Of a stretch of DNA of 64,000 nucleotides, positions 1-64,000 are shown piece by piece. Each line of letters opens with the position of its first letter. Position 1 is the stretch's first letter. Both the position numbers and the translations under genes were made by a program. The notes under the pieces are model-generated. The model was given only the letters and a program-made list of their open reading frames with translations, ran no database searches and had not been told where the DNA came from. Source of the DNA: Psychrobacter frigidicola. GTDB lineage: Bacteria > Pseudomonadota > Gammaproteobacteria > Pseudomonadales > Moraxellaceae. The stretch lies in NCBI RefSeq assembly GCF_007997305.1, contig NZ_VORZ01000001.1, forward strand, positions 930,001-994,000, in the 5' to 3' direction.

Positions 1-30
1 GCCAGTCACTAGTCACTAGCCACTAGGGAC

Positions 31-311
31 GCTATATTGCTTGCAGGTTGTACAGTTAGTCAAGCAGCCACCTATAAATTTAGTCTGACAAAGTCAATCC
101 AAAGGTCACTCAAGCCGATGGTAAATTAACGGTGCACGGTCAAACTCATCCTATTAGCTTAATAGCGACCAAGTTTGATTGCTACCTGAAGCCTACTCTT
201 GAAAAGTCTGTTTGTGGTGGCAATTTCACCGCCACAATTGACCGTACTAAGTGGAATATAAAGAAATATAGTGTATTTGGTATGACTAAAAATCTGACTT
301 TGAATATTTAG
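31..311 (+). pseudogene. YceI-family protein remnant (internal deletion and frame change)
   Basis: No intact reading frame exists here, but two pieces of one protein can be read. Positions 31-90 give a lipoprotein-like signal with the lipobox LLAGC followed by ATYKF, which resembles the start of mature YceI proteins. Positions 120-311, in another frame, give GKLTVHGQTHPISL, a short Cys-containing loop and TATIDRTKW, ending at a TAG. This matches the C-terminal half of YceI lipocalin-like periplasmic proteins (typical elements are LTLHGVTKPV and KIKRSDFGM). The middle of the family's roughly 190 residues is missing, so I call it a decayed gene. Family assignment is from memory of the motif pattern. 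Confidence 0.6.
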
Positions 312-417
312 GTTGAGGCGGCTCAACAATAGCCAACCTATTTTTAATAAAAACAGTTCAATATTATTTGTCAGATTTTTTTTGCCAACGCTATTTTGCC
401 AGCCCTGTGAGGATATT

Positions 418-1779
418 ATGAAGCCACTTTCTTTGATGTTGTCTGCACTTGCACTAAGTATGGCTTCCAGCGCTGTTATGGCTGATGGTGTTCGTCTGCC
501 TTCTACTAGCCCGGCCGCCAGTTTACCCAATGTTAGCCCTGCCAATAGTGATTTGGTCAATCGCGGCGCCTATATTGCCCGTACTGCTGATTGTATGGCC
601 TGTCACCGTGAAGACTATAGCGGCGGCGTCGCGATTGAGACCCCGATTGGTAATATTTACTCGACCAATATAACGCCCTCTCAACGTTACGGCATTGGTA
701 ATTATACTGAGGCTGACTTCAAAAAAGCGCTGCAAAAAGGCCGTGTGCCCACTCACCAGCTGTATCCTGCGATGCCCTATCCGTCTTATCATGGCATGGC
801 TGATGCGGATATCAGCGTGTTATTTGCATACTTTCAAACCGTACCGCCAGTAGAAGCAGATCCTGAAAACACCACTAAACTGCCGTTTCCATTAAATATC
901 AGAACCTTAATGTTGGCTTGGAATGTGATTAATGTGCCGTCCACCGAAAACCGTACAGGGCTAACCCAAACCCAGCAACGCGGTGAATATCTGGTTAATA
1001 ACTTAGAACATTGCGGCACTTGTCATACGCCGCGTAACATCACGCAAGGTCTTAATAAGAAAAAGTATCTATCCGGTGCGCCACTCGGTAAATGGTATGC
1101 ACCCAATATAACCCCAGATAATGACAGCGGCATCGGGCGCTGGAGTGAACAAGATATTGCCACTTATTTGCGTACTGGCATGCTCGATAAACGTGCTTAT
1201 GCGGGTGGACCCATGGCTGAAGCCGTTGCCCATAGTACGCAATATCTAACCGATGCAGACTTAAGCGCCATGGCTGCTTATCTAAAAGTAATCCCTATCA
1301 TCAAGACGGACGACTATGTGATACCCGTCGATATATCACGGCTGCCCAGTCCGGTCAGTCGTTCTATTACTTATAATTTAATCGAGCAAAAAGACTATTT
1401 GGCACAGGCAAAAGCCACTACTAACACTGATACTAATAATAATTTTAGTACTAATAATAATGCCAAAAACTCACCAAAATCGCTGTATCTTGCTGCTTGT
1501 GGTAGCTGTCATGGGGTGGATGGTTACGCGCAGCCCGATGCACGCTACTCATCTATCGTTGGTCTAAGTAGTATTCGACGTATTAAACCAGACGCACTGA
1601 TTAACGTTATTGCGTATGGTGCTAAAGGCGCTTTAAACACAGCACCCAAAATGCCCGGCTTTGAGAAAGAATTAACTCATGCCCAAATCGCCAGTATCAG
1701 CAATTATGTGCGAGTTAATTTCGGTGGTCTACAAAGTAGTGATGTGAGTGCTGCTGATGTCAAACGCATCTTAAAATAA
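418..1779 (+). CDS. tri-heme cytochrome c (alcohol/gluconate dehydrogenase cytochrome subunit-like)
   Basis: A 453-residue exported cytochrome. I chose the ATG at 418 because it follows GAGG at 409 and opens a clear Sec signal peptide ending VMADG; the frame is open further upstream but only through non-signal sequence. Three heme c sites are visible: CMACH (C59), CGTCH (C199) and CGSCH (C361), each in a cytochrome c domain of about 120 residues. The length and three-heme plan match the membrane-bound cytochrome subunit of PQQ or flavin dehydrogenases, which passes electrons to ubiquinol oxidase or the cytochrome chain. It lies 89 bp ahead of the flavin amine oxidase gene, so the likely role is electron acceptor for that enzyme (inference). 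Confidence 0.85.
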   Translation: MKPLSLMLSALALSMASSAVMADGVRLPSTSPAASLPNVSPANSDLVNRGAYIARTADCMACHREDYSGGVAIETPIGNIYSTNITPSQRYGIGNYTEADFKKALQKGRVPTHQLYPAMPYPSYHGMADADISVLFAYFQTVPPVEADPENTTKLPFPLNIRTLMLAWNVINVPSTENRTGLTQTQQRGEYLVNNLEHCGTCHTPRNITQGLNKKKYLSGAPLGKWYAPNITPDNDSGIGRWSEQDIATYLRTGMLDKRAYAGGPMAEAVAHSTQYLTDADLSAMAAYLKVIPIIKTDDYVIPVDISRLPSPVSRSITYNLIEQKDYLAQAKATTNTDTNNNFSTNNNAKNSPKSLYLAACGSCHGVDGYAQPDARYSSIVGLSSIRRIKPDALINVIAYGAKGALNTAPKMPGFEKELTHAQIASISNYVRVNFGGLQSSDVSAADVKRILK

Positions 1780-1868
1780 ATACTATTAATTCAGATGTTA
1801 ACCCAGCGATACAAACACCTAATACCACCTGATGTCATGGACGACGGTTCTATAACAAGGATAATAAA

Positions 1869-3482
1869 ATGAACGATATGCTTCAATCACCTACACGTAG
1901 GCAACTGCTTTCCATGATTGGTAAGACCGCAGGGGCAACGGCCATGTATCAGGCGATGACCACGTTAGGATTTGCCTCTGAGTCTAGCTTTAAACAAGAG
2001 ATGAATCTAACGGGTGCGCCTGCTGGTGCCAGCATCGTCATACTTGGAGCAGGATTGGGCGGGCTTACTGCGGCCTATGAGCTCCGTAAGGCCGGTTATA
2101 AAGTGACTGTTCTTGAGTTTCAAAATCGTGGTGGCGGTCGCAGTTGGACTCTAAACGCTGGTGACAAATATACGGAACTGGGCGGCGATGAGGTAACTTG
2201 CGACTTTAAAAAAGGCAACTATTTTAATGGCGGACCATGGCGGTTGCCGGTTCATCATTATGCTGTCTTTCATTATTGTAAAAAATTTGGCGTCGCATTA
2301 CAGCCCTTTATCCAAACCAATGACCGCGCCTATCTGCATCGTACCACTCATTTTAATGGCGCGCCGCAGCGTTTAGGTGAAGTGCAAAGCGACATACGGG
2401 GTTATGTCTCAGAGCTATTATCTAAAGCGGTCAATACTGGCAGCCTTGATAAAACGGTCAATAAAGAGGACAAAGAAAAGCTATTAGAAGGGCTAAAGGG
2501 CTGGGGTGTGCTTGATAATAATTATCGCTATGTTAAAAGCCTTGAGACCAGTAAACATCGCGGCTATAGCGTTTATCCGGGTGGCGGTCTGATGCCTGAC
2601 GCTAAGCCTTCAACGCCGATACCAATGAACAAACTCTTAAATTCGGGCATGTGGTCAGATATTTATAGCAACTATACCGTCTATAACCATCAACCGGCGA
2701 TGTTTCAGCCGGTCGGCGGTATGGGAAAAATCGGTGATGCGTTCACTCGTGAATGCCGAGACATGATTACGTTCAATGCCAAAGTGACTAAGATTTATCA
2801 AGATGAGACAGGCGTGACTGTCGATTATATCGATAGTAATAGCATTACCAATAATATGGATGGCGCCACTAAAACCGTGCGCGCAGATTGGTGTATCTGC
2901 ACTATTCCACTATCCGTATTGACTCAAATTGAAATTAACGTGTCAGCGCCAATGAAACAAGCGATGGCAGCAGTGCCTTACGACACCTCTTATAAAGTAG
3001 GTTTGGAGTTTAAACGTAGGTTTTGGGAAGAAGATGAGTGGATTTATGGCGGTATCAGCTATACCGATATGCCCATCTCGCAAATCTCGTATCCCTCACA
3101 TGATATGTTCACCACTGGCTCAGGCGTGCTACTTGGCGCGTATGGCTTTGGCGAAGCCTCTTATCGGTTTAATACCTTAAATCCAAAAGAGCGTATTAAT
3201 GCAGCATTGGAGTATGGCAAATATATCCATCCGCAATACACCAAAGAGTTCCGCTCTGGGACTTCCGTTGCCTGGCACCGTATTCCATGGTCACTCGGTT
3301 GTTATGGTATTTGGAGTGAATCGAGCCGCGACCAGTACTACGATACCTTATGTGCTATCGACCATCGTATTGTACTGGCAGGTGAGCACTGCTCACACAT
3401 TCCAGCATGGCAAGAAGGTGCGATTTTATCCGGTATGGACGCGGCACAGCGACTGCATCAAAAGGCAAAAAAACTTGGTTGA
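1869..3482 (+). CDS. Tat-exported flavin monoamine oxidase/dehydrogenase family protein
   Basis: A 537-residue flavoprotein. The N-terminus carries a twin-arginine signal (TRRQLLSMIG, then a hydrophobic stretch to about residue 37). The FAD-binding Rossmann motif VILGAGLGGLTAAYELRKAG lies near residues 56-75 with its acidic strand end VTVLE, followed by the amine-oxidase GGGRSW signature. The C-terminus has the second FAD element LAGEHCSHIPAWQEGAILSG. The gene has a good ribosome site (AAGGATAATAAA ATG). Flanking cytochrome c genes suggest it passes electrons to cytochrome c rather than oxygen, as NicA2 of Pseudomonas putida does with CycN (known case; inferred here). The amine substrate cannot be deduced. 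Confidence 0.85.
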   Translation: MNDMLQSPTRRQLLSMIGKTAGATAMYQAMTTLGFASESSFKQEMNLTGAPAGASIVILGAGLGGLTAAYELRKAGYKVTVLEFQNRGGGRSWTLNAGDKYTELGGDEVTCDFKKGNYFNGGPWRLPVHHYAVFHYCKKFGVALQPFIQTNDRAYLHRTTHFNGAPQRLGEVQSDIRGYVSELLSKAVNTGSLDKTVNKEDKEKLLEGLKGWGVLDNNYRYVKSLETSKHRGYSVYPGGGLMPDAKPSTPIPMNKLLNSGMWSDIYSNYTVYNHQPAMFQPVGGMGKIGDAFTRECRDMITFNAKVTKIYQDETGVTVDYIDSNSITNNMDGATKTVRADWCICTIPLSVLTQIEINVSAPMKQAMAAVPYDTSYKVGLEFKRRFWEEDEWIYGGISYTDMPISQISYPSHDMFTTGSGVLLGAYGFGEASYRFNTLNPKERINAALEYGKYIHPQYTKEFRSGTSVAWHRIPWSLGCYGIWSESSRDQYYDTLCAIDHRIVLAGEHCSHIPAWQEGAILSGMDAAQRLHQKAKKLG

Positions 3483-3531
3483 TTAAGATGATTATTAAAG
3501 TAAGTTAATGTTAATAAATTTAGAGGTAATC

Positions 3532-4200
3532 ATGGATATGATGAAACCAAACCTACTTACTGCGGTAATGGTTTTGAGTGTTGGAGCAACAGTCGCGCTA
3601 TCCGGCTGTAGTCAGACTACCAAAGCCAATGCTGTCACCCTTGCCAGTCAGCAATAAGCCATGCAAATGGTCTTTGATAATCAAGCCAGTCGCAATAATG
3701 GCGCGTGGGGTGCGGTTTATATGACTAAAGAAGAGCTTAGGTCGCCGCAAGTTAATATCGTCGATGTCAGCTTACTACCAAAAATGGCTGAAGATGCTAA
3801 CCTGCAAAAGTGGCTTGCAAAATTTGAAGGCAGTGTTGAAGAAAGCGTTGAAGGCGGCTCTAAAAACAAACATGGGTTTATAACGACTAATGGCAAAAAG
3901 CTGTATGACGACTCCTGTGCTGGCTGTCATATGCAAAAAGGTGAAGGTGCACAAGGCGCAGGTTACTATCCGCCACTTGCCAATAACAGTAAGATGGAAT
4001 CAAAATATTATATTATTAGCGTGATTATTAACGGTCTGCGCGGTATGCCCTCCTTTCACAGTATGATGAATGATGAGCAAATAGCAGCGGTCACGCAGTA
4101 TGTGCATAGCGATCTCAATAATTTTACTGATACAGTCACTGCTGCCAATGTTGTACAGTTACGTCATGACTTCCCACCGGGTGCTGATCCTAGTGAATGA
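3532..4200 (+). pseudogene. mono-heme cytochrome c lipoprotein, interrupted by an in-frame TAA
   Basis: The frame opens at ATG 3532 with a lipoprotein signal whose lipobox is ALSGC (Cys26), runs 41 codons and meets TAA at 3655-3657. The same frame resumes at once (ATG 3661) and gives 179 residues with a single heme site, CAGCH, near residue 89 of that part, followed by PPLANN and the MPSF methionine region of class I cytochromes. The stop follows CAA and is one base from CAA (Gln), so a C-to-T change would explain it. If read as two pieces, the cytochrome domain has no export signal and could not receive heme c in the periplasm. The gene sits 49 bp after the amine oxidase. Either a recent nonsense mutation or a sequencing error. 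Confidence 0.7.
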
Positions 4201-4824
4201 TTTTATTGTAAAAAGCACTGTCTCAAAACTCTTTGCTTGAGTTAGGTAATCATAAGAGAGAGTAGGTTTAATGCCTTAGTTAAGAATAGCTTGCCAGCCT
4301 TCCCTTCAGAGGATTTTCAATTTGATAAGCTGGCAACAGAATCAATTAAAAAGCTGCTCAAAGAGTTATTAGCTACCGACTGAACGCGTTACTAATCAAT
4401 TTTTTATCTGTCTCTAGTATTTGATCCAAACGTTAAGCCCTCTAGAGTTAAAGGTAGTGATGTATCCGCTACGCTTAACCTTTAAATCATAGTTATTAAT
4501 CTCAATGCAAAAACACCCTACGACCCTTACAAAGAATGGATTATAGGGGTTTTTCATGTTTGTATTTTTGCTTAGGTAAGTATAAGTAACTTTGGGTTTA
4601 ATAAGTTACAGAACTCATGCCAAATTAAGCCTTCTCGCCAACAAACTATGTCTGGATTTATGGCAAACTTATTATAAAGTTTGATAATTTATAATAGGTT
4701 TTATGAAAAATAAATCCAAAGAAGCAGTAGTGTTCAGCAGATAAATTATCTCGAATTTAGGTTAATTTAGGCCAACATATAACATACAACGCCCTATATG
4801 ATGTTCTATTAAAAAGGAAAGAGT
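4201..4824. other. intergenic region with a short decayed coding tail
   Basis: Between the cytochrome and otsB. A readable tail on the plus strand ends at TGA 4381-4383 (about 35 codons, including SLPAFPSEDF and ESIKKLLKELL) but has no start codon or ribosome site and I do not recognise it; it may be the end of a deleted gene. The remainder holds the terminator at 4509-4557 and an AT-rich stretch that probably contains the otsB promoter. Confidence 0.4.
4509..4557 (+). terminator. probable rho-independent terminator
   Basis: Inverted arms AAAAACACCCTA (4509-4520) and TAGGGGTTTTT (4544-4554), pairing with a single bulged A and ending in a T run. It could terminate the amine oxidase/cytochrome transcript; the A run on the other side makes it potentially bidirectional. 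Confidence 0.55.
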
Positions 4825-5781
4825 GTGACCTTAGCAAGAAGCCCTATTTTAAATGGCTCGTCTATCTACCTCCAGCCAAAAAACCTTGCCGATTATTTAT
4901 CCAATCAGCAGGCCTATTGTTTATTTTTGGATATAGATGGCACGCTTGCAGATTTTACACTTAATCCAAAAGATAGCGTCATCTCAAATACAACATTAAC
5001 GCTTTTACAAAGAATACAAAATCAGGGCGTTAACATTGCTATCGTAACAGGGCGTAGTCTTGCTGAAGCAAAGCAAATGCTATTTCCTATACAGTTGCCG
5101 ATTGCAGCAACTCATGGATTAGAAATAGCGCTTGATGATGCCAAGAATAAAGACAGCGATAGTGGCGGCAATAATAAAAACAATAATATTGTGCAAGTTG
5201 ATACCAGCGAACTTGCCGCCATAAGAGAAGCTATTACCCAGTCTTGTTTGCTCTATGGTGATTTCACTATAGAAGATAAACCGTATTCCGTTGCCCTACA
5301 CTATCGGAAAAATCCTGCTTTAGCCGATGTGGCCTATACCATTATGTCGAAAGCGTTAAAAAATTATTCTGATTGGATATTGAAAGAAGGTAAATATGTT
5401 TGGGAGATTGTCCCAAAAGGGACGAATAAAGGTACAGCGATTTTGACCTTGCTAGAAAATATGCAAACCGGCGATAAGCTTTGCCCTATCTTTATAGGCG
5501 ATGATATTACCGATGAAGCAGGATTTGCTGCAATCCAAGATGGCGATAGTGTAATAGAGAACAACAGGCCAGCCGATGAACATCAAAAACTAGTTAAGGG
5601 TATGGGTATTAAAGTAGGTAGTGAGCCAACTTGCGCCCATTATTATGTGCATGACATTCAAGAGGTGACCGTTTTACTTGATAACTTTTTGACCTTTTAT
5701 CAAGAACGTGCCCCTCTATCTTCTGGCTTAGCAGACACTTTTTCCCTCCCACTGCCCAAAAAAATGAGACCCACTATATGA
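4825..5781 (+). CDS. otsB: trehalose-6-phosphate phosphatase
   Basis: A 318-residue HAD-superfamily phosphatase that removes phosphate from trehalose 6-phosphate. Visible motifs are HAD motif I DIDGT (residues 36-40, nucleophile Asp36), VTGRS (motif II) and the C-terminal GDDITDE (near 225-231) that binds Mg2+ and is typical of OtsB. The start is GTG at 4825, with AAGGAAAG eight bases upstream. It is longer than the usual 250-270 residues, with an Asn/Lys-rich insertion near residues 110-125 and a C-terminal extension. It overlaps otsA by four bases (ATGA), so the two are translationally coupled. Trehalose is a compatible solute against cold and salt stress. Confidence 0.93.
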   Translation: MTLARSPILNGSSIYLQPKNLADYLSNQQAYCLFLDIDGTLADFTLNPKDSVISNTTLTLLQRIQNQGVNIAIVTGRSLAEAKQMLFPIQLPIAATHGLEIALDDAKNKDSDSGGNNKNNNIVQVDTSELAAIREAITQSCLLYGDFTIEDKPYSVALHYRKNPALADVAYTIMSKALKNYSDWILKEGKYVWEIVPKGTNKGTAILTLLENMQTGDKLCPIFIGDDITDEAGFAAIQDGDSVIENNRPADEHQKLVKGMGIKVGSEPTCAHYYVHDIQEVTVLLDNFLTFYQERAPLSSGLADTFSLPLPKKMRPTI

Positions 5782-7355
5782 GCCGCTTAATTGTCCTATC
5801 TAATCGGGTTAAAATGTCCGACAATAAGCCGATGGCAGGTGGACTTGCGGTAGCATTGCACGATGCATTAATAGAAAACTCTGGCATTTGGATGGGCTGG
5901 AATGGCAAAATTGTTAATACTTATAAGGGCTTTGATACCGATGAATTTATCAGTGGCCAACAAAAAACTTTAATAAGCGCTGATCTACAGGAAGCTAATA
6001 AAGCAATTCCCTATATCACTACTGCTCTAACTACCAAACAACATCAGCATTTCTACTGCGGATTTGCCAATAATGTACTGTGGCCGCTATTACACGAGCA
6101 AACAGATTTAATCAGTCAAGCACCAGAAGATTATGCAGTTTATCAAGAAGTAAACCGTCTGTTTGCTATGCAGTTAAAAAAAATTGTCCAACCCGACGAT
6201 GTGATTTGGGTACATGATTATCACTTTTTAAGCGTGGCGTACTACTGCCGTCAGTTGGGTATGAGCAATCGTATCGGCTTTTTTTTGCACATTCCATTTG
6301 TCTCATTAGAGTTTTGGCAACAGCTTGATCAAAGCTTAGAGCTGATCAAGCATCTTGCCCATTATGATGTGCTCGGCACGCAAACTCAGCAGGATAAAAC
6401 TAACTGTCTCGCCGTCTTCCAGCATTATTTAAAAGGTAGCTTCTTAAAAGACAGTCCTTCAAAACATTTGCCAATAAATGCGTCACATGCCAAGCAGAGT
6501 TTTGTCAAAGCTAATAGCTCAGCTGGTGTGCAGTTATTTCTTAATCTAGACTTGTGCGCCACGCATCGTTTAGCGATTAATGCCTATCCAATCGGTGTGA
6601 ATGTAGCAAAAATCCAGCAGGTTATTGATTCATCTTTACAGTCTGCAAAACGAAATAAGAAACAAAGCACTACCAAATCTACCGCACAACAGATCATTGC
6701 TGTGGATAGGATTGATTACTCTAAAGGTTTGTTAGAGCGTTTTTCAGCGTATCGTCGCTTTTTACAGCAATATCCTATGTATCAACATCAGCTAAAATTA
6801 TTACAAATTGCGTGCCCTAGCCGCTTAGATTTACCCGTTTATCAACGGCTTTATGCCAGTGTCAGACAAGCCGTTGATGACATTAACCAGCAATTTTTAC
6901 CTAATGAATGTAGAACAGATACCTTTAAAACTGACGGTTTTATAAATAATTGGCAAGCGATTACTTATAGTGAAACGGTATTAGGCCACGAGGCATTAAT
7001 GACGGCGTTTTGGCATAGCGATATCGGTTGGGTAAATTCGCTTAAAGATGGCATGAATTTAGTTGCCAAAGAATATATTGCTGCTCAAAATCCTGAGAAT
7101 CCCGGGGTATTATTACTGTCACGTTATGCAGGGGCTGCCGAGCAAATGCATGCGGCCGTCATTATCGATCCGTACCAGCCTAAAAGCATCATAAATGGTT
7201 TAAAAACTGCCTTAACGATGCCATTAGCACAGCGCAAGACCCGACATCAAATGTTATTGCAAGGATTACAGCAGCATGATTTACACACTTGGCAACAAAA
7301 TTTTTTAGATGACCTGCATTATGGCAAAGACGTCATACAAATATCTAGTATCTAG
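5778..7355 (+). CDS. otsA: alpha,alpha-trehalose-phosphate synthase (GT20)
   Basis: A 525-residue GT20 enzyme that joins UDP-glucose and glucose 6-phosphate. The N-terminus MSRLIVLSNRV, then AGGLAVAL (the GGL that contacts phosphate), VHDYHF (near 144), FFLHIPF (near 169), RIDYSKGL (near 311) and KDGMNLVAKE (near 423) are all hallmark OtsA segments. Two insertions of 20-30 residues (near 215-245 and 285-305) make it longer than E. coli OtsA (474). Its start overlaps the otsB stop by ATGA. Product feeds back to OtsB for dephosphorylation. Confidence 0.95.
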   Translation: MSRLIVLSNRVKMSDNKPMAGGLAVALHDALIENSGIWMGWNGKIVNTYKGFDTDEFISGQQKTLISADLQEANKAIPYITTALTTKQHQHFYCGFANNVLWPLLHEQTDLISQAPEDYAVYQEVNRLFAMQLKKIVQPDDVIWVHDYHFLSVAYYCRQLGMSNRIGFFLHIPFVSLEFWQQLDQSLELIKHLAHYDVLGTQTQQDKTNCLAVFQHYLKGSFLKDSPSKHLPINASHAKQSFVKANSSAGVQLFLNLDLCATHRLAINAYPIGVNVAKIQQVIDSSLQSAKRNKKQSTTKSTAQQIIAVDRIDYSKGLLERFSAYRRFLQQYPMYQHQLKLLQIACPSRLDLPVYQRLYASVRQAVDDINQQFLPNECRTDTFKTDGFINNWQAITYSETVLGHEALMTAFWHSDIGWVNSLKDGMNLVAKEYIAAQNPENPGVLLLSRYAGAAEQMHAAVIIDPYQPKSIINGLKTALTMPLAQRKTRHQMLLQGLQQHDLHTWQQNFLDDLHYGKDVIQISSI

Positions 7356-7407
7356 TACCCAGCCACAGCACAAATGTCTGACCCACAAGAATAATTAGGA
7401 AACACCT

Positions 7408-8472
7408 ATGTTACTGGTAGATGCAAAGAACCCTTCATTACAAAATATTAAAGCCGCTGTAGAGGATATTATATCCCTTGATAATCAAGCCATTAGCACG
7501 TTGGTCATAACGGATAAATTGCGGCATGATATATTAGATATTTTAGTCACTTATAGCAATAAAATCCCCCATCCTGCCAGTGTCGAAGGGACAAACTCAA
7601 ACACCTTGATTCGTTGGCAAATTTTAGCGCATGTTGCGGGCATTGATTTGACTATTGCAAAGTGGTTTGAATCGCACTTAGATGCCCTAAGTATTTTGCA
7701 TGAAGTAGGCTATGACAAAAATACCGATGGGCTATGGGCAGTTTGGGCCTCAGAAGGTCACCCCGATCCTATATATTATCAGCAGGGCAACGTTAGCGGC
7801 ACAAAAGGGTGGTGTTCGGGGGCCAATGTTGTTGATTATGCCTTAATGACTTATAAAGATAAGAATGGCTACTCGCAACTGCTTATCATTGATATGCAAG
7901 AAAATGGAATTGAGATTGACAATGATGAATGGCAGGCGGTGGGCATGCAAGCTACTGATACTGGCACCATACAGTTTGATCAGGTACCGGCCACTAATGT
8001 TGGCGCGGCAAATGCGTATCTAGAACGTGTGGGATTTTGGCATGGGGCAGCAGGTGTTGCCGCTTGTTGGTATGGCGCGACAGCTTGCCTAGCAACTTAT
8101 CTAATAACCGCTTACCAGCACAAACCGCATGATTATAAAGCCATGTATTTGGGGCAAATTAGTACAGCATTGGCAGTCACTCAACAGTATTTTCATCATG
8201 TTGCTGACTTAATAGATAGCCAACCGCTACATAGCCACGAACTTGCGATTCGCCAATTAAGATCAAACGTTGAGCAGGTAGCTCGCCTAGTCATAGAAAC
8301 CGTCGGACAGGCATTGGGGGCAACGCCATTTTGTCGTAATGCTCACTTTGCAAGATTATCAGCAGATTTGGCTGTATTTATTCGCCAAAGTCATGGGGCA
8401 TTTGATTTACAAAAGATTGGCGAATTAACCAGTGATTTAACAGAAGGGCAAGAAAATATATGGCAACTCTGA
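7408..8472 (+). CDS. acyl-CoA dehydrogenase-like protein
   Basis: 354 residues, with the acyl-CoA dehydrogenase fold pattern: helical N-terminal third, a middle beta part (GTKGWCSGANVVDYALM and the GMQATDTGTIQFDQVP strand) and a C-terminal helical bundle (ATPFCRNAHFARLSADLAVFIRQ). It lacks a recognisable catalytic base and the standard signatures, and is shorter than beta-oxidation enzymes (about 380). It starts 52 bp after otsA and overlaps the next gene by 13 bp, so it is the first gene of a packed group with a PIG-L deacetylase, a methyltransferase and a glycosyltransferase. That association is seen in other bacteria but I know of no assigned function; a role in modifying a small sugar or lipid product is only a guess. 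Confidence 0.75.
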   Translation: MLLVDAKNPSLQNIKAAVEDIISLDNQAISTLVITDKLRHDILDILVTYSNKIPHPASVEGTNSNTLIRWQILAHVAGIDLTIAKWFESHLDALSILHEVGYDKNTDGLWAVWASEGHPDPIYYQQGNVSGTKGWCSGANVVDYALMTYKDKNGYSQLLIIDMQENGIEIDNDEWQAVGMQATDTGTIQFDQVPATNVGAANAYLERVGFWHGAAGVAACWYGATACLATYLITAYQHKPHDYKAMYLGQISTALAVTQQYFHHVADLIDSQPLHSHELAIRQLRSNVEQVARLVIETVGQALGATPFCRNAHFARLSADLAVFIRQSHGAFDLQKIGELTSDLTEGQENIWQL

Positions 8473-9374
8473 TACTTAATACGACAGCAGCAAATGTAGC
8501 AGCAAATTCTATACTTCCTGACCCTTCACTTACTAACAGTGTCGCGGCAACTGATAAGAATGCGATAACCAATCACAACGTAACGCCTGAACATCATCAT
8601 CCGATTGTTGGTGACCGAGTTATTGAAGGCGACGGGACCAGTCAGGACGTCTGGCAAAATTGGCAAGGGTTGCAAAATTTGCCTCGATTAAATATTGCAG
8701 AAAGTTTTCCATTGCACCAGCGGGTGTGCATCTTTGCCCCGCATCCTGATGATGAAGTATTAGGCTGTGGCGGTATGCTGCAACAACTGGCTGCCAATGG
8801 CAATCCTATCGTAGTTGTTTACGTCACCAATGGCAGCCAGAGCCATCCAGATTCGCAGATTTATCCGCCGCAAAAGCTTGATACCATTCGTCCGCAAGAA
8901 AGCTGTGCAGCCCTAAAAGTATTAGGCGTGGCTCATAATGTGACGACTATTGCCCTAGATTTAACCGATGGCGACGTCTTTGCCCAACAAGCACAGTTCA
9001 CCAAAAAATTAGCCGCTATTATCCAGCCTGACGATATTTTAGTGACGACCTTTATTCATGATGGGCATCCCGACCACGAGGCGACAGGGCAAGTGGTTAC
9101 TGCATTTGCCAAGCAGCACAAGTTAGCGTGTTATCAAGTATTAATTTGGGCGTGGCATTGGGCAACTCCTGCCGATAGCCGTATTCCTTGGCACTATGCC
9201 AGCAGATTTGATTTAACTGATGAACAATTACAGCGTAAATCCCAAGCAATCTCCTGTTTTACCAGTCAAATTACCGTTGATGAAAGTACGGGTAACCCAC
9301 CAATTTTATCGGCGCAAACCATCGCTAGAATTAGCCAACCTTGGGAAGTTTATTTATATGAGCCACAACCCTAA
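8460..9374 (+). CDS. PIG-L family deacetylase (LmbE-like)
   Basis: A 304-residue zinc-dependent N-acetyl-sugar deacetylase of the PIG-L/LmbE/MshB family. The metal-binding motif HPDDE (APHPDDEVLGCGG, near residue 95) and the second histidine segment HDGHPDHEATG (near 200) are present. An unconserved N-terminal stretch of about 75 residues, rich in Asn, Ala and His, precedes the domain. Start ATG 8460 lies inside the upstream acyl-CoA dehydrogenase gene and the end overlaps the methyltransferase start, so translation is coupled on both sides. The family removes acetyl from GlcNAc-type groups; the substrate here is unknown. Confidence 0.88.
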   Translation: MATLILNTTAANVAANSILPDPSLTNSVAATDKNAITNHNVTPEHHHPIVGDRVIEGDGTSQDVWQNWQGLQNLPRLNIAESFPLHQRVCIFAPHPDDEVLGCGGMLQQLAANGNPIVVVYVTNGSQSHPDSQIYPPQKLDTIRPQESCAALKVLGVAHNVTTIALDLTDGDVFAQQAQFTKKLAAIIQPDDILVTTFIHDGHPDHEATGQVVTAFAKQHKLACYQVLIWAWHWATPADSRIPWHYASRFDLTDEQLQRKSQAISCFTSQITVDESTGNPPILSAQTIARISQPWEVYLYEPQP

Positions 9375-10236
9375 GTCTACGACGTCTACTAATACGAATA
9401 TCAATGACAGTTTACATGTTAATAAAATGATCTCGGCTGAATGCGGCCAATCGGACAACCAGTCTGCCCTTTTATCAGAGACGTATCCAGCGGCCTATTC
9501 TGAAAGCTATTTTGATACGTTATATAACGACAATACTGACCCATGGCAGTATCAGACCCGCTGGTACGAAAAACGAAAGCGCGATATGTGTTTAGCAGTG
9601 CTACCACAGGCTCAATATGGCAATGCCATTGAGTTGGGCTGCGGTAATGGGGTATTTAGTGAGTTACTTGCGCGTCGTTGTCACGCCTTACTAAGTGTAG
9701 ACGGTAATACTCAGGCAGTGCAACTTGCCAAACAACGTTTGAAGGGGTCTCCGCATGTGAGGGTTATACAAGGTATTATCCCTAACGCATTATTAAATTT
9801 AGAAGATACGCTCCTACATACCTATCCTTTAACAGATAAGCTGTTGGCTAACAAACCGCTTTCTAATAAGCCGCCTGCTAATAAACCACCCTTTGATTTA
9901 ATCGTTATTAGTGAAATTTTATACTATTTATCGCCAAATGATGTTGATAAGGTTATCACTTGGATTGGGCAAAACCTTGCCATAGATGGCACGTTACTAT
10001 GCTGTCATTGGCGCTATGCTATTGATGGCTTTGCGATGACGGGCGAAACGGTGCACCAACGATTGCAACAAGCGTTTAGCTTAGTAAACAGCACAAATAA
10101 TGAAAGAGCTCAGCAAGTGGCTTTTGACCATCCAGTAGCTTTTAATCATCAAAGTAAGATTGTAGATACCGATTTTCTATTAGACGTTTGGCAGAACTCG
10201 TCAAGTTCAGTTGCTATGCAAGAAAACCTAATATGA
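9358..10236 (+). CDS. class I SAM-dependent methyltransferase (NodS-like)
   Basis: 292 residues when started at ATG 9358, which overlaps the end of the deacetylase gene; the frame is open further upstream, but that part lies inside the deacetylase gene. The SAM-binding motif I is IELGCGNGVF near residue 91, followed by the acidic VDGN loop and the motif IV-like DLIVISEILYYL. The arrangement SESYFDTLYNDNTDPWQYQTRWYEKRKR before motif I is what I associate with NodS-type N-methyltransferases. An insertion made of repeated LANKPL-type units lies near residues 160-180. Together with PIG-L it could deacetylate and then N-methylate an amino sugar, as Nod-factor enzymes do (inference). Confidence 0.8.
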   Translation: MSHNPKSTTSTNTNINDSLHVNKMISAECGQSDNQSALLSETYPAAYSESYFDTLYNDNTDPWQYQTRWYEKRKRDMCLAVLPQAQYGNAIELGCGNGVFSELLARRCHALLSVDGNTQAVQLAKQRLKGSPHVRVIQGIIPNALLNLEDTLLHTYPLTDKLLANKPLSNKPPANKPPFDLIVISEILYYLSPNDVDKVITWIGQNLAIDGTLLCCHWRYAIDGFAMTGETVHQRLQQAFSLVNSTNNERAQQVAFDHPVAFNHQSKIVDTDFLLDVWQNSSSSVAMQENLI

Positions 10237-10282
10237 AAGTCGGTATGACTGTCAGCAAGAAAATGGATGATATAAAATCATA

Positions 10283-10963
10283 ATGAGAAATATAAAAATA
10301 GCTATTGTGATTCCCGCTCATAATGAGGCGATGACAATTATTAATTGCCTAGCATCGGTTCAAACAGCCATTGAGCAACTACCCTCAACCATTGCAGCAT
10401 ATCCGCTGGTGGTGCTTGATAGCTGTACAGATAACACCCTCGAACTGATCAAAACTGCAGGGGTTGATTATATATGCTGTGATTATCACTGTGTAGGGCG
10501 GGTGCGAGATATGGGCATTCGCCATGCTATCGCGCACGGAGCAAATTGGCTTGCCTGTACGGACGCTGACTCAGTGGTGACTACAGATTGGCTGGTGCAG
10601 CAAATCAACCATACTACGCAGCAGCCCACCGATATGATTTGCGGCGTGGTGAGCGTTGATAGCTGGACACATTTAACGCCACAAACACAGGAAGATTATA
10701 TCAAGCACTACCAGGATATGATGGGACATCACCATATTCATGGGGCAAATTTAAGTTTTAGCAGTGAGGCCTATCTTGCTGTTGGTGGCTTTGCCCCACT
10801 ACCTTGCCATGAAGATGTAGATTTGGTTAAGAAATTTGAGACACGAGGCTATGCTATCACTTGGAGTAATCGCGTCCGTGTGATTACCAGCAGCCGTTTA
10901 GAAGCTCGGGCAACAGAAGGTTTTGCAGCATTTTTAGCAAATTTAGAAAAAATAAATTTATAG
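10283..10963 (+). CDS. family 2 glycosyltransferase
   Basis: A 226-residue GT-A glycosyltransferase. It begins IAIVIPAHNEAMTI (nucleotide-binding strand), has the diphosphate/metal motif as TDADSVV near residue 93, and HEDVDLV further on, the acceptor/catalytic acidic region of GT2 enzymes. No membrane segment is obvious. It follows the methyltransferase by 46 bp on the same strand and is the last gene of the acyl-CoA dehydrogenase/PIG-L/methyltransferase group. Donor and acceptor are unknown. Confidence 0.85.
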   Translation: MRNIKIAIVIPAHNEAMTIINCLASVQTAIEQLPSTIAAYPLVVLDSCTDNTLELIKTAGVDYICCDYHCVGRVRDMGIRHAIAHGANWLACTDADSVVTTDWLVQQINHTTQQPTDMICGVVSVDSWTHLTPQTQEDYIKHYQDMMGHHHIHGANLSFSSEAYLAVGGFAPLPCHEDVDLVKKFETRGYAITWSNRVRVITSSRLEARATEGFAAFLANLEKINL

Positions 10964-11494
10964 TAACCATTTACAATACTCATTTAAGAACCCTAGGGAC
11001 TGTATAAGATGCAAAAATTAGGACTACTGATTGCTCCTTATTTATCAAAGTTGCGTTCTAGACTATGCATGAATCTGAAATCATATCTAGATATTGGCTA
11101 GAGTAGTCAACAGCGACTTAACATCTTAAGCAAGCGATAGAGTTGGCTACTCTAATACAGACGCGCACTAGCAAAGACAATACTGTTTACTTTATTAACA
11201 TGGTCATATAAACACTAAATTTCTGGATAAAACAGTAGTGACTAGATTGTAATAAGAGCTAAAAAAGTCACTAACACTATATTATGTAGCGTCAGTAACC
11301 TTTTTTGTATTTAGCACTTTACTTAGGTAAAGTTATTAACACTGGGGTCTTTAAGCATATGCTCATTAAATACCCGTGAATTTGATTAATATGCCCTTCA
11401 ATGTGCTATGATGCTGCTTTTTTAATATCTAACTACTTTCATTAAATAATAATTTTAATTGCTTACCGCACTTAGTTTAGGGTAAAAGTTCATC
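10964..11494. other. intergenic region ahead of the capsule locus
   Basis: About 530 bp without a convincing gene. I found no JUMPstart/ops element and no clear terminator. The last 120 bp carry a plausible promoter (11382-11412) for wza. Confidence 0.5.
11382..11412 (+). promoter_or_regulatory. possible sigma-70 promoter of wza
   Basis: TTGATT at 11382-11387 and TATGAT at 11407-11412 with a 19-bp spacer, about 80 bp upstream of the wza start. The spacer is longer than ideal, so confidence is modest. Confidence 0.35.
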
Positions 11495-12589
11495 ATGGTT
11501 TTTTCAAAAAATCAGCAATCACTGTACATTACTGTTGCTTTCACTTTTATAATCAGCAGCCTACTTTCTGGTTGTACTGCTACCATCAACTCTGGCCTTC
11601 ATTCTGGCCCATTGCCACCTAATGGCGAATTTACAGCCGATAATGGCATTCATTTTAATGTTCAACCACTGAGTTTAGCCACACTGCCTCCCAAGCAAGC
11701 CGCTGTTCGACCTAACAGTGACCTATCTCGCCTAATTAAATCGTCTCATCGAGTAGACTATCGCATTACTCAAGGTGACGTCCTAAGCATTATCTTAGTT
11801 GGCTACCCTGATATTTCATCTGCTGGTGAAACTGGTTATCCAGTAGATCAGCAGGGCTTTGTTCAGTTTCCACTGATAGGACGTATTAAAGCCAGTGGCA
11901 TCAGTGTGCCGCAATTTACCTCTAATCTGCGTGGACAGCTGCAACGTTATCTTAAATACTCAGACCCCCAAGTCAAAGTGGTTGATTACCGTGGCAACAA
12001 ATTTTTTATTGATGGTGAAGTGAGTAAGCCTGGCGAGTTCAGTATTGCAGATGCACCAGTTTCATTATATAGCGCACTCTCTATGGCAGGAGGAGCGACC
12101 CCAGCTGGCGACTCCAACAATATCGTATTTAACCGTAAAGGCATCAACTATAACGTAGGTCTACAATCATTAAGACAAATGGGCTCGTCAGCCAACCAAA
12201 TTTATCTGCAAGATGGCGACTCCATTCACGTAAACAGTCAAAGCCGCAATAGAATTTATGTTTTAGGTGAGTTTGGCAAAGTAGAGCCTGTCCTCATTCT
12301 CGAGCAAGGCATTAGTTTGGCACAGGTCCTAGGTGAGTCGAATGGTCTGAATTCTAATACCGCCAATGCTGCTAAAATATATGTGGTTCGAGATAATCCG
12401 GCAGCTCCATATACCAACATCTATTATATAGATATGCAAGCCATTACGAGCTTTGCACTTGCCAACCGTTTTGAGATGCAACCAAACGACATTGTTTATG
12501 TTGATCCAACGGGCTTAACACGTTGGAATCGTATCATCAGCTCATTATTACCCTCTTCATCGGCAATTAATTCTATTTCACGTCTTTAG
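11495..12589 (+). CDS. wza: outer-membrane polysaccharide export lipoprotein Wza
   Basis: 364 residues. The N-terminus is a lipoprotein signal with lipobox LLSGC (Cys27). The polysaccharide export (Poly_export) domain begins with the DYRITQGDVLSIILVGYPDI segment near residue 90, followed by SLBB-type repeats (FFIDGEVSKPGEF and RIYVLGEFGKVEP). This is the plan of Wza, the octameric outer-membrane channel for capsule or exopolysaccharide. It leads the operon wza-wzb-wzc with 15-bp and 13-bp gaps. Confidence 0.93.
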   Translation: MVFSKNQQSLYITVAFTFIISSLLSGCTATINSGLHSGPLPPNGEFTADNGIHFNVQPLSLATLPPKQAAVRPNSDLSRLIKSSHRVDYRITQGDVLSIILVGYPDISSAGETGYPVDQQGFVQFPLIGRIKASGISVPQFTSNLRGQLQRYLKYSDPQVKVVDYRGNKFFIDGEVSKPGEFSIADAPVSLYSALSMAGGATPAGDSNNIVFNRKGINYNVGLQSLRQMGSSANQIYLQDGDSIHVNSQSRNRIYVLGEFGKVEPVLILEQGISLAQVLGESNGLNSNTANAAKIYVVRDNPAAPYTNIYYIDMQAITSFALANRFEMQPNDIVYVDPTGLTRWNRIISSLLPSSSAINSISRL

Positions 12590-12604
12590 ATAGTAGTAGG
12601 TATC

Positions 12605-13045
12605 ATGAGTTTTAATAATATCTTAGTGGTCTGCGTGGGCAACATATGCCGCAGCCCGATAGCTGCCGCTCTTTTGATGCATCACTATCCTGAAAAACAT
12701 ATTGACTCTGCGGGTCTATCGGCCGTGGTAGGTCACCCTGCTGATAGCAAAGCGATGGCAGTCATGTCGGCAAGCCACTCAATAGACGATATGTATATGA
12801 GCGACCATATTGCCAAACAGATCAACGAGCAGCTGGTAGGAAAAGCAGACCTGATTTTGACCATGTCAACCAGCCAAAGCAAGTGGATTGAAGAGCAGTG
12901 GCCGCATTGCCGTGGCAAAATCTTTAGAATCGGACATTGGATTGACAAAGATGTTGCCGATCCTTATGGTCATAGTGAAACAGCATTTGAGACTGCCAAA
13001 CAAGATATCGTTGACAGTTTGGATCAATGGTTTAATAAAATTTAA
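12605..13045 (+). CDS. wzb: low-molecular-weight protein-tyrosine phosphatase Wzb
   Basis: 146 residues. The catalytic P-loop CVGNICRS (Cys10-X5-Arg16) and the general-acid loop DPYG (near residue 119) are those of the LMW-PTP family. It dephosphorylates the tyrosine cluster of Wzc encoded immediately downstream, which is required for polymer assembly cycles. It sits between wza and wzc as in group 1 capsule and colanic acid loci. Confidence 0.94.
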   Translation: MSFNNILVVCVGNICRSPIAAALLMHHYPEKHIDSAGLSAVVGHPADSKAMAVMSASHSIDDMYMSDHIAKQINEQLVGKADLILTMSTSQSKWIEEQWPHCRGKIFRIGHWIDKDVADPYGHSETAFETAKQDIVDSLDQWFNKI

Positions 13046-13058
13046 GTAGTGACTATTT

Positions 13059-15302
13059 ATGAATACAAATTCAAATAATTTATCAAAGTCTGCTTCTGAA
13101 AAAGATAATAACGATATAAACCTATTATCTTTATTGTCAGTGTTATTACGCGGCTGGAAAGTTGTGGTCTTTCTTACACTACTGGGTTGGCTCATCGGAG
13201 TGCTCTATAGCAGATATGAGACCCCTATCTTTAAGTCAGATGCCCTAATACAGGTTGACAAGTCGTCACAGGGGATTTCGGCATTGGGCTCGAATATCTC
13301 AGAGTTGGTGTCACCTGATGTCGGTCCAGCTCAGACAGAAGTACGGTTAATACAGTCGCGTATGATATTAAAACCAGTAGTTGACCTATTGCATTTAAGT
13401 GTCCGACTTAACGATCCTACAGTCAACTCTTGGGATAGAATAAAAAACAATCGCACGGATACCCAGTTCAACACGCCTGAAGGGGTATCGCTAAAGACGG
13501 AAAACGGACAGGTAGAAGTCAGTCAATTTAACGTCTCACAAGACTATCTCAATCGTCCTTTTACCTTAGTAAGATCTGATACAGGATTCGTACTCAGTAA
13601 TGGCTTTGATGACTTCAAAGGACAACTGAATCAGCCTCATCTCTTTAAAGGCACAGACGGTGTCATCCAAATTACCGTCACCGATTTACCCGCTGGCGCT
13701 CATCCTATTAATATTAGTAAGCAGTCTCTACAAGATACAACAGACAGCATAAACAGCGCTTTAACGGTGACGGAACTCGATAGCTCAACAGGTATTCTTC
13801 AGCTATCGCTAACTGGTGCAAACCAACAGCAAATAACCTCAATATTAAAGCAGATTATTATATCTTATGTCGATCAGAACCAGTCACGTGGCTCTGAGGA
13901 AACCACAACAACCCTTAAGTTTATGGAAACGCAGATACCTCTGCTTAAACAAAAGCTTGAGGACTCTGAAGCTGTATTCAATGAGTTTCGCAAAAATTCA
14001 GGCTCAATCGATATTAATCAAGAAGCTGGATTGCTAGTAGGAAAAATCGATGGAATTGATAACCAACTTAACGAGTTAAAACTCAAAAAAGCCGATCTGA
14101 CGACGTATTATACAGAAGATCACCCACTAGTCGTGCAAATTAATGATCAACTCAAAGTTTTAAATGCAAAACAACGAGAAGTAGAAGGTAAGATTACAGA
14201 TTTACCTGAGATACAAAAAGAGTTTTTAAAACTATCAGAAGATATGGGTATCAATAGAGAAATTTATCTTACGATGCTCAAAAACTATGAGCAATTAAAA
14301 ATCGTCAAAGCCGGCCAAATTGGTAACGCGCGTATTGTTGACCTTCCTATCAGTACCTATCGAACTATTGCACCGAAAAAGCAGCAGCTCATAATGCTAG
14401 CAACTTTATCAGGGCTACTGCTAGGAATATTGTTAGTATTCCTTAGAAGCTTACTTAACAACACGGTCAAAGATCCTAATCGTTTAGAAACAAAAACTGG
14501 TGTGCCTGTCATTGCAACAATTCCGCGCTCACTCTCACTGACACGCTTAGGTAAAAATAAAAACACACCAAATCGCTTATTGGCTTATGTTGATCATAAT
14601 AGTCTGAGCTATGAGGCTATCAAAAGCTTAAGAACGCATCTGATGTTAGATATACCAGGTGAAGAGAAATCTGGTCAGCGTGCTAATGTCATCCTTATTA
14701 CAGGTGAAAGTATAGGCGTTGGTAAATCATTTATCTCTGCTAATTTAACAGAGGTATTCGGGCAACTGAATAAAAAAGTCTTAATTATAGATGCCGATAT
14801 GCGCATGGGTGAGCTGCATAAGGTGTTTAATATAGAGCAGAATGTTGGGTTAGCAGACTACTTATCACAGGACGATGCACTATTACAGAACAATGAACGC
14901 CCGCAAACTGATAATTCGCTAACTAACTTTATTCATCCTACTGCTATGAATAATATTGACTTTATGCCCAGAGGTCAGCAGCCACACAATCCAACCTCAC
15001 TGCTGGCCAGTGATAGACTTGGTGAGCTGATGTCAGAGGTAAATGCTTATTACGATTATATTGTTATAGACTCTCCTCCGATACTGGCCGCATCAGACGC
15101 CGTAATCTTGTCACGATATACTGATAAAGTACTATTAGTAACTCGATACAATAGCTCGATGGAAGGACAGTTGGTCTATGCTATCAAGCAATTGACTAAA
15201 GCACACGTGCAAGTAGATGGTATCGTCCTTAATGACGTGCAGCAAGACCTTATGAATAAATACAGTTATCATTATAATTATGCTTATGGTGATAACAAAT
15301 AA
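13059..15302 (+). CDS. wzc: polysaccharide co-polymerase and BY-kinase Wzc
   Basis: 747 residues. The N-terminal Wzz domain has a membrane segment near residues 30-50 and a long periplasmic part with coiled-coil stretches (residues 285-400), closed by a second membrane segment near 445-465. The cytoplasmic BY-kinase domain has Walker A GVGKS (near 550), Walker A' LIIDADMR (near 573) and Walker B IVIDSPP (near 668). The C-terminus ends in a tyrosine cluster (KYSYHYNYAYGDNK, five Tyr), the autophosphorylation site. It controls polymer length and couples the Wzy pathway to Wza. Confidence 0.94.
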   Translation: MNTNSNNLSKSASEKDNNDINLLSLLSVLLRGWKVVVFLTLLGWLIGVLYSRYETPIFKSDALIQVDKSSQGISALGSNISELVSPDVGPAQTEVRLIQSRMILKPVVDLLHLSVRLNDPTVNSWDRIKNNRTDTQFNTPEGVSLKTENGQVEVSQFNVSQDYLNRPFTLVRSDTGFVLSNGFDDFKGQLNQPHLFKGTDGVIQITVTDLPAGAHPINISKQSLQDTTDSINSALTVTELDSSTGILQLSLTGANQQQITSILKQIIISYVDQNQSRGSEETTTTLKFMETQIPLLKQKLEDSEAVFNEFRKNSGSIDINQEAGLLVGKIDGIDNQLNELKLKKADLTTYYTEDHPLVVQINDQLKVLNAKQREVEGKITDLPEIQKEFLKLSEDMGINREIYLTMLKNYEQLKIVKAGQIGNARIVDLPISTYRTIAPKKQQLIMLATLSGLLLGILLVFLRSLLNNTVKDPNRLETKTGVPVIATIPRSLSLTRLGKNKNTPNRLLAYVDHNSLSYEAIKSLRTHLMLDIPGEEKSGQRANVILITGESIGVGKSFISANLTEVFGQLNKKVLIIDADMRMGELHKVFNIEQNVGLADYLSQDDALLQNNERPQTDNSLTNFIHPTAMNNIDFMPRGQQPHNPTSLLASDRLGELMSEVNAYYDYIVIDSPPILAASDAVILSRYTDKVLLVTRYNSSMEGQLVYAIKQLTKAHVQVDGIVLNDVQQDLMNKYSYHYNYAYGDNK

Positions 15303-15371
15303 CCATTGCATACATTACAAGAAAGCTTAAGTGCAAATTATGTTAACGATAAATAAGATCCTGTTTATTAA

Positions 15372-15509
15372 GATTTCCGTGCAGGATATGTTCGCTATGA
15401 CCATGTGTATATAAGAAAAATTCAAACTCGATTAGGGTATGATCCTCAGTTTGATACTATCCAAGGCATTGAGAAAGCAATAACATGGTATGTACAGTTT
15501 TTAGATTGA
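15372..15509 (+). pseudogene. C-terminal remnant of a nucleotide-sugar epimerase
   Basis: The frame ending at TGA 15507-15509 reads back as a short protein tail containing LGYDPQFDTIQGIEKAITWY, then VQFLD. This looks like the last 30-45 residues of NAD-dependent SDR epimerases (typical form: LGW.P...EGI...V.WY). A TAA at 15369 closes the frame upstream and no start is present. It lies between wzc and the ABC exporter, so an epimerase gene (for example for UDP-uronic acid) was probably lost from the locus. Confidence 0.55.
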
Positions 15510-15528
15510 TCTTTATAATGGAATTTAT

Positions 15529-17328
15529 ATGTTTAATGTGATTAGACAGCTTTTCTCATTGCTTTCAGCTCGGCAAGTAAGACAGTTTTATATCTTACAG
15601 GTTCTTGTTGTTGTTATGGCTTTTACTGAGTTGTTAGGTATTGCATCTATAGCGCCTTTTATGGCCTTGGTCGGTGATATTTCTATACTTGAAAAAAGCA
15701 ATGTTTTTGCCGAGCTGTACCAAATGTCTGGTTTAACAAATCCTATGGATTTTGTGTTTTATACCGGATTACTGGTTCTTATTGCTCTATCGATTTCTAC
15801 TATAGTTTCTATGTTTACGATTTGGAAACTGTCACTTTATGGGGCGAGTGTCGGTATTGAAATTGCTGACCGTCTTTATGCTTATTATATGCAAGAAAGC
15901 TGGCAGTTTCATGCAAGTGGCAGTAGCGCCCAATTGACCAAGCAGGTATCTACAGAAGCAGTGCGGATAACAAATGGAATAGTCCAGCCACTGATGCAGA
16001 TGAATGCAAAAGTAGTTTTAGCTGTTCTTATATCTGTCAGTATTTTAATTTATAACCCTGTTATAGCGATAGTCGGTTTACTAATATTTGCTCTCGCCTA
16101 TTCCTTACTTTATAAGCTTGTTCGTAAGAAGTTAGTTTATAATGGCCAAAAGCTATCACAAGTTTCTACTGATCGCTTTAGATTAATGAATGAAGGGTTT
16201 GGTGGTATTAAAGACGTCTTACTTCTTGATCGCAGCCATGATTTTATTAAGCGTTTTGAAGAAAGCGGTAGGGTTTATGCGCGTGCTCTAGGATTAAATG
16301 CAGGGATTGGCCAAGTACCTCGCTATTTTATGGAGCTGATAGCGTTTGGTAGCATGATTGGACTAGTATTGCTACTAATCAAGCTACATGAAGGTAATCT
16401 AGGAGCAGTGCTACCAATTTTAGCCGTTTACGCTCTAGCAGCATTTAAGTTACTCCCCGCTTTACAGCAAATCTATTCTAGCTTAGCTCAAATGAAAGGA
16501 AGTTTAGCTGCGTTTGAAGCAGTCAAAGGAGATTTAGAACAGTCACTTAATCTGGAAAAATATATTAATAAAGAAGCTATGCCAGTACACATGGAGTTAA
16601 AGGAAAAAATTACTTTAAATAATATTAAGTTTAATTATCCTGGCAAATCAAGATCTGCTGTGAATGACGTTACTATGATTATTCCTGCTAATAGTGTGGT
16701 CGGCTTGGTTGGGTCATCCGGTTCTGGAAAATCGACCTTGATTGACATATTGCTAGGTTTACTAACACCGCAAAGCGGTCATTTATATATGGATGATATT
16801 TGCATCACTCCTGAAAACAAACGCGCTTGGCAAAATGTATTAGGCTTTGTCCCGCAAAGTATTTTCTTAAGTGAAGGTTCAATCGCTGAAAATATTGCTT
16901 TTGGATTACCTGTCGCAGATATCGATTTCAAACAAGTCAATAAAGCCCTAGAACTTGCTAGCTTAACTGAACTAGTGACACAGCTTCCTGATGGCATTAA
17001 TACAAAAGTAGGTGAACGCGGTGTACAGCTGTCTGGGGGCCAACGTCAACGTATTGGTATAGCCCGAGCACTTTATCATGAAGCTGATGTTTTAGTATTT
17101 GATGAAGCCACTAGCGCCTTAGATGGTATTACAGAAAAAGTAATTATGGATGCCATACATAATTTTAGTGGTCAAAAAACTATAATTATGATCGCCCATC
17201 GTCTAAAAACCGTACAGAAATGTGACATTATTTATTTAATGGATCAAGGCAAAATAGTTGATCAAGGCTCTTACCAAGATCTGGTAGAAAAAAACTCCCA
17301 GTTCAAAGAAATGGCAAAACATGCTTAA
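15529..17328 (+). CDS. ABC exporter, fused permease and ATPase (PglK/MsbA type)
   Basis: 599 residues. Residues 1-330 contain six predicted membrane helices (for example FYILQVLVVVMAFTELLGIA and IAIVGLLIFALAYSLLY). The ATPase domain has Walker A GSSGSGKST (near 396), the signature LSGGQRQRIG (near 501), Walker B VLVFDEATSALD (near 522) and the switch IAHR (near 556). Within a polysaccharide locus it is most like lipid-linked oligosaccharide flippases such as PglK. Because the only wzx here is a remnant (21259-21520), this exporter may carry the repeat unit across the inner membrane (inference). Confidence 0.85.
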   Translation: MFNVIRQLFSLLSARQVRQFYILQVLVVVMAFTELLGIASIAPFMALVGDISILEKSNVFAELYQMSGLTNPMDFVFYTGLLVLIALSISTIVSMFTIWKLSLYGASVGIEIADRLYAYYMQESWQFHASGSSAQLTKQVSTEAVRITNGIVQPLMQMNAKVVLAVLISVSILIYNPVIAIVGLLIFALAYSLLYKLVRKKLVYNGQKLSQVSTDRFRLMNEGFGGIKDVLLLDRSHDFIKRFEESGRVYARALGLNAGIGQVPRYFMELIAFGSMIGLVLLLIKLHEGNLGAVLPILAVYALAAFKLLPALQQIYSSLAQMKGSLAAFEAVKGDLEQSLNLEKYINKEAMPVHMELKEKITLNNIKFNYPGKSRSAVNDVTMIIPANSVVGLVGSSGSGKSTLIDILLGLLTPQSGHLYMDDICITPENKRAWQNVLGFVPQSIFLSEGSIAENIAFGLPVADIDFKQVNKALELASLTELVTQLPDGINTKVGERGVQLSGGQRQRIGIARALYHEADVLVFDEATSALDGITEKVIMDAIHNFSGQKTIIMIAHRLKTVQKCDIIYLMDQGKIVDQGSYQDLVEKNSQFKEMAKHA

Positions 17329-17350
17329 TAAATGCTCCATAGGAATTTAA

Positions 17351-18424
17351 ATGAAAATATTGATTACAGGTGGTGCAGGTTTCATTGGTTCTGCTGTTAT
17401 ACGTCATATAATGAACAACACCCAAGATAGTGTGGTCAATCTAGATAAGCTAACCTATGCGGGAAATCTTGAGTCGCTTATTAGTGTAAGTGACAGTCAG
17501 CGTTATACTTTTGAGCAAGTGGATATCTGCAATGCAGATGAACTTAAGCGCGTATTTACAGAGCACCAGCCCGACGCCGTGATGCACCTTGCTGCAGAAT
17601 CCCATGTCGACCGCTCTATTGATGGTCCAGCTGAATTTATTCAGACCAACATCGTTGGTACCTATACCCTATTAGAAGCTGCCCGTACTTATTGGAATGG
17701 GCTAGATACTGAACGTCAACAAGCTTTTCGCTTTCACCATATTAGTACTGATGAAGTTTATGGGGATTTGCCACACCCCAATGATCAAGAAGATGCAGAT
17801 AAGCATTTATTTACAGAAACTACTGCCTATCAACCCAGTAGCCCTTATTCGGCTAGTAAGGCCAGTTCAGATCATTTAGTCAGGGCTTGGCAACGTACTT
17901 ATGGCTTTCCAACACTTATTACCAACTGCTCTAACAATTACGGCCCTTATCACTTTCCAGAAAAACTTGTTCCACTGGTTATTTTAAATGCTTTGGAAGG
18001 TAAGCCATTACCTATTTATGGTAAAGGAGATCAAATTCGTGACTGGTTATATGTAGACGATCATGCTCAAGCATTATATGAAGTGGTTACCAAAGGTAAA
18101 ATAGGCGAAACCTATAATATCGGCGGTCATAACGAAAAGAAAAACCTTGAAGTGGTACAAATAATTTGCAAAATTCTTGATGAACTGGTGCCATCTAGCA
18201 GCATTTATGAGTCATTAATTACATATGTGACAGACCGCCCTGGCCACGACCGTCGTTATGCTATCGATGCTAGTAAAATAGAAAAAGAATTAGGCTGGAG
18301 TCCTCAAGAAACATTTGAGTCTGGTATACGTAAGACTGTGCAATGGTATTTAGATAATCAGAAATGGTGTCAGAACGTACAAGATGGCAGTTATCAGCGT
18401 GAACGTTTAGGAGTAAAAGTATGA
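17351..18424 (+). CDS. rmlB: dTDP-glucose 4,6-dehydratase
   Basis: 357 residues, extended SDR. NAD-binding [10 protein letters not shown] starts at residue 7; the active-site STDEVYGD segment is near 132-139 and the catalytic YSASK near 166-170. The order and length match RmlB (RfbB), which converts dTDP-glucose to dTDP-4-keto-6-deoxyglucose. Its stop overlaps the rmlA start by ATGA. First of five coupled genes for a dTDP-3-amino-3,6-dideoxyhexose. Confidence 0.96.
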
Positions 18425-19305
18425 GCAATAATATCAAAGGAATTGTCTTAGCGGGCGGATCAGGCACACGCTTGTACCCTATCACTAAAGGCGTATCAAA
18501 ACAGCTGCTGCCTATTTATGACAAGCCGATGATTTACTATCCTTTATCGGTGCTTATGCTAGCTGGTATCCGCGATATTTTATTGATTAGTACGCCAGAA
18601 GATATTAGTGGCTATGAACGTTTACTCGGTGATGGCAGTGAGTTTGGAATTAACCTCAGCTACGCCGTACAACCAAGTCCAGATGGCTTAGCTCAGGCAT
18701 TTACTATTGGTGAAACGTTTATTGGTGATAGCAATGTGTGCTTAGTGCTTGGTGATAATATTTTTTATGGTCACGGTTTTGGCACTATGCTACGTGAAGC
18801 GGCTGGTAAGCGAAGTGGTGCTTCTGTATTTGGCTATCAAGTCAAAGATCCAAAGCGCTTTGGTGTGGTTGAGTTTGATGAGCAGAAACGTGCCATTTCA
18901 TTAGAAGAAAAGCCGCAACAGCCTAAATCAAATTATGCCGTAACAGGATTATACTTTTATGACAACAGCGTTGTAGAAATAGCCAAACAGGTTCAACCAT
19001 CAGAACGTGGTGAGCTAGAAATTACCAGTATCAATCAAGCTTATTTAGAGCGTGGTGACTTGAATGTTGAATTATTAGGTCGCGGCTTTGCCTGGCTAGA
19101 TACTGGTACACACGAAAGCCTACTAGAGGCTGGTATGTTCGTCGAAACCATTGAGAAACGTCAAGGTTATAAAATTGCTTGTCTAGAAGAGATTGCCTAC
19201 AACAATGGCTGGCTATCCAAAGAGCAGTTGCTTCAGCAAGGTGAGTTATTTAGTAAGAATAGTTACGGTCAGTATTTACTAGCTTTGGCAGAAGAAGAAA
19301 TATGA
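18421..19305 (+). CDS. rmlA: glucose-1-phosphate thymidylyltransferase
   Basis: 294 residues, the usual RmlA length. The nucleotidyltransferase signature [19 protein letters not shown] begins at residue 10, followed by [15 protein letters not shown], and later [11 protein letters not shown] and the allosteric-family segment [16 protein letters not shown]. It makes dTDP-glucose for RmlB. ATGA overlaps join it to rmlB and fdtA. No rmlC or rmlD follows, so L-rhamnose is not the product of this set. Confidence 0.96.
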
Positions 19306-19703
19306 GTTTAATCCAATGGACTGATTTTCCACCTTTAGGTGATGACCGTGGCTCATTAGTCGCTTTAGAGTCTGAAATAACGGTACCTTTTGCTATTAAG
19401 CGCGTGTACTATATTTTCTGTACACATCCAGGTGTAGCACGTGGCTTTCATGCTCATCATAACCTCAAGCAGGTTGCCATATGCATTACTGGTAAATGCC
19501 GTATGATCCTAGATGATGGGAAGCAACGTCAAGAAGCTTTTCTTGACTCACCTAATAAAGGATTGATCATTGGCGATTTAGTATGGCGAGAAATGCATGA
19601 CTTTAGTGAAGATTGTGTTTTATTAGTGCTTGCTAGCGAACACTACGATGAAAACGACTATATTCGTAATTATGATGAATTTTTAGAGGCAGTTGGGTTA
19701 TGA
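19302..19703 (+). CDS. fdtA: dTDP-4-keto-6-deoxyglucose 3,4-ketoisomerase (FdtA type)
   Basis: 133 residues, cupin fold (WxcM C-terminal domain family). The active-site histidines are in [12 protein letters not shown] (near residues 47-51), with the later YYIF and [19 protein letters not shown] segments typical of FdtA/QdtA. The N-terminal [10 protein letters not shown] stretch is, from memory, closer to FdtA (SRGSLVAIE) than to QdtA (KYGHLTPIE), which favours the galacto-configured product leading to Fuc3NAc rather than Qui3NAc. It is followed by the acetyltransferase and aminotransferase expected for that route. Confidence 0.85.
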
Positions 19704-20161
19704 GTTTTATTCACGAGTTAGCTGACGTAGCGCCTTGTGAAATAGGCGAAGGAACACGAGTTTGGCAGTTCGTAGTCATTCTTGAAGGTGCAAAAATCGG
19801 TCAGGATTGTAATATTTGTGCTCATACATTGATCGAAGGTGATGTGATTATTGGTAATAACGTAACAGTGAAATCTGGCGTGCAAGTTTGGGATGGTACA
19901 CGTATTGAAGACAACGTGTTCCTTGGACCAAATGCTACTTTGACCAATGATTTAATGCCACGCTCTAAACAGTATCCCGATGTTTTTTCAGGTATTACGC
20001 TTAAAAATGGTTCAAGTATCGGCGCGAATGCAACGTTGCTCCCCGGAATTACCATAGGTGAAGGCGCTATGGTTGGTGCCGGTGCGGTTGTGACTAAAGA
20101 TGTACCAGACTATGCAGTAGTTGTTGGCAACCCAGCAAAAATTATTAGGTATATAAAATGA
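19700..20161 (+). CDS. left-handed beta-helix N-acetyltransferase for the 3-amino sugar (FdtC-like)
   Basis: 153 residues made of hexapeptide repeats ([61 protein letters not shown]), ending [11 protein letters not shown], the standard LbetaH transferase close. Size and repeats resemble WbpD/FdtC-type enzymes that acetylate dTDP- or UDP-3-amino sugars. It is joined to both neighbours by ATGA overlaps. The likely reaction is dTDP-Fuc3N plus acetyl-CoA to dTDP-Fuc3NAc; the acyl donor cannot be proven from sequence. Confidence 0.82.
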
Positions 20162-21258
20162 TTCCTTTCTTAGATCTCAAAGCTATTAATGCCCAATATC
20201 GCGATGAGCTTATCGCCGCTTGCACCAATGTGATTGATTCTGGTTGGTATGTACAAGGGACAGAAGTGCGTGCCTTTGAGCAAGAGTTTGCAGCCTATTG
20301 CGGTACCAAGCATGCAATTGGTGTTGCCAATGGACTTGATGCACTAATGCTTACTCTGCGTGCATGGAAAGAGCTAGGTAAATTAAAGGAAGGCGACGAG
20401 GTTATCGTTCCGGCTAATACCTATATCGCTAGTATTCTTGCTATTACTGAAAACCGTTTGGTACCCGTTTTAGTTGAGCCGGATATGGCCACATATAACT
20501 TGTGTCCGAAGAACACAGAAGCGGCTATTACTAAGAAAACGCGTGCTATTTTACCTGTGCATCTGTATGGTCAATTAGCTAATATGCCAGCTATAATGGA
20601 TATAGCCAAGCGTCATAATTTATTAGTACTTGAAGATTCAGCTCAAGCACATGGTGCCAATATTGATGGTAAGAAAGCAGGTAATTGGGGGCATGCTAGT
20701 GGTTTTAGCTTCTATCCAGGTAAAAATCTAGGTGCGCTAGGTGATGCGGGCGCTGTTACTACCAATGATGATGAATTAGCTCAGACATTACGTGCACTGG
20801 GAAATTATGGCAGTCATAAAAAATATGAAAACCTATATCAAGGTGTAAATAGTCGCTTGGACGAAATCCAAGCTGCCATGCTTCGTGTAAAACTTCGTTA
20901 TTTAGATGCTGAGATTGTAGCTCGTCGTGCTGTTGCTACAGCGTATATTAGTGGTATTAATAATCCTGCTATTGTATTACCTACATCATGTGACGAAGCA
21001 CATGTTTGGCATGTGTTTGTTATCCGTTGTGATCAACGTGATGCACTACAACGTTATTTAGCTGATAACGGGGTGCAAACTCTAATACACTATCCTCTTC
21101 CACCGCATAAACAGCAGGCCTATAAAGAGTGGAATGAATTGAGTTATCCCGTTTCAGAAATAATCCATCAGCAAGTATTGAGCTTGCCTATAGGGCCAAC
21201 TTTACCATTGGATGATGTCCAAAATATAATTCAGCTCTGTAATGAGTTTAAGTTGTAA
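20158..21258 (+). CDS. fdtB: dTDP-3-keto-6-deoxyhexose 3-aminotransferase (DegT/DnrJ/EryC1)
   Basis: 366 residues, PLP-dependent sugar aminotransferase. Visible segments are [13 protein letters not shown] at the start, [24 protein letters not shown] (Asp/Gln that contact PLP), [17 protein letters not shown] with the PLP lysine near residue 188, and [14 protein letters not shown]. It aminates the 3-keto sugar made by FdtA. Last intact gene of the coupled block; the next reading frame, starting after the stop, is the broken wzx. Confidence 0.9.
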
Positions 21259-21520
21259 ATGAACTTACTCAAAACAAGTGCGCTCAATGGCATGGCCGTC
21301 TTAATTAAGACGGCTACTATGTTTATGATGAACAAGATACTAGCAGTCTATGTTGGACCATCTGTTTATGCTGTAATTGGCTAATTTAAATAGTTATTAC
21401 TTTTGGTAGTGGAGCAACCAATAAAGCAGTGATAAAGTATACAACTTAATGCTATAGAGATAAAAATAAGTAAAGGGCGATCTGAAGGATATTAGGTAGT
21501 ATAATATCAATATTTAAATT
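21259..21520 (+). pseudogene. wzx: degenerate Wzx (O-antigen flippase) remnant
   Basis: ATG 21259 directly after the fdtB stop opens a 41-residue frame (NLLKTSALNGMAVLIKTATM, then MNKILAVYVGPSVYA) that ends at TAA 21382. This is the beginning of Wzx-type translocases. Beyond the stop, broken by more stops and frame changes, the DNA still reads as FGSGATNKAVIKYTT, which matches the next conserved Wzx segment (typical FASGAINTGVTKYTAEY). The rest of the roughly 420-residue protein is missing. The gene is clearly dead, yet the locus keeps wzy-like and wzc genes. Confidence 0.75.
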
Positions 21521-21958
21521 GATAATCGAATTTCTAATCATAAACAGATAGCTATTCGTTTATGTGCTTAAAGCAAGTAATTTTCTAATATATATTCATG
21601 TTATTTTCATTTATCTGACATTAATGTATTGTACTTACTTAAAATATAACCATTGATCTACTAAGAGATTAAATTTTTTTTCGTACACATGTCCTTACCT
21701 ATACTAGAACTATTTTTATGGCAAATTACTGAAGCTTTCTTAAAACTGGTAGTTGGATGTTCATCTATATAATTTTGAATCAAGTCATAACAAGTCTTTT
21801 CTTAAATATATAAATCATTTATTTAGTTTTACTAATGATTTCAACTTGTTCATTCACTAAAATATTTAGTTTTGAAAGTACATCTATCGTTTATCTAGTG
21901 TAATATGTTATCTTTTTATTAATTATATATTTAATATTAAAAAACGAAGAGAGTAATT
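21521..21958. other. AT-rich intergenic stretch
   Basis: About 440 bp, very AT-rich, with stops in all frames. Nothing readable beyond the wzx remnant. It marks the change from the better-balanced fdt block to the low-GC glycosyltransferase genes downstream. A promoter for the GT2 gene is likely but cannot be singled out. Confidence 0.4.
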
Positions 21959-22831
21959 ATGCAGTATAGTCAACCTTTAGTTTCCGTAGTTATACCTTGT
22001 TATAATCATGAGGAATTCGTAAAAGACTCAATCAAAAGTGTGATTGAGCAAACTTACGAAAATATAGAGTTAATTGTCATAGATGATGGGTCGAAAGATA
22101 ACTCTGTATTGAAAATAAAAGAAATGGTTAAGATATGCGAGGAGAGGTTTGTTAAATTCGAGTTTAGAAACAGACCAAACAAAGGGCTTAGTTCTACCTT
22201 AAATGAGGCAATGGAGTGGTGTACGGGTGAATATTTCTCAGTCATTGCTTCAGATGATCAAATGTTTAATTATAAAACGAGCGTCCAAGTAAATTTTCTA
22301 GAGAATAATAGGGACTATGTGGCTGTGTTCGGAGGAGTCCAAGTAATAGATGAAAACAATAGAAAGTTAGAAAAGTTTGTTAGGAAAGCAAGAGCGTATA
22401 GCTTTGACGATATTATAATGCACAAACACAGTCTTCTTGCACCTACTCAAATGATTAGAATGAATAATATGAGGAAGACAGGTGGCTATAAACCAAATAT
22501 GTTCATTGAAGATTGGTATATGTGGTTGCTTCTAAGCAGGGAAGCTAATATATTTAATATGGATGAAGTATTTGCATTTTACAGAAAACATGATGCAAAC
22601 ATTTCGAAAGACTTTAGAAAAATGAATTCTGGACGACTTGAAGTATTAAGTTTTTTTTCAGATTCAAAACTTTATGTCAAAGCAGTAAACAATATAAAAT
22701 GGCATAACACATATAAGGAATTAATATATTTAAATAATAATAAACTACTCAATATGGTTAAATTGGTTATTTTAGATCCAAAGAAAACAAGTAAGATTTT
22801 AGTAAAAACAATCTTTAAAAAGTTTTTATAA
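21959..22831 (+). CDS. family 2 glycosyltransferase
   Basis: 290 residues. GT-A N-terminus VSVVIPCYNHEEFVKDSI, then IELIVIDDGSKDNS (first Asp pair) near residue 38 and SVIASDDQM (the DxD equivalent) near 98. The C-terminal half is Lys/Asn-rich without membrane segments. Ribosome site AAGAGAG precedes ATG. Much lower GC than rmlB-fdtB, consistent with separate acquisition. Likely adds one sugar of the repeat unit; donor unknown. Confidence 0.88.
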   Translation: MQYSQPLVSVVIPCYNHEEFVKDSIKSVIEQTYENIELIVIDDGSKDNSVLKIKEMVKICEERFVKFEFRNRPNKGLSSTLNEAMEWCTGEYFSVIASDDQMFNYKTSVQVNFLENNRDYVAVFGGVQVIDENNRKLEKFVRKARAYSFDDIIMHKHSLLAPTQMIRMNNMRKTGGYKPNMFIEDWYMWLLLSREANIFNMDEVFAFYRKHDANISKDFRKMNSGRLEVLSFFSDSKLYVKAVNNIKWHNTYKELIYLNNNKLLNMVKLVILDPKKTSKILVKTIFKKFL

Positions 22832-22940
22832 CAATTATACTTTATGTTTTTAAAAATTTAATTATATATAAGGATAATATTTTCTTCAGAGTATTATATT
22901 AAAATAATAAATAATAAATATTTCTAACTGGTGTAAACAT

Positions 22941-23717
22941 ATGAATTTAAAAATTTTAGTAATTAATTTAAAGGCATCTTCTGAACGTAGAGCTAGCATA
23001 TCAAAGCAATTAGATAATTTGGATATCCCTTATGATTTTTTAGAAGCAACAGAAGGTTCATTGCTAACTGATGAATGGATAGAAAATAATATAGGAGACA
23101 GAGTAAAATATGTTTATCATAATAAAATACACCATTCAGTAAATAGAAATGCCCTCGCTTGTGCTGATAGCCATAGAAGAGCTCAGTTGATTGCCTCCAA
23201 TTTTAAAAGTGGTTATACCTTAATTCTCGAAGATGATGCAGTACTTACTAGTAGTTTCAAAAAAAAAATAACAAATACAATTAAGCTTATGCACGAGCAT
23301 TCATTGCATATTGCTTTTCCGGGGTATCACTGGTCTAAGGGTAGTTTTGAAAAGCGCCTTGATATAAATTGCTCAGGATCTGGTTTCTCGTTTTTTAAAT
23401 ATCCTGTAGATGGGCATGTCGCAGGCGCTCATTCTTATATCGTTGATTATGTTGGTGCTAGGAAGCTAGTTGAAGATAGTTTAGAAAAAATTCAGAATAC
23501 AGCCGATACATTTTGTATTAGAGAAAAAGGTTTGAATCAAAGCACAGTAGTTTTATATCCTAAAATAGTTACAGCAGGTTATTTTGAGTCGGATATAGGT
23601 TATTTGACTTCTAGGATTAATCTAGCTGCAAGGATTAAACAAGTTACTTACTCTTTAGCATTAAAATCGAGGACTGTTCATTATTTTTTGCGTCATTGGA
23701 AAGAAAGAAGATTATAA
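22941..23717 (+). CDS. family 25 glycosyltransferase
   Basis: 258 residues. Begins LKILVINLKASSERRASISKQL, the GT25 (LOS biosynthesis enzyme) N-terminal motif, with ALACADSHRRAQLIA and the metal-binding LILEDDAVL near residue 97. GT25 enzymes usually transfer galactose in lipooligosaccharide or capsule. It is preceded by 109 bp of AT-only DNA. A second GT25 gene is on the island at 42162-42869 but the two differ strongly. Confidence 0.85.
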   Translation: MNLKILVINLKASSERRASISKQLDNLDIPYDFLEATEGSLLTDEWIENNIGDRVKYVYHNKIHHSVNRNALACADSHRRAQLIASNFKSGYTLILEDDAVLTSSFKKKITNTIKLMHEHSLHIAFPGYHWSKGSFEKRLDINCSGSGFSFFKYPVDGHVAGAHSYIVDYVGARKLVEDSLEKIQNTADTFCIREKGLNQSTVVLYPKIVTAGYFESDIGYLTSRINLAARIKQVTYSLALKSRTVHYFLRHWKERRL

Positions 23718-23902
23718 CTCATAGTATTAAAGCCTAAAACTGTCTCCTAAAATATGATTCTAGCGAGTGGGCAAATGGCTAATTATTAAAAGGTTTAACA
23801 AGCTATAAAAAGTTTTTTTAATTAATATTACTATTATTTCTGCTCGAAGGGTTAGAAAGACCAACATATGATCAAACAGTTTGTAATGAGGTTTACTATA
23901 CA

Positions 23903-25030
23903 ATGTATAAAAATATTTTCAAATCTGAAATTTTGTTTACAGGCTATTATGGGCAACTAAATACAGGTGATGATGCTTTTTTAGAAGTAGCTTCTTGGGG
24001 GGCAAAAAAATACTGGAATAAAAGTAATAGTATATACCTATCAAGAAAAAAGGGACTCCCTATATTGTGTAGAGATATCAGAGGTTATCCCCTAAGTATT
24101 CCAAAAACATATCACTTACAAGACAAAATACTACTTCCATTAACTGATTATTTGATTTCGGCTGGTGGTTCAACAATGAACAAGGAGCTACAGGCTAGTA
24201 ATATTAAACGTCTTGCTATGGAACATAAGAAAAAACATTCTAAAATTAAGATTGGTGGTATCGGGGTTTCAATAGGGCCATTTAGAACTACAAAAGATGA
24301 AGAGTCAACGATCGACTATTTAAAAAACATTGATTTCTTAGCAGTCAGAGATCAAGCTTCTTTTGACTTTGCAATGAGTTTAGATTTACCTTATGAACCA
24401 GTCAATGCTTTTGATTTAGCTGCATTGCTTCCAGAAATTTATGGAATACAAAAAAAAGATATTTTATTAAATAACACAAAAGTGGTCGGCATAAGTGTTT
24501 GTCCTTTTGAAAGTATCGTTGATAAAAATAATATTGAAAATGAACATAAGAGAAACGCTAAAGTTATTAATCTTTTAAAGGTTTTGGATAAAAAAGAAGA
24601 TATACACTTCAAGTTTTTTATTATAAATGGTCACCCAACTGTAGGTGACCTACGCTTAACACAAGAAACGATAGAGAGAGTGGCACCTAATAGCTATGAA
24701 ATAATAAACTACAACAAAGAAACACGAGCAACATGGAATGAAATATCATCTTGTGATTTCGTAATATCGACACGTTTACATGCTGCTATTTTTGCTTGCT
24801 TTTCAAATACTCCATTTATGTTAAATGAATATCATAGAAAATGTGGGGATTTCCTTGATGATATTCATTATGATAAAAGCCTAAGGTTATTTGATAGTGA
24901 ATATAATCCAGTAGAAAAAGCCAACTCTATTATAGATATATTGAATGATCAGAGTAACTATATTTACCCAACGAAACTAGACGAAATGAAAAACAAGTCT
25001 GAGTTAAACTTTACAGGAGTAATTATTTAG
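23903..25030 (+). CDS. polysaccharide pyruvyl transferase family protein
   Basis: 375 residues. N-terminus ILFTGYYGQLNTGDDAFLEV matches the Rossmann-like start of the CsaB/WcaK family (GYYGxxNxGDD). The C-terminal domain has CDFVISTRLHAAIFACFSNTPFM near residue 285-305, the RLHAA signature. The family puts ketal pyruvate on sugars of surface polymers; a few members act otherwise. Its stop lies two bases from the next start, so the two are cotranslated. Confidence 0.85.
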   Translation: MYKNIFKSEILFTGYYGQLNTGDDAFLEVASWGAKKYWNKSNSIYLSRKKGLPILCRDIRGYPLSIPKTYHLQDKILLPLTDYLISAGGSTMNKELQASNIKRLAMEHKKKHSKIKIGGIGVSIGPFRTTKDEESTIDYLKNIDFLAVRDQASFDFAMSLDLPYEPVNAFDLAALLPEIYGIQKKDILLNNTKVVGISVCPFESIVDKNNIENEHKRNAKVINLLKVLDKKEDIHFKFFIINGHPTVGDLRLTQETIERVAPNSYEIINYNKETRATWNEISSCDFVISTRLHAAIFACFSNTPFMLNEYHRKCGDFLDDIHYDKSLRLFDSEYNPVEKANSIIDILNDQSNYIYPTKLDEMKNKSELNFTGVII

Positions 25031-25031
25031 T

Positions 25032-25907
25032 ATGTTTACTGTAGTCATTCCTCTATACAACAAAGAGCTTAGTATAAAAAATACGATACAATCTGTACTT
25101 AATCAAACGTATCAAGATTTTGAAATTATCGTTATAGATGACGGCTCTATCGATGGTAGTGCTAAAATTGTTAAGAGTATAAGCGATGACAGGATTCGCT
25201 TGGTTAGCCAGTCAAATCAAGGCGTGTCGGCAGCACGTAACTGTGGAATAAGAAAAGCTCGTCATGAATGGATTGCTTTTCTAGATGGTGATGATTTATG
25301 GGAAGATAATCATCTTGAAGAAGTAAAAAAAATGATGCGCATGTTTCCAGATGAAAAGATATTTGCAACTTCATTTAGATACTCTGATGAAAGAAAGATG
25401 TTTAGGCATTCTCGCAAAAACTCTATATTTATAATTGAAAACTACTTCAAAGAGGCATCAAAAGAAAATATAATATGTACTGATGTAATTACAATTAATA
25501 AGATTTGTTTTGATCATGTAGGGGTTTTTAATGAGTCTATGACTCGTGGAGAAGATACAGATTTATGGGTAAGATTAGCACGTAACTATAATATTATAAA
25601 AAGCTCTGTTATAACTGCAATATATAGAGTTGAAGCGGAAAATAGGACTAGTCTAAGTAAAAACTTAGAAAGCACATATGTATATCATATTAACCTCAAT
25701 AAAGTTATAGACTTTGATGAGAAAAAATACTTTAAAGAAATAATTACTAATAGATTATATCAGTATGCTCGCTCAAAAGATTTAAATAATTTCCTAAAGC
25801 TAAAAAATAGATATCCTTCAATAAGTTATAATTTATTTATAAAATATTCCATAAAACATATTCTTAAAAGCTCGCTCAAAAGGATACCCAAGATAAACAA
25901 CTTATAA
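25032..25907 (+). CDS. family 2 glycosyltransferase
   Basis: 291 residues. FTVVIPLYNKELSIKNTIQSVLNQTYQDFEIIVIDDGSIDGS gives the GT2 start, with the metal motif WIAFLDGDDLWEDNHLEEV near residue 85 and the base region TRGEDTDLWVRLA near 175. No membrane helix is apparent. It starts two bases after the pyruvyl transferase stop (TAG T ATG). Sugar specificity unknown. Confidence 0.9.
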   Translation: MFTVVIPLYNKELSIKNTIQSVLNQTYQDFEIIVIDDGSIDGSAKIVKSISDDRIRLVSQSNQGVSAARNCGIRKARHEWIAFLDGDDLWEDNHLEEVKKMMRMFPDEKIFATSFRYSDERKMFRHSRKNSIFIIENYFKEASKENIICTDVITINKICFDHVGVFNESMTRGEDTDLWVRLARNYNIIKSSVITAIYRVEAENRTSLSKNLESTYVYHINLNKVIDFDEKKYFKEIITNRLYQYARSKDLNNFLKLKNRYPSISYNLFIKYSIKHILKSSLKRIPKINNL

Positions 25908-26117
25908 AATAATTAAATTAAGTATGACAATAAGAATTTTTATTATTAGAGTCAAACTATAATCTATTGATAATAACTGCATTCTTATTATATATAGTTT
26001 GGATAACTATCAATCGTTAAAAAATTTATATTTTATTATTTATAAATTAATAAGATATCGAGATATTAGAAATATATAAATAAGAACTAAATTTAATTTA
26101 AAAAAGACAGATTATAT

Positions 26118-27209
26118 ATGAAAGCAAAAATAATTTTTTTTATTGCGAGATATTCCCACTCAGGGGTTCCTCTTGCTCAGATTCGCTTGGCGAAAGCGTT
26201 TTTACGAAGAGACTACATCGTTGAGTTTGTTATGGGGTATGTTCCGGATGGCTTAGAAGTACCAGTCATTAATGGTGCCACAGTTATAAACTTGGACACT
26301 CCGCGTACTTATAAATTGCTTACACCTATCATTTCACATATTAAAAGATTCAAGCCAGATGTCATTTTTACTGCTGAAGACCATCTCAATGCGATCGTTG
26401 CAATAGCTACCCTTGTAACTGGATCAAAAGCTAAGATTAGCGCTTCATCTCGTATTTCTCCTTACCGTGCCTATTCTAATAAGCCTTTTTCAAAGAAGTG
26501 GGCTCTTAAATATTCTAGTATTCTTATAAACAAAAGAATAGATGCACTTGTTTGTGTATCCGAAGATATGGCTAAAGACTATCGAGCCATATTCGGAGAA
26601 ACAGGACATCAGTGTATATATAATATGGCCTATGATTCTGATACGTTAAGAAAAATATCTGAACCAGTGGATGATTTTTGGATAACAGATAAGTCTGTTC
26701 CCTTAATTATTACGGCCGGTAGACTTTGCCCAGGGAAAGGTTATCCTGACTTAATTAATGCTATCAGTACATTAAGAAAAAATGGACCGATTAAGCTCGC
26801 TATTCTTGGAGAGGGAGATTTCCGACCAGAACTAGAAGCTTTAATTGAGAAAGAAGAGCTAACTGACGTTGTACGCCTATTGGGTTTTCAAGAAAATCCG
26901 CTTAAGTTTTTTAAGCAAGCAGATGTATTCGCTCTTTCATCCTATTTTGAAGGCCTTCCTAATGTTTTGATTGAGGCCATGGCGGCAGGTTGTACTCTGG
27001 TTTCTACCGATTGTCCTACAGGGCCAAGAGAAGTATTAAAAGATGGCAAGTATGGATATCTGGTTCCTATGCATGATCCTAAAAGTATGGCTAATGCAAT
27101 TAAGGAAGCACTTGAAAACCCTACACCTCCAGAGCTATTAAAAGAAGCTATAGAACCTTTTACTGAGGAGCGTGTCATCCAAAAGCACCAACAAGTCCTT
27201 GGAATTTGA
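26118..27209 (+). CDS. family 4 glycosyltransferase
   Basis: 363 residues, GT-B fold. N-terminal domain begins KIIFFIARYSHSGVPLAQIRLAKAF; the C-terminal nucleotide-sugar domain has ITAGRLCPGKGYPDLI near residue 198 and the EX7E motif FEGLPNVLIEAMAAG near residue 278. Preceded by 210 bp of AT-rich DNA. Likely a retaining transferase of the repeat unit; it is close in plan to TuaC/PglJ enzymes. Confidence 0.9.
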   Translation: MKAKIIFFIARYSHSGVPLAQIRLAKAFLRRDYIVEFVMGYVPDGLEVPVINGATVINLDTPRTYKLLTPIISHIKRFKPDVIFTAEDHLNAIVAIATLVTGSKAKISASSRISPYRAYSNKPFSKKWALKYSSILINKRIDALVCVSEDMAKDYRAIFGETGHQCIYNMAYDSDTLRKISEPVDDFWITDKSVPLIITAGRLCPGKGYPDLINAISTLRKNGPIKLAILGEGDFRPELEALIEKEELTDVVRLLGFQENPLKFFKQADVFALSSYFEGLPNVLIEAMAAGCTLVSTDCPTGPREVLKDGKYGYLVPMHDPKSMANAIKEALENPTPPELLKEAIEPFTEERVIQKHQQVLGI

Positions 27210-27474
27210 ATTTCGGATATCTGAAACTATTTTTAGATAAAAGTCCTTAAAAACATTGGATGTGAAAATTTCTAACACTCTAAGTTTCTTATTTACTTAC
27301 TCCTAATAAAAGTAGATTCAATAAACTCTTGATATACATATTTACAATTTTGGCTCAGCACTGCGAAAGTTAGTTGACCTTAGTTATCAAACTCACATTA
27401 CTTGGTGAGGATAAAGTATTAGGGGCAAGTAGTGAGCGCATTGAATTTTTAATAGGTAAAAAAAGGTAAGTTAA

Positions 27475-28554
27475 GTGAAAGTATTGATGGTGATAACTGG
27501 TCTAGGTATGGGTGGTGCTGAACACGTCGTGACGAATCTAGCTGATGAGCTTGTTACGTTAGGCCATACAGTAAAAATAGCTTATTTGACCGGTGACGTT
27601 ATAGTTTCGCCAAAGAGCCATGATATAGAGTTAATATCAATTGGAATGAACAGTCCTAAAGATTTTGTAAAGGCTTACTTCAAGTTAAGAAGCGTAGTTA
27701 ATGAATTCAAGCCTGATGTAATACATAGTCATATGTTTCACTCGAATATCATATCTAGACTACTACGCTTAACTATTAGCGTTCCTAAAATTGTTTCTTC
27801 TTCCCACAATACACATGAAGGCGGTCGGCTTAGAATGTTAGCTTATCGCTCAACTTATAAACTAGCTGACATATCAACAAATGTTAGTCAAGAAGCCGTA
27901 GATACCCTTGTAGAGAAAGGTGCGGTTAAATCAGGTCGTATGATAAGTGTTGTAAATGGTATAGATATTAACCAGTTTTATTTTGATAAAGATGCTCGCA
28001 AAAACAAGCGTATTGAATTAGATATTGTTAACCAGAAGGTAGTTTTGGCTGTAGGTCGTTTAAACCATCAAAAAGACTACCAAAATTTACTGAACTCTAT
28101 CTTTCTACTAAAAAAACAACGGTACGATTTTAAATTTTTGATTGCTGGTGATGGGCCTCTTAAAGAAGAGCTTATGTTATTACTTAACAAATTAGAAATT
28201 GCTGAGTTCGTTGAGTTTTTAGGTATACGACGAGACATTCCAGCCTTAATGTCAGCAAGTGATCTTTTTGTTTTATCATCAGCTTGGGAAGGCTTTGGTC
28301 TTGTTGTTGCTGAAGCTATGGCTTGTGAGTGTGTTGTTGTGGCAACGGATTGTGGCGGTGTCCGTGAGGTCGTTGGTTCAGAAGGGTTTCTTGTTGAGCC
28401 TAATAATAATATATTGTTAGCTCAAGCACTTAATAAAGCTTTGGACTTGAGTGATGACGAGCGCTCTAGTATTGGAGCTGCCGCACGGACGCGTATTATT
28501 AATCATTATTCATTAAGTGCGAATGTTGACGCTTACCTTAAACTGTATGCTTAA
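27475..28554 (+). CDS. family 4 glycosyltransferase
   Basis: 359 residues. GTG start at 27475 with AAGGTAAG upstream; the GTG is supported by the immediate MKVLMVITGLGMGGAEHVV motif of GT4 enzymes. The C-terminal half has LAVGRLNHQKDY (near 192) and the EX7E motif WEGFGLVVAEAMAC (near 268). The preceding 265 bp contain no gene. Specificity unknown. Confidence 0.9.
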   Translation: MKVLMVITGLGMGGAEHVVTNLADELVTLGHTVKIAYLTGDVIVSPKSHDIELISIGMNSPKDFVKAYFKLRSVVNEFKPDVIHSHMFHSNIISRLLRLTISVPKIVSSSHNTHEGGRLRMLAYRSTYKLADISTNVSQEAVDTLVEKGAVKSGRMISVVNGIDINQFYFDKDARKNKRIELDIVNQKVVLAVGRLNHQKDYQNLLNSIFLLKKQRYDFKFLIAGDGPLKEELMLLLNKLEIAEFVEFLGIRRDIPALMSASDLFVLSSAWEGFGLVVAEAMACECVVVATDCGGVREVVGSEGFLVEPNNNILLAQALNKALDLSDDERSSIGAAARTRIINHYSLSANVDAYLKLYA

Positions 28555-28687
28555 CGACAGATATAATGGTTTTAATAGAGTATTTTACGCCGCAGTCAAA
28601 ATTTAACTTATAGGTTAATAATGAAATAACTAAAAAAAATGGCAAATTTAGGTTTTTAAATTGATATCAAACCATAGAGATAACTAA

Positions 28688-29848
28688 ATGTCAGACCCAA
28701 GTTGGATTTATAACTACGGTTTTGTAGGTACAAGATTGTTTGAACTACCTAGCCTATTTATGTGTCTGTTATTAATAATAATAATTGGATATAAGTTTCA
28801 AGTTCCACGTAACTATCAGATTGTATTAGCACTGCACTGCTTTTTACCACTTGTTTTAAATGATGTATTATTTAAAGCTTCTTACATGCCGGACCAATTA
28901 AAATACTGGCTTACAGTCAACAATATTAGAAGTGGTGAAATGGGTTTTTTTGAAGCTCTAAATGATTCAGGAAACGTATTACAAGCCAGCGCGCTGCTTG
29001 CGTCGATCCCATTTCCAACACCTGTTTCAGTTATAAGTTTAGGATTCTATAACACCTTTCTTTATATAATTCTGTTCTTTATTCTATATGTAAAAAAGAT
29101 ATTCACGAACGTATCTGTGTGGTTTTATTTGCTATTTCCCAGTGCTGCTTTATATACTGCGCTAAGCTTAAGAGAAACATTAATATTTTTCTTTATGACT
29201 TTGACGATAGTTTATGCTCGTGAATCTAAAATTATTAGAAGTGTGCTTTGTATAATTCCAATATATTTAATTAAAGTCCAAAATTTTTACATTTTGGGTC
29301 CGATTGTTTTATTGTATTTTATATTTAATGTTGCCAAGAAAGGTATGGGATTAACTAAGGCCTTGGTTATTGTTGCTATCGGCTTAGCTGCCCTACTGGT
29401 CTCTGCGCCTATTGCTATCCCTATAGTTAATGATGCTAGAGTGTCTATGTTCGTTGAAGATGGCGGTAATCCGAAAGACATTAGCCTCATTACAGGTGCA
29501 GGTGACTTCGTGTTTCAAGGTCTGACGTCAGCTTTCTATTTCTTATCTAAACCTTTGCCATGGGAAGCAAGTAGCCCTTTACAGTTGATACAGTCAGTTG
29601 AAAACTTATTTGTATTAGCTATTCTATTTTCAATCACTCGACAAGCCTGGATAAAGCGGCCTGACAAGCTAGCCTTTTGGTTGCTATTTATGGCTTTAGG
29701 CATGTCTGTCTATGGGTTGGTTGTGGCCAACTATGGAACGGCTGTGCGCTATCGCTATGCATTCGTAGTGATTTATGTCTTGTTCGTCTGCGCTGACTGC
29801 AATATTCAAAAGCTCTTTTTGAAGAAAAATGTGGTTCTTAAAGAATAG
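28688..29848 (+). CDS. wzy: Wzy-like polysaccharide polymerase (multi-pass membrane protein)
   Basis: 386 residues with about ten hydrophobic segments (for example LFMCLLLIIIIGYKF, YIILFFILYVKKIF, LVIVAIGLAALLVSAPIAIPI) and a large central loop near residues 245-270. Wzy proteins are poorly conserved, so the call rests on membrane plan, size and position among glycosyltransferases in a locus with wzc. The similarity to EpsG/Wzy is weak to the eye. It would polymerise lipid-linked repeats in the periplasm. Confidence 0.65.
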   Translation: MSDPSWIYNYGFVGTRLFELPSLFMCLLLIIIIGYKFQVPRNYQIVLALHCFLPLVLNDVLFKASYMPDQLKYWLTVNNIRSGEMGFFEALNDSGNVLQASALLASIPFPTPVSVISLGFYNTFLYIILFFILYVKKIFTNVSVWFYLLFPSAALYTALSLRETLIFFFMTLTIVYARESKIIRSVLCIIPIYLIKVQNFYILGPIVLLYFIFNVAKKGMGLTKALVIVAIGLAALLVSAPIAIPIVNDARVSMFVEDGGNPKDISLITGAGDFVFQGLTSAFYFLSKPLPWEASSPLQLIQSVENLFVLAILFSITRQAWIKRPDKLAFWLLFMALGMSVYGLVVANYGTAVRYRYAFVVIYVLFVCADCNIQKLFLKKNVVLKE

Positions 29849-29929
29849 CATGAGACATTTTATTTGTTTTTTAACATTCAGTTTCAACATACTTTTAATA
29901 AAAAAATTAAACCAACCAGGTAGAATATT

Positions 29930-31084
29930 GTGAAGTTTTTAATATGTGCAAATTACTTACCTCATGTACTGAACTTTAGAGGCAAACTATTAGAGGCAAT
30001 AGCCAAGTTAGGTTATGAGGTACATGTGTTAGCACCGGATCCAAAAGCTCACACTGAAGATTACAATACGCTAGTAAACTCTGGTTACTTCATACATTCT
30101 ATACCTATGCAGCGTACTGGGACTAACCCAATAGCCGACATTAAAACGCTAATGGTGACTTATCGCTTGTTGCGTAAGATCAAGCCTGACTATATCTTAT
30201 CGTATACTATCAAGCCCATTATATATGGCACTTTAGCCGCATGGCTTGCTAAAGTACCCAAACGCTTTATTCTTTTTTCAGGGCTAGGATATACCTTTCA
30301 GGAAATTGAAGATACCAATCAACGCAGTGTGTTTCAGACGCTAATATATAGCTTACATCAACAAGCATTGGCAAAATCGAGTAAAGTATTTTTTCAAAAC
30401 CCTGACGATTTAAACTTATTTAAGAAGCTAAATCTACTCAAATCTACTACCCCTACGGTAATCGTCAATGGTTCAGGCGTTGATGTTGCCGATTTTAATG
30501 TGCTGCCATTTCCCCACGATGATTCAGGAAACATTAAAACTTCTTTTTTACTCATTGCTAGGCTACTTAAAGACAAAGGCATCGTCGAGTATGTTGAAGC
30601 CGCTAAGATAATTAAAGAACAGCATCCAGCAGCTGAGTTTCATTTGGTTGGCTATATAGATGAAAACCCAGCAGCAATCAGCCAGTCGCAATTAGACGAA
30701 TGGGTAGCTAATGATATTGTTAACTATTGGGGTAAGCTTAACGATGTTAGACCTGCCATTGCGGCCAGCTCTATCTACGTCTTACCTTCCTATCGAGAAG
30801 GTACATCACGCTCTGTACTAGAAGCAATGGCTATGGGCCGGCCTGTGATTACCACAGATGCGCCCGGTTGTCGTGAGACAGTAACCGAAGGTCATAACGG
30901 CTATCTAGTGCCGGTTAAAGCAGTGAACGAGTTAGCCGCTGCTATGGAAAAATTTATAGTAAATCCTGAATTGATTGCTATCATGGGACAGGAGTCTCGT
31001 AAGCTGACGGAAGAGATTTATGATGTGCACAAAGTGAACGAAATCATGATAAAAGAGATGGGACTGGTAAATAAAATGGCTTAA
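29930..31084 (+). CDS. family 4 glycosyltransferase (PglA-like)
   Basis: 384 residues. GTG start at 29930. N-terminus KFLICANYLPHVLNFRGKLLEAIAKLGYEVHVLAPD and the IKPDYILSYTIKPIIYGTLAAWLAK segment are like PglA-type enzymes that add the second sugar to lipid-linked HexNAc. The C-terminal domain holds LLIARLLKDKGIVEYVEAA and EGTSRSVLEAMAMG (EX7E). It is followed by the initiating transferase gene, a pairing that fits a second-sugar role (inference). Confidence 0.88.
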   Translation: MKFLICANYLPHVLNFRGKLLEAIAKLGYEVHVLAPDPKAHTEDYNTLVNSGYFIHSIPMQRTGTNPIADIKTLMVTYRLLRKIKPDYILSYTIKPIIYGTLAAWLAKVPKRFILFSGLGYTFQEIEDTNQRSVFQTLIYSLHQQALAKSSKVFFQNPDDLNLFKKLNLLKSTTPTVIVNGSGVDVADFNVLPFPHDDSGNIKTSFLLIARLLKDKGIVEYVEAAKIIKEQHPAAEFHLVGYIDENPAAISQSQLDEWVANDIVNYWGKLNDVRPAIAASSIYVLPSYREGTSRSVLEAMAMGRPVITTDAPGCRETVTEGHNGYLVPVKAVNELAAAMEKFIVNPELIAIMGQESRKLTEEIYDVHKVNEIMIKEMGLVNKMA

Positions 31085-31261
31085 ATTTAAATAAGTTCTC
31101 TTGTTTTCGGGCAATCATTTTATAGTTTTCATTTTTTATAGTAGCTTTTCTATCTAAATTGCTGACTAATCACCATTGTATGGTCTTTTACCTTACTAAT
31201 AAGTTATACTTATCAAATTTTTTAACTGTGCACTGCAACCTGAGAATGAAAGAATCCAATT

Positions 31262-32509
31262 ATGTTTAATAAAAAAATACTAGCGTACTTACGGTTTTTG
31301 CCTGTTCAGCTATTTTTTGGCTTATTGCTATGTACTTGGATTCCATATCTGTTTTTTGACTGGGATTACCTAACTCAAGGTTTTGATAAGGCCAGCACGT
31401 TTAATATCCTGATCAGTGCCACACTCACTTTATTGACTTTATTTACCCTGAACTTGATACGACAGTTCCCAGGTATTAATTCAACCTCCTATATATTACC
31501 TGTATTCCTTTTCTGGTTTATTATAATTTTTGCACTAGCCGAACTAACCCATTTTCCTTTTTCTTTTATCTACTATTGCTTAAGTAGCGTTTGCCTATTA
31601 AGTTACCTGTTTATCGTTAACATAATCAATCGTCGTTATGAAGTTCAAACTCTAGCCTATATACCAGTAGGTAGAGCTTTAAACATGCCCGAACAAGTAC
31701 CATCAGCTGATTGGTTAAAGTTGGATACCACCAATTTAGATCAGTATGTTAACGGTATCGTAACTGACCTTCATAGCTATGACTTGACGGCTGACTGGCA
31801 GGAGTTTATTGCTAATAAAACCTTACAAGGTATTCCTGTCTACCACCATCGTAATATCCGCGAGTCATTAACTGGTAGAGTTAGAATCAATCATATGTAT
31901 GAGAATGAACTGGGCTCACTACTGCCTTGTGAAAACTATATGCTAATCAAATATTGCCTCGATATCTTAATTATTTTGTTATTACTACCATTTACCCTCA
32001 TAATTTTTCTATTGACTGCCATAGCGATTAAGCGTGAGGACGGTGGTAAGGTTTTTTATGTTCAATCACGAGTTGGTTATCGCGGTGAGATTATTAAAGT
32101 CTATAAATTTCGTAGTATGCGCGAAGCGTCTAAAGAAGTTTTAACGGTTGATAATGATGACCGAATTACCAAGGTCGGCAAGTTTATTCGTAAGACTAGA
32201 GTTGATGAGCTTCCTCAATTTCTTAATGTTATTAAGGGTGAGATGAGCTTAATAGGACCTAGGGCAGAATTTATTGATTTTGCAGTTAAACTTGAACAAC
32301 AAGTTCCTTTTTTTAATTATCGTCATATTGTCAAACCTGGCATATCTGGTTGGGCACAAGTCAACCAAGGTTATGCTACTGGGGCCGAAGAAACCCAATT
32401 AAAAATTGAATATGATTTTTATTATATTAAGCACATCTCATTTACATTGGACTTGCTAATTTTCTTTAGAACCATTCATACTACGCTTACTGGATTTGGG
32501 GCGCGCTAG
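31262..32509 (+). CDS. initiating undecaprenyl-phosphate sugar phosphotransferase
   Basis: 415 residues. The N-terminal 130 residues carry four hydrophobic helices, and a further helix near 228-250 precedes the catalytic bacterial sugar transferase domain. That domain shows KREDGGKVFYVQSRVG, VYKFRSMR (near 280), DELPQFLNVIKGEMSLIGPR (near 314) and KPGISGWAQVNQG. These are the PglC/WbaP family core motifs. It loads the first sugar phosphate onto undecaprenyl phosphate and is the last intact gene of the locus. The region after it is decayed. Confidence 0.92.
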   Translation: MFNKKILAYLRFLPVQLFFGLLLCTWIPYLFFDWDYLTQGFDKASTFNILISATLTLLTLFTLNLIRQFPGINSTSYILPVFLFWFIIIFALAELTHFPFSFIYYCLSSVCLLSYLFIVNIINRRYEVQTLAYIPVGRALNMPEQVPSADWLKLDTTNLDQYVNGIVTDLHSYDLTADWQEFIANKTLQGIPVYHHRNIRESLTGRVRINHMYENELGSLLPCENYMLIKYCLDILIILLLLPFTLIIFLLTAIAIKREDGGKVFYVQSRVGYRGEIIKVYKFRSMREASKEVLTVDNDDRITKVGKFIRKTRVDELPQFLNVIKGEMSLIGPRAEFIDFAVKLEQQVPFFNYRHIVKPGISGWAQVNQGYATGAEETQLKIEYDFYYIKHISFTLDLLIFFRTIHTTLTGFGAR

Positions 32510-32678
32510 AGTTATCAATGTAATAACCTAGTCATTTCACTCCTTAAACTATGAGTAGATTATTATAATAAAATAACTTCTCCGTCCCAGATTACCCATT
32601 CTAAAGCTAATGAGGGTCTTATTCAGCTTAGGTATGCTGTGTACAGTGGCCAAGCGCGCAAAACCTGTATATGAATAA

Positions 32679-33047
32679 TATGAGCTCGAAATCGGAGCCA
32701 GTAACGAGGTCATATCCGAACTTTTTAATAGTATTCTAATATGTGTGCCTAGCGGGATGTTAGGCATCACTACAAACACATTCGGTACACAAAGGTTAGG
32801 TACTGCCATCCCTCTTGGGAAATTTATTGGTACTTCATACCTTATTGTAAACGTCTTGGTTGGAATCACATTTCCGATAATGATGAAAGCTTTTGGTATT
32901 GAAACTATGAAGCTCTATAAAAATGTTAAAGAAGTCGCTTTTATACCACTTATTACTAGTATTAGCACCCTACCAAACTTATCGTTTCCTGGCATCAGTC
33001 GCTATCATTGGAGCATCGATATTGGGGCTTTAATAGCATATCTCTAG
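32679..33047 (+). pseudogene. fragment of a membrane protein
   Basis: The frame is open from 32679 to TAG 33045-33047 and contains two hydrophobic stretches, including IPLGKFIGTSYLIVNVLVGI and FIPLITSISTLPNL. I cannot name the family. There is no start codon with a ribosome site and the N-terminal part of the protein is absent, so it is probably a truncated transporter gene. Confidence 0.35.
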
Positions 33048-33656
33048 CCTGTTAGAAAACTGCCAAAGGCCAAGAAACCCATCGTTGGCTGGTCAAGAAT
33101 GGGCATCAATTTGGATTTCGTCATACATATGTCACAGGGCGCGGTTAAGGCTATGCGGATGAGCCTTGGCACTAGAATACAGCTCGCCAATATTATGTCC
33201 AAATGTCACAGCCAAAAATGCCTAATATGTCGCTATCGCAAGAAATAAAAGATGCGGCCGCAATCACAGAGTTGTCTGGTCATATAATAAGTTACATCAC
33301 TGAAGTAAACGCTTAACAAAGACTATCTTCTTCTTAAAATACTAGCTATGTCAATGAACTTACGCCACCATCTAGTGCTGTATAACCATTTAACAGGTCT
33401 GGAAACCGTAACCAAGAGCAATTTGATAAAAATATAAGTCATAAACAGTCATCTAATCAAAAGTAACCTATTAATAATTGTAAAAACGATTTCGCTGACG
33501 CCAACTCTTCTAGTAATAAATCACCTTCAGAATCCGTAAGTCACCCAATATTTATAAAGGTCGAAGACAATATACTAAATGCACAGAATAGAAAAAAGAG
33601 CTTTCTTAGAACAGCTACAGTAATTGCTATCGATCGATAAAACTAATATTCGCATT

Positions 33657-33696
33657 AAAACCCTTGTCTAATTATCCGTAGATGAGGGTTTTTATA
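33657..33696 (+). terminator. rho-independent terminator
   Basis: Arms AAAACCCTTGTCTA and TAGATGAGGGTTTT separated by about 10 bases and followed by TTATATA. Two mismatches in a 14-bp stem. It sits 16 bases after a decayed reading frame and so survives from a lost gene. Confidence 0.6.
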
Positions 33697-33700
33697 TACT

Positions 33701-34298
33701 CATATGATTTTCAAAAAATCTTAAACCAACACTCTAAAAAACGATACGGTAACCCAACTAAAACAGACGTAGTTCAATTATCAATGTCCAACGATTATTT
33801 CAAACCTATTCAGTTAATGTCCGCGAGTTTATCAATCTATACCAATTAATACTCGCCTTCCCTCTACTCAGAATATCCATACAAAGCCTACAAGATACCT
33901 ACTACCCTTTATTACTTTTAATTTCCTCTGTTTACTATGTTTTCGAAGTATCTACATAGAATCTTTGTAAGTTTCTATCTTAATACTCGTTTTAAAAAAA
34001 TATTTAATCCTGACCATTTAGTCAGTTATCTCAATAAAATCATGAGCTTAGTTAAGATTATTCATACAAATCACTTAGATAGACTTTATAATTGTCTAAA
34101 ATAGAGTTGTCAGATGTTACAAAATATGATTAACTACCCTAAATCTTAACCAAATATTCCCAAACGTTGCAATAAATTATTTATTGTAATTGATATTTAC
34201 ACTTTTATAAGTGCATGTATTTTTTCAGAATATTTACTTAGGTTAAGAGAGTGGTGTTTTCCATATCTATTCACATCAATCTTTAGTAACTACTATGC
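33701..34298. other. non-coding AT-rich stretch
   Basis: About 600 bp without a plausible gene or RNA that I can recognise. It probably contains the promoter of the Tsx-like gene near its right end. Confidence 0.4.
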
Positions 34299-34380
34299 TT
34301 TTCCATGGGTGTTGGCGTGTTTTAACAGGATGTTAAGACCAGTTTTGGTATACACAACCTACCCACACCCATGGGGAAAT
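34299..34380 (+). promoter_or_regulatory. long inverted repeat in the leader of the Tsx-like gene
   Basis: Left arm TTTTCCATGGGTGTTGG starts at 34299; right arm CCACACCCATGGGGAAA ends at 34379. The arms pair over about 15 bases with a small offset around a 46-base loop. The structure ends 28 bases before the GTG start and about 15 before the AAGGGAG ribosome site. It may be an operator with two half-sites or an RNA leader structure; I do not recognise a known riboswitch. Confidence 0.5.
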
Positions 34381-34407
34381 GACGACTGTACATAAGGGAG
34401 TAATACT

Positions 34408-35226
34408 GTGCGTTTTGATTCATCTACTAGCTTACCATTGTCTACCAAACTATCCATTATCAAGCCATTGACCGCCGCATTAGTTGCCGTTGTCGCGTTA
34501 GGCGCTGTGACTACTGGTGCTCAAGCAAAAACGTTATTTAAAGATACCAGTCTTACTGCCCTTTATGGGACTAACTTTAAAATGGTACCTACTGATCAAA
34601 CTGCCGATCTTTCAACTGTAACTTTTGAGCATGCCTCAACCCACGACTGGGGTGGTATTTTTATGTTTATTGACCGTCATAATGGCGACAAATACGACTT
34701 AAAAAATAGTGACGGAGAAGTTACTGGTTCTAAAAGATACAAAGAGACTTTTGGTAAAATATCTCCTAAGTTTAAAGTTGCCACATTTAATGACAGCTTG
34801 ATTAAGCAAGTAAACCTTGCTGGTGTGTATGAGTTCAGCTCGAACAGTACTGGGTTTGGTCAAGACAACTACTGGGCAGGTGTTGGTGTTGATTTAGACC
34901 TTCCTGTGCCAGGAATTAAATACGCCTCAGCAACCTTGTATCATGCTTTCAACGAAAACAAACCTGATGATCAAAAAATAACGCTTACCTCAGCTTGGGA
35001 ACGCGATAACTTCTTGATCGACGGTTATGTAGATTTCTCGTTTAACAACGATGATATTGAAAACAATATCCACTTTAACCCGCAAGTCAAATATAATATT
35101 CAGCCTATGCTTGGTATCGATAACCGCTTAGAAGTTGGCGTAGAGTATGATTATTGGAAAAATAAGTTTGGAATTGATGGTGTTAACCAAAATGCATTTG
35201 CTGCACTGGTAAAATATCACTTTTAA
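34408..35226 (+). CDS. outer-membrane channel protein, OmpK/Tsx family
   Basis: 272 residues. GTG start with AAGGGAG seven bases upstream. A signal peptide ends at GAQAKT (about residue 41). The mature protein alternates polar and aromatic residues as in a 12-strand beta barrel, with GGIFMFIDRHNGDKY, NYWAGVGVDLDLP, LEVGVEYDYWKNKFG and the terminal LVKYHF ending in Phe, the outer-membrane assembly signal. These segments fit the nucleoside-specific channel-forming protein Tsx family. The N-terminus before the hydrophobic core is unusually long (20 residues). Confidence 0.82.
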   Translation: MRFDSSTSLPLSTKLSIIKPLTAALVAVVALGAVTTGAQAKTLFKDTSLTALYGTNFKMVPTDQTADLSTVTFEHASTHDWGGIFMFIDRHNGDKYDLKNSDGEVTGSKRYKETFGKISPKFKVATFNDSLIKQVNLAGVYEFSSNSTGFGQDNYWAGVGVDLDLPVPGIKYASATLYHAFNENKPDDQKITLTSAWERDNFLIDGYVDFSFNNDDIENNIHFNPQVKYNIQPMLGIDNRLEVGVEYDYWKNKFGIDGVNQNAFAALVKYHF

Positions 35227-35277
35227 ACCGTGAATTAACGCTTTAAAACCAATGCTTTAAAGCGTTAGACATCGTAC

Positions 35278-35315
35278 AAAAACCCCATTTAGTAACTTAC
35301 TAAATGGGGTTTTTT
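35278..35315. terminator. bidirectional rho-independent terminator
   Basis: Perfect arms AAAAACCCCATTTAGTAA and TTACTAAATGGGGTTTTT with almost no loop spacing, flanked by A and T runs. It lies between the convergent Tsx-like and decarboxylase genes and can serve both. Confidence 0.9.
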
Positions 35316-35371
35316 ACATTTGTAACTATATAGTCTGTTGTTGATTGATGAGTAGTATAACCTTAATACGA

Positions 35372-37033
35372 TTATGGCTTGAGCGCCGCACTGATATCAG
35401 CCAGTAAAGGTGGTATATCATGCTTATCGGTCATGACCTCTAACAATACCAGTTTATCTATAATCGCTGCCGCTTCTTTGAGCGCAGATTTTAGTTGACC
35501 AGCAGTTTCAACCTTTAATGACAAGCTATTGTTTTCGTTACCACCAAAAGCTTGAGCTATTAATTGCCAATTGCATAGAGGAATATCGTTATAAGGCTGG
35601 TTTTCGCCATGAATAGCACGCTCAACGGTATAACCTTCATTATTGATGAGGATAATGACTGGATTGGTATGTTCTTGCAACATTATTGCTATTTCTTGAA
35701 TGGTCAGTAAGGCTGAGCCATCCCCAATTAGTAATACACTACGCTTATTCGGGGAAGCAATAGCGGCGCCTAAGCTGGCAGGTAAGGTATAACCAATCGA
35801 GCCCCACATCGGCTGACCATAGCAAGTGACTCCTTCTGGCAGACGCACGTCACTAATCCCAAAATAGGCCGTTCCTTGATCCGCAAACACTAAGTTGTTA
35901 TGGTTTAGATGGTCAGCAATGATGTGCCATAAGTCATCTTGACGAACGGCTTCATCGTCAGCGCCATTTTGCTCATGGGGCTGTATCTGTGCACATAGCG
36001 GCTTCGGCGTAATCTCAATGCCAGAAGTCATGACTTCATGTAAAGTTTGCAAGGCATCCTTGAGCGCGATAGGCGCAAAATTCTGACCGCCAATGCTAGT
36101 ACGCTCATAATGCAGGTCGACCACAACCTTCTCATCGATATCTTGGCTAAACCCTGCGGTTGTGGTGTCAGTATATTGCACCCCAATCTTAATCAAGCAT
36201 TCACAACTCTCCACCGCATCCTTAACAACGGGCCGTGATGCAACCCCTGCATAAGTCCCCGCCCAACGCGTACTCTGCTCATCAAGTAAAGTCTTACCCC
36301 ATGATAAAGTGGTATAAGGAATATTAGTATCCGCAATCAAAGCTTTGAGCTGATTTTGCAGGCCCAAGCGGTGTACCATTAAATCTGCCATTAAGGTAGT
36401 GGTCTTGTTGGGTAAAAAATCCAGCAACGCTTGTCTAAAATCTGTCAGTGCCGCTTGGCTCGTAATATTCTCTTCACTATCAATCAACTTAGTCGTTGGC
36501 GGATAAATAGGCTGACGCGCCACATCTTGTGATAGCATTAAGTAACCTGGACGGTGCTTTTTAAGTACCATACGAATCACCCGATCTATCTCAGAGGCAG
36601 CGTTTTCGGAGGTAATTTGTGCACGTGCTACCGTTACTGGTTCTACCATTTTAATGAAATGGTTGAACACACCATCACCAAGCGAATGGTGTATTCGGCG
36701 TTGGCTATGTTGCTGCGCCATCGTAGGAGCGCCAACTACATGGAGTACGGGCGCATACTCAGCAAAGGAGCCCGCAGTGGCGTTAATTGCCGAGAGCTCT
36801 CCTACGCCAAAAGTCGTTACCATCGCAGCAAAACCACGCTCACGCGCATAGCCATCTGCAGCATATCCTGCGTTGAGCTCATTGGTATTACCTACCCAGC
36901 GTAACTTATCGGAGGCAATAATATTATCTAAAAAGGTGAGGTTAAAATCACCCGGTACACCAAATATCTCAGTTGCACCCGCTTCAGCGATACGGTCAAA
37001 TAAATAATCAGCGATAGTATATTGTTTACTCAT
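35372..37033 (-). CDS. thiamine-diphosphate alpha-keto acid decarboxylase (indolepyruvate/pyruvate decarboxylase)
   Basis: 553 residues. N-terminal TIADYLFDRIAEAGATEIFGVPGDFNL with the ThDP-activating Glu52 in NELNAGYAADGYA and the His pair IHHSLGDG near 113, the marks of the PDC/IPDC group. The cofactor motif is GDGSALLTIQE...NNEGYTVE near 436-465. The N-terminal region looks more like indolepyruvate decarboxylase than yeast or Zymomonas PDC. It decarboxylates 2-keto acids to aldehydes; indolepyruvate, phenylpyruvate or pyruvate are all possible. Transcribed away from tRNA-Gly. Confidence 0.88.
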   Translation of the reverse strand: MSKQYTIADYLFDRIAEAGATEIFGVPGDFNLTFLDNIIASDKLRWVGNTNELNAGYAADGYARERGFAAMVTTFGVGELSAINATAGSFAEYAPVLHVVGAPTMAQQHSQRRIHHSLGDGVFNHFIKMVEPVTVARAQITSENAASEIDRVIRMVLKKHRPGYLMLSQDVARQPIYPPTTKLIDSEENITSQAALTDFRQALLDFLPNKTTTLMADLMVHRLGLQNQLKALIADTNIPYTTLSWGKTLLDEQSTRWAGTYAGVASRPVVKDAVESCECLIKIGVQYTDTTTAGFSQDIDEKVVVDLHYERTSIGGQNFAPIALKDALQTLHEVMTSGIEITPKPLCAQIQPHEQNGADDEAVRQDDLWHIIADHLNHNNLVFADQGTAYFGISDVRLPEGVTCYGQPMWGSIGYTLPASLGAAIASPNKRSVLLIGDGSALLTIQEIAIMLQEHTNPVIILINNEGYTVERAIHGENQPYNDIPLCNWQLIAQAFGGNENNSLSLKVETAGQLKSALKEAAAIIDKLVLLEVMTDKHDIPPLLADISAALKP

Positions 37034-37231
37034 ATTGCTTATCCTTCAGACTTCTTATTATATATAGTCATAGTTATCGATATGGTTAAAATTAATTATA
37101 AGATTGTATTTCAGCATATTTATCACAAGCAAAGCTTTTGGAATACATATTATAACCATCTGTTATATCATAGTTCTATAGTGGAATAACATGCCTATTT
37201 TGCTAACTTTTACTTTCTTGTGCTGAAACTA

Positions 37232-37259
37232 TTGACAGAATCAAAAAACTGCGTATAAT
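37232..37259 (+). promoter_or_regulatory. sigma-70 promoter of tRNA-Gly
   Basis: TTGACA at 37232-37237 and TATAAT at 37254-37259 with a 16-bp spacer, both consensus, placing transcription start about 40 bases before the tRNA. Confidence 0.85.
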
Positions 37260-37305
37260 ACGCCATCATCATCTAGTCATTATTTAATAGTTAGTTGATA
37301 ATTTA

Positions 37306-37380
37306 GCGGGAATAGCTCAGTGGTAGAGCATAACCTTGCCAAGGTTGGGGTCGAGAGTTCGAATCTCTTTTCCCGCTCCA
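37306..37380 (+). tRNA. glyV: tRNA-Gly (anticodon GCC)
   Basis: 75-base cloverleaf with encoded CCA. Acceptor arms GCGGGAA and TTCCCGC pair; the D arm is GCTCAGTGGTAGAGC; the anticodon stem AACCT/AGGTT closes the loop TTGCCAA with GCC at 37338-37340; the T arm is GAGAGTTCGAATCTC. The 3' half doubles as the integration site of the island. The gene symbol is nominal, as copy identity cannot be told. Confidence 0.97.
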
Positions 37381-37382
37381 AA
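37352..37382 (+). repeat. attL: left direct repeat of the tRNA-Gly island
   Basis: 31 bases covering the T arm, acceptor 3' strand, CCA and two following bases are repeated exactly at 53255-53285. This is the usual target of tyrosine integrases in tRNA genes, and the integrase gene lies 1.1 kb inside. Similarity continues beyond the identical core through the terminator hairpin. Confidence 0.9.
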
Positions 37383-37390
37383 TATTAAGA

Positions 37391-37421
37391 AAGCCTCACT
37401 TAACAGTGAGGCTTTTTTTTG
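37391..37421 (+). terminator. terminator after tRNA-Gly
   Basis: Stem AAGCCTCACT / AGTGAGGCTT with a short loop and eight T. A near-identical hairpin (one base different in the loop) lies after the right repeat at 53292-53323, so this copy was probably brought or duplicated by the element. Confidence 0.9.
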
Positions 37422-37430
37422 TCTAATTTT

Positions 37431-37879
37431 CGGGGGTTGTAGAGAAATTCTCGAGATATATTTTTGAATATAGTTAAGCTTATCTACTCAGTCAAAAAGC
37501 TCATTTTCGGTGCGGTGCCCATTTGGTGCCCAAACCGTGCCCTGCCCTAAAACTGCGTATACGTATCTGACCACAACCTAGCCTTTTCTAGTCAAAAAGT
37601 CATCATGACACCTAACCTCGTGAATTTGGCACTATGCTGATTTTTGAACCCAACCTCAATTCAGCAAAAATCAATTAAAATTACAAGATTAAAATACATT
37701 CCATTTCTTTAAAAAACTGTGGAATTCGTATTTATAATAATAATACCTAAAATTAATCTTTGTCTTAAAAGAGACCCCAACTTATTATTCGAAGCAAATC
37801 TCCGCAAGTAAGTGCTTTCGCTACACTAGCTTTATATTAGCTAGCAGCTCCATATCAGAGACTATTCTCAATAGTCTTT
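37431..37879. other. non-coding left end of the island
   Basis: About 450 bp between the terminator and the XRE gene. It holds the phased GGTGCCC repeats at 37514-37542. I see no gene in either strand; it is probably the integrase/excisionase binding region. Confidence 0.5.
37514..37542 (+). repeat. three phased heptamers, putative integrase arm sites
   Basis: GGTGCCC at 37514 and 37525 and CGTGCCC at 37536, exactly 11 bp apart (one helical turn). Similar GTGCCC/GGGCAC clusters are, from memory, common beside integrases of tRNA islands. Located 130 bp from the attL core. Confidence 0.5.
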
Positions 37880-38116
37880 TTATCTCTCGTCTGAAGAATC
37901 CTGTTCAGAAATTTCATCTGGAACATACTTCAAAATATCCCCTGGCGTTACCTTTAATACTTCGCACAACTTGCTTAGAGTATCAAATTCTATGCGAGTA
38001 GTTTCGTCGTTATAAATTCTATGCAATGTTGATTTACTAATATCTGTCGTTCTAACTAAGTCTGCTACTCGCAACCTTCTTTCTGCTAAAAGAACTGGTA
38101 AGTTACACAAAATCAC
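37880..38116 (-). CDS. XRE-family HTH regulator of the island
   Basis: 78 residues. The helix-turn-helix is RVADLVRTTDISKSTLHRIYNDETTRIEFDTLSKLCEVLKVTPGDILKY, typical of small Cro/C1 regulators. It is divergent from the excisionase-integrase genes across a 120-bp gap with a palindrome, so it likely represses them and itself. A close paralogue lies at 53444-53671, past the right repeat. The start ATG 38116 gives NLPVLLAERRLRV, which aligns with the paralogue's N-terminus. Confidence 0.8.
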   Translation of the reverse strand: MILCNLPVLLAERRLRVADLVRTTDISKSTLHRIYNDETTRIEFDTLSKLCEVLKVTPGDILKYVPDEISEQDSSDER

Positions 38117-38129
38117 AATAAATTCCTTA

Positions 38130-38154
38130 TTGGTAAGTAAAAAGTACTTGCCAA
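38130..38154. promoter_or_regulatory. operator palindrome between repressor and excisionase
   Basis: TTGGTAAGTA (38130-38139) and TACTTGCCAA (38145-38154) form a 10-bp inverted repeat with one mismatch around five bases. A further related half-site, GTACTCGTTGGCAAC, lies near 38175-38190. Position between divergent XRE and excisionase genes suggests repressor binding. Confidence 0.6.
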
Positions 38155-38238
38155 TGACTACTTTTCTGTTAATATAGTACTCGTTGGCAACAACAAAGTG
38201 TTTATCAAAAACTATTTAATACTGACTGGAGAACCATT

Positions 38239-38454
38239 ATGTCACAGACTTATCTCACTACTCAAGAATTAGCGGACCGTATCAAATACGACGCACGTAC
38301 TATCCGCAATCAAATGAAAGACACTGTTTTGATTGAGAATATTCACTACATCCGTCCTTTTGGCGGTCGTAAGATTTTATATGTCTGGGAGCGTATCGAA
38401 GAAGATATGTGTAAGCCAGTTATGAGTGCCATCAACGGTATGGCTTTACAATGA
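38239..38454 (+). CDS. AlpA/excisionase-like DNA-binding protein
   Basis: 71 residues. SQTYLTTQELADRIKYDARTIRNQMKD is a MerR-type winged helix-turn-helix start, as in excisionases and AlpA; GGRKILYVWERIEE is the wing. It precedes the integrase by 26 bp and probably directs excision. The central FGGRKILY segment supports a DNA-bending wing. The alternative is a small activator only. Confidence 0.72.
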   Translation: MSQTYLTTQELADRIKYDARTIRNQMKDTVLIENIHYIRPFGGRKILYVWERIEEDMCKPVMSAINGMALQ

Positions 38455-38480
38455 TTTTTATTTAAACAAGGAGTCAAGCA

Positions 38481-39725
38481 ATGGCCTCAATAAGAGCAAG
38501 GAATGGCAAGCTATTCGTAGATTTTAGATATATGAGTATTCGATGTCGTGAGCCAACAAATTTCACTGACACTCCCGCAAACGTTAAAAAGCTGACTTTA
38601 GTATCAAAAAAAATGGAAGCAGAAATAACCCTAGGCATCTTCGACTATGGCGCCTACTTTCCGAAGAGCACGCGTCTAAAAGAGATGACAGCACTGGCTG
38701 ATAGAGCGGAAGCTTGTATCAGTCGCAATCCAACTTTTGGGCAGTTTGTCGATATTTGGTATGAGGAGAAGAAGATTGAATGGCGGCCGAGCTATCGGCA
38801 AAAGACGCAGATTATTTTAAATAAGTACTTGTTACCTGAATTTGGTGGTAAAGCGGTACATGCCATAAAAAAACCAGACTTGCTGACCTTCCGTAGCTCC
38901 CTCGCCAAAGTTCGTTACGGTAAAGATGGTCAGTCAAGTCTGTCAGTAGCAAGAATCAATCAGATCATGATACTACTTCGTATGATACTAGAAGAAGCAT
39001 CAGATCGCCATGAGTTTGAGATGCCTTATAAAAACATTAAGAACCTCAAACAAGCTCGCCCAGATGTAAATCCTTTTACATTAGATGAGGTATGGCTGAT
39101 TTTAAAACATGTCCGTGCTGACTATAAGCCCTACTACACCATTCGCTTTTTTACAGGGATGCGTACCAGTGAGATCGACGGGCTCAAGTGGGACTGTATT
39201 AACTTTGATCGGCGTGAGATTAGTATTAGAGGGGCATTAGTCAACGGTAAGATGGGTCCGACAAAGACGTTAGGCTCCCAACGTGATATTGCGATGTCGC
39301 AGTTAGTCTATGACGCTTTATTGGAGCAGAAGCAGCGTACCTTTGGTAAGTCAGAGTTCGTGTTTTGCAACTCACAAGGCAATCCAATGGAGTACCGCAA
39401 TGTAAATAGACGGGTATGGAAACCCACGCTTGCCCTACTCGGTCTCAAACACCGGCGTGCTTACCAAACTCGGCATACCGCAGCAACGCTATGGCTCGCT
39501 GCTGGTGAGAATCCTGAGTGGATAGCACGGCAGATGGGTCACAGTAGTACGGAGATGCTGTTTCGGGTGTATAGCCGCTATGTACCTGATATCACCCGAC
39601 AAGATGGCTCGGCAATGGATAACTTACTACTAGCAAGTAAGGAGAAGTTAGTCAGTGCATCGAATAGCTCTGAAGCTGAAGCACTAACTACGAATGAACA
39701 AATAGACAAGGAGACGTCACAATGA
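38481..39725 (+). CDS. int: tyrosine recombinase (island integrase)
   Basis: 414 residues. An N-terminal Arm DNA-binding type domain (MASIRARNGKLFVDFRYMSIRCRE), a core-binding helical domain (residues 95-185) and the catalytic domain with FFTGMRTSEIDGLKW (first Arg), a TRHTAAT box (second Arg; the preceding box position is Tyr/Gln-rich rather than His), GHSSTEMLFRVYSRYV with the nucleophile Tyr near the end. It starts with AAGGAG seven bases upstream. It acts at the tRNA-Gly 3' end 1.1 kb away. Its stop overlaps the next start by ATGA. Confidence 0.93.
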   Translation: MASIRARNGKLFVDFRYMSIRCREPTNFTDTPANVKKLTLVSKKMEAEITLGIFDYGAYFPKSTRLKEMTALADRAEACISRNPTFGQFVDIWYEEKKIEWRPSYRQKTQIILNKYLLPEFGGKAVHAIKKPDLLTFRSSLAKVRYGKDGQSSLSVARINQIMILLRMILEEASDRHEFEMPYKNIKNLKQARPDVNPFTLDEVWLILKHVRADYKPYYTIRFFTGMRTSEIDGLKWDCINFDRREISIRGALVNGKMGPTKTLGSQRDIAMSQLVYDALLEQKQRTFGKSEFVFCNSQGNPMEYRNVNRRVWKPTLALLGLKHRRAYQTRHTAATLWLAAGENPEWIARQMGHSSTEMLFRVYSRYVPDITRQDGSAMDNLLLASKEKLVSASNSSEAEALTTNEQIDKETSQ

Positions 39726-40015
39726 AAATTATCAATTATGAGCAGCTGTTTGGTGAGTTTAAACCTGACGGTGCGATCAGTAATGACGCAAATGTTATCG
39801 CTAATGCATTGATGCGTGAGTTGTACATCTCATATGGTCATAAACTAGCACGCTTCTTGGGAGTGAAGTCTTGCTTTGATAATGATATGGCGATGCGTAT
39901 ATGGGTGCAGAAGCGCTTGGATGTGAGTCTTGGTTATCTGGTTGATGATATGTGTCATCAGCTTCAGAGCGAGCTTTATGAGCTATTACCGCATTCTGGC
40001 TATGGCGGCTACTAA
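39722..40015 (+). CDS. small hypothetical protein of the integrase module
   Basis: 97 residues, coupled to int by an ATGA overlap. The sequence is mixed alpha (ANVIANALMRELYISYGHKLARFLG, MAMRIWVQKRLDVSLGYLVDDMCHQL) without a motif I know. Conservation of position directly behind int suggests a role in the element's biology, perhaps recombination or copy control. Real gene by coupling and by the ribosome site of the next gene, 40013-40018, overlapping its end. Confidence 0.65.
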   Translation: MKIINYEQLFGEFKPDGAISNDANVIANALMRELYISYGHKLARFLGVKSCFDNDMAMRIWVQKRLDVSLGYLVDDMCHQLQSELYELLPHSGYGGY

Positions 40016-40025
40016 GGAGAATGTG

Positions 40026-40343
40026 ATGAGTGTAAAACTTCAGCCGAATATGACGCAGAACGCACGAGATCTAAATATCTGTGAGGATTACTGGTCATAT
40101 GATAACGAAAGTGATTATATCGCGCATGTAGAAACCGTCTGTGAGAAGTATAAAATAAGCCCTCAAGTACTGTTCGAGACAATCGGTGAGTGTTTTGCTT
40201 ATTTAGATGATGTGCGATGCGAGTACTGTGGTTATGTGTGCCCTTTACAGATACCAGCAGACATCCCTTATATGCGCTCAAAAGACAGTTGGTGCTGTGA
40301 AGTATGTGAGTATGCTGTGTGGCGGGAACATAATCATAGATAA
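40026..40343 (+). CDS. small zinc-ribbon-like protein of the integrase module
   Basis: 105 residues from ATG 40026, eight bases after AAGGAG; an upstream ATG at 39930 lies inside the previous gene and has no ribosome site. The C-terminal half has two CxxC pairs, CEYCGY and CCEVCEY, spaced 29 residues apart, as in a treble-clef or zinc-ribbon. A decayed paralogue of the last 38 codons survives at 53688-53801 beyond the right repeat. Function unknown. Confidence 0.7.
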   Translation: MSVKLQPNMTQNARDLNICEDYWSYDNESDYIAHVETVCEKYKISPQVLFETIGECFAYLDDVRCEYCGYVCPLQIPADIPYMRSKDSWCCEVCEYAVWREHNHR

Positions 40344-40358
40344 GTCGTTCACAATATT

Positions 40359-40391
40359 AAAGCCAGATAGCTTAGGTTGTCTGGCTTTTTC
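40359..40391 (+). terminator. terminator of the integrase module
   Basis: Stem AAAGCCAGA / TCTGGCTTT with a 12-base loop and T run, 15 bases after the zinc-ribbon gene. It is partly repeated at 52490-52510. Confidence 0.8.
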
Positions 40392-40445
40392 GTGCGCAGC
40401 ATTTCTTCTCTTAAATACAGCTTAAATTTAGTGTGCCACTACAAC
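40372..40445 (+). repeat. direct repeat flanking island cargo, left copy
   Basis: About 74 bp from the second half of the terminator to CCACTACAAC is repeated at 52490-52562 at roughly 80 percent identity by eye. Shared blocks are GGTTGTCTGGCTTTTT-like, CTTCTCTTAAA and AAATTTAGT followed by CCACTACA. The last block also occurs at 53790-53816. The cargo 40446-52489 therefore lies between two copies of the module's end. Confidence 0.65.
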
Positions 40446-40573
40446 GTTGAGGTGGTTGATTTCTTTCGTCAAGATAGCCCAAGCTGAGGCATCTAAAAAA
40501 AGGTAGGGGGGGGTATGAGCCAATTTTAAGCTAAAAAACTGGCTTTAAAAGGTAAATACAGAAAAAAGTTAGT

Positions 40574-41140
40574 TTAAAATTCATTGTAGTCCACTGTAAC
40601 GAGTTTAGATTGCTGAACCTTTTTTAGCTTGAATGTTTTGGTCTTTTCATCCCAAATGTTGACATAATAGGTGATAAGTTGTTTACCGGTGGTTTCATTG
40701 ACTTTCTCGCCTTCACAATTGCAGCTGATAAATAAGCGGCTATTGGAATAGAAAGCCAAACGCTCATTGTCATCGAGTTCCGCTCCGTCTGCAAAGCGTT
40801 CTGCGCCACTTTCATAAGGGGTGACCCCATCCTCAGTTTCACCCAGTGGGATATCGTATACTTTGCCAGTACGTTTATCAATCATAGCCCCTGACACACA
40901 GCTTGTACCACAGCCCCAGGTTGTTACGATATAGTTACCCGCGAAGTTAATGTCACCATCTTTATGAGCTGCTTTCAGACGAGTACGAAAAGAGCGCCAG
41001 TCACCTAATTTTAAGGGTGCTTGTTTACCGTTATAAATTTTAGCAGGGTATTTTTCAAAGCTGTAACCAGCGATGGTTTGGGCATGAGAGGTAGAGATAC
41101 AAGCCAAGGCAAGACCAAGACAAGCCGCAAGCTTTTTCAT
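40574..41140 (-). CDS. hypothetical secreted protein
   Basis: 188 residues from ATG 41140, chosen over the ATG two codons earlier because AAAGGA is six bases upstream of it and only one from the other. Signal peptide KKLAACLGLALACISTSHA then QTIAGYSF. The mature part has NYIVTTWGCGTSC (two Cys) and LFISCNCEGEK, so four periplasmic cysteines that could form disulfides. I associate the WGCGTSC form with a hypothetical family common in Moraxellaceae, without known function. No paralogue is seen in the window. Confidence 0.75.
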   Translation of the reverse strand: MKKLAACLGLALACISTSHAQTIAGYSFEKYPAKIYNGKQAPLKLGDWRSFRTRLKAAHKDGDINFAGNYIVTTWGCGTSCVSGAMIDKRTGKVYDIPLGETEDGVTPYESGAERFADGAELDDNERLAFYSNSRLFISCNCEGEKVNETTGKQLITYYVNIWDEKTKTFKLKKVQQSKLVTVDYNEF

Positions 41141-41393
41141 AAGCATTCCTTTTTTAATAGGGGTCAGTATAGAAAACGGAAGTTATATACGGTAAGTACA
41201 TTTGTTTAATTCTACATCAATTAAATTAAATAAGTTTTTCTAAAATTACTTATTAAAATAACAACCTGATAAGGTTTAATCAGGTCTTGCAAGCTCTATA
41301 TTGAGCTTGAATACAATCAAACTAGAATTCAAAAGGGTTTGGGGATGAAATCATCTAGACAGGTTTATCATGAGTTTTATTGCAACGCCACTT

Positions 41394-41434
41394 GATTAAA
41401 ATCTCCCAGGTTTGGTTCTACGGATTTAACAGCA
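41394..41434 (+). repeat. cargo-junction repeat, copy 1
   Basis: Core CCCAGGTTTGGTTCTACGG then ATTTAACAGCA (41405-41434). It matches 47426-47455 (CCCAAGTTTAGTTATACGG then ATTTGACAGCA) at 26 of 30 bases, and a shorter part matches 52684-52702 (ACCAAGTTTGGTTCTACAG). The three copies sit at the edges of cargo blocks. Confidence 0.55.
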
Positions 41435-41486
41435 TACCCCAGAACGTATTGAGTACAAATTTCTGGATATATTTTTTAGAAATATT

Positions 41487-41855
41487 ATGAGCTTACGCCG
41501 TGACAATAATGAGAATTATCGGTGGTATCTCACGAAGGTATCTTCGGGCATCACTGCGCACTCAGCTACTATCTCATTCCCGGAAAAAAGCCATAACGAC
41601 TTTAAACGGTTCTTGACGATTAGCACTTACCTATCACCTAACAAAAAAGCGTGGCTAGTGACCAGTAACAAGAAGTTGATTGAAGCCGTTCAAGACTTGG
41701 CTGAAACGAAGAATATGAAAAAATCTGAAAACGAAGAGTTTTCAACTTGGCTTTTTGGCATTTGTATACCTGACAAACATGAGAATAATGCAGGAAAGAT
41801 ACGCTACTCCTCATTACTAATGATTTATTATTCATATCATGTTAATTATGGATGA
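41487..41855 (+). CDS. hypothetical protein (uncertain)
   Basis: 122 residues, basic and polar (RRDNNENYRWYLTKV, FPEKSHNDFKRFLTI, WLVTSNKKLIEAVQDLAE). There is a weak ribosome site (AGAAAT). It reads like a real cytoplasmic protein, with a plausible alternation of strands and helices, but I recognise no family. The preceding 340 bp (41141-41486) hold only the junction repeat. Confidence 0.45.
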   Translation: MSLRRDNNENYRWYLTKVSSGITAHSATISFPEKSHNDFKRFLTISTYLSPNKKAWLVTSNKKLIEAVQDLAETKNMKKSENEEFSTWLFGICIPDKHENNAGKIRYSSLLMIYYSYHVNYG

Positions 41856-42161
41856 AGAAGTTGACATTCAGTTGATGCTCATTTAAATCTTTCATTCATG
41901 AATATACCATGATGAGCATAAACACCTAAAATAGTCTGTTATAAGTGGTTCCATTATATCGTTCTATTTTAAGTGATCTATTAATTGGTTAATGTTCTTA
42001 ATTAGGTAGTTCCACTGGGGTATACTATTGTTTATAGAAGCAATATCGTTAGGTATGTTAAATAGTTTCTTTTTTCTATATACCTATATGCTTTCAACAC
42101 ATGTAATCTAAGTCGTGATTTTATATCATCCTTGACCCTTAAAGGAAAAGAAGTTTTTCTA
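41856..42161. other. non-coding gap
   Basis: About 305 bp without a gene. AT-rich; I see no terminator hairpin serving the converging genes on either side. Confidence 0.35.
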
Positions 42162-42869
42162 TTAAGGGTTAATTGATACTTTGTTTAAAGCTGCAAGCTC
42201 CCTTTCTTTTTTCAAACGACTTTTATTAGAATGGCCTGATGGATGATCGACAAATTCAGATAAGTATATTTTTTGGATAACATCGTTTCCTACTAAATAT
42301 TGCCAATCATCAGCAACTATAAAGTTGACTTGGGACAAAGTTATAAGTTTTTCAGCTAAACATGAGCTCATAAGATAACAGCAAGTTCCATAAATAAAAC
42401 CCTCGCTTTTAATAGTTTTACTAAACTTCTGACCACCTACTACAGTGATGTTTTTGATACTCTTAACAATTTTATCTTTAGAAACATCAATCTGACCACC
42501 AAGAATATAAAGTGATGTTGGATCTAATTCAGTAGCTTGAAAAGTACGAATAAATGTCTCAAATCTTTCATCTAAAATAACATCATCTTCTAAAATACAT
42601 GCCCAATCTATATGTTTATCCAATATATCTTGGTAAGCTTTAAGGTGGCTTAAAGTACATCCAATCTCGCCAGGGGTTGCTGAGAAGCCTCTATTAAGAA
42701 TTCCTCCTCTACTTTTATCTCTAGTTATCTTTATAAAATCTTCTGACAACTCCTTTCCATAAATAGCATCAATAAAAATAAATTTTAAACCAAGGTTTTC
42801 TAGGGATTTACTAATCGCCTGTCTCCTTTCTATATCCTGCTTTAATGAAATTATATATATATGCAACAT
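42162..42869 (-). CDS. family 25 glycosyltransferase (LPS/LOS type)
   Basis: 235 residues. LHIYIISLKQDIERRQAISKSLENLGLKFIFIDA is the GT25 start; GEIGCTLSHLKAYQDI and the metal-binding ILEDDVIL near residue 93 follow; the C-terminus has ADDWQYL. This is the standard GT25 plan with family-typical length. It overlaps the end of the pyruvyltransferase fragment upstream by about 60 bases in another frame. It probably came from another surface-polysaccharide locus together with that fragment. Confidence 0.85.
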   Translation of the reverse strand: MLHIYIISLKQDIERRQAISKSLENLGLKFIFIDAIYGKELSEDFIKITRDKSRGGILNRGFSATPGEIGCTLSHLKAYQDILDKHIDWACILEDDVILDERFETFIRTFQATELDPTSLYILGGQIDVSKDKIVKSIKNITVVGGQKFSKTIKSEGFIYGTCCYLMSSCLAEKLITLSQVNFIVADDWQYLVGNDVIQKIYLSEFVDHPSGHSNKSRLKKERELAALNKVSINP

Positions 42870-43041
42870 AATTACTTATCCCAAATAAATGTTTTGTCCA
42901 TAACTCATAATATGCCTTACTTTTACCATAGCTATTATCAAGAATAGAGGATGGAGTATCTACTAAACAAGATAAGGTATGGCCATGTAAACACAAGATT
43001 ATCACCTTTTCATAATTTGAAGACTGATCTAAGCCTGACTA
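42811..43041 (-). pseudogene. C-terminal fragment of a polysaccharide pyruvyl transferase
   Basis: The open frame (GTG 43005 at best, in frame back to about 43041) reads IILCLHGHTLSCLVDTP, then LDNSYGKSKAYYELWT. This resembles the end of GumL/ExoV/EpsO pyruvyltransferases (RLHGHILxxLLGIPHVxxDNSYGK). The N-terminal 250 or so residues are absent, and a stop precedes the fragment. It is a truncated gene ahead of GT25, so this piece of cargo was cut from a polysaccharide locus. Confidence 0.6.
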
Positions 43042-43533
43042 ATATCCTAAATTTAAGAGCTCTAATAAAAAGGTTGCTATTATAATAAGTAACACCATTT
43101 ATAATTATTTTATTTTTACTTAGTAAACAGAATACTTAGTGTGGTGTAGCGCTATAGACTTGGTTTTTTAGCGTCACTATATTATAAAATCACCCGCTTC
43201 TTGTGATTATAAAATCTCGCTTGAATTAACTTAATAATAAGTAAAGGTAACAGAAAACTGGTTAATGTAACATATTCATCTATGAGGTACTCTGGTAGTT
43301 TAACTCTGTTTGTTTATTTGAACTTATAATGGTTATGTCTCCCTGACTAAGGGCGAAACAACGATTCTATCTGTTTCTCTAAATATTGCTTATTAGACAG
43401 GTTCAGCTTTACTCGCATAAATTATAATTATGTTAAGCGTTAACTTATAAAAAAATTCCTGAATTTAGGGCTTTTTCGTACAGAGTTAAGTATAGCTGCT
43501 AATTTTCGTTCATTGGTATTATTTTTTAAACAT
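43042..43533. other. non-coding gap
   Basis: About 490 bp, AT-rich, no gene recognised on either strand. Confidence 0.35.
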
Positions 43534-43800
43534 CTAATCTTCTTGCTGTTTTCTAGGTCTAGAATGTATTGGTATGTTCAATAAAGGTTTTTCATTAGGT
43601 TCTTCAACTAATACGCCTTCTTTCTGTGATCTCTCAAAGGCTTTCTTTGCATAAATTTTATCCATGGCTCCTATTCCACTAACTCTCTCTATTCCTTCTT
43701 TCAAAGCAGGATTAATATTGTGATCTGGTTCAATAACACGCCCAATATCAGGTCTAATACCTTTTTTAATGTCTTTAATACCTTTAATATCTTTCCTTCT
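43534..43800 (-). pseudogene. C-terminal coding fragment of unknown protein
   Basis: On the minus strand the frame is open from a stop at 43801-43803 to TAG 43534-43536 and reads like real protein: IKKGIRPDIGRVIEPDHNI, then ALKEGIERVSGIGAMDKIYA and EEPNEKPLLNIPIHSRPRK. No credible start codon exists at its head, so it looks like the tail of a longer gene. I cannot name the family. Confidence 0.35.
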
Positions 43801-44302
43801 TTAGTGAACATTATAAATAATACATTTCTTATATTCTATTAATCGATAGCGCTATAAGAACTACTACTAAAAAATATTGTTCAATTAAAATAACTTCTTA
43901 ATCACATGTCATAGCATAGAATTATATTAAACAAAACCTTAGTGGATTGCAGTAAATGTAAGAGAAATACAGATAATCGCAAAACATAGTGTAAGTTTAA
44001 GGGGATAGTTTAGTTCTTAGTGTAGGAATCACATTAGGAAAAAGGAATATTTCGGACAAGTAAAAGAATAGTTTATTCTAAACTTTCAGCAGACATGGAA
44101 TGAAAATTACACGACTCCTTATCCGTTTACAGTTCCTGAATAAAATAGAGAAACGAATCAATATTTAGTTAATTAGGTGGGTGTCCGGCTATTTTTTGTC
44201 CAGCTATTTCCATGGTAAATGTATAGTATTTATATTTTAATAGGGTTGGCGGCAATAAACATGTAATATTGCTATTCAGTCTTTATAAAGCAGGATTTCA
44301 GG
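43801..44302. other. non-coding gap ahead of the polyketide synthase
   Basis: About 500 bp without genes. It should carry the promoter for the type III polyketide synthase; a TATAGTATTTATATTTTAAT stretch near 44222 is a candidate -10 region but no convincing pair can be fixed. Confidence 0.35.
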
Positions 44303-45391
44303 ATGAAAAGCAGTATTACCGCCATTGGAACCGCAGTCCCGCAGTATAAATTCACGCAAAGCGAAGCCGCAGTGCTCATTGCAGAACGGTTGCAATTGAT
44401 TCCTGCAAAAAAAAGACTGCTTAGATTTATTTATAATGCGACGGGTATTGAATCGCGGCATAGTGTGCTTAGCGATATGGGGCATCTCTCAAACTCCAGA
44501 AGTGACATATCATTACCTGATTTAACCACAGCAGGCCGTATGGCACTTTATAAAGAGCATGCGCTGCCGTTAGCCGTTTCTGCTATCAAGGAATGTATGG
44601 AGCAGTCCGATGCCACATTTGCCGATATCACACATGTTATTACAGTCAGTTGTACAGGCATGTATGCGCCCGGCTTAGATATTGAAATTGTGCAGCAATT
44701 AAAGTTGCGCACCGGTGCCAAACGTACGGCAATCAATTTTATGGGATGTTACGGTGCCTTTAACGCGTTGAAGGTGGCAGATGATGCCTGTCGCGCGAAT
44801 AAAGACGCTGTTGTTTTAGTTGTGAGTGTTGAACTTTGCAGTCTGCATTTTCAAAATGATGATGATTTGGATCATCTGGTTTCAAATGCGATTTTTGCAG
44901 ACGGTGCAGCAGCGGCACTGATTCAGCCTATGGCTGAGAACCGGAAGAGCCTATCGATCGAGGCCTTTAATTGTGATTTATTACCACAAACCAGCGAAGA
45001 TATGGCATGGCATATAGGAGATTCAGGGTTTGATATTGTTTTAAAATCCTATGTTCCAGAAGTGATTGAGTCAGGGATTGCGGAGTTTATGGAGAAACTA
45101 TTGAGACAGGAAGCGATCACCGATGTTAATCACTATGCCATTCATCCAGGCGGTATGAAAATACTGCAAGCCTGTGAAACAGCGTTAAATATTACAAAAG
45201 ACGAAAACAAGCATGCTTATCATGTGATGCGTGAGTATGGAAATATGTCATCAGCCACCATCTTATTTGTTTTGAAAGAATTGATGGCCAATTTGACAGT
45301 TAAGAATGATCAAGAAACTATTTTTAGTTGCGCTTTTGGACCTGGATTAACCTTAGAATCAATGTTACTTAAAATAAACCAGCCGAATTAA
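44303..45391 (+). CDS. type III polyketide synthase (chalcone/stilbene synthase family)
   Basis: 362 residues. The catalytic triad is intact: Cys117 in VSCTGMYAPGLD, His281 in YAIHPGGMK and Asn314 in YGNMSSATIL. Length and fold segments (FMGCYGAFNALKVADDACRA, FADGAAAALI, SCAFGPGLTLESML) are those of bacterial CHS-like enzymes, homodimers that extend an acyl-CoA starter with malonyl-CoA. GCAGGATTTCAGG precedes ATG. It converges on the FAD oxidoreductase with the two stops overlapping. With the adjacent methyltransferase and oxidoreductase it forms a small biosynthetic cassette; alkylresorcinol, pyrone or quinone products are possible. Confidence 0.92.
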   Translation: MKSSITAIGTAVPQYKFTQSEAAVLIAERLQLIPAKKRLLRFIYNATGIESRHSVLSDMGHLSNSRSDISLPDLTTAGRMALYKEHALPLAVSAIKECMEQSDATFADITHVITVSCTGMYAPGLDIEIVQQLKLRTGAKRTAINFMGCYGAFNALKVADDACRANKDAVVLVVSVELCSLHFQNDDDLDHLVSNAIFADGAAAALIQPMAENRKSLSIEAFNCDLLPQTSEDMAWHIGDSGFDIVLKSYVPEVIESGIAEFMEKLLRQEAITDVNHYAIHPGGMKILQACETALNITKDENKHAYHVMREYGNMSSATILFVLKELMANLTVKNDQETIFSCAFGPGLTLESMLLKINQPN

Positions 45392-46446
45392 ACATAATCA
45401 AGCTTTTTGAGTACAAGGTTCACCAGCTTAGGTGATCGTTTCAGTAGAGGCAAAGCCGATTGACCCACCCTTGGTTGCAGTAATGCGGCGTTAAGTACGT
45501 TCCCTAATAGTACTTTTGTTTTAATCGATTTCGAATAGTTGTTACGATAGAGCTTAGGTTGTTGTTTTAAGTAAAACTGTACCGCTTGAATAGCGCTATC
45601 AACACTATGCGCAAATCCAGAGCCAATCGCAGGGTAAAGCGACGCTATTGCATCCCCTATCCAGTAGCTGTTAGGCCAGTTAGGCGGGTTTTTTTGAGTA
45701 AATGCAGGTGCGCGACCCGACATAATATCGATAACGCTAAGATCAAGTGGGGTGAATATTTTTTTAAGCACAGGATGAGATTGTGTCAGATGCTGAAAAT
45801 ATTCATTCGGCGAAGTTGCCGCATCAACTGCTTCTCGTTTTGCCAAACAGGAACAGTTACTTATTGTCTCGCTGATTGGAACAATTCCCAAATAAGCTTT
45901 ATCCAGACTGAACATCTTAAGACTATGATCATTTTCGGTATGGGAAAAGTGCAATTTGAAACCAAAATAAGGCAGAGCGATTTTTTTATTGTCTTTGTTG
46001 TTGCTAAGTTTACCCGTTGCGAAAAAAGCACTTTTAGCCTCAATGATTTCACCCGTGGATAATTTGAAGTAAAATGGCGTTCTCTCAGTGGCAGGTGTTG
46101 TGTACTCTAGATAGGTGTTTTCACGTATGCGTCCACCCAGTCTGCGTGCTCGTGCCGCTAACTTTAGCTCAACGTCACTTCTTGATATGCCAGCAGAGGG
46201 CTTAGTGAAGTGAATATCTAATTGTTTGCTTCCAGCATAAAATGTGGCATGAGAAATGGGGATAAAAGGATCAATATCCCAACGCTGTAGTTGCTGCGCC
46301 GCAATCGGTGCTAAGAATTCGCCACACATTTTAGGTGTGCCGATGGTTGAGCCTTCGATTAAAAGCGCCGCTATACCTTGATCCAGCAATGCATTTAGGC
46401 ACGATAGTCCCGCAACGCCACCACCGATAATGACTACTTCTTCCAA
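45388..46446 (-). CDS. FAD-dependent oxidoreductase (geranylgeranyl reductase/halogenase-like group)
   Basis: 352 residues if started at TTG 46446, which lies eight bases after GGAGG and directly before EEVVIIGGGVAGLSCLNAL; an ATG at 46479 extends 11 residues into the methyltransferase gene. The FAD motif GGGVAGLS, an Arg-rich RSDVELKLAARARRLGG segment and the third FAD element YWIGDAIASLYPAIGSGFAHSV are those of group A flavin monooxygenase-like reductases. In polyketide cassettes such enzymes hydroxylate an aromatic ring. It overlaps the methyltransferase stop and so is cotranscribed with it. Confidence 0.85.
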   Translation of the reverse strand: MEEVVIIGGGVAGLSCLNALLDQGIAALLIEGSTIGTPKMCGEFLAPIAAQQLQRWDIDPFIPISHATFYAGSKQLDIHFTKPSAGISRSDVELKLAARARRLGGRIRENTYLEYTTPATERTPFYFKLSTGEIIEAKSAFFATGKLSNNKDNKKIALPYFGFKLHFSHTENDHSLKMFSLDKAYLGIVPISETISNCSCLAKREAVDAATSPNEYFQHLTQSHPVLKKIFTPLDLSVIDIMSGRAPAFTQKNPPNWPNSYWIGDAIASLYPAIGSGFAHSVDSAIQAVQFYLKQQPKLYRNNYSKSIKTKVLLGNVLNAALLQPRVGQSALPLLKRSPKLVNLVLKKLDYV

Positions 46447-47147
46447 ATGATAATCCTCCAACGAAATGGGAAACACCATTTAACTTGGTAGTGTTTCATT
46501 CCTGCTTGTTCTAACAGGGTAATTAATTCTTGACGGATAAAGCCGCGCTTGATAGAGATAAGACCATCATAGGTGATGAGCCTATTGCGAAATAAGATTG
46601 GGCTGAAAAGGTAGTAAAACCAATAGGCAATGGGGTTGCGGTGCAAATCATTAATGATGACTTTGTCTTTTGTGGTGCGTAATGCTTGTTTGAAAAAGGC
46701 AATAATTTCTTCGTTGCCCATGTGGTGGCAAACCATTGTTGCCAAAATGATATCAACACTATTTTCATCAAATGTTAATTCAGGCTCAGCCATTTTCTCA
46801 AATTTCACATTTGAGGTATCCGATGTAAATACGGACTTCTCATGATTAGCCATATCAATTGCTTCAGATGAGATATCAATGCCATGGAATGTCATCTTTG
46901 GAAAATGACGACTGAGATTAAGAATAAATAAGCCTGCGCCACAACCAACGTCCATCACCTGCGCTTTTTTCCCACTTTTCTTTAAAACATTCACTGTCCC
47001 GTGAAAGGTTCCAAGAATTTGGTTGATACGAAATAGCATTTTTTGACAATGAGTAAATTCTTCAGCAGTGTAGTTGCCTGGACCTAAGTCGAGAATTTCT
47101 TTTTCATTTGAGCGATGCGCTAGCATAGTTTTTTTCCAAGAATTCAT
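46434..47147 (-). CDS. class I SAM-dependent methyltransferase of the polyketide cassette
   Basis: 237 residues from ATG 47147; a second ATG at 47126 has GGA nine bases upstream and may be the true start. Motif I VMDVGCGAGLFILNLS, the acidic FHGIDIS loop and IILATMVCHHM (motif IV) are present, then a C-terminal basic tail (FPFRWRIIIWKK). Members next to CHS-like synthases and FAD oxidoreductases O- or C-methylate the polyketide (known association in several bacteria, recalled rather than checked). Overlaps the oxidoreductase by 13-46 bp depending on start. Confidence 0.85.
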   Translation of the reverse strand: MNSWKKTMLAHRSNEKEILDLGPGNYTAEEFTHCQKMLFRINQILGTFHGTVNVLKKSGKKAQVMDVGCGAGLFILNLSRHFPKMTFHGIDISSEAIDMANHEKSVFTSDTSNVKFEKMAEPELTFDENSVDIILATMVCHHMGNEEIIAFFKQALRTTKDKVIINDLHRNPIAYWFYYLFSPILFRNRLITYDGLISIKRGFIRQELITLLEQAGMKHYQVKWCFPFRWRIIIWKK

Positions 47148-47446
47148 TCAATGTTGCAAATAACAACACATTTACTATAAATACAGTACAGAGAAACTAG
47201 TTGCTCTAGATTTGGTTTGTTTATTATGTAATTCCTAAGTACTCTGATGATCTTTTATCATCTCTTTAAAAACTAATAACTATACTATACGTGAACTACT
47301 AAAGAATAAACGGTTCAATTCCATGTTCGTAATGATAGAGTTAAATCTCAGGCAGTCTTTAACGGTATAGATCGCCAGGACAGGTATGGTTTGATTTTTA
47401 TCATCATGCTGCGTCATCAAAATATCCCAAGTTTAGTTATACGGAT
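47148..47446. other. gap between cassette and broken MgtC gene
   Basis: About 300 bp; holds the promoter side of the methyltransferase operon and, at its right end (47426-47455), copy 2 of the junction repeat. Confidence 0.4.
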
Positions 47447-47455
47447 TTGACAGCA
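47426..47455 (+). repeat. cargo-junction repeat, copy 2
   Basis: CCCAAGTTTAGTTATACGG then ATTTGACAGCA; see copy 1 at 41405-41434 (26 of 30 identical) in the same orientation. The 6 kb between them holds the GT25 and polyketide genes. Confidence 0.55.
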
Positions 47456-48521
47456 GGGGTCATGGAAAGTGGGATGAATGTCATAATGGTTAATACATTT
47501 ACCATTGAACCTGTCCAAAATTTAATGACTGCATCTACTGCAGCACTGGGTTGCGGACTACTCATTGGTCTAGAAAGAGAGCGTAGCAAACAACGTGAAA
47601 ATCCACACAGCTTTGCAGGTATTAGATCTTTTGCAATTTGCTCTCTATTAGGGGCAATTTGCAATGCATGGAGTAGCGGTTAGATGGATTACTGAGCGTG
47701 AATTCAAAGATGGTATCTTTTTACTGGCTTTACTTTTAATTGCACTTCCTTTAACCCCCAATAAGGCTCTTTGGGGTTCAGTACTAAATCCTTATATTAT
47801 TTTAAAGTTATTGACATTGATTTTAGCCATTCAAGCACTAGCACATATGGCAAAGAGGCTTCTACCCTCACGCCACGCCATGTTTGTATCTGCTTTAGCA
47901 TCAGGATTTGTATCCAGTACTGCCTGCGTTGCAAGCCTTGGAATAGAAGTTCGTCAGGGTCGTGCCGATGCAAAAGAAAATGCGGGAGCTGCCCTTATAT
48001 CCTGTGTCGCAACAGTGGTACAACTTCTTGTTATTGTTGCAGGTGTAAGTTTTAGTTGGCTTAAAATTTTATTATTCCCATCTATTATTGCCATTATAAT
48101 TTTAATTATTCCTGCAATCTGGTTGATGAGAAAACCTCGATCCGGAGAGAAAGTTAAATTAACGGATACCCCCATGTTTAGTTTAAAAGAGGCGGGTATC
48201 ATTGTCGTTTCACTTACTATTATTCAAGTACTTGTTTATGGTTTAAGTTTATGGCTGGGTGACGCGGGTCTTATTGCAGGAACCGTACTTAGTTCTATGT
48301 TTGAGGTGCATGCAGCAATAGCTGCCGTAGTAATGCAAGGAAACCCAACTAACCCTGTTTTATTGCTCGCCTTATTGTTAGGTTTAGCGACACATGCCAT
48401 TTCTAAATCAATCAATGCGGCAGTTACGGGTGGTTTTCAATACGCACTTGCTTTTGTTCCAACCCAAATTATTCACATGACTGTTTTAATTATCTTGATA
48501 TATACTATGACGAATAATTAA
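47447..48521 (+). pseudogene. MgtC/SapB-DUF4010 membrane protein, internally deleted and frameshifted
   Basis: Positions 47447-47683 encode the MgtC N-terminal part (GCGLLIGLERERSKQ, then HSFAGIRSFAICSLLGAI) and stop at TAG 47681. From 47664 another frame continues with WITEREFKDGIFLLALLLIALPL and the full DUF4010 part (residues 20-285; eight hydrophobic helices, HAMFVSALASGFVSSTACVA, INAAVTGGFQYALAFVP). Intact family members have about 410 residues, with roughly 80 residues between these parts that are missing here. The protein is probably non-functional, although the DUF4010 half alone could be translated. Confidence 0.75.
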
Positions 48522-48900
48522 AACATTTCTCTAATTTATGGGTGTAATGGACATTTTTCATGTTGATACAGAGTCTAATGACCTATGCAAATTTACGTCA
48601 GAGCGTTTCTAAAAGTTTAAGGTAAATTGCTTCACACCCTCGACTTGAGGCCGAACCATCGAAAAACCTCGAAATATCATCAACAAGTACACTGAAAGAG
48701 ACAATCTACAGTTAATAATATAAATATTAGCAACTTACCTATCAAGCTCGGTTCCCACATAGGGAACCGAACTGATTGAATCAGTTCGGCAGTTATCACA
48801 TCATTAAGTTAGATCAGTTACTGAAGGATCGCTGAGCTTGTCTCTCGCCTTCTCTTTATGGTATTTATAATTTGTCACAATTAACGTTCTCTGTAAAATA
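48522..48900. other. intergenic stretch with paired hairpins
   Basis: About 380 bp between the MgtC remnant and the GT1 gene, converging. Contains the two overlapping palindromes at 48749-48789; otherwise no gene. Confidence 0.45.
48749..48789. repeat. two overlapping perfect palindromes
   Basis: CGGTTCCC (48749-48756) pairs with GGGAACCG (48762-48769), and CCGAACTGATT (48767-48777) pairs with AATCAGTTCGG (48779-48789). The arms share CCG, so both hairpins cannot be complete at once. No T run follows, so this is not a standard terminator. Confidence 0.5.
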
Positions 48901-50202
48901 TTATTTTAGCCCTAACACTATTTTTGCTGCAAAGTCACTGCCTCTACTTTGGCTAATCTCACTATAATGTTTGAGCTTATCTTTTGAAACTTGTTCTACA
49001 TGTTTAAAAGCAGACACCATATCGTGATGATCAAAATTATTAGGGTCTAGGATTACACCTAATTCTTTTTGTTCAATATCATAAGCTATATTGAATTGGT
49101 CACTTGAAAATGGCAAGATAATCATTTCTTTTCCATAATACATCGCCTCTGTTAAAGTATTGCAACCACCGTGGAATATAACTAAATCAATCCATGGCAT
49201 TAAGGCAATTTGAGGAATAAAATCAGATATGATTGTTTTATCTGAACTGGGTTCTTCTAAGGCTTTTGCGTTTGCTCCAGCAGAAACAATAATAATTGCT
49301 TCTGGATACTGTTTTCTTGCTGACTTAATTAGTTTATCTAAAATGTCTTTACGATTGGATAAAAAGGTTCCGAGTGTAATGAGTATCTTCTTTTGATTAT
49401 TATCTACAATCTTTTTCCAATCATTGTCTAAATTACGTTCTTTAAAGCTGTGTCCTGCATAAATCTTATAAGGCATTCTTTCTAACTCTTCTAGATTATT
49501 AAAATCAAAGTAGTTATAAATAACCGCAATATCAGACACTAAATTAAATGCATTATCAATTGGGTGAACCAAATTATTTTCAGAAATAATCTTGTTAAAA
49601 ACTTCTGTAAATTCTTTTTGTGTGCCTTTTGACTCAGCTCTTAATCTGTCTAAATCACTTTCTTCTACCTTAATAGCAGAAGGCCAATATTTTGGCATTC
49701 CGTAATTCATTTCTTCATCTGGAATTGTGTAAGGATGTGGTGGACAAAAGGTTATAAAATCCAAATCTAATGAATAGAGTGCTAAAGTGACGCTGTAAGA
49801 TAAAATGTCCACAACATATAAATCAACATTAAACGTTTCATCAATCCTCTGGATATCATCAATTAATTTATGTGGATCATAAAGCATATCTGCTTTGCGG
49901 TGTCTTGATTGAGTTATTAACGTCTCAACCGCTCCTTTTTTAGTTGATTCAAAGAACTCTTCTAAGCGTTCTTTTTCAGAATCTGGTTGATCTGTATTCT
50001 CTGCCTTTTGAATATTTTTATTTGTGCTAATATCAATTTCGTAAAATTCTAGTCCTTCACCCTTAACTTGATCTTTAAATTCTATGCTGCAACCCATGTA
50101 AATTTCGACACCTAGTTTATTAAAGCTTTTTGCTAAGTTTAACAATGGGTTGAAATGAGAATAAAATGGCGGACTAATGAAAAATATAGATTTATACTTC
50201 AT
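48901..50202 (-). CDS. GT1-family glycosyltransferase (UDP-glucosyltransferase-like)
   Basis: 433 residues from ATG 50202, which is preceded at eight bases by GGAGG; an ATG five codons earlier has no ribosome site. N-terminus SIFFISPPFYSHFNPLLNLAKSF and the C-terminal nucleotide-binding motif DLVIFHGGCNTLTEAMYYGKEMIILPFSSDQFNIAYDIE are typical of GT1 (macrolide/flavonoid-type) transferases. Lys, Asn and Asp rich, with GC lower than the rest of the window, which suggests transfer from a low-GC donor such as Firmicutes (inference). Overlaps the GT4 gene end by 11 bp. Confidence 0.82.
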   Translation of the reverse strand: MKYKSIFFISPPFYSHFNPLLNLAKSFNKLGVEIYMGCSIEFKDQVKGEGLEFYEIDISTNKNIQKAENTDQPDSEKERLEEFFESTKKGAVETLITQSRHRKADMLYDPHKLIDDIQRIDETFNVDLYVVDILSYSVTLALYSLDLDFITFCPPHPYTIPDEEMNYGMPKYWPSAIKVEESDLDRLRAESKGTQKEFTEVFNKIISENNLVHPIDNAFNLVSDIAVIYNYFDFNNLEELERMPYKIYAGHSFKERNLDNDWKKIVDNNQKKILITLGTFLSNRKDILDKLIKSARKQYPEAIIIVSAGANAKALEEPSSDKTIISDFIPQIALMPWIDLVIFHGGCNTLTEAMYYGKEMIILPFSSDQFNIAYDIEQKELGVILDPNNFDHHDMVSAFKHVEQVSKDKLKHYSEISQSRGSDFAAKIVLGLK

Positions 50203-52231
50203 TTTCTTCACCTCCAATTACTGAAAGATAAGTATCGGTAAAAGTTTTAGCAATTTTATCAATTGAGAATTCTTTTTCGATTGTATCTTTACCTGCTTTT
50301 TGAATTTCTCTAAATTCTTCGGTGCTTATATCAGAATTATAGAGAATTTTTTCTGTTGCTCTCGCAATTGTTTTAGAGCTAGAAGTATCAATTAAAAATC
50401 CGTTTCCTCTGTTACTAATATAGCTTTTTACGCCACCTTTAATTGGTGCGATAATGAGAAAGCCTCGAGACATTGCTTCTAAGATTGCGATCCCAAATTC
50501 TTCTTTAATACTCGATGCAAGGTAAATATGCGGAAAGTCAAACGTCTGTTTCTTGATGCTTTTTTCTACTAACTTTATTTTATCGTTATGTAGTGCACCT
50601 TTGTGGTAGAACTTATCTTTTAATTCAGGTCGATCCTTTATTCCTTGATTAAACAAATCAATAATTTCTTGTTCATCTTTATTAGGATTTTCTAAATCTC
50701 CACCAATAATCAATAAATTATAAGTTTCATTTAATTTAGAATTTGACCATGCTTTAAATAAATTAACTTGTCCTTTTATCTTTGCAAGTCTACCAACATT
50801 TAAGATAATAGGTTTGTCGCAGAAACTTGGATGAATTCCAATCAATTCGCTAAGGTTGCACACTTCGACATCTTCTTTATCTTTAAACATGTCTTCGTCT
50901 GTCTTAATGCCTTCTGCAATCATTTTAACTTTGTCCTTGATATTGTAATGTGTGAATTGTGGAAAGTATAAGTGTAGTTCTTTGTTTACTTTTTTACCAC
51001 CAATCCCCAGAACTTTATCACTTTTGAGAATTAAGTTATCACCGATTGCTATTTTGTTTGCTAAGATTTGAAGTTCATTAAAAGAAAAGTTTTTTAATAC
51101 ATCTTCTTCATCAATCATATTACGATGTGGATCGGGCGCTAATGTTAAGACTAACTTTTTATTTAATTCTTTACTTAATTTTGCAACCGCGACAGATGCA
51201 TTATCTAGATATCGGATATGGAATAAACCGGGCTGAGTATTTAACTTTTCAAGATAATTTTTAATGTAACGTTTAGTAAATAGTTCTCTTTTTAAAAACG
51301 GATCACTCACTGTTCTATCAAGGTACGCAGGCAGTCGAACAAATAAATGATTGTCTTGATAATTAACCATAAATGGTTTCTCACTGACATCACTTATGGT
51401 GATAGTTATCACTCGGTCAATTCTTTCATCAAAGGATACTTCATCACCCAAAATTTTTAAAAGAATTGCAAGACCTCCATTATTTCCTTTACCACTGTCT
51501 TCAAAATCTCCATAGAACATAGATTGTAAAATAACAACACCATTTTTTTCTCGTTGATGTTTACCTTTCAAAAATTCAATATAATCGTTGACAAAGACAA
51601 AACTACCCTTGACCCTAATTTTATCTCTTATTAAGGTTAAATCTAAATTATTAATTGAATAAAAATGATCCAGCAGAGCTAGTATTTGAATTTTTATCGT
51701 TGTAGGATAATCTAGTTTTATTTGATTGTATAAATATTCTTTCGATACCTTTAAGTTGAATTGTTTTAAAGACTCAAATAATAAAGTGATAGTATCAAAG
51801 TCATCCTTGTATTTTTCAATCATTTCTACAATAGAATCCAGTGATAATATATCGGAATTTACTTCTAAGTTCAGATCTAACAAATGATATATTTTGTCTT
51901 TATTATTATCTGTATTTTCAAGTTCTTTTCCAATAAGACTTTCAATTTTTTCTTTTGGATAGGTACTATATTCCTTAAGAATCGTGTCTATTGTGAATCT
52001 ATCAGTGTAAGGGTCTTCTCCCAAATAAGATAAAAGCTCTTCAAGCTTGTTTTCATCGAGTTCATTACCTTTATTGATTTCATTAATATTATTAAATCTA
52101 ATCAAAAATCTTTCTTCAATTGTTTGTAATTTATTTTCAACACTCATTACATTTTTTATTAAAACCGGTGTGAAATCGTAGGCACTATTATTTTTAAAGA
52201 AATTTTTTCTTAGTTTCACAAATTGGTTCAT
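50192..52231 (-). CDS. large GT4-family glycosyltransferase
   Basis: 679 residues. The C-terminal 250 are GT4: PIILNVGRLAKIKGQVNLFKAWSNS and EEFGIAILEAMSRGFLIIAPIKGG (EX7E, near residue 590). The N-terminal 400 residues are unlike standard GT4 proteins, mostly helical to about 230 (repeated ENKLEELLSYLG and DSIVEMIEKYKDD type segments), then GNNGGLAILLKILGDEVSFDE and APDPHRNM. The sucrose-synthase/phosphate-synthase group has a comparable long N-terminus. Very AT-rich codons, like its GT1 neighbour; the two form a unit of probable foreign origin. Substrate unknown. Confidence 0.8.
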   Translation of the reverse strand: MNQFVKLRKNFFKNNSAYDFTPVLIKNVMSVENKLQTIEERFLIRFNNINEINKGNELDENKLEELLSYLGEDPYTDRFTIDTILKEYSTYPKEKIESLIGKELENTDNNKDKIYHLLDLNLEVNSDILSLDSIVEMIEKYKDDFDTITLLFESLKQFNLKVSKEYLYNQIKLDYPTTIKIQILALLDHFYSINNLDLTLIRDKIRVKGSFVFVNDYIEFLKGKHQREKNGVVILQSMFYGDFEDSGKGNNGGLAILLKILGDEVSFDERIDRVITITISDVSEKPFMVNYQDNHLFVRLPAYLDRTVSDPFLKRELFTKRYIKNYLEKLNTQPGLFHIRYLDNASVAVAKLSKELNKKLVLTLAPDPHRNMIDEEDVLKNFSFNELQILANKIAIGDNLILKSDKVLGIGGKKVNKELHLYFPQFTHYNIKDKVKMIAEGIKTDEDMFKDKEDVEVCNLSELIGIHPSFCDKPIILNVGRLAKIKGQVNLFKAWSNSKLNETYNLLIIGGDLENPNKDEQEIIDLFNQGIKDRPELKDKFYHKGALHNDKIKLVEKSIKKQTFDFPHIYLASSIKEEFGIAILEAMSRGFLIIAPIKGGVKSYISNRGNGFLIDTSSSKTIARATEKILYNSDISTEEFREIQKAGKDTIEKEFSIDKIAKTFTDTYLSVIGGEENEV

Positions 52232-53190
52232 ATTTCATCCTGCTCTTGGTATTCAGGTGAATGTAATCAAGCACTAGCGATAGCATCAATACTTTTAAAT
52301 ATAAAGCTTCGCTTAAGAACTATTTCACATTATTTTATATTCCCCATCATATCAAATTATAGTCAGTTCAAAATAAAATTGTTATGGCTAGGGCAAACAT
52401 CATAAAATAATTTAGATAAATCATTTTGCATCCAGCCTTGGCGTAGAAAATTTGCTTGAGCTCATTTCTTTTCAATGAGGTTCAGATCATTAGGTTGTCA
52501 GGCTTTTTTGTGTGCAGCACCTCTTCTCTTAAACATTATCCAAATTTAGTACGCCACTACAGTTAGCATTAAAAACCTACGTTATTCTGATCGCTATCGT
52601 AGGAGTAAGTATATTGTGGAGTTTCAATAGTCATATCACCACCGATGACTTTTAGACTTTATCAGAGTCTGTCCTCTTAGTTTACCAAGTTTGGTTCTAC
52701 AGTCTCTCCGACATAGCTCAACACCACTTTTGACAAATTATAAATAGCTTGTTATGATAAAAAACATCGTGGGTTTAAGGCTACTTCCAGCGCGATGAAA
52801 AACAAAGACTGGTAAAACGCACAACTCCTTTTCGCTCTGTAAGGTGACTGTGTCGTTTCAATTTGGCACAGACAGAGCAATAGGAGATTTCTTTATGACT
52901 ACTTCTAGTCAATTGATTCCAAATTTCATACTTCTCAATCGTTTTCCTCATACTCAGCGACTGAGTCTTATGAGCGCTTTCAGCTTTCCTGCTTTTTTAA
53001 ACAAGCCCTCCAAACAGCTTCGTAAACCGTTATCAGTCTCAATCACTGATAGGCCAAGCTATGTTAAGAATATGGCTTACCTTGGTTTTATTACTGTGCC
53101 CAACGACTTTTAAGTTTGACTCACAGCGATAAAACCCACTAAAAATTTGAATGCATTCACCTCATTTAACGATTATTAACAGGTAACCTT
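52232..53190. other. right part of the island without a clear gene
   Basis: About 960 bp. It contains the right copy of the 74-bp cargo repeat (52490-52562) and part of the junction repeat (52684-52702). A reading frame at 52894-53113 (MTTSSQLIPNFILLNRF start, 72 residues, Ser/Phe/Leu rich) has no ribosome site or recognisable motif and I do not call it a gene. Confidence 0.4.
52490..52562 (+). repeat. direct repeat flanking island cargo, right copy
   Basis: Partner of 40372-40445: GGTTGTCAGGCTTTTTTGTG, CTTCTCTTAAA and AAATTTAGTACGCCACTAC in the same order and spacing. Its left stem arm (TTCAGATCAT) no longer forms a good terminator. Confidence 0.6.
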
Positions 53191-53292
53191 ATGAAAACAT
53201 ATAGCGGTAAAACCAACCAAGATGACAACGCTAATAGCAAGCAAGATACAGGCGCGAGAGTTCGAATCTCTTTTCCCGCTCCAAATGCTTAA
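53191..53292 (+). other. short reading frame running through the right att core
   Basis: 33 codons (MKTYSGKTNQDDNANSKQ, then across the att core RVRISFPAP and stop TAA 53290). The ribosome site is poor. Its last 13 codons are the tRNA 3' end, so at most it is a gene whose real end was lost on integration, or a chance frame. No family recognised. Confidence 0.3.
53255..53285 (+). repeat. attR: right direct repeat of the tRNA-Gly island
   Basis: Exact copy of 37352-37382: the T arm, acceptor 3' strand and CCA of tRNA-Gly. The 5' tRNA half is absent, so this is not a functional tRNA. It is followed by the same kind of terminator hairpin as the left copy. Confidence 0.9.
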
Positions 53293-53323
53293 AAAGCCTC
53301 ACTTGACAGTGAGGCTTTTTTTT
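53292..53323 (+). terminator. duplicated tRNA-Gly terminator
   Basis: AAGCCTCACT / AGTGAGGCTT with a loop differing by one base from 37391-37421, then eight T. The similarity extends further into TTTTGTCCAATTTTC. Confidence 0.85.
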
Positions 53324-53443
53324 GTCCAATTTTCATGGGTTACAGCGGTTTTTTGTGATGATTGACAATACTAGGAAACGGCACCGTGACCAAAATATTC
53401 CCACCTTGTAAAACCTCTCTATATACTCCCCCAACCTAAAACT

Positions 53444-53671
53444 TTACCTACAAAAAAAGTAATGCGCAAAATCCACTTTCACTATTTTATCTTTAGTATT
53501 TGGCTTATATATAAATAAATCACCTACCTGCACGTCTAAGAACTCACACAGCTGGTCAATAGCATTAAAGTCAGTTTTCGAAGATTCTTCATTATATAAC
53601 TTATGCAGTGTTGACTTACTAATGCCTGCTGCTCTTACCACATCTGCTACACGTAGCTTTTTCTCTGACAA
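53444..53671 (-). CDS. XRE-family regulator of a second, deleted element
   Basis: 75 residues from TTG 53671. RVADVVRAAGISKSTLHKLYNEESSKTDFNAIDQLCEFLDVQVGDLF is closely similar to the regulator at 37880-38116 and in the same orientation and distance from the tRNA-type repeat. Upstream the frame still reads KLPIILSEKKLRV, aligned with NLPVLLAERRLRV of the paralogue, but then runs into foreign sequence at about 53688. So the N-terminus and promoter are probably lost and the gene may be silent. Confidence 0.7.
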   Translation of the reverse strand: MSEKKLRVADVVRAAGISKSTLHKLYNEESSKTDFNAIDQLCEFLDVQVGDLFIYKPNTKDKIVKVDFAHYFFCR

Positions 53672-53687
53672 AATTATGGGGAGTTTA

Positions 53688-53801
53688 GAGCCAATCGCTC
53701 AGTGTTGTTATGCCTACTTGGACGATATTCTATGTGAGTACTGCGGTTATGCTCACCCAATTAAAGTGCCTACGCCTGCGGAAAACGCAGCCCAAATTTA
53801 G
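53688..53801 (+). pseudogene. tail of a zinc-ribbon gene of the second element
   Basis: In frame from GAG 53688 to TAG 53799: EPIAQCCYAYLDDILCEYCGYAHPI and so on, aligned with ETIGECFAYLDDVRCEYCGYVCPL of the gene at 40026-40343. The first two thirds of the gene, and the excisionase and integrase expected before it, are missing. The junction with the XRE gene is at about 53685. Confidence 0.7.
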
Positions 53802-53816
53802 TATACCACTACAAAG
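53786..53816 (+). repeat. third copy of the AAATTTAGT/CCACTACA block
   Basis: CGCAGCCCAAATTTAGTATACCACTACAA matches the right part of 40372-40445 and 52490-52562. It lies directly after the zinc-ribbon tail, as in the left element. Confidence 0.55.
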
Positions 53817-53921
53817 TTACCTTTGATGACTTTATATCTGTAAAGCAACTGAACTAAGCCTTACCAGCCTGCTTCCAATAAAACAGTGTCCGATATAATC
53901 GGTACGGTTCACTTCTACATT

Positions 53922-53997
53922 TATCAAATTATCAAATTATCAAATTATCAAATTATCAAATTATCAAATTATCAAATTATCAAATTATCAAATTATC
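53922..53997. repeat. 8-bp tandem repeat (TATCAAAT), about 9.5 copies
   Basis: Seventy-six bases of uninterrupted identical TATCAAAT units, no sequence drift between copies, 90 bp beyond the 3' end of nadX. Perfect identity suggests ongoing slippage, so copy number is likely variable between strains. No spacers, so not a CRISPR. Confidence 0.95.
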
Positions 53998-54088
53998 AGC
54001 GGGATAATAGCTCTTTACCGGTTCACCACCATCAACTGGTTTTTATATGAAATAAATATTTCATAGTATTTCGCATTTTAATTCTGCT

Positions 54089-54880
54089 TTATATTTGTAT
54101 AACTTGATCAATCTGACAGCACAAACGCAAAGCACTAAAGGCTGCTAGACTTGAAGTTTTAGGATTTTCTGCCAATGGTAATCCAGTCATACTAATCTCA
54201 AGCTTGCCAAATACCCCTTCAGCCATTATATGATGAATGTTGTGCTCAAGTGTTGGATCAGCGATTAATTCTACGGTTGTATCATCGAGTCCAACGCCTG
54301 CAAGCGCAATGGTAGCAGCAACGTTTGAATTGTCAGGGAATAAAGCGGCAGCTTCTCTAGCAGTACCAGTGAAGAATACGATAGGCTCCACTAAATTATC
54401 ATAGTCAATAAGCTGATCAGCATGACTTCCTTTCCAGCTCGATGGATGCTTTCTACCTTGATAAACTACATCACTAAGTCCTGCTAAACTCGCAGCGTTT
54501 ATACCATCAATACCAGCAACTGCCCCCGCTAAGATATAGATTTTCACCCCTTGCACTTCTGCCACATCAGCGAGCGATACAGCAAAATTTTCATCGGTAA
54601 AGGCACCGACAGAAACAATCCCAAGTGGTATGCCTTTTTCCAATATTTTAATAGCATGTTCTTTGAGCCCATTCTGTCCCGACATCTCCACCGCTAAATC
54701 AGGAATTTTTACCAAATCGTCTACCGAAGTAATCACATCTATAGACTCGCCTATTTCAGCCTTTATACGCTCTGCACTTCTAGGGCTGGCTAATACTGTC
54801 GAGAGGACAATGTTTTTAGGGAGCATCTCATGTACTTTCCTCGCCATCGATCCATAGCCTACGAACATTACGTTTTTCAT
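54089..54880 (-). CDS. nadX: L-aspartate dehydrogenase
   Basis: 263 residues. NAD(P)-binding VMFVGYGSMARKV at residue 4, then SVGAFTDENF and AGAVAGIDGINAASLAGL, and the substrate region PDNSNVAATIALAGVGLDDTTVELIADP, which are characteristic of NadX-type aspartate dehydrogenases. It oxidises L-aspartate to iminoaspartate, either for NAD synthesis or for aspartate catabolism. No nadA or nadC neighbours are present here, so which role applies is open. Confidence 0.88.
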   Translation of the reverse strand: MKNVMFVGYGSMARKVHEMLPKNIVLSTVLASPRSAERIKAEIGESIDVITSVDDLVKIPDLAVEMSGQNGLKEHAIKILEKGIPLGIVSVGAFTDENFAVSLADVAEVQGVKIYILAGAVAGIDGINAASLAGLSDVVYQGRKHPSSWKGSHADQLIDYDNLVEPIVFFTGTAREAAALFPDNSNVAATIALAGVGLDDTTVELIADPTLEHNIHHIMAEGVFGKLEISMTGLPLAENPKTSSLAAFSALRLCCQIDQVIQI

Positions 54881-54998
54881 ACCTAACCCTTGTTTATTGC
54901 TTTTTATATTTCTTTGCTTTAATCAGTAGAAACATCAATTACTGAGCCTGTGTTGGTATAAAGGGGTAAATGATAACCACATATCATATTCAATCACA

Positions 54999-55097
54999 TT
55001 ATGTATCTCGGATAGGATAGTTAACCAACGCCTCTCGTTCATATTTAAACGAAGCATACAGCACACTATCCTCAGTCAAGGTTTCATACCCAGTAGA
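54999..55097 (-). pseudogene. short coding tail after the NADAR gene
   Basis: On the minus strand a frame reading STGYETLTEDSVLYASFKY, then EREALVNYPIRDT ends at TAA 54999-55001. It has no start codon and is not in frame with the NADAR gene. It may be the end of a lost gene between NADAR and nadX. Not recognised. Confidence 0.3.
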
Positions 55098-55110
55098 ACT
55101 GGTTTATCTA

Positions 55111-55845
55111 TCAGATCCAACCTGCTTCCAAAAGCTGCTCAGTATTACTCACTTTAAACTCATGATATAAATCAAAAAATACCGCAGGGTCTTCAATATC
55201 ATCGAGCAGCTCTCGTTTATGCAGTGCCACAAACATAGCCAACGCATAAGCTGCACAATGAATAGACTTTTTGGGATTAAATGTTATATCAGTAAAGGCT
55301 TGATATTGCACCACCTCTTCATGCAGCTGAGAGTTTTGCTTTAGAGCATTCACATACAGCCAGTCATAAAACGCGGTTAGGGGCTCTACGCTCCACTCTA
55401 TACCAAAATAATTGTAGCTCATTAATTCACCCGAGGTTATTAATCGCTCGTCTTTTTTGGCTTGTCTTGGCGGGACTGTCAGCAAGTCGCTATAGGGACC
55501 ACCATTCTCAAAAATCATACTGCTTTGAAAAGCATTTTCGACACTATACTGCTGACCATTATGCTCATTAGCCAGCTTTAAACTCAATGGGCTTAGCAAA
55601 AAACTTAACTTATTGCCAGATTTACTAGAGAGCTCTAAGACGTTATTAAACCCATATTTTTTGCGAATGACTTGATGCAAGTCATTGATGGATTTTTTCT
55701 TTTGTCTACTCGCAAAGCCTACATGCCGCTCAAACCTAACCATGTCTGTTTTTACCAGATTGTCACTGTTGACTCTAGGCATGAATACGGGTCTGTGTTC
55801 TACAGCGTTTTGTGCTTCTTCCATAGGGTTCTGTCTCGGTTCCAT
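55111..55845 (-). CDS. NADAR-family protein of the DarT1-associated type (DUF6977-like), apparently orphan
   Basis: 244 residues. Segments RPVFMPRVNSDNLVKT, RFERHVGFASRQKKKSINDLH, VLELSSKSGNKLSFLLSPLSL, VENAFQSSMIFENGGPYSDLL, AKKDERLITSGEL, LTAFYDWLYVNAL and FNPKKSIHCAAYALAMFVAL match my memory of the NADAR antitoxins encoded beside DarT1 DNA ADP-ribosyltransferases; they remove ADP-ribose from DNA bases. No DarT gene (DUF4433) is visible on either side. The N-terminal 10 residues may not be translated, as a second Met is at residue 8. Confidence 0.65.
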   Translation of the reverse strand: MEPRQNPMEEAQNAVEHRPVFMPRVNSDNLVKTDMVRFERHVGFASRQKKKSINDLHQVIRKKYGFNNVLELSSKSGNKLSFLLSPLSLKLANEHNGQQYSVENAFQSSMIFENGGPYSDLLTVPPRQAKKDERLITSGELMSYNYFGIEWSVEPLTAFYDWLYVNALKQNSQLHEEVVQYQAFTDITFNPKKSIHCAAYALAMFVALHKRELLDDIEDPAVFFDLYHEFKVSNTEQLLEAGWI

Positions 55846-56515
55846 AACGTTGTGCCTTATATCAATGTTCTTGTATAAATAGTCTTGGATTAATGTTCTC
55901 GCATAACTTATCTGGCATAAATAGTATTTAAATAAGCAGTCATCTAAGTATATTATTATCTTATGAATACTGATTAAGGATAGTGTTTGGTAGCCAATCT
56001 ATTCGCTTGTACCCACTACCCTATAGACTTCGCTTTAATGTAAATTTTATAATGACCAGTTTATATCTTGGCCTTCATTTTCTAGCAGTCAAATGCATCT
56101 ACCCATTCCGAAATGCACTGAATCCAATAAGCGCTCGCCGAGAAGTTTATCTTATTATGAGTTATTTATCCTACCCTATTTCAGAGTTATTGATAACCTC
56201 ATTGGCTTTTGGAGTCAGTGACTCACATGAAGTAAGATTTTGAAACGTCTACCGTCGAAGTCTAATCTATACTAAAGAAACCCTAGAGATAAACTCGGTA
56301 AACTTTGATTTTAGCACTTGAGCTGAATATTAAGACACAACTTGATACGGTGACTTTTGGGACAGTTAAGCCCTCTGAGCTTGAGAGAGTAGCATCATAA
56401 AAATCCGCATATTGACATTTGCTGCTTGAGCTGCAAAGTCCTCTGTATCGCCTTCGTAACAATCCAAAGACTTATTTGAGACGTAAGTTGTCACAACAGT
56501 GTTTTATATTACTTA
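55846..56515. other. non-coding gap between NADAR and HNH genes
   Basis: About 670 bp. A plus-strand frame at 55983-56243 has a weak hydrophobic content but no ribosome site and low coding character. I looked for a DarT-like remnant on the minus strand and saw none. Confidence 0.4.
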
Positions 56516-57622
56516 TCAGCACCTAAGCCTGGGCAGTAAGCGAGGGTTAATAGTACGTAGCTTTATACTTGGTTCGGGTGACCAGACTAAATCTTCATGT
56601 TCTACGGCTATTTGATAAGCCCACTGGCTAATCGTTTCAGAACGCTGCTGATTGACCATAAAACTGATAGTTTTTGCTTCCTGTTCGATCGTATGGCCGT
56701 GTTTTTGATTACGTTCTAACCACTTCTCATAAAATAGCTCTTCAGCCAGATAATTACGTTTACTATTATTGCAGCTACGGTCGGTAAGTACAAAGTTATG
56801 AGTCGTATCAATAGGATATTTCGACCAAGGAATAAAGTGATCAACTTCTATATTATTTTTTAAGGATTTACGACAGTAAAAGCATTGCCCCTGCTGGGTA
56901 TCAATTAGTATAGGTATCAATAACTTTAAACTTTGCCGTGATTTATTGAACAGGAACTGTTGCAGATCAATATCATCACTGAAGTAACTTTGGTTATGAC
57001 AGTTCTTACGCACGAACTCTGTCCAATATTGTTGGCAGAGCTTGTTAATTATTTTACTAAAGCGCGTAAAACAGTATGCAATACCTGGCTTTAAAGTTAT
57101 TAAATTTGCTTTGGAGTCGTAAGCATATAAGAACTCGCGGCTAACTTTATCTTCTGCACTTTGCAAAAGTTTTGCGGGATACCTTTTGATGGTTGAAGCA
57201 ATATCTTTGATTGTTGATTGCCATAGTTTGATGTTTTGTGTGCGAGCTATGGTTAGACTGGTTGTCTTAGTCTTATACTGTAAAACTAGAATACTATTGA
57301 TAACACTAGCCTGACCCGAATTATTAGTTTGCCTGAGTACAGAGTCACTACTTTGATCCGAGAATGGTAACGCTTGCGTCCAATAAAGCTGAATAAACTG
57401 CTCTGCTAACTGCTGATAACAAATACTATGTTCACTGTCATCATTAACACCAGACTCTATAGCCAGATTAACCGTTGCCATTAATAAGGCAAATTTATAA
57501 GTCGAGGTATAAGAGCTAGACTCAAGCAACCATTGAATACTTTTCAAAAAATGCAGCTGAAAATCAGCGCTTGGTGTATTAGAAAAAAGTGCATCTACTG
57601 GGTAAAGGGGCAAGTCAGTCAT
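56516..57622 (-). CDS. HNH endonuclease domain protein
   Basis: 368 residues. The HNH/McrA motif is near residues 238-285: QCFYCRKSL, then VDHFIPWSKYP, then HNFVLTDRSCNNSKRN, with zinc cysteines and the catalytic His-Asn order. The N-terminal 230 residues are helical and not recognised (FALLMATVNLAIESG, SREFLYAYDSKANLITLKPG). Such proteins are often stand-alone nucleases in accessory regions, some with defence roles. The gene is monocistronic as far as can be seen. Confidence 0.8.
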   Translation of the reverse strand: MTDLPLYPVDALFSNTPSADFQLHFLKSIQWLLESSSYTSTYKFALLMATVNLAIESGVNDDSEHSICYQQLAEQFIQLYWTQALPFSDQSSDSVLRQTNNSGQASVINSILVLQYKTKTTSLTIARTQNIKLWQSTIKDIASTIKRYPAKLLQSAEDKVSREFLYAYDSKANLITLKPGIAYCFTRFSKIINKLCQQYWTEFVRKNCHNQSYFSDDIDLQQFLFNKSRQSLKLLIPILIDTQQGQCFYCRKSLKNNIEVDHFIPWSKYPIDTTHNFVLTDRSCNNSKRNYLAEELFYEKWLERNQKHGHTIEQEAKTISFMVNQQRSETISQWAYQIAVEHEDLVWSPEPSIKLRTINPRLLPRLRC

Positions 57623-58073
57623 TAATATTCTACTTATAATTGGGAAAACATACTATCTCGCTTTTATATAAAAGAATATACAAGACATTAAATTATATTT
57701 TAATAGAGATAGTTGTTTTAGACGTTTGTCTTTTCTCAATATATTATTTACATTCCTATGTAAAAGAAACACTAGCTTAACAATATAATCTAAACACAGT
57801 TGTTAATTCAACATAATATACTTAGCTGTCTCTGTAAAAGAGACTTTTGTTGTTCTTGCAAAACGAAACGTCTTTTAATGTAAAATCTCGCAAAAAAACT
57901 GAACAACTTTTAAAACAGGGTTTTTTCCTCTACAGATACACCTAATTTTTATTAGGTACTATTACTGTCTGCAAAATTTCTAATACTTAGTTTTTGAGTA
58001 TAAAAGTAAAAATATATTTTTCTTATGTAATAAAGAATTTATAGCATATCTTATCGTGGCTGAGGGCCGTTAT
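57623..58073. other. divergent intergenic region
   Basis: About 450 bp between the HNH gene (minus) and the beta-helix gene (plus). TGTAAAAG-type hexamers recur (near 57759, 57834 and 57878, the last as TGTAAAAT) and CGAAACGTCTTTT lies near 57864. It must hold both promoters; no RNA gene is recognised. Confidence 0.4.
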
Positions 58074-59834
58074 ATGAAGGTATTAAAAGTAGGTAAAAGT
58101 ATATTTAAGATGAGCCTTGAAAAGGCCTTATCAACAGCGGGCACAGAAGATACCATTCAGCTCGCACCTGGTAGGTATAATTTAGACACCGTAATTAACC
58201 GTGGAATTACTTTTGAAGCGGAGTTTCCCGACAGTTCGGTAGTTATCACAGGCACATTAAGTATTAATAATACGAGCTGTATATTTAAAAATATCACTTT
58301 TGAATGTAGTGCCCGTGATAAAAACCTAATTGTAGCAAATCAAAGCAATCTTATGTTTGAGCACTGCTCTTTCTATGGCAATCATATCGAGCTAGCAAGA
58401 GCTATATTTTTGACTAAATCTAATTTGACCGTATATTGTTGTTCGTTTTCAGGTATTAGTAGCAATGCCATTAAGGCTATGAAATCAAGTAAGGTCGCTG
58501 TTTATAAAAGTATTTTTAAGGATTTAAAAGACAGCTCGGCCATTTATATGGAAAGCTCGCAGCTCGATATACAAGATTGTCGTTTTATTAACATCACAAC
58601 TAACGCTGTTAATGCCATTGGCAAGAGTGATATTAAAGCCCGTGACTGTGAGTGGGAAGTAACAAAAGCCCCTGCTTTATACCTAAACCCAAAAGTCACC
58701 GTAGAGATTACCGACAGTGTCTTTAAAAGCAGTAATACTGTCATCTTCGCGCAGCAAGCGACGTTAATTATAGCGTCCTGAGATTTTATGGGCATTACCG
58801 AAAACCCTCTGGTTAAAGCCAAACCAAGCAAGCAATTACCCATTACGAACCATTTATTCAAAGACATGGCGCATTCTTCAGTTCTAGAGTTAGATAATTC
58901 ACAGCTTGATATGCAAAGCAGCCGTTTTATTGATATTGAAATCCATGCCATCGAATCCATTGGTCACAGTCATATTAAAGCGCGTGAGTGCACATGGTAC
59001 GTGAATAACATGCCGGTCTTATACTTACATCCTGAGGGTAACGTAGAGATTACTCATAGTATTTTTGAGGGCAGCAATGCCATTATTTGCGTACAAGAAG
59101 CCACGCTGGTACTAAAGTCTTGTGAGTTCATGGGCATCAACGAAAATCATCCGATTAGAGTCAAGCAAAACGGCGTACTGTCTATCATAGATTGTGTATT
59201 TAAAGACATTGCAAATTTTCCAGCTATCAAAGTAGAAAGCTCCCACCTTGAGATGCTTAGTTGCCGTTTTATCGATATCATTTGTAATGGTCTACATGTT
59301 GACGGAAACAGTCATATCACCGCTAATAACTGTATATGGCAAGTCACTCAAAATCGCGCCATTGTCTTATATCCGCAAGTAACAGCAGAGATTACTAACA
59401 GTGTTTTTAAGGGTAGCAATGCCTCAATTTTTACACAGCAGGCAAAGTTAACCTTAAAGTCCTGCGAGTTTGTGGATATCAGCGAAGCCAACCCCATTAA
59501 AGCGACTCAGCACAGCCAAATAACCATTGTGAGTTGTAACTTTAATAATATCAAGAATTTCCATGCGTTTTATACAGAAGACAGCAGTCGTAACCAAATA
59601 ATAGACAGTTGCTTTAATGGCAACGCTTTGGTTGATCGTTCGGCTGAATACTCCAAGAGCCAAACTATAGATGAGCCGATTTTAGATAGTAGCCGCTGTT
59701 CGGAGATGAGTGAGGGTGACTTATGGTTTCTAAATAACGATTCTGTTGAAAAATTACATGCTAATTCTGAGGGTAATGACAGCTATGAGGTCGAGGAATA
59801 CGAAGAAAATCGTAGAACCAAACGCGATAACTAA
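58074..59834 (+). pseudogene. parallel beta-helix repeat protein with in-frame TGA
   Basis: Start ATG 58074 follows GAGGG at eight bases. The frame has 587 codons, interrupted only by TGA 58779-58781. The N-terminal part VLKVGKSIFKMSLEKALSTAGTEDTIQLAPGRY is the usual cap of pectate-lyase-like beta-helices. Residues from about 160 on are built of 114-codon repeats: the segments IKARDCEWEV, IKARECTWYV and ITANNCIWQV start at 58632, 58974 and 59316, exactly 342 bp apart. The Cys of KSCEF is TGT at 59121, TGC at 59463 and TGA at 58779 on the same spacing. The C-terminal 60 residues are acidic and unstructured. No signal peptide is seen. Function unknown. Confidence 0.75.
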
Positions 59835-60054
59835 AATAAAGACGACCTATATTCAGCTTAAAATGCTTTAACAGCTCTCTAAAAAAATTAACTACCTGAA
59901 AGCCTCAGTTAAAATGTCTGTTGGTAAGTTACACAAACTTTCTTCTTTTGGTTAGTTTAACGTTTCTAGTGGCGTCCAACCTGATAATGCTAATACAGTT
60001 TTAACGACCATTTGCCAAAATACTTTGCTATTTTTTTAAGTGAATAAACTGAGC

Positions 60055-60816
60055 CTAAGCCAACATACCGCCGTCAACGATGACACAAGCGCCTGTCGTA
60101 TAACTTGAAGCATCAGAGACCAAATACAAAACCGTTCCTGCCATTTCATCAGGATGTGCAACGCGCCCTAATGGGATTGCTTTTAGCGCCATATTTAATA
60201 CTTTGTCATTGGTAGTCAAGGCTGAGGCAAACTTAGTATCCGTTAGACCGGGCAGCAGCGCATTGACACGAATATTTAAAGGGCCACATTCTTTAGCAAA
60301 GGCTTTCGTCATGCTTATCACAGCGGCTTTGGTTATTGAGTAGATACCTTGCATATCACCAGCTACTACACCATTCACGGATGCAGTATTTAAGATGACC
60401 CCACCGCCCTGCTCACGCATCATCTTGCCAGCAGCGGTCGACATAAAGAAGTATCCACGGATATTTACATCGATAGTCTTCTCAAAAGCGGCTAAGTCAG
60501 TGTCTAAAATGTGCCCATAATAAGGGTTTGCCGCAGCGTTATTTACCAAAATATCAATGCGTCCAAACTCACTTTTGACATATTCGAAGATAGCCGCTAT
60601 TTGCGCCATTTCTCCTACGTGACAAGCAAAAGCACTGGCTTTTCCGCCGTCAGCAATTATGCTGTTGGCAACTGCTCGGCAAGCATCGATTTTGCGGCTA
60701 GATACAATAACGTGAGCGCCTCTTGATGCCAGCAAGCGTGCAATAGATTCACCAATACCGCGACTCGCGCCTGTAACCAGTACAATTTTACCCGTTAAAT
60801 CAAATAAGTCTTTCAT
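60055..60816 (-). CDS. SDR-family oxidoreductase (3-oxoacyl-ACP reductase-like)
   Basis: 253 residues from ATG 60816, preceded by AAAGGA; a further upstream ATG would run into the acyl-CoA dehydrogenase gene. TGASRGIGES is the NADP(H) motif, NNAAAN the structural motif, NTASVNG with the catalytic Ser and YSITK with Tyr and Lys are all present, and the C-terminus ends in ACVIVDGGMLA. It begins 41 bp after the acyl-CoA dehydrogenase stop, so the two form an operon, probably for fatty-acid or related acyl-CoA breakdown. Confidence 0.92.
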   Translation of the reverse strand: MKDLFDLTGKIVLVTGASRGIGESIARLLASRGAHVIVSSRKIDACRAVANSIIADGGKASAFACHVGEMAQIAAIFEYVKSEFGRIDILVNNAAANPYYGHILDTDLAAFEKTIDVNIRGYFFMSTAAGKMMREQGGGVILNTASVNGVVAGDMQGIYSITKAAVISMTKAFAKECGPLNIRVNALLPGLTDTKFASALTTNDKVLNMALKAIPLGRVAHPDEMAGTVLYLVSDASSYTTGACVIVDGGMLA

Positions 60817-60856
60817 AGTTATTCCTTTAAATATTTTTTTATTTAAAACAGCTTTA

Positions 60857-62662
60857 TTAAAACCAATCCGCTTGCATGTCCGTGCAAATAGAATTGTCAT
60901 TCATTAGTAGTTCAATATCACGCTTTATAGTAGGCAGCTCCCAATCAATGAAGTATTTTGCTGCTTGCATTTTACCTTGATAAAAGTTCTGTTTTTCAAT
61001 ATCGTTTGTCGTACCTAATAATTGTTCCGCTTTACTGGCCTGACGAATCCAAATCCAGCTCACTACAATGGAGGCAAATATATTCATCAATGCTTGGGCA
61101 TTACCGGTCAGCGTAATCACTTTTTCAGTTTGCAGCGTTTTGCTTAAATGTACCAATACTTCATGCAGATGTTCCATATAAGGCAGTTGTTTGGCCACCA
61201 GTTGTGCTGATTCAGGCGTGTTAATACTTTCTAAATCTTTAGTAATTTCACGTTTTAGAATTTGAATACCAAGCCCATCGTTTTGCCATAACTTGCGAAA
61301 CGACAAATCTAAGGCTTGCACACCGTTCGTACCTTCATGAATGGGATTAAGGCGATTATCGCGCCAAAACTGTTCAGCAAAGTACTCTCTTGTATAACCC
61401 GCACCGCCCAATACTTGGATACCTAAATCATTGGCTTTAGGGCCATATTCAGATGGCCATGCTTTTAAGACAGGCGTTAATAAATCTAGCAACTCTGATA
61501 GCTCAGACTTCAAAGTCTCATCTTCACAAGTATTGATACGATCGATAAGGTTAGAGCCGTATAAGCATAATGAAATGCCGCCCTCAGAATAAGCCTTTTG
61601 TGCTAATAACATGCGCTTAACATCACCATGATTGATGATGGCTGTGGCATCATGTTCAGGCTTATTGTTGGGTGCAATTCTGCCCTGCAATCTATCTTTG
61701 GCATAAGCTAGCGAATACTGATAACCGCGATAGCCTATCATTGCTGCGCCAAAACCAACGGCGATGCGAGCCTCATTCATCATCTTAAACATATAGCGTA
61801 AACCGAAGTGCTCTTCACCTACAAGGTAGCCATAACATTCGTTATCATCACCGAAGCTTAATGCGGTTGATGTGGTACCTCTATAGCCAAGTTTATGTAA
61901 TAGACCCGTTAAATGTACGTCATTGCGTATGCCGACTGACCCATCCTCATTCAATCTATATTTGGGTACAACAAAAAGGGAGATGCCTTTAACGCCGCTA
62001 GGACCACCGGGAACTTTGGCTAAAACCAGATGAACAATATTGTCTGATAGTTCATGATCGCCACCGGATATATATATTTTGCTGCCTTTAACGCGGTAAG
62101 AGCCGTCCGCTTGTTTTACGGCAGTGGTTCTAATATCGGCAAGCGACGAGCCAGCATGCGGCTCCGTTAATGCCATGGTTCCGGTAAATTCTCCGGTTAA
62201 CATACGCGGCATAAAGGCATTTTTAATATCATTGCTAGCAAAATGTGCAAGTACATTAATCGCGGCAGTAGTCAAAAACGGATAAGCAGTCGTTGCAGGA
62301 TTGGCGGCCATAAAATAGCCTGTCACCGCTGTCATCAAGGTTTCAGGTAATTGCATTCCACCGTCATCGAAACTATAACGACCAGCTATAAAGCCTGAGT
62401 CTCTAAAGGCATCAAAAGCGACTTTGACATCCTCAATCATGCTGACCTTTTTACCATCAAACTGTGGCTCATTTTTATCGGCGACGTGGTTGTGTGGCAA
62501 AAATAAGTCAGTGGCTATCTTATTCGCCGTATCTAATACGGCATCAAAAGTGCCGCGATTGTGTTCTGCAAACTTAGAACTCTCACAAAGACTTTCAGCG
62601 TCCAGCACATCATATAATTGGAAAGGGAGTTCAAAATCATTAATAAGGGTATCTGCTGCCAT
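60857..62662 (-). CDS. acyl-CoA dehydrogenase (large, FadE-like)
   Basis: 601 residues, the size of the long class with a C-terminal extension domain. Signatures are MALTEPHAGSSLADIRTTA (FAD/acyl contact), KIYISGGDHEL and QVLGGAGYTREYFAEQFWRDNRLNPIHEGTNGVQALDLSFRK, the last containing the catalytic Glu in HEGTNG. It oxidises acyl-CoA to enoyl-CoA, delivering electrons to ETF. The following SDR enzyme and the separate universal stress protein gene are on the same strand. Confidence 0.93.
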   Translation of the reverse strand: MAADTLINDFELPFQLYDVLDAESLCESSKFAEHNRGTFDAVLDTANKIATDLFLPHNHVADKNEPQFDGKKVSMIEDVKVAFDAFRDSGFIAGRYSFDDGGMQLPETLMTAVTGYFMAANPATTAYPFLTTAAINVLAHFASNDIKNAFMPRMLTGEFTGTMALTEPHAGSSLADIRTTAVKQADGSYRVKGSKIYISGGDHELSDNIVHLVLAKVPGGPSGVKGISLFVVPKYRLNEDGSVGIRNDVHLTGLLHKLGYRGTTSTALSFGDDNECYGYLVGEEHFGLRYMFKMMNEARIAVGFGAAMIGYRGYQYSLAYAKDRLQGRIAPNNKPEHDATAIINHGDVKRMLLAQKAYSEGGISLCLYGSNLIDRINTCEDETLKSELSELLDLLTPVLKAWPSEYGPKANDLGIQVLGGAGYTREYFAEQFWRDNRLNPIHEGTNGVQALDLSFRKLWQNDGLGIQILKREITKDLESINTPESAQLVAKQLPYMEHLHEVLVHLSKTLQTEKVITLTGNAQALMNIFASIVVSWIWIRQASKAEQLLGTTNDIEKQNFYQGKMQAAKYFIDWELPTIKRDIELLMNDNSICTDMQADWF

Positions 62663-62775
62663 AGTTTTTTCTCATTAAATAATGTGCTTTTTAAATAATA
62701 TTCTCGTTAAGAAGTTATGCTCATGGATAGTTTTTTTGAGTTAAGAGCCATAGAATTAAAAATATAGATTAGGTC

Positions 62776-63636
62776 CTAACGCAATAGAATAACCGGTGAT
62801 AGCGTACTGGCAATAATTTCTGTCGTCGTACTACCCAAAAATAACTGTTGCCATTTGGAGCGTCCGTAAGCGCCTATTACCATAAGATCGACAGCATTTT
62901 CTGTTTGGAAAGTTAATAAACCATTAACGGCATCGGCCTCAGGTAAATGATGCGCCTCGACCATAAAGCCTGCGGCCATTAACTCTGCAACAGCTGCTGC
63001 TAAGCTATTCTTGGAGGCACTGTCATGACTGCCTATCATCACAATGTATCCTTGCAGACCTTTTAATAGCTTACTTCTAGCCACTAACTTCGTGGCTTTG
63101 ATCGAGGTTTTACTGGCATCAAAGGCGATCATATACGAGCTGGGTGTTTCAAAAGGCTCTGAGCAAATCAGAATAGGAATGCTGGATGCACGTGCAACCG
63201 TTTCGATTTGGCTACCGATATTAATGCGGCTGTGTTTATGGTCTTCTCCACGCCGACCCATAACAATAGCCCGATTCTCTAAGGCAAAGAATTCAATAGC
63301 AGGTAACAGTTTGCCGCGGCGTTGATAAACGTCAACTACCACATCAAAGTTACTATCGATATGGCTTTTTGCATCTTGTACCAATGCATTACTATAACTA
63401 TTCGCAACTTTAGCTCTTTGCTCATCTAATTGTGATAGCTCCTCTAATAGATTCTGGCGACTGTCCATCCCTATCGCCCCTGATAAGTCACGCCTTATCG
63501 ACGCAGGAACATCGATGACATTTAACAATCCAACCGGCAAATCTAATTGGCTGGCATACCACGCTGCATAACTGCAAACAGATTGGGTAACTGCTGAGCC
63601 ATCGATACAAGCTAAAATATGCTGTTGTGTGGTCAT
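62776..63636 (-). CDS. universal stress protein, tandem UspA domains
   Basis: 286 residues, two UspA domains. Domain one begins ILACIDGSAVTQSV and has the ATP-binding loop VMGRRGEDHKHSRINIGS; domain two begins YMIAFDASKTS and has VIGAYGRSKWQQLFLGSTT, both with the G-2X-G-9X-G-(S/T) pattern. This is the UspE-like double form, cytoplasmic and ATP-binding, induced in stress and stationary phase. It lies 113 bp upstream of the acyl-CoA dehydrogenase. Confidence 0.92.
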   Translation of the reverse strand: MTTQQHILACIDGSAVTQSVCSYAAWYASQLDLPVGLLNVIDVPASIRRDLSGAIGMDSRQNLLEELSQLDEQRAKVANSYSNALVQDAKSHIDSNFDVVVDVYQRRGKLLPAIEFFALENRAIVMGRRGEDHKHSRINIGSQIETVARASSIPILICSEPFETPSSYMIAFDASKTSIKATKLVARSKLLKGLQGYIVMIGSHDSASKNSLAAAVAELMAAGFMVEAHHLPEADAVNGLLTFQTENAVDLMVIGAYGRSKWQQLFLGSTTTEIIASTLSPVILLR

Positions 63637-64000
63637 GGTTCATCCTTAATTTATTAATTCCTAAGAATATAGATATGTTAATGAGCCTGTAAAACATGGT
63701 CTGTTGTAAACTCTATATCAGTACCGATTAAAAGCTCATCCGCTACATACTAGATTGCCACGACCACAGCAACATTGATACTCATTAGCTTATGATTCTA
63801 TAAAGATTTACTCTTTAACACTCAATAAAAACGCTCAATAAAAACTTTCCATTAATCATGTAAATAACCAGATAATCATAGCGCCAGCTAATGCTGCTAT
63901 TAGAACACGCTTTAATCATTGGTCTTAATAATCTAAGCAGTTTCGATATGTCCTTAGATATGTTGAATATAACGTTGAGTTAACAGTCAATCTGTTTTAT
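63637..64000. other. end of window, no gene seen
   Basis: About 360 bp. Upstream region of the universal stress protein gene, AT-rich, with a short duplication ACGCTCAATAAAAAC. No gene or RNA recognised. Confidence 0.4.

What the first reader, a model, noticed from the sequence alone, without database searches (positions are those of the whole stretch)
58074..59834. Beta-helix gene with an exact 114-codon repeat and TGA at the repeat's Cys codon
Three repeat copies are spaced at exactly 342 bp. The Cys of the KSCEF element is TGT and TGC in two copies and TGA in the first. This dates the stop to a single change in a codon that is Cys elsewhere, and shows recent internal duplication. The protein has no export signal and no known partner, and an acidic tail follows the helix.
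Basis: seen in the sequence. Interest (0 to 1): 0.6.

Follow-up and report, generated by a model that had tools for sequence, protein, structure and literature searches.

The report
Orphaned, stop-broken beta-helix half of chaperone
This Psychrobacter gene is the substrate-binding half of a known kind of two-part chaperone that has lost its motor half and carries one stop codon, so it is most likely a decaying leftover and not a new system.

Summary
One frame (58074-59834) is cut by a single TGA at 58779-58781; the codon is TGT and TGC one and two units on, at exactly 342-bp spacing. The repeat is exact in period only: units share 58-60% DNA and 43-45% protein identity, third positions 38-46%, so it is old. 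Homologues occur in 3 of 105 genus genomes, own included. In the other two (Psychrobacter sp. I-STPA6b and I-STPA10) the helix is the N-terminal half of an unbroken 1157-1339 aa protein that continues into two AAA+ domains of the SpoVK/EccA/CbbX clade. Cys stands at the TGA position in 3 of 3 of those copies. No such AAA+ half was found in the window's genome, nor SelA, nor a tRNA-Sec over cut-off, so selenocysteine is very unlikely. The 'acidic tail' is where relatives have the linker to the motor. Streptomyces has the same architecture beside type VII secretion genes (5 of 5 Streptomyces loci opened), and a beta-helix N-terminal domain in EccA is already in print (PMC10659427). Verdict: an orphaned, nonsense-broken adaptor domain of a known chaperone kind; low interest.

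The parts
58062..58066 (+). Shine-Dalgarno-like GAGGG, 7 nt before ATG 58074
   Evidence: seen directly in sequence
58074..58781 (+). 5' part of the broken beta-helix frame, ATG to TGA (235 codons plus stop)
   Evidence: Pfam Beta_helix E 2.3e-11 (scanned from the GTG at 58056); this Met is aligned with Met in relatives
58479..58820 (+). 114-codon unit A (holds the TGA); boundaries arbitrary within the period
   Evidence: self-comparison at offset 114
58779..58781 (+). in-frame TGA where relatives and the next two units have Cys
58788..59834 (+). 3' part of the same frame, listed as a separate ORF from an internal ATG (348 aa)
   Evidence: Pfam Beta_helix E 8.7e-16; the ATG is the Met of a D/E-F-M-G motif that is plain coding sequence in unit B, so it looks like a coding residue and not an evolved start
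58821..59162 (+). 114-codon unit B (TGT at 59121-59123)
59163..59504 (+). 114-codon unit C (TGC at 59463-59465)
59685..59831 (+). disordered acidic tail at the place of the linker to the AAA+ half in relatives; the homology ends at 59747
   Evidence: pLDDT under 50 for residues 538-586; tblastn of the whole relative protein covers only 58074-59747 with significance

Best explanation
The gene is the N-terminal beta-helix domain of a beta-helix/tandem AAA+ chaperone of the SpoVK/EccA/CbbX clade, orphaned and broken. In intact relatives a long beta-helix (a rigid solenoid, presumably in the cytosol) most likely binds a particular client protein and hands it, across an acidic linker, to two SpoVK/EccA-type ATPase domains that remodel it. 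In this genome the gene ends in the linker, the ATPase half was found nowhere in the assembly, and a nonsense codon has appeared at a conserved Cys in the middle of the helix. It therefore most likely does nothing now: no motor to serve, and translation stops after 235 residues. Shown here: domain kinship, no AAA+ half found, the TGA at a conserved Cys, no Sec apparatus found (SelA, tRNA-Sec), old repeats. Inferred: client binding by the helix (also the published inference for the clade), loss of the motor by deletion, loss of function.
For: Homologues in 3 of 105 genus genomes, own included, and the same 3 among 299 genomes drawn from the family. The relatives hold three uninterrupted copies of 1157, 1225 and 1339 aa; the two scanned with Pfam (1157 and 1339 aa) have Beta_helix followed by 2 x AAA and 2 x AAA_lid_6; the 1157-aa one scores over the NCBIfam cut-offs for SpoVK and EccA. 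That whole protein aligns colinearly over its residues 1-562 to 58074-59747 at 30% and nothing of its AAA half lies in the window. The own genome's best match to the AAA half is 18 bits, against 948 bits in G078 (1190 for the query's own genome G077). A tblastn of the read-through window helix against 72,556 plasmid records finds two records, both annotated beta-helix proteins of Streptomyces; one of these genes was opened and lies in a type VII secretion locus. All 5 Streptomyces loci opened lie beside type VII secretion genes. The relatives' cysM-barA site is without the gene here, and the SDR side of the window gene faces different neighbours in 5 of 5 relatives opened, so it sits in a variable region. 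Cys at the TGA position in 3 of 3 related copies. PMC10659427 (passages) names a beta-helix among the N-terminal domains of EccA and says that such domains might recruit the substrate.
Against: After the TGA the frame stays open for 348 codons with no frameshift and no second stop, and the units differ most at third positions, so the protein was probably under selection until recently, perhaps already without its motor; the age of the AAA loss is unknown. The TGA rests on one assembly and could be a sequencing error. Kinship of the helix with Streptomyces is weak (20-24% identity; the 3' part alone finds no plasmid record) because beta-helices are repetitive; kinship with the G077 protein (30%, E 2e-77 to 6e-83) is firm.
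Confidence: 0.68

Rival explanations
1. A functional helix-only protein: the beta-helix lost its ATPase long ago, kept a role of its own (scaffold or binding protein), and the TGA is a very recent mutation in this isolate or an assembly error.
For: Frame otherwise intact over 1.76 kb; coding-type divergence between units; the read-through model is one long run of helix strands; good Shine-Dalgarno and start.
Against: No helix-only relative was seen: 3 of 3 homologous copies in the other genus genomes are fused to AAA+. No match in the remaining 102 of 105 genus genomes.
Confidence: 0.22
2. Two-chain product: the ribosome stops at TGA and restarts at ATG 58788, six bases on, giving two fragments that pair into one helix.
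For: Stop and ATG lie close enough for coupled restart; a three-base GAG, formed by the end of the TGA and the next base, stands 5 nt before the ATG.
Against: The ATG is the Met of a motif that is plain coding sequence in unit B, so it was not evolved as a start; the GAG is a minimal ribosome-binding match; no relative is split; the cut falls in the middle of the predicted helix, between strands 230-234 and 237-239.
Confidence: 0.06
3. Selenocysteine: TGA at a Cys position read as Sec.
For: TGA for Cys is the usual signature of Sec (recalled).
Against: SelA not found in the own genome, with E. coli ringing in the control; 8 tRNA-Sec matches, all under the cut-off (best 40.7 against 47 bits; the control rings in all 14 genomes and over the cut-off in 5, so sub-threshold matches are ordinary); the helix has many other Cys in like positions. 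SelB and SelD were not searched.
Confidence: 0.01

Closest known systems
Beta-helix/tandem AAA+ proteins of Psychrobacter sp. I-STPA6b and I-STPA10 (G077, G078)
   Same: Beta-helix colinear with G077's over 562 residues at 30% identity, same M-x-x-LKVG start, similar 114-116-residue superperiod, Cys at the TGA position
   Different: Unbroken, with two SpoVK/EccA-type AAA+ domains after a linker; placed between cysM and a barA-like kinase gene (gene names recalled from sequence)
EccA-like chaperones of type VII secretion loci in Streptomyces ('right-handed parallel beta-helix repeat-containing protein')
   Same: N-terminal beta-helix with a similar N-terminal start (blastp E 1e-9); AAA half 43% identical to that of the G077 protein
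   Different: The motor is present; they stand near eccC/eccD/S8 peptidase or WXG100 genes. The window gene has neither
SpoVK/CbbX/EccA AAA+ clade with interchangeable N-terminal domains (PMC10659427)
   Different: The window gene is only the N-terminal domain

Membership tests
SpoVK/EccA-clade AAA+ chaperone with beta-helix N-terminus | N-terminal beta-helix homologous to that of fused members | tested here: met
SpoVK/EccA-clade AAA+ chaperone with beta-helix N-terminus | One or two AAA + AAA_lid_6 domains in the same protein | tested here: not met
   none in the gene or window; own genome only a weak 18-bit match; so the window gene is a fragment of this kind and not a working member
EccA (type VII secretion ATPase) | EccC and other T7SS genes in the genome | tested here: not met
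   0 of 3 genomes (own, G077, G078) over the EccC_a cut-off; all three have sub-threshold matches, which I read as FtsK-type ATPases (recalled); no control genome passed the cut-off either, so the test lacks a positive control. Other T7SS genes were not searched
Selenoprotein | SelA and tRNA-Sec in the genome | tested here: not met
Secreted pectate-lyase-like or NosD beta-helix protein | Export signal and a catalytic or copper site | tested here: inconclusive
   No signal seen by eye; Pfam NosD under its cut-off, NCBIfam NosD 21.7 bits against 300; the PDB fold search gives assorted beta-helix proteins at 8-13% identity; catalytic residues were not compared
Pseudogene | Disabling lesion in an otherwise homologous reading frame | tested here: met
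   TGA against Cys in 3 of 3 related copies; raw reads could not be checked

The most novel reading that the evidence does not exclude
The beta-helix adaptor of an EccA/SpoVK-type chaperone lives on without its motor as a stand-alone cytosolic solenoid (or as a two-piece helix made by restart after the TGA), that is, a client-binding domain turned into an independent scaffold or decoy.
Probability: 0.12. Interest if true: 0.4.

Novelty: new member of a known kind. Interest (0 to 1): 0.17.

Why it matters
On its own, little: it explains away an odd stop codon. It does give an identity to an unexplained gene (the N-terminal domain of an EccA/SpoVK-like chaperone), shows that beta-helix/AAA+ chaperones occur in Psychrobacter genomes in which no EccC was found over its cut-off, and shows that their helix length can differ by a whole 114-residue unit between two otherwise 99.7% identical copies in one relative, a handle on how the client-binding domain evolves.

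Tried and rejected
Recent internal duplication in the window gene: rejected by unit divergence. Selenocysteine: rejected. AAA remnants downstream of 59834: none significant. Phage or viral origin: no relative in 50,697 phage records, nor in IMG/VR, where 57 stretches matched A1 patterns and none was confirmed. Plasmids: the 3' part of the helix alone finds nothing, the read-through helix two Streptomyces records; at DNA level only a 69.6% match under the neighbouring HNH gene in one Acinetobacter plasmid. Other matches to the helix profile in the order (3 genomes besides the own one, of 293; E 6.6e-5 to 2.4e-4) are, from the frames seen (one of them only in part), generic beta-helix proteins that by eye have lipoprotein or signal starts or other domains, and were dropped as kin. 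Pfam Adeno_E1B_55K reached its cut-off exactly (24.5 bits) on the 5' part and again, higher, on the 1339-aa relative; I take it as an echo of the beta-helix repeats. Solved-structure sequence search: two matches at E about 0.9 only. Foldseek gave assorted beta-helix proteins with low TM-scores (first row E 4.4e-9, TM 0.35). Nine literature searches: eight gave nothing on point (listings only), the ninth listed PMC10659427, of which I saw the abstract, the outline and the 12 passages of a term search. The only search for this gene in Psychrobacter papers is (7 papers, titles and starts of abstracts seen), so I make no wider claim about print.

Full report
What is there. The window is G000:C1:930001-994000 of a 2.85 Mb, 8-contig assembly; the two related genomes are Psychrobacter, and G000 shares their genus label. 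Between 58074 and 59834 lies one reading frame interrupted by a single TGA at 58779-58781. ATG 58074 has GAGGG seven bases upstream, and its Met aligns with Met in relatives. Both parts match Pfam Beta_helix (2.3e-11 and 8.7e-16). Read through, the protein is modelled as one long run of short strands over residues 1-537 (mean pLDDT 85 and pTM 0.79 for the whole model, four sequences in the alignment) followed by a disordered tail (538-586).

The repeat. Self-comparison peaks at exactly 114 residues (27% identity over the whole protein; 200 shuffles reach at most 12.7%), and the codon at the TGA is TGT and TGC 342 and 684 bases on. But the three units are only 58-60% identical in DNA and 43-45% in protein; positions 1, 2 and 3 of codons are 58-64%, 68-76% and 38-46% identical. 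These are old units that diverged under coding constraint. The relatives show similar superperiods (114-116 residues). A recent unit change does exist, but elsewhere: the two copies in I-STPA10 (G078), whose aligned flanks are 99.66-99.73% identical, encode 1225 and 1339 residues, a difference of one 114-residue unit. Whether these are two loci of one cell or two strains mixed in one assembly (estimated contamination 5%) is open.

Kin. A search with the 3' part finds matches in 3 of 105 genus genomes (own, G077, G078); a read-through search of 299 genomes drawn from the family finds the same three. In G077 and G078 the helix is the N-terminal half of a 1157-1339 aa protein (three copies). In the two copies scanned the C-terminal half has two AAA and two AAA_lid_6 domains; the G077 protein passes the NCBIfam cut-offs for SpoVK (568 against 423 bits) and EccA (484 against 467) and just misses that for CbbX (443 against 459). 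The residue at the TGA is Cys in all three relative copies (two are near-identical, so two independent witnesses). The window protein aligns to residues 1-562 of G077's and ends in what is there the linker; no significant AAA match follows in the window, and the genome's best match to the AAA half is 18 bits. So the 'acidic tail' is most likely the stump of the linker.

Place. In G077 and G078 the gene lies between cysM and a barA-like hybrid kinase (names recalled from sequence). In the own genome that site is a 378-base gap without the gene. The window gene instead stands beside an SDR/acyl-CoA dehydrogenase-like pair (names recalled from sequence). The DNA of that side matches 102 of 105 genus genomes, own included (some of those only weakly, so not all are orthologues), and in 5 of 5 relatives opened none of the window's helix, HNH or NADAR genes follows there (in one, L100, only about 1.3 kb of that side is held). 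It is thus an accessory gene in a variable place.

Wider kin. Against 72,556 plasmids the read-through helix finds two records, both Streptomyces 'right-handed parallel beta-helix repeat-containing protein' (20% identity, E 1e-7 and 2e-7); the 3' part alone finds none. The AAA half finds 268 records. I opened six of the 30 listed there: 5 of 5 Streptomyces loci hold such a beta-helix protein within a few genes of type VII secretion genes (eccCa and an S8 peptidase; WXG100 and EsaB/YukD-type genes), while the Methylibium one is a 469-aa AAA protein with no T7SS gene annotated nearby. A class-wide search with the AAA half gave matches in 201 of 369 genomes, but of the places listed only 41, in 37 genomes, exceed 90 bits; the other listed ones are at 70 bits or less. 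I opened six regions chosen for high score or long frame: L148 has TPR and L149 Sel1 repeats before the AAA domain; L145 and L146 have two and three AAA stretches with no repeat domain found by Pfam (L145 was scanned only from an internal Met); L144 and L147 were judged by eye as CbbX-like. [quoted passage not shown] So the architecture is known.

The stop. Selenocysteine is not credible: no SelA found, no tRNA-Sec above cut-off (SelB and SelD not searched). Restart at ATG 58788 is possible in principle: a GAG made by the end of the TGA and the next base stands 5 nt before it. But that ATG is the Met of a D/E-F-M-G motif that is plain coding sequence in unit B, and no relative is split. Without its motor the helix has no evident task here; one nonsense codon with no further lesion suggests that decay is recent, or that the TGA is an assembly error. 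Only reads or sister strains can tell.

Conclusion. An orphaned N-terminal, probably client-binding, beta-helix of an EccA/SpoVK-type AAA+ chaperone, broken by one nonsense codon; a relic of a known kind (0.68). The strongest rival is a helix-only protein still functional until very recently (0.22).

Noticed in passing
window 55111-55845 (-): NADAR antitoxin of the DarT1-associated type (Pfam NADAR-DarT1, 2.2e-85) with no DarT (PF14487) match in the whole genome (0 of 1; the control rings in 1 of 14) and no evident remnant in the 670 bases beside it (read by eye): possibly an orphan antitoxin next to the orphan helix.
   Followed up: partly
window 56516-57622 (-): 368-aa protein with a C-terminal HNH domain resembling those of IscB/Cas9 and PtuB models, all under or without curated cut-offs except Pfam HNH_4 and HNH; a short stretch is 69.6% identical to an Acinetobacter lwoffii plasmid gene.
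   Followed up: no
window 53921-53998: Perfect tandem array of TTATCAAA, 9.8 copies, in a 1.8 kb stretch with no ORF of 90 aa or more between two minus-strand genes; copy number could vary.
   Followed up: no
L021 (G078:C33) and L022 (G078:C8): Psychrobacter sp. I-STPA10 assembly holds the beta-helix/AAA+ region twice, aligned flanks 99.66-99.73% identical, differing by one 114-codon unit: recent unit gain or loss, or two strains mixed.
   Followed up: partly
L133, L135, L136, L137, L138: Streptomyces plasmids carry beta-helix/AAA+ proteins near type VII secretion genes in 5 of 5 Streptomyces loci opened, which suggests that the beta-helix stands in for the TPR domain of EccA there.
   Followed up: partly
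window 60055-62662 and L098-L102: The SDR gene is found in 5 of 5 relatives opened, while none of the window's helix, HNH or NADAR genes lies on that side of it there: a possible insertion hot spot.
   Followed up: partly
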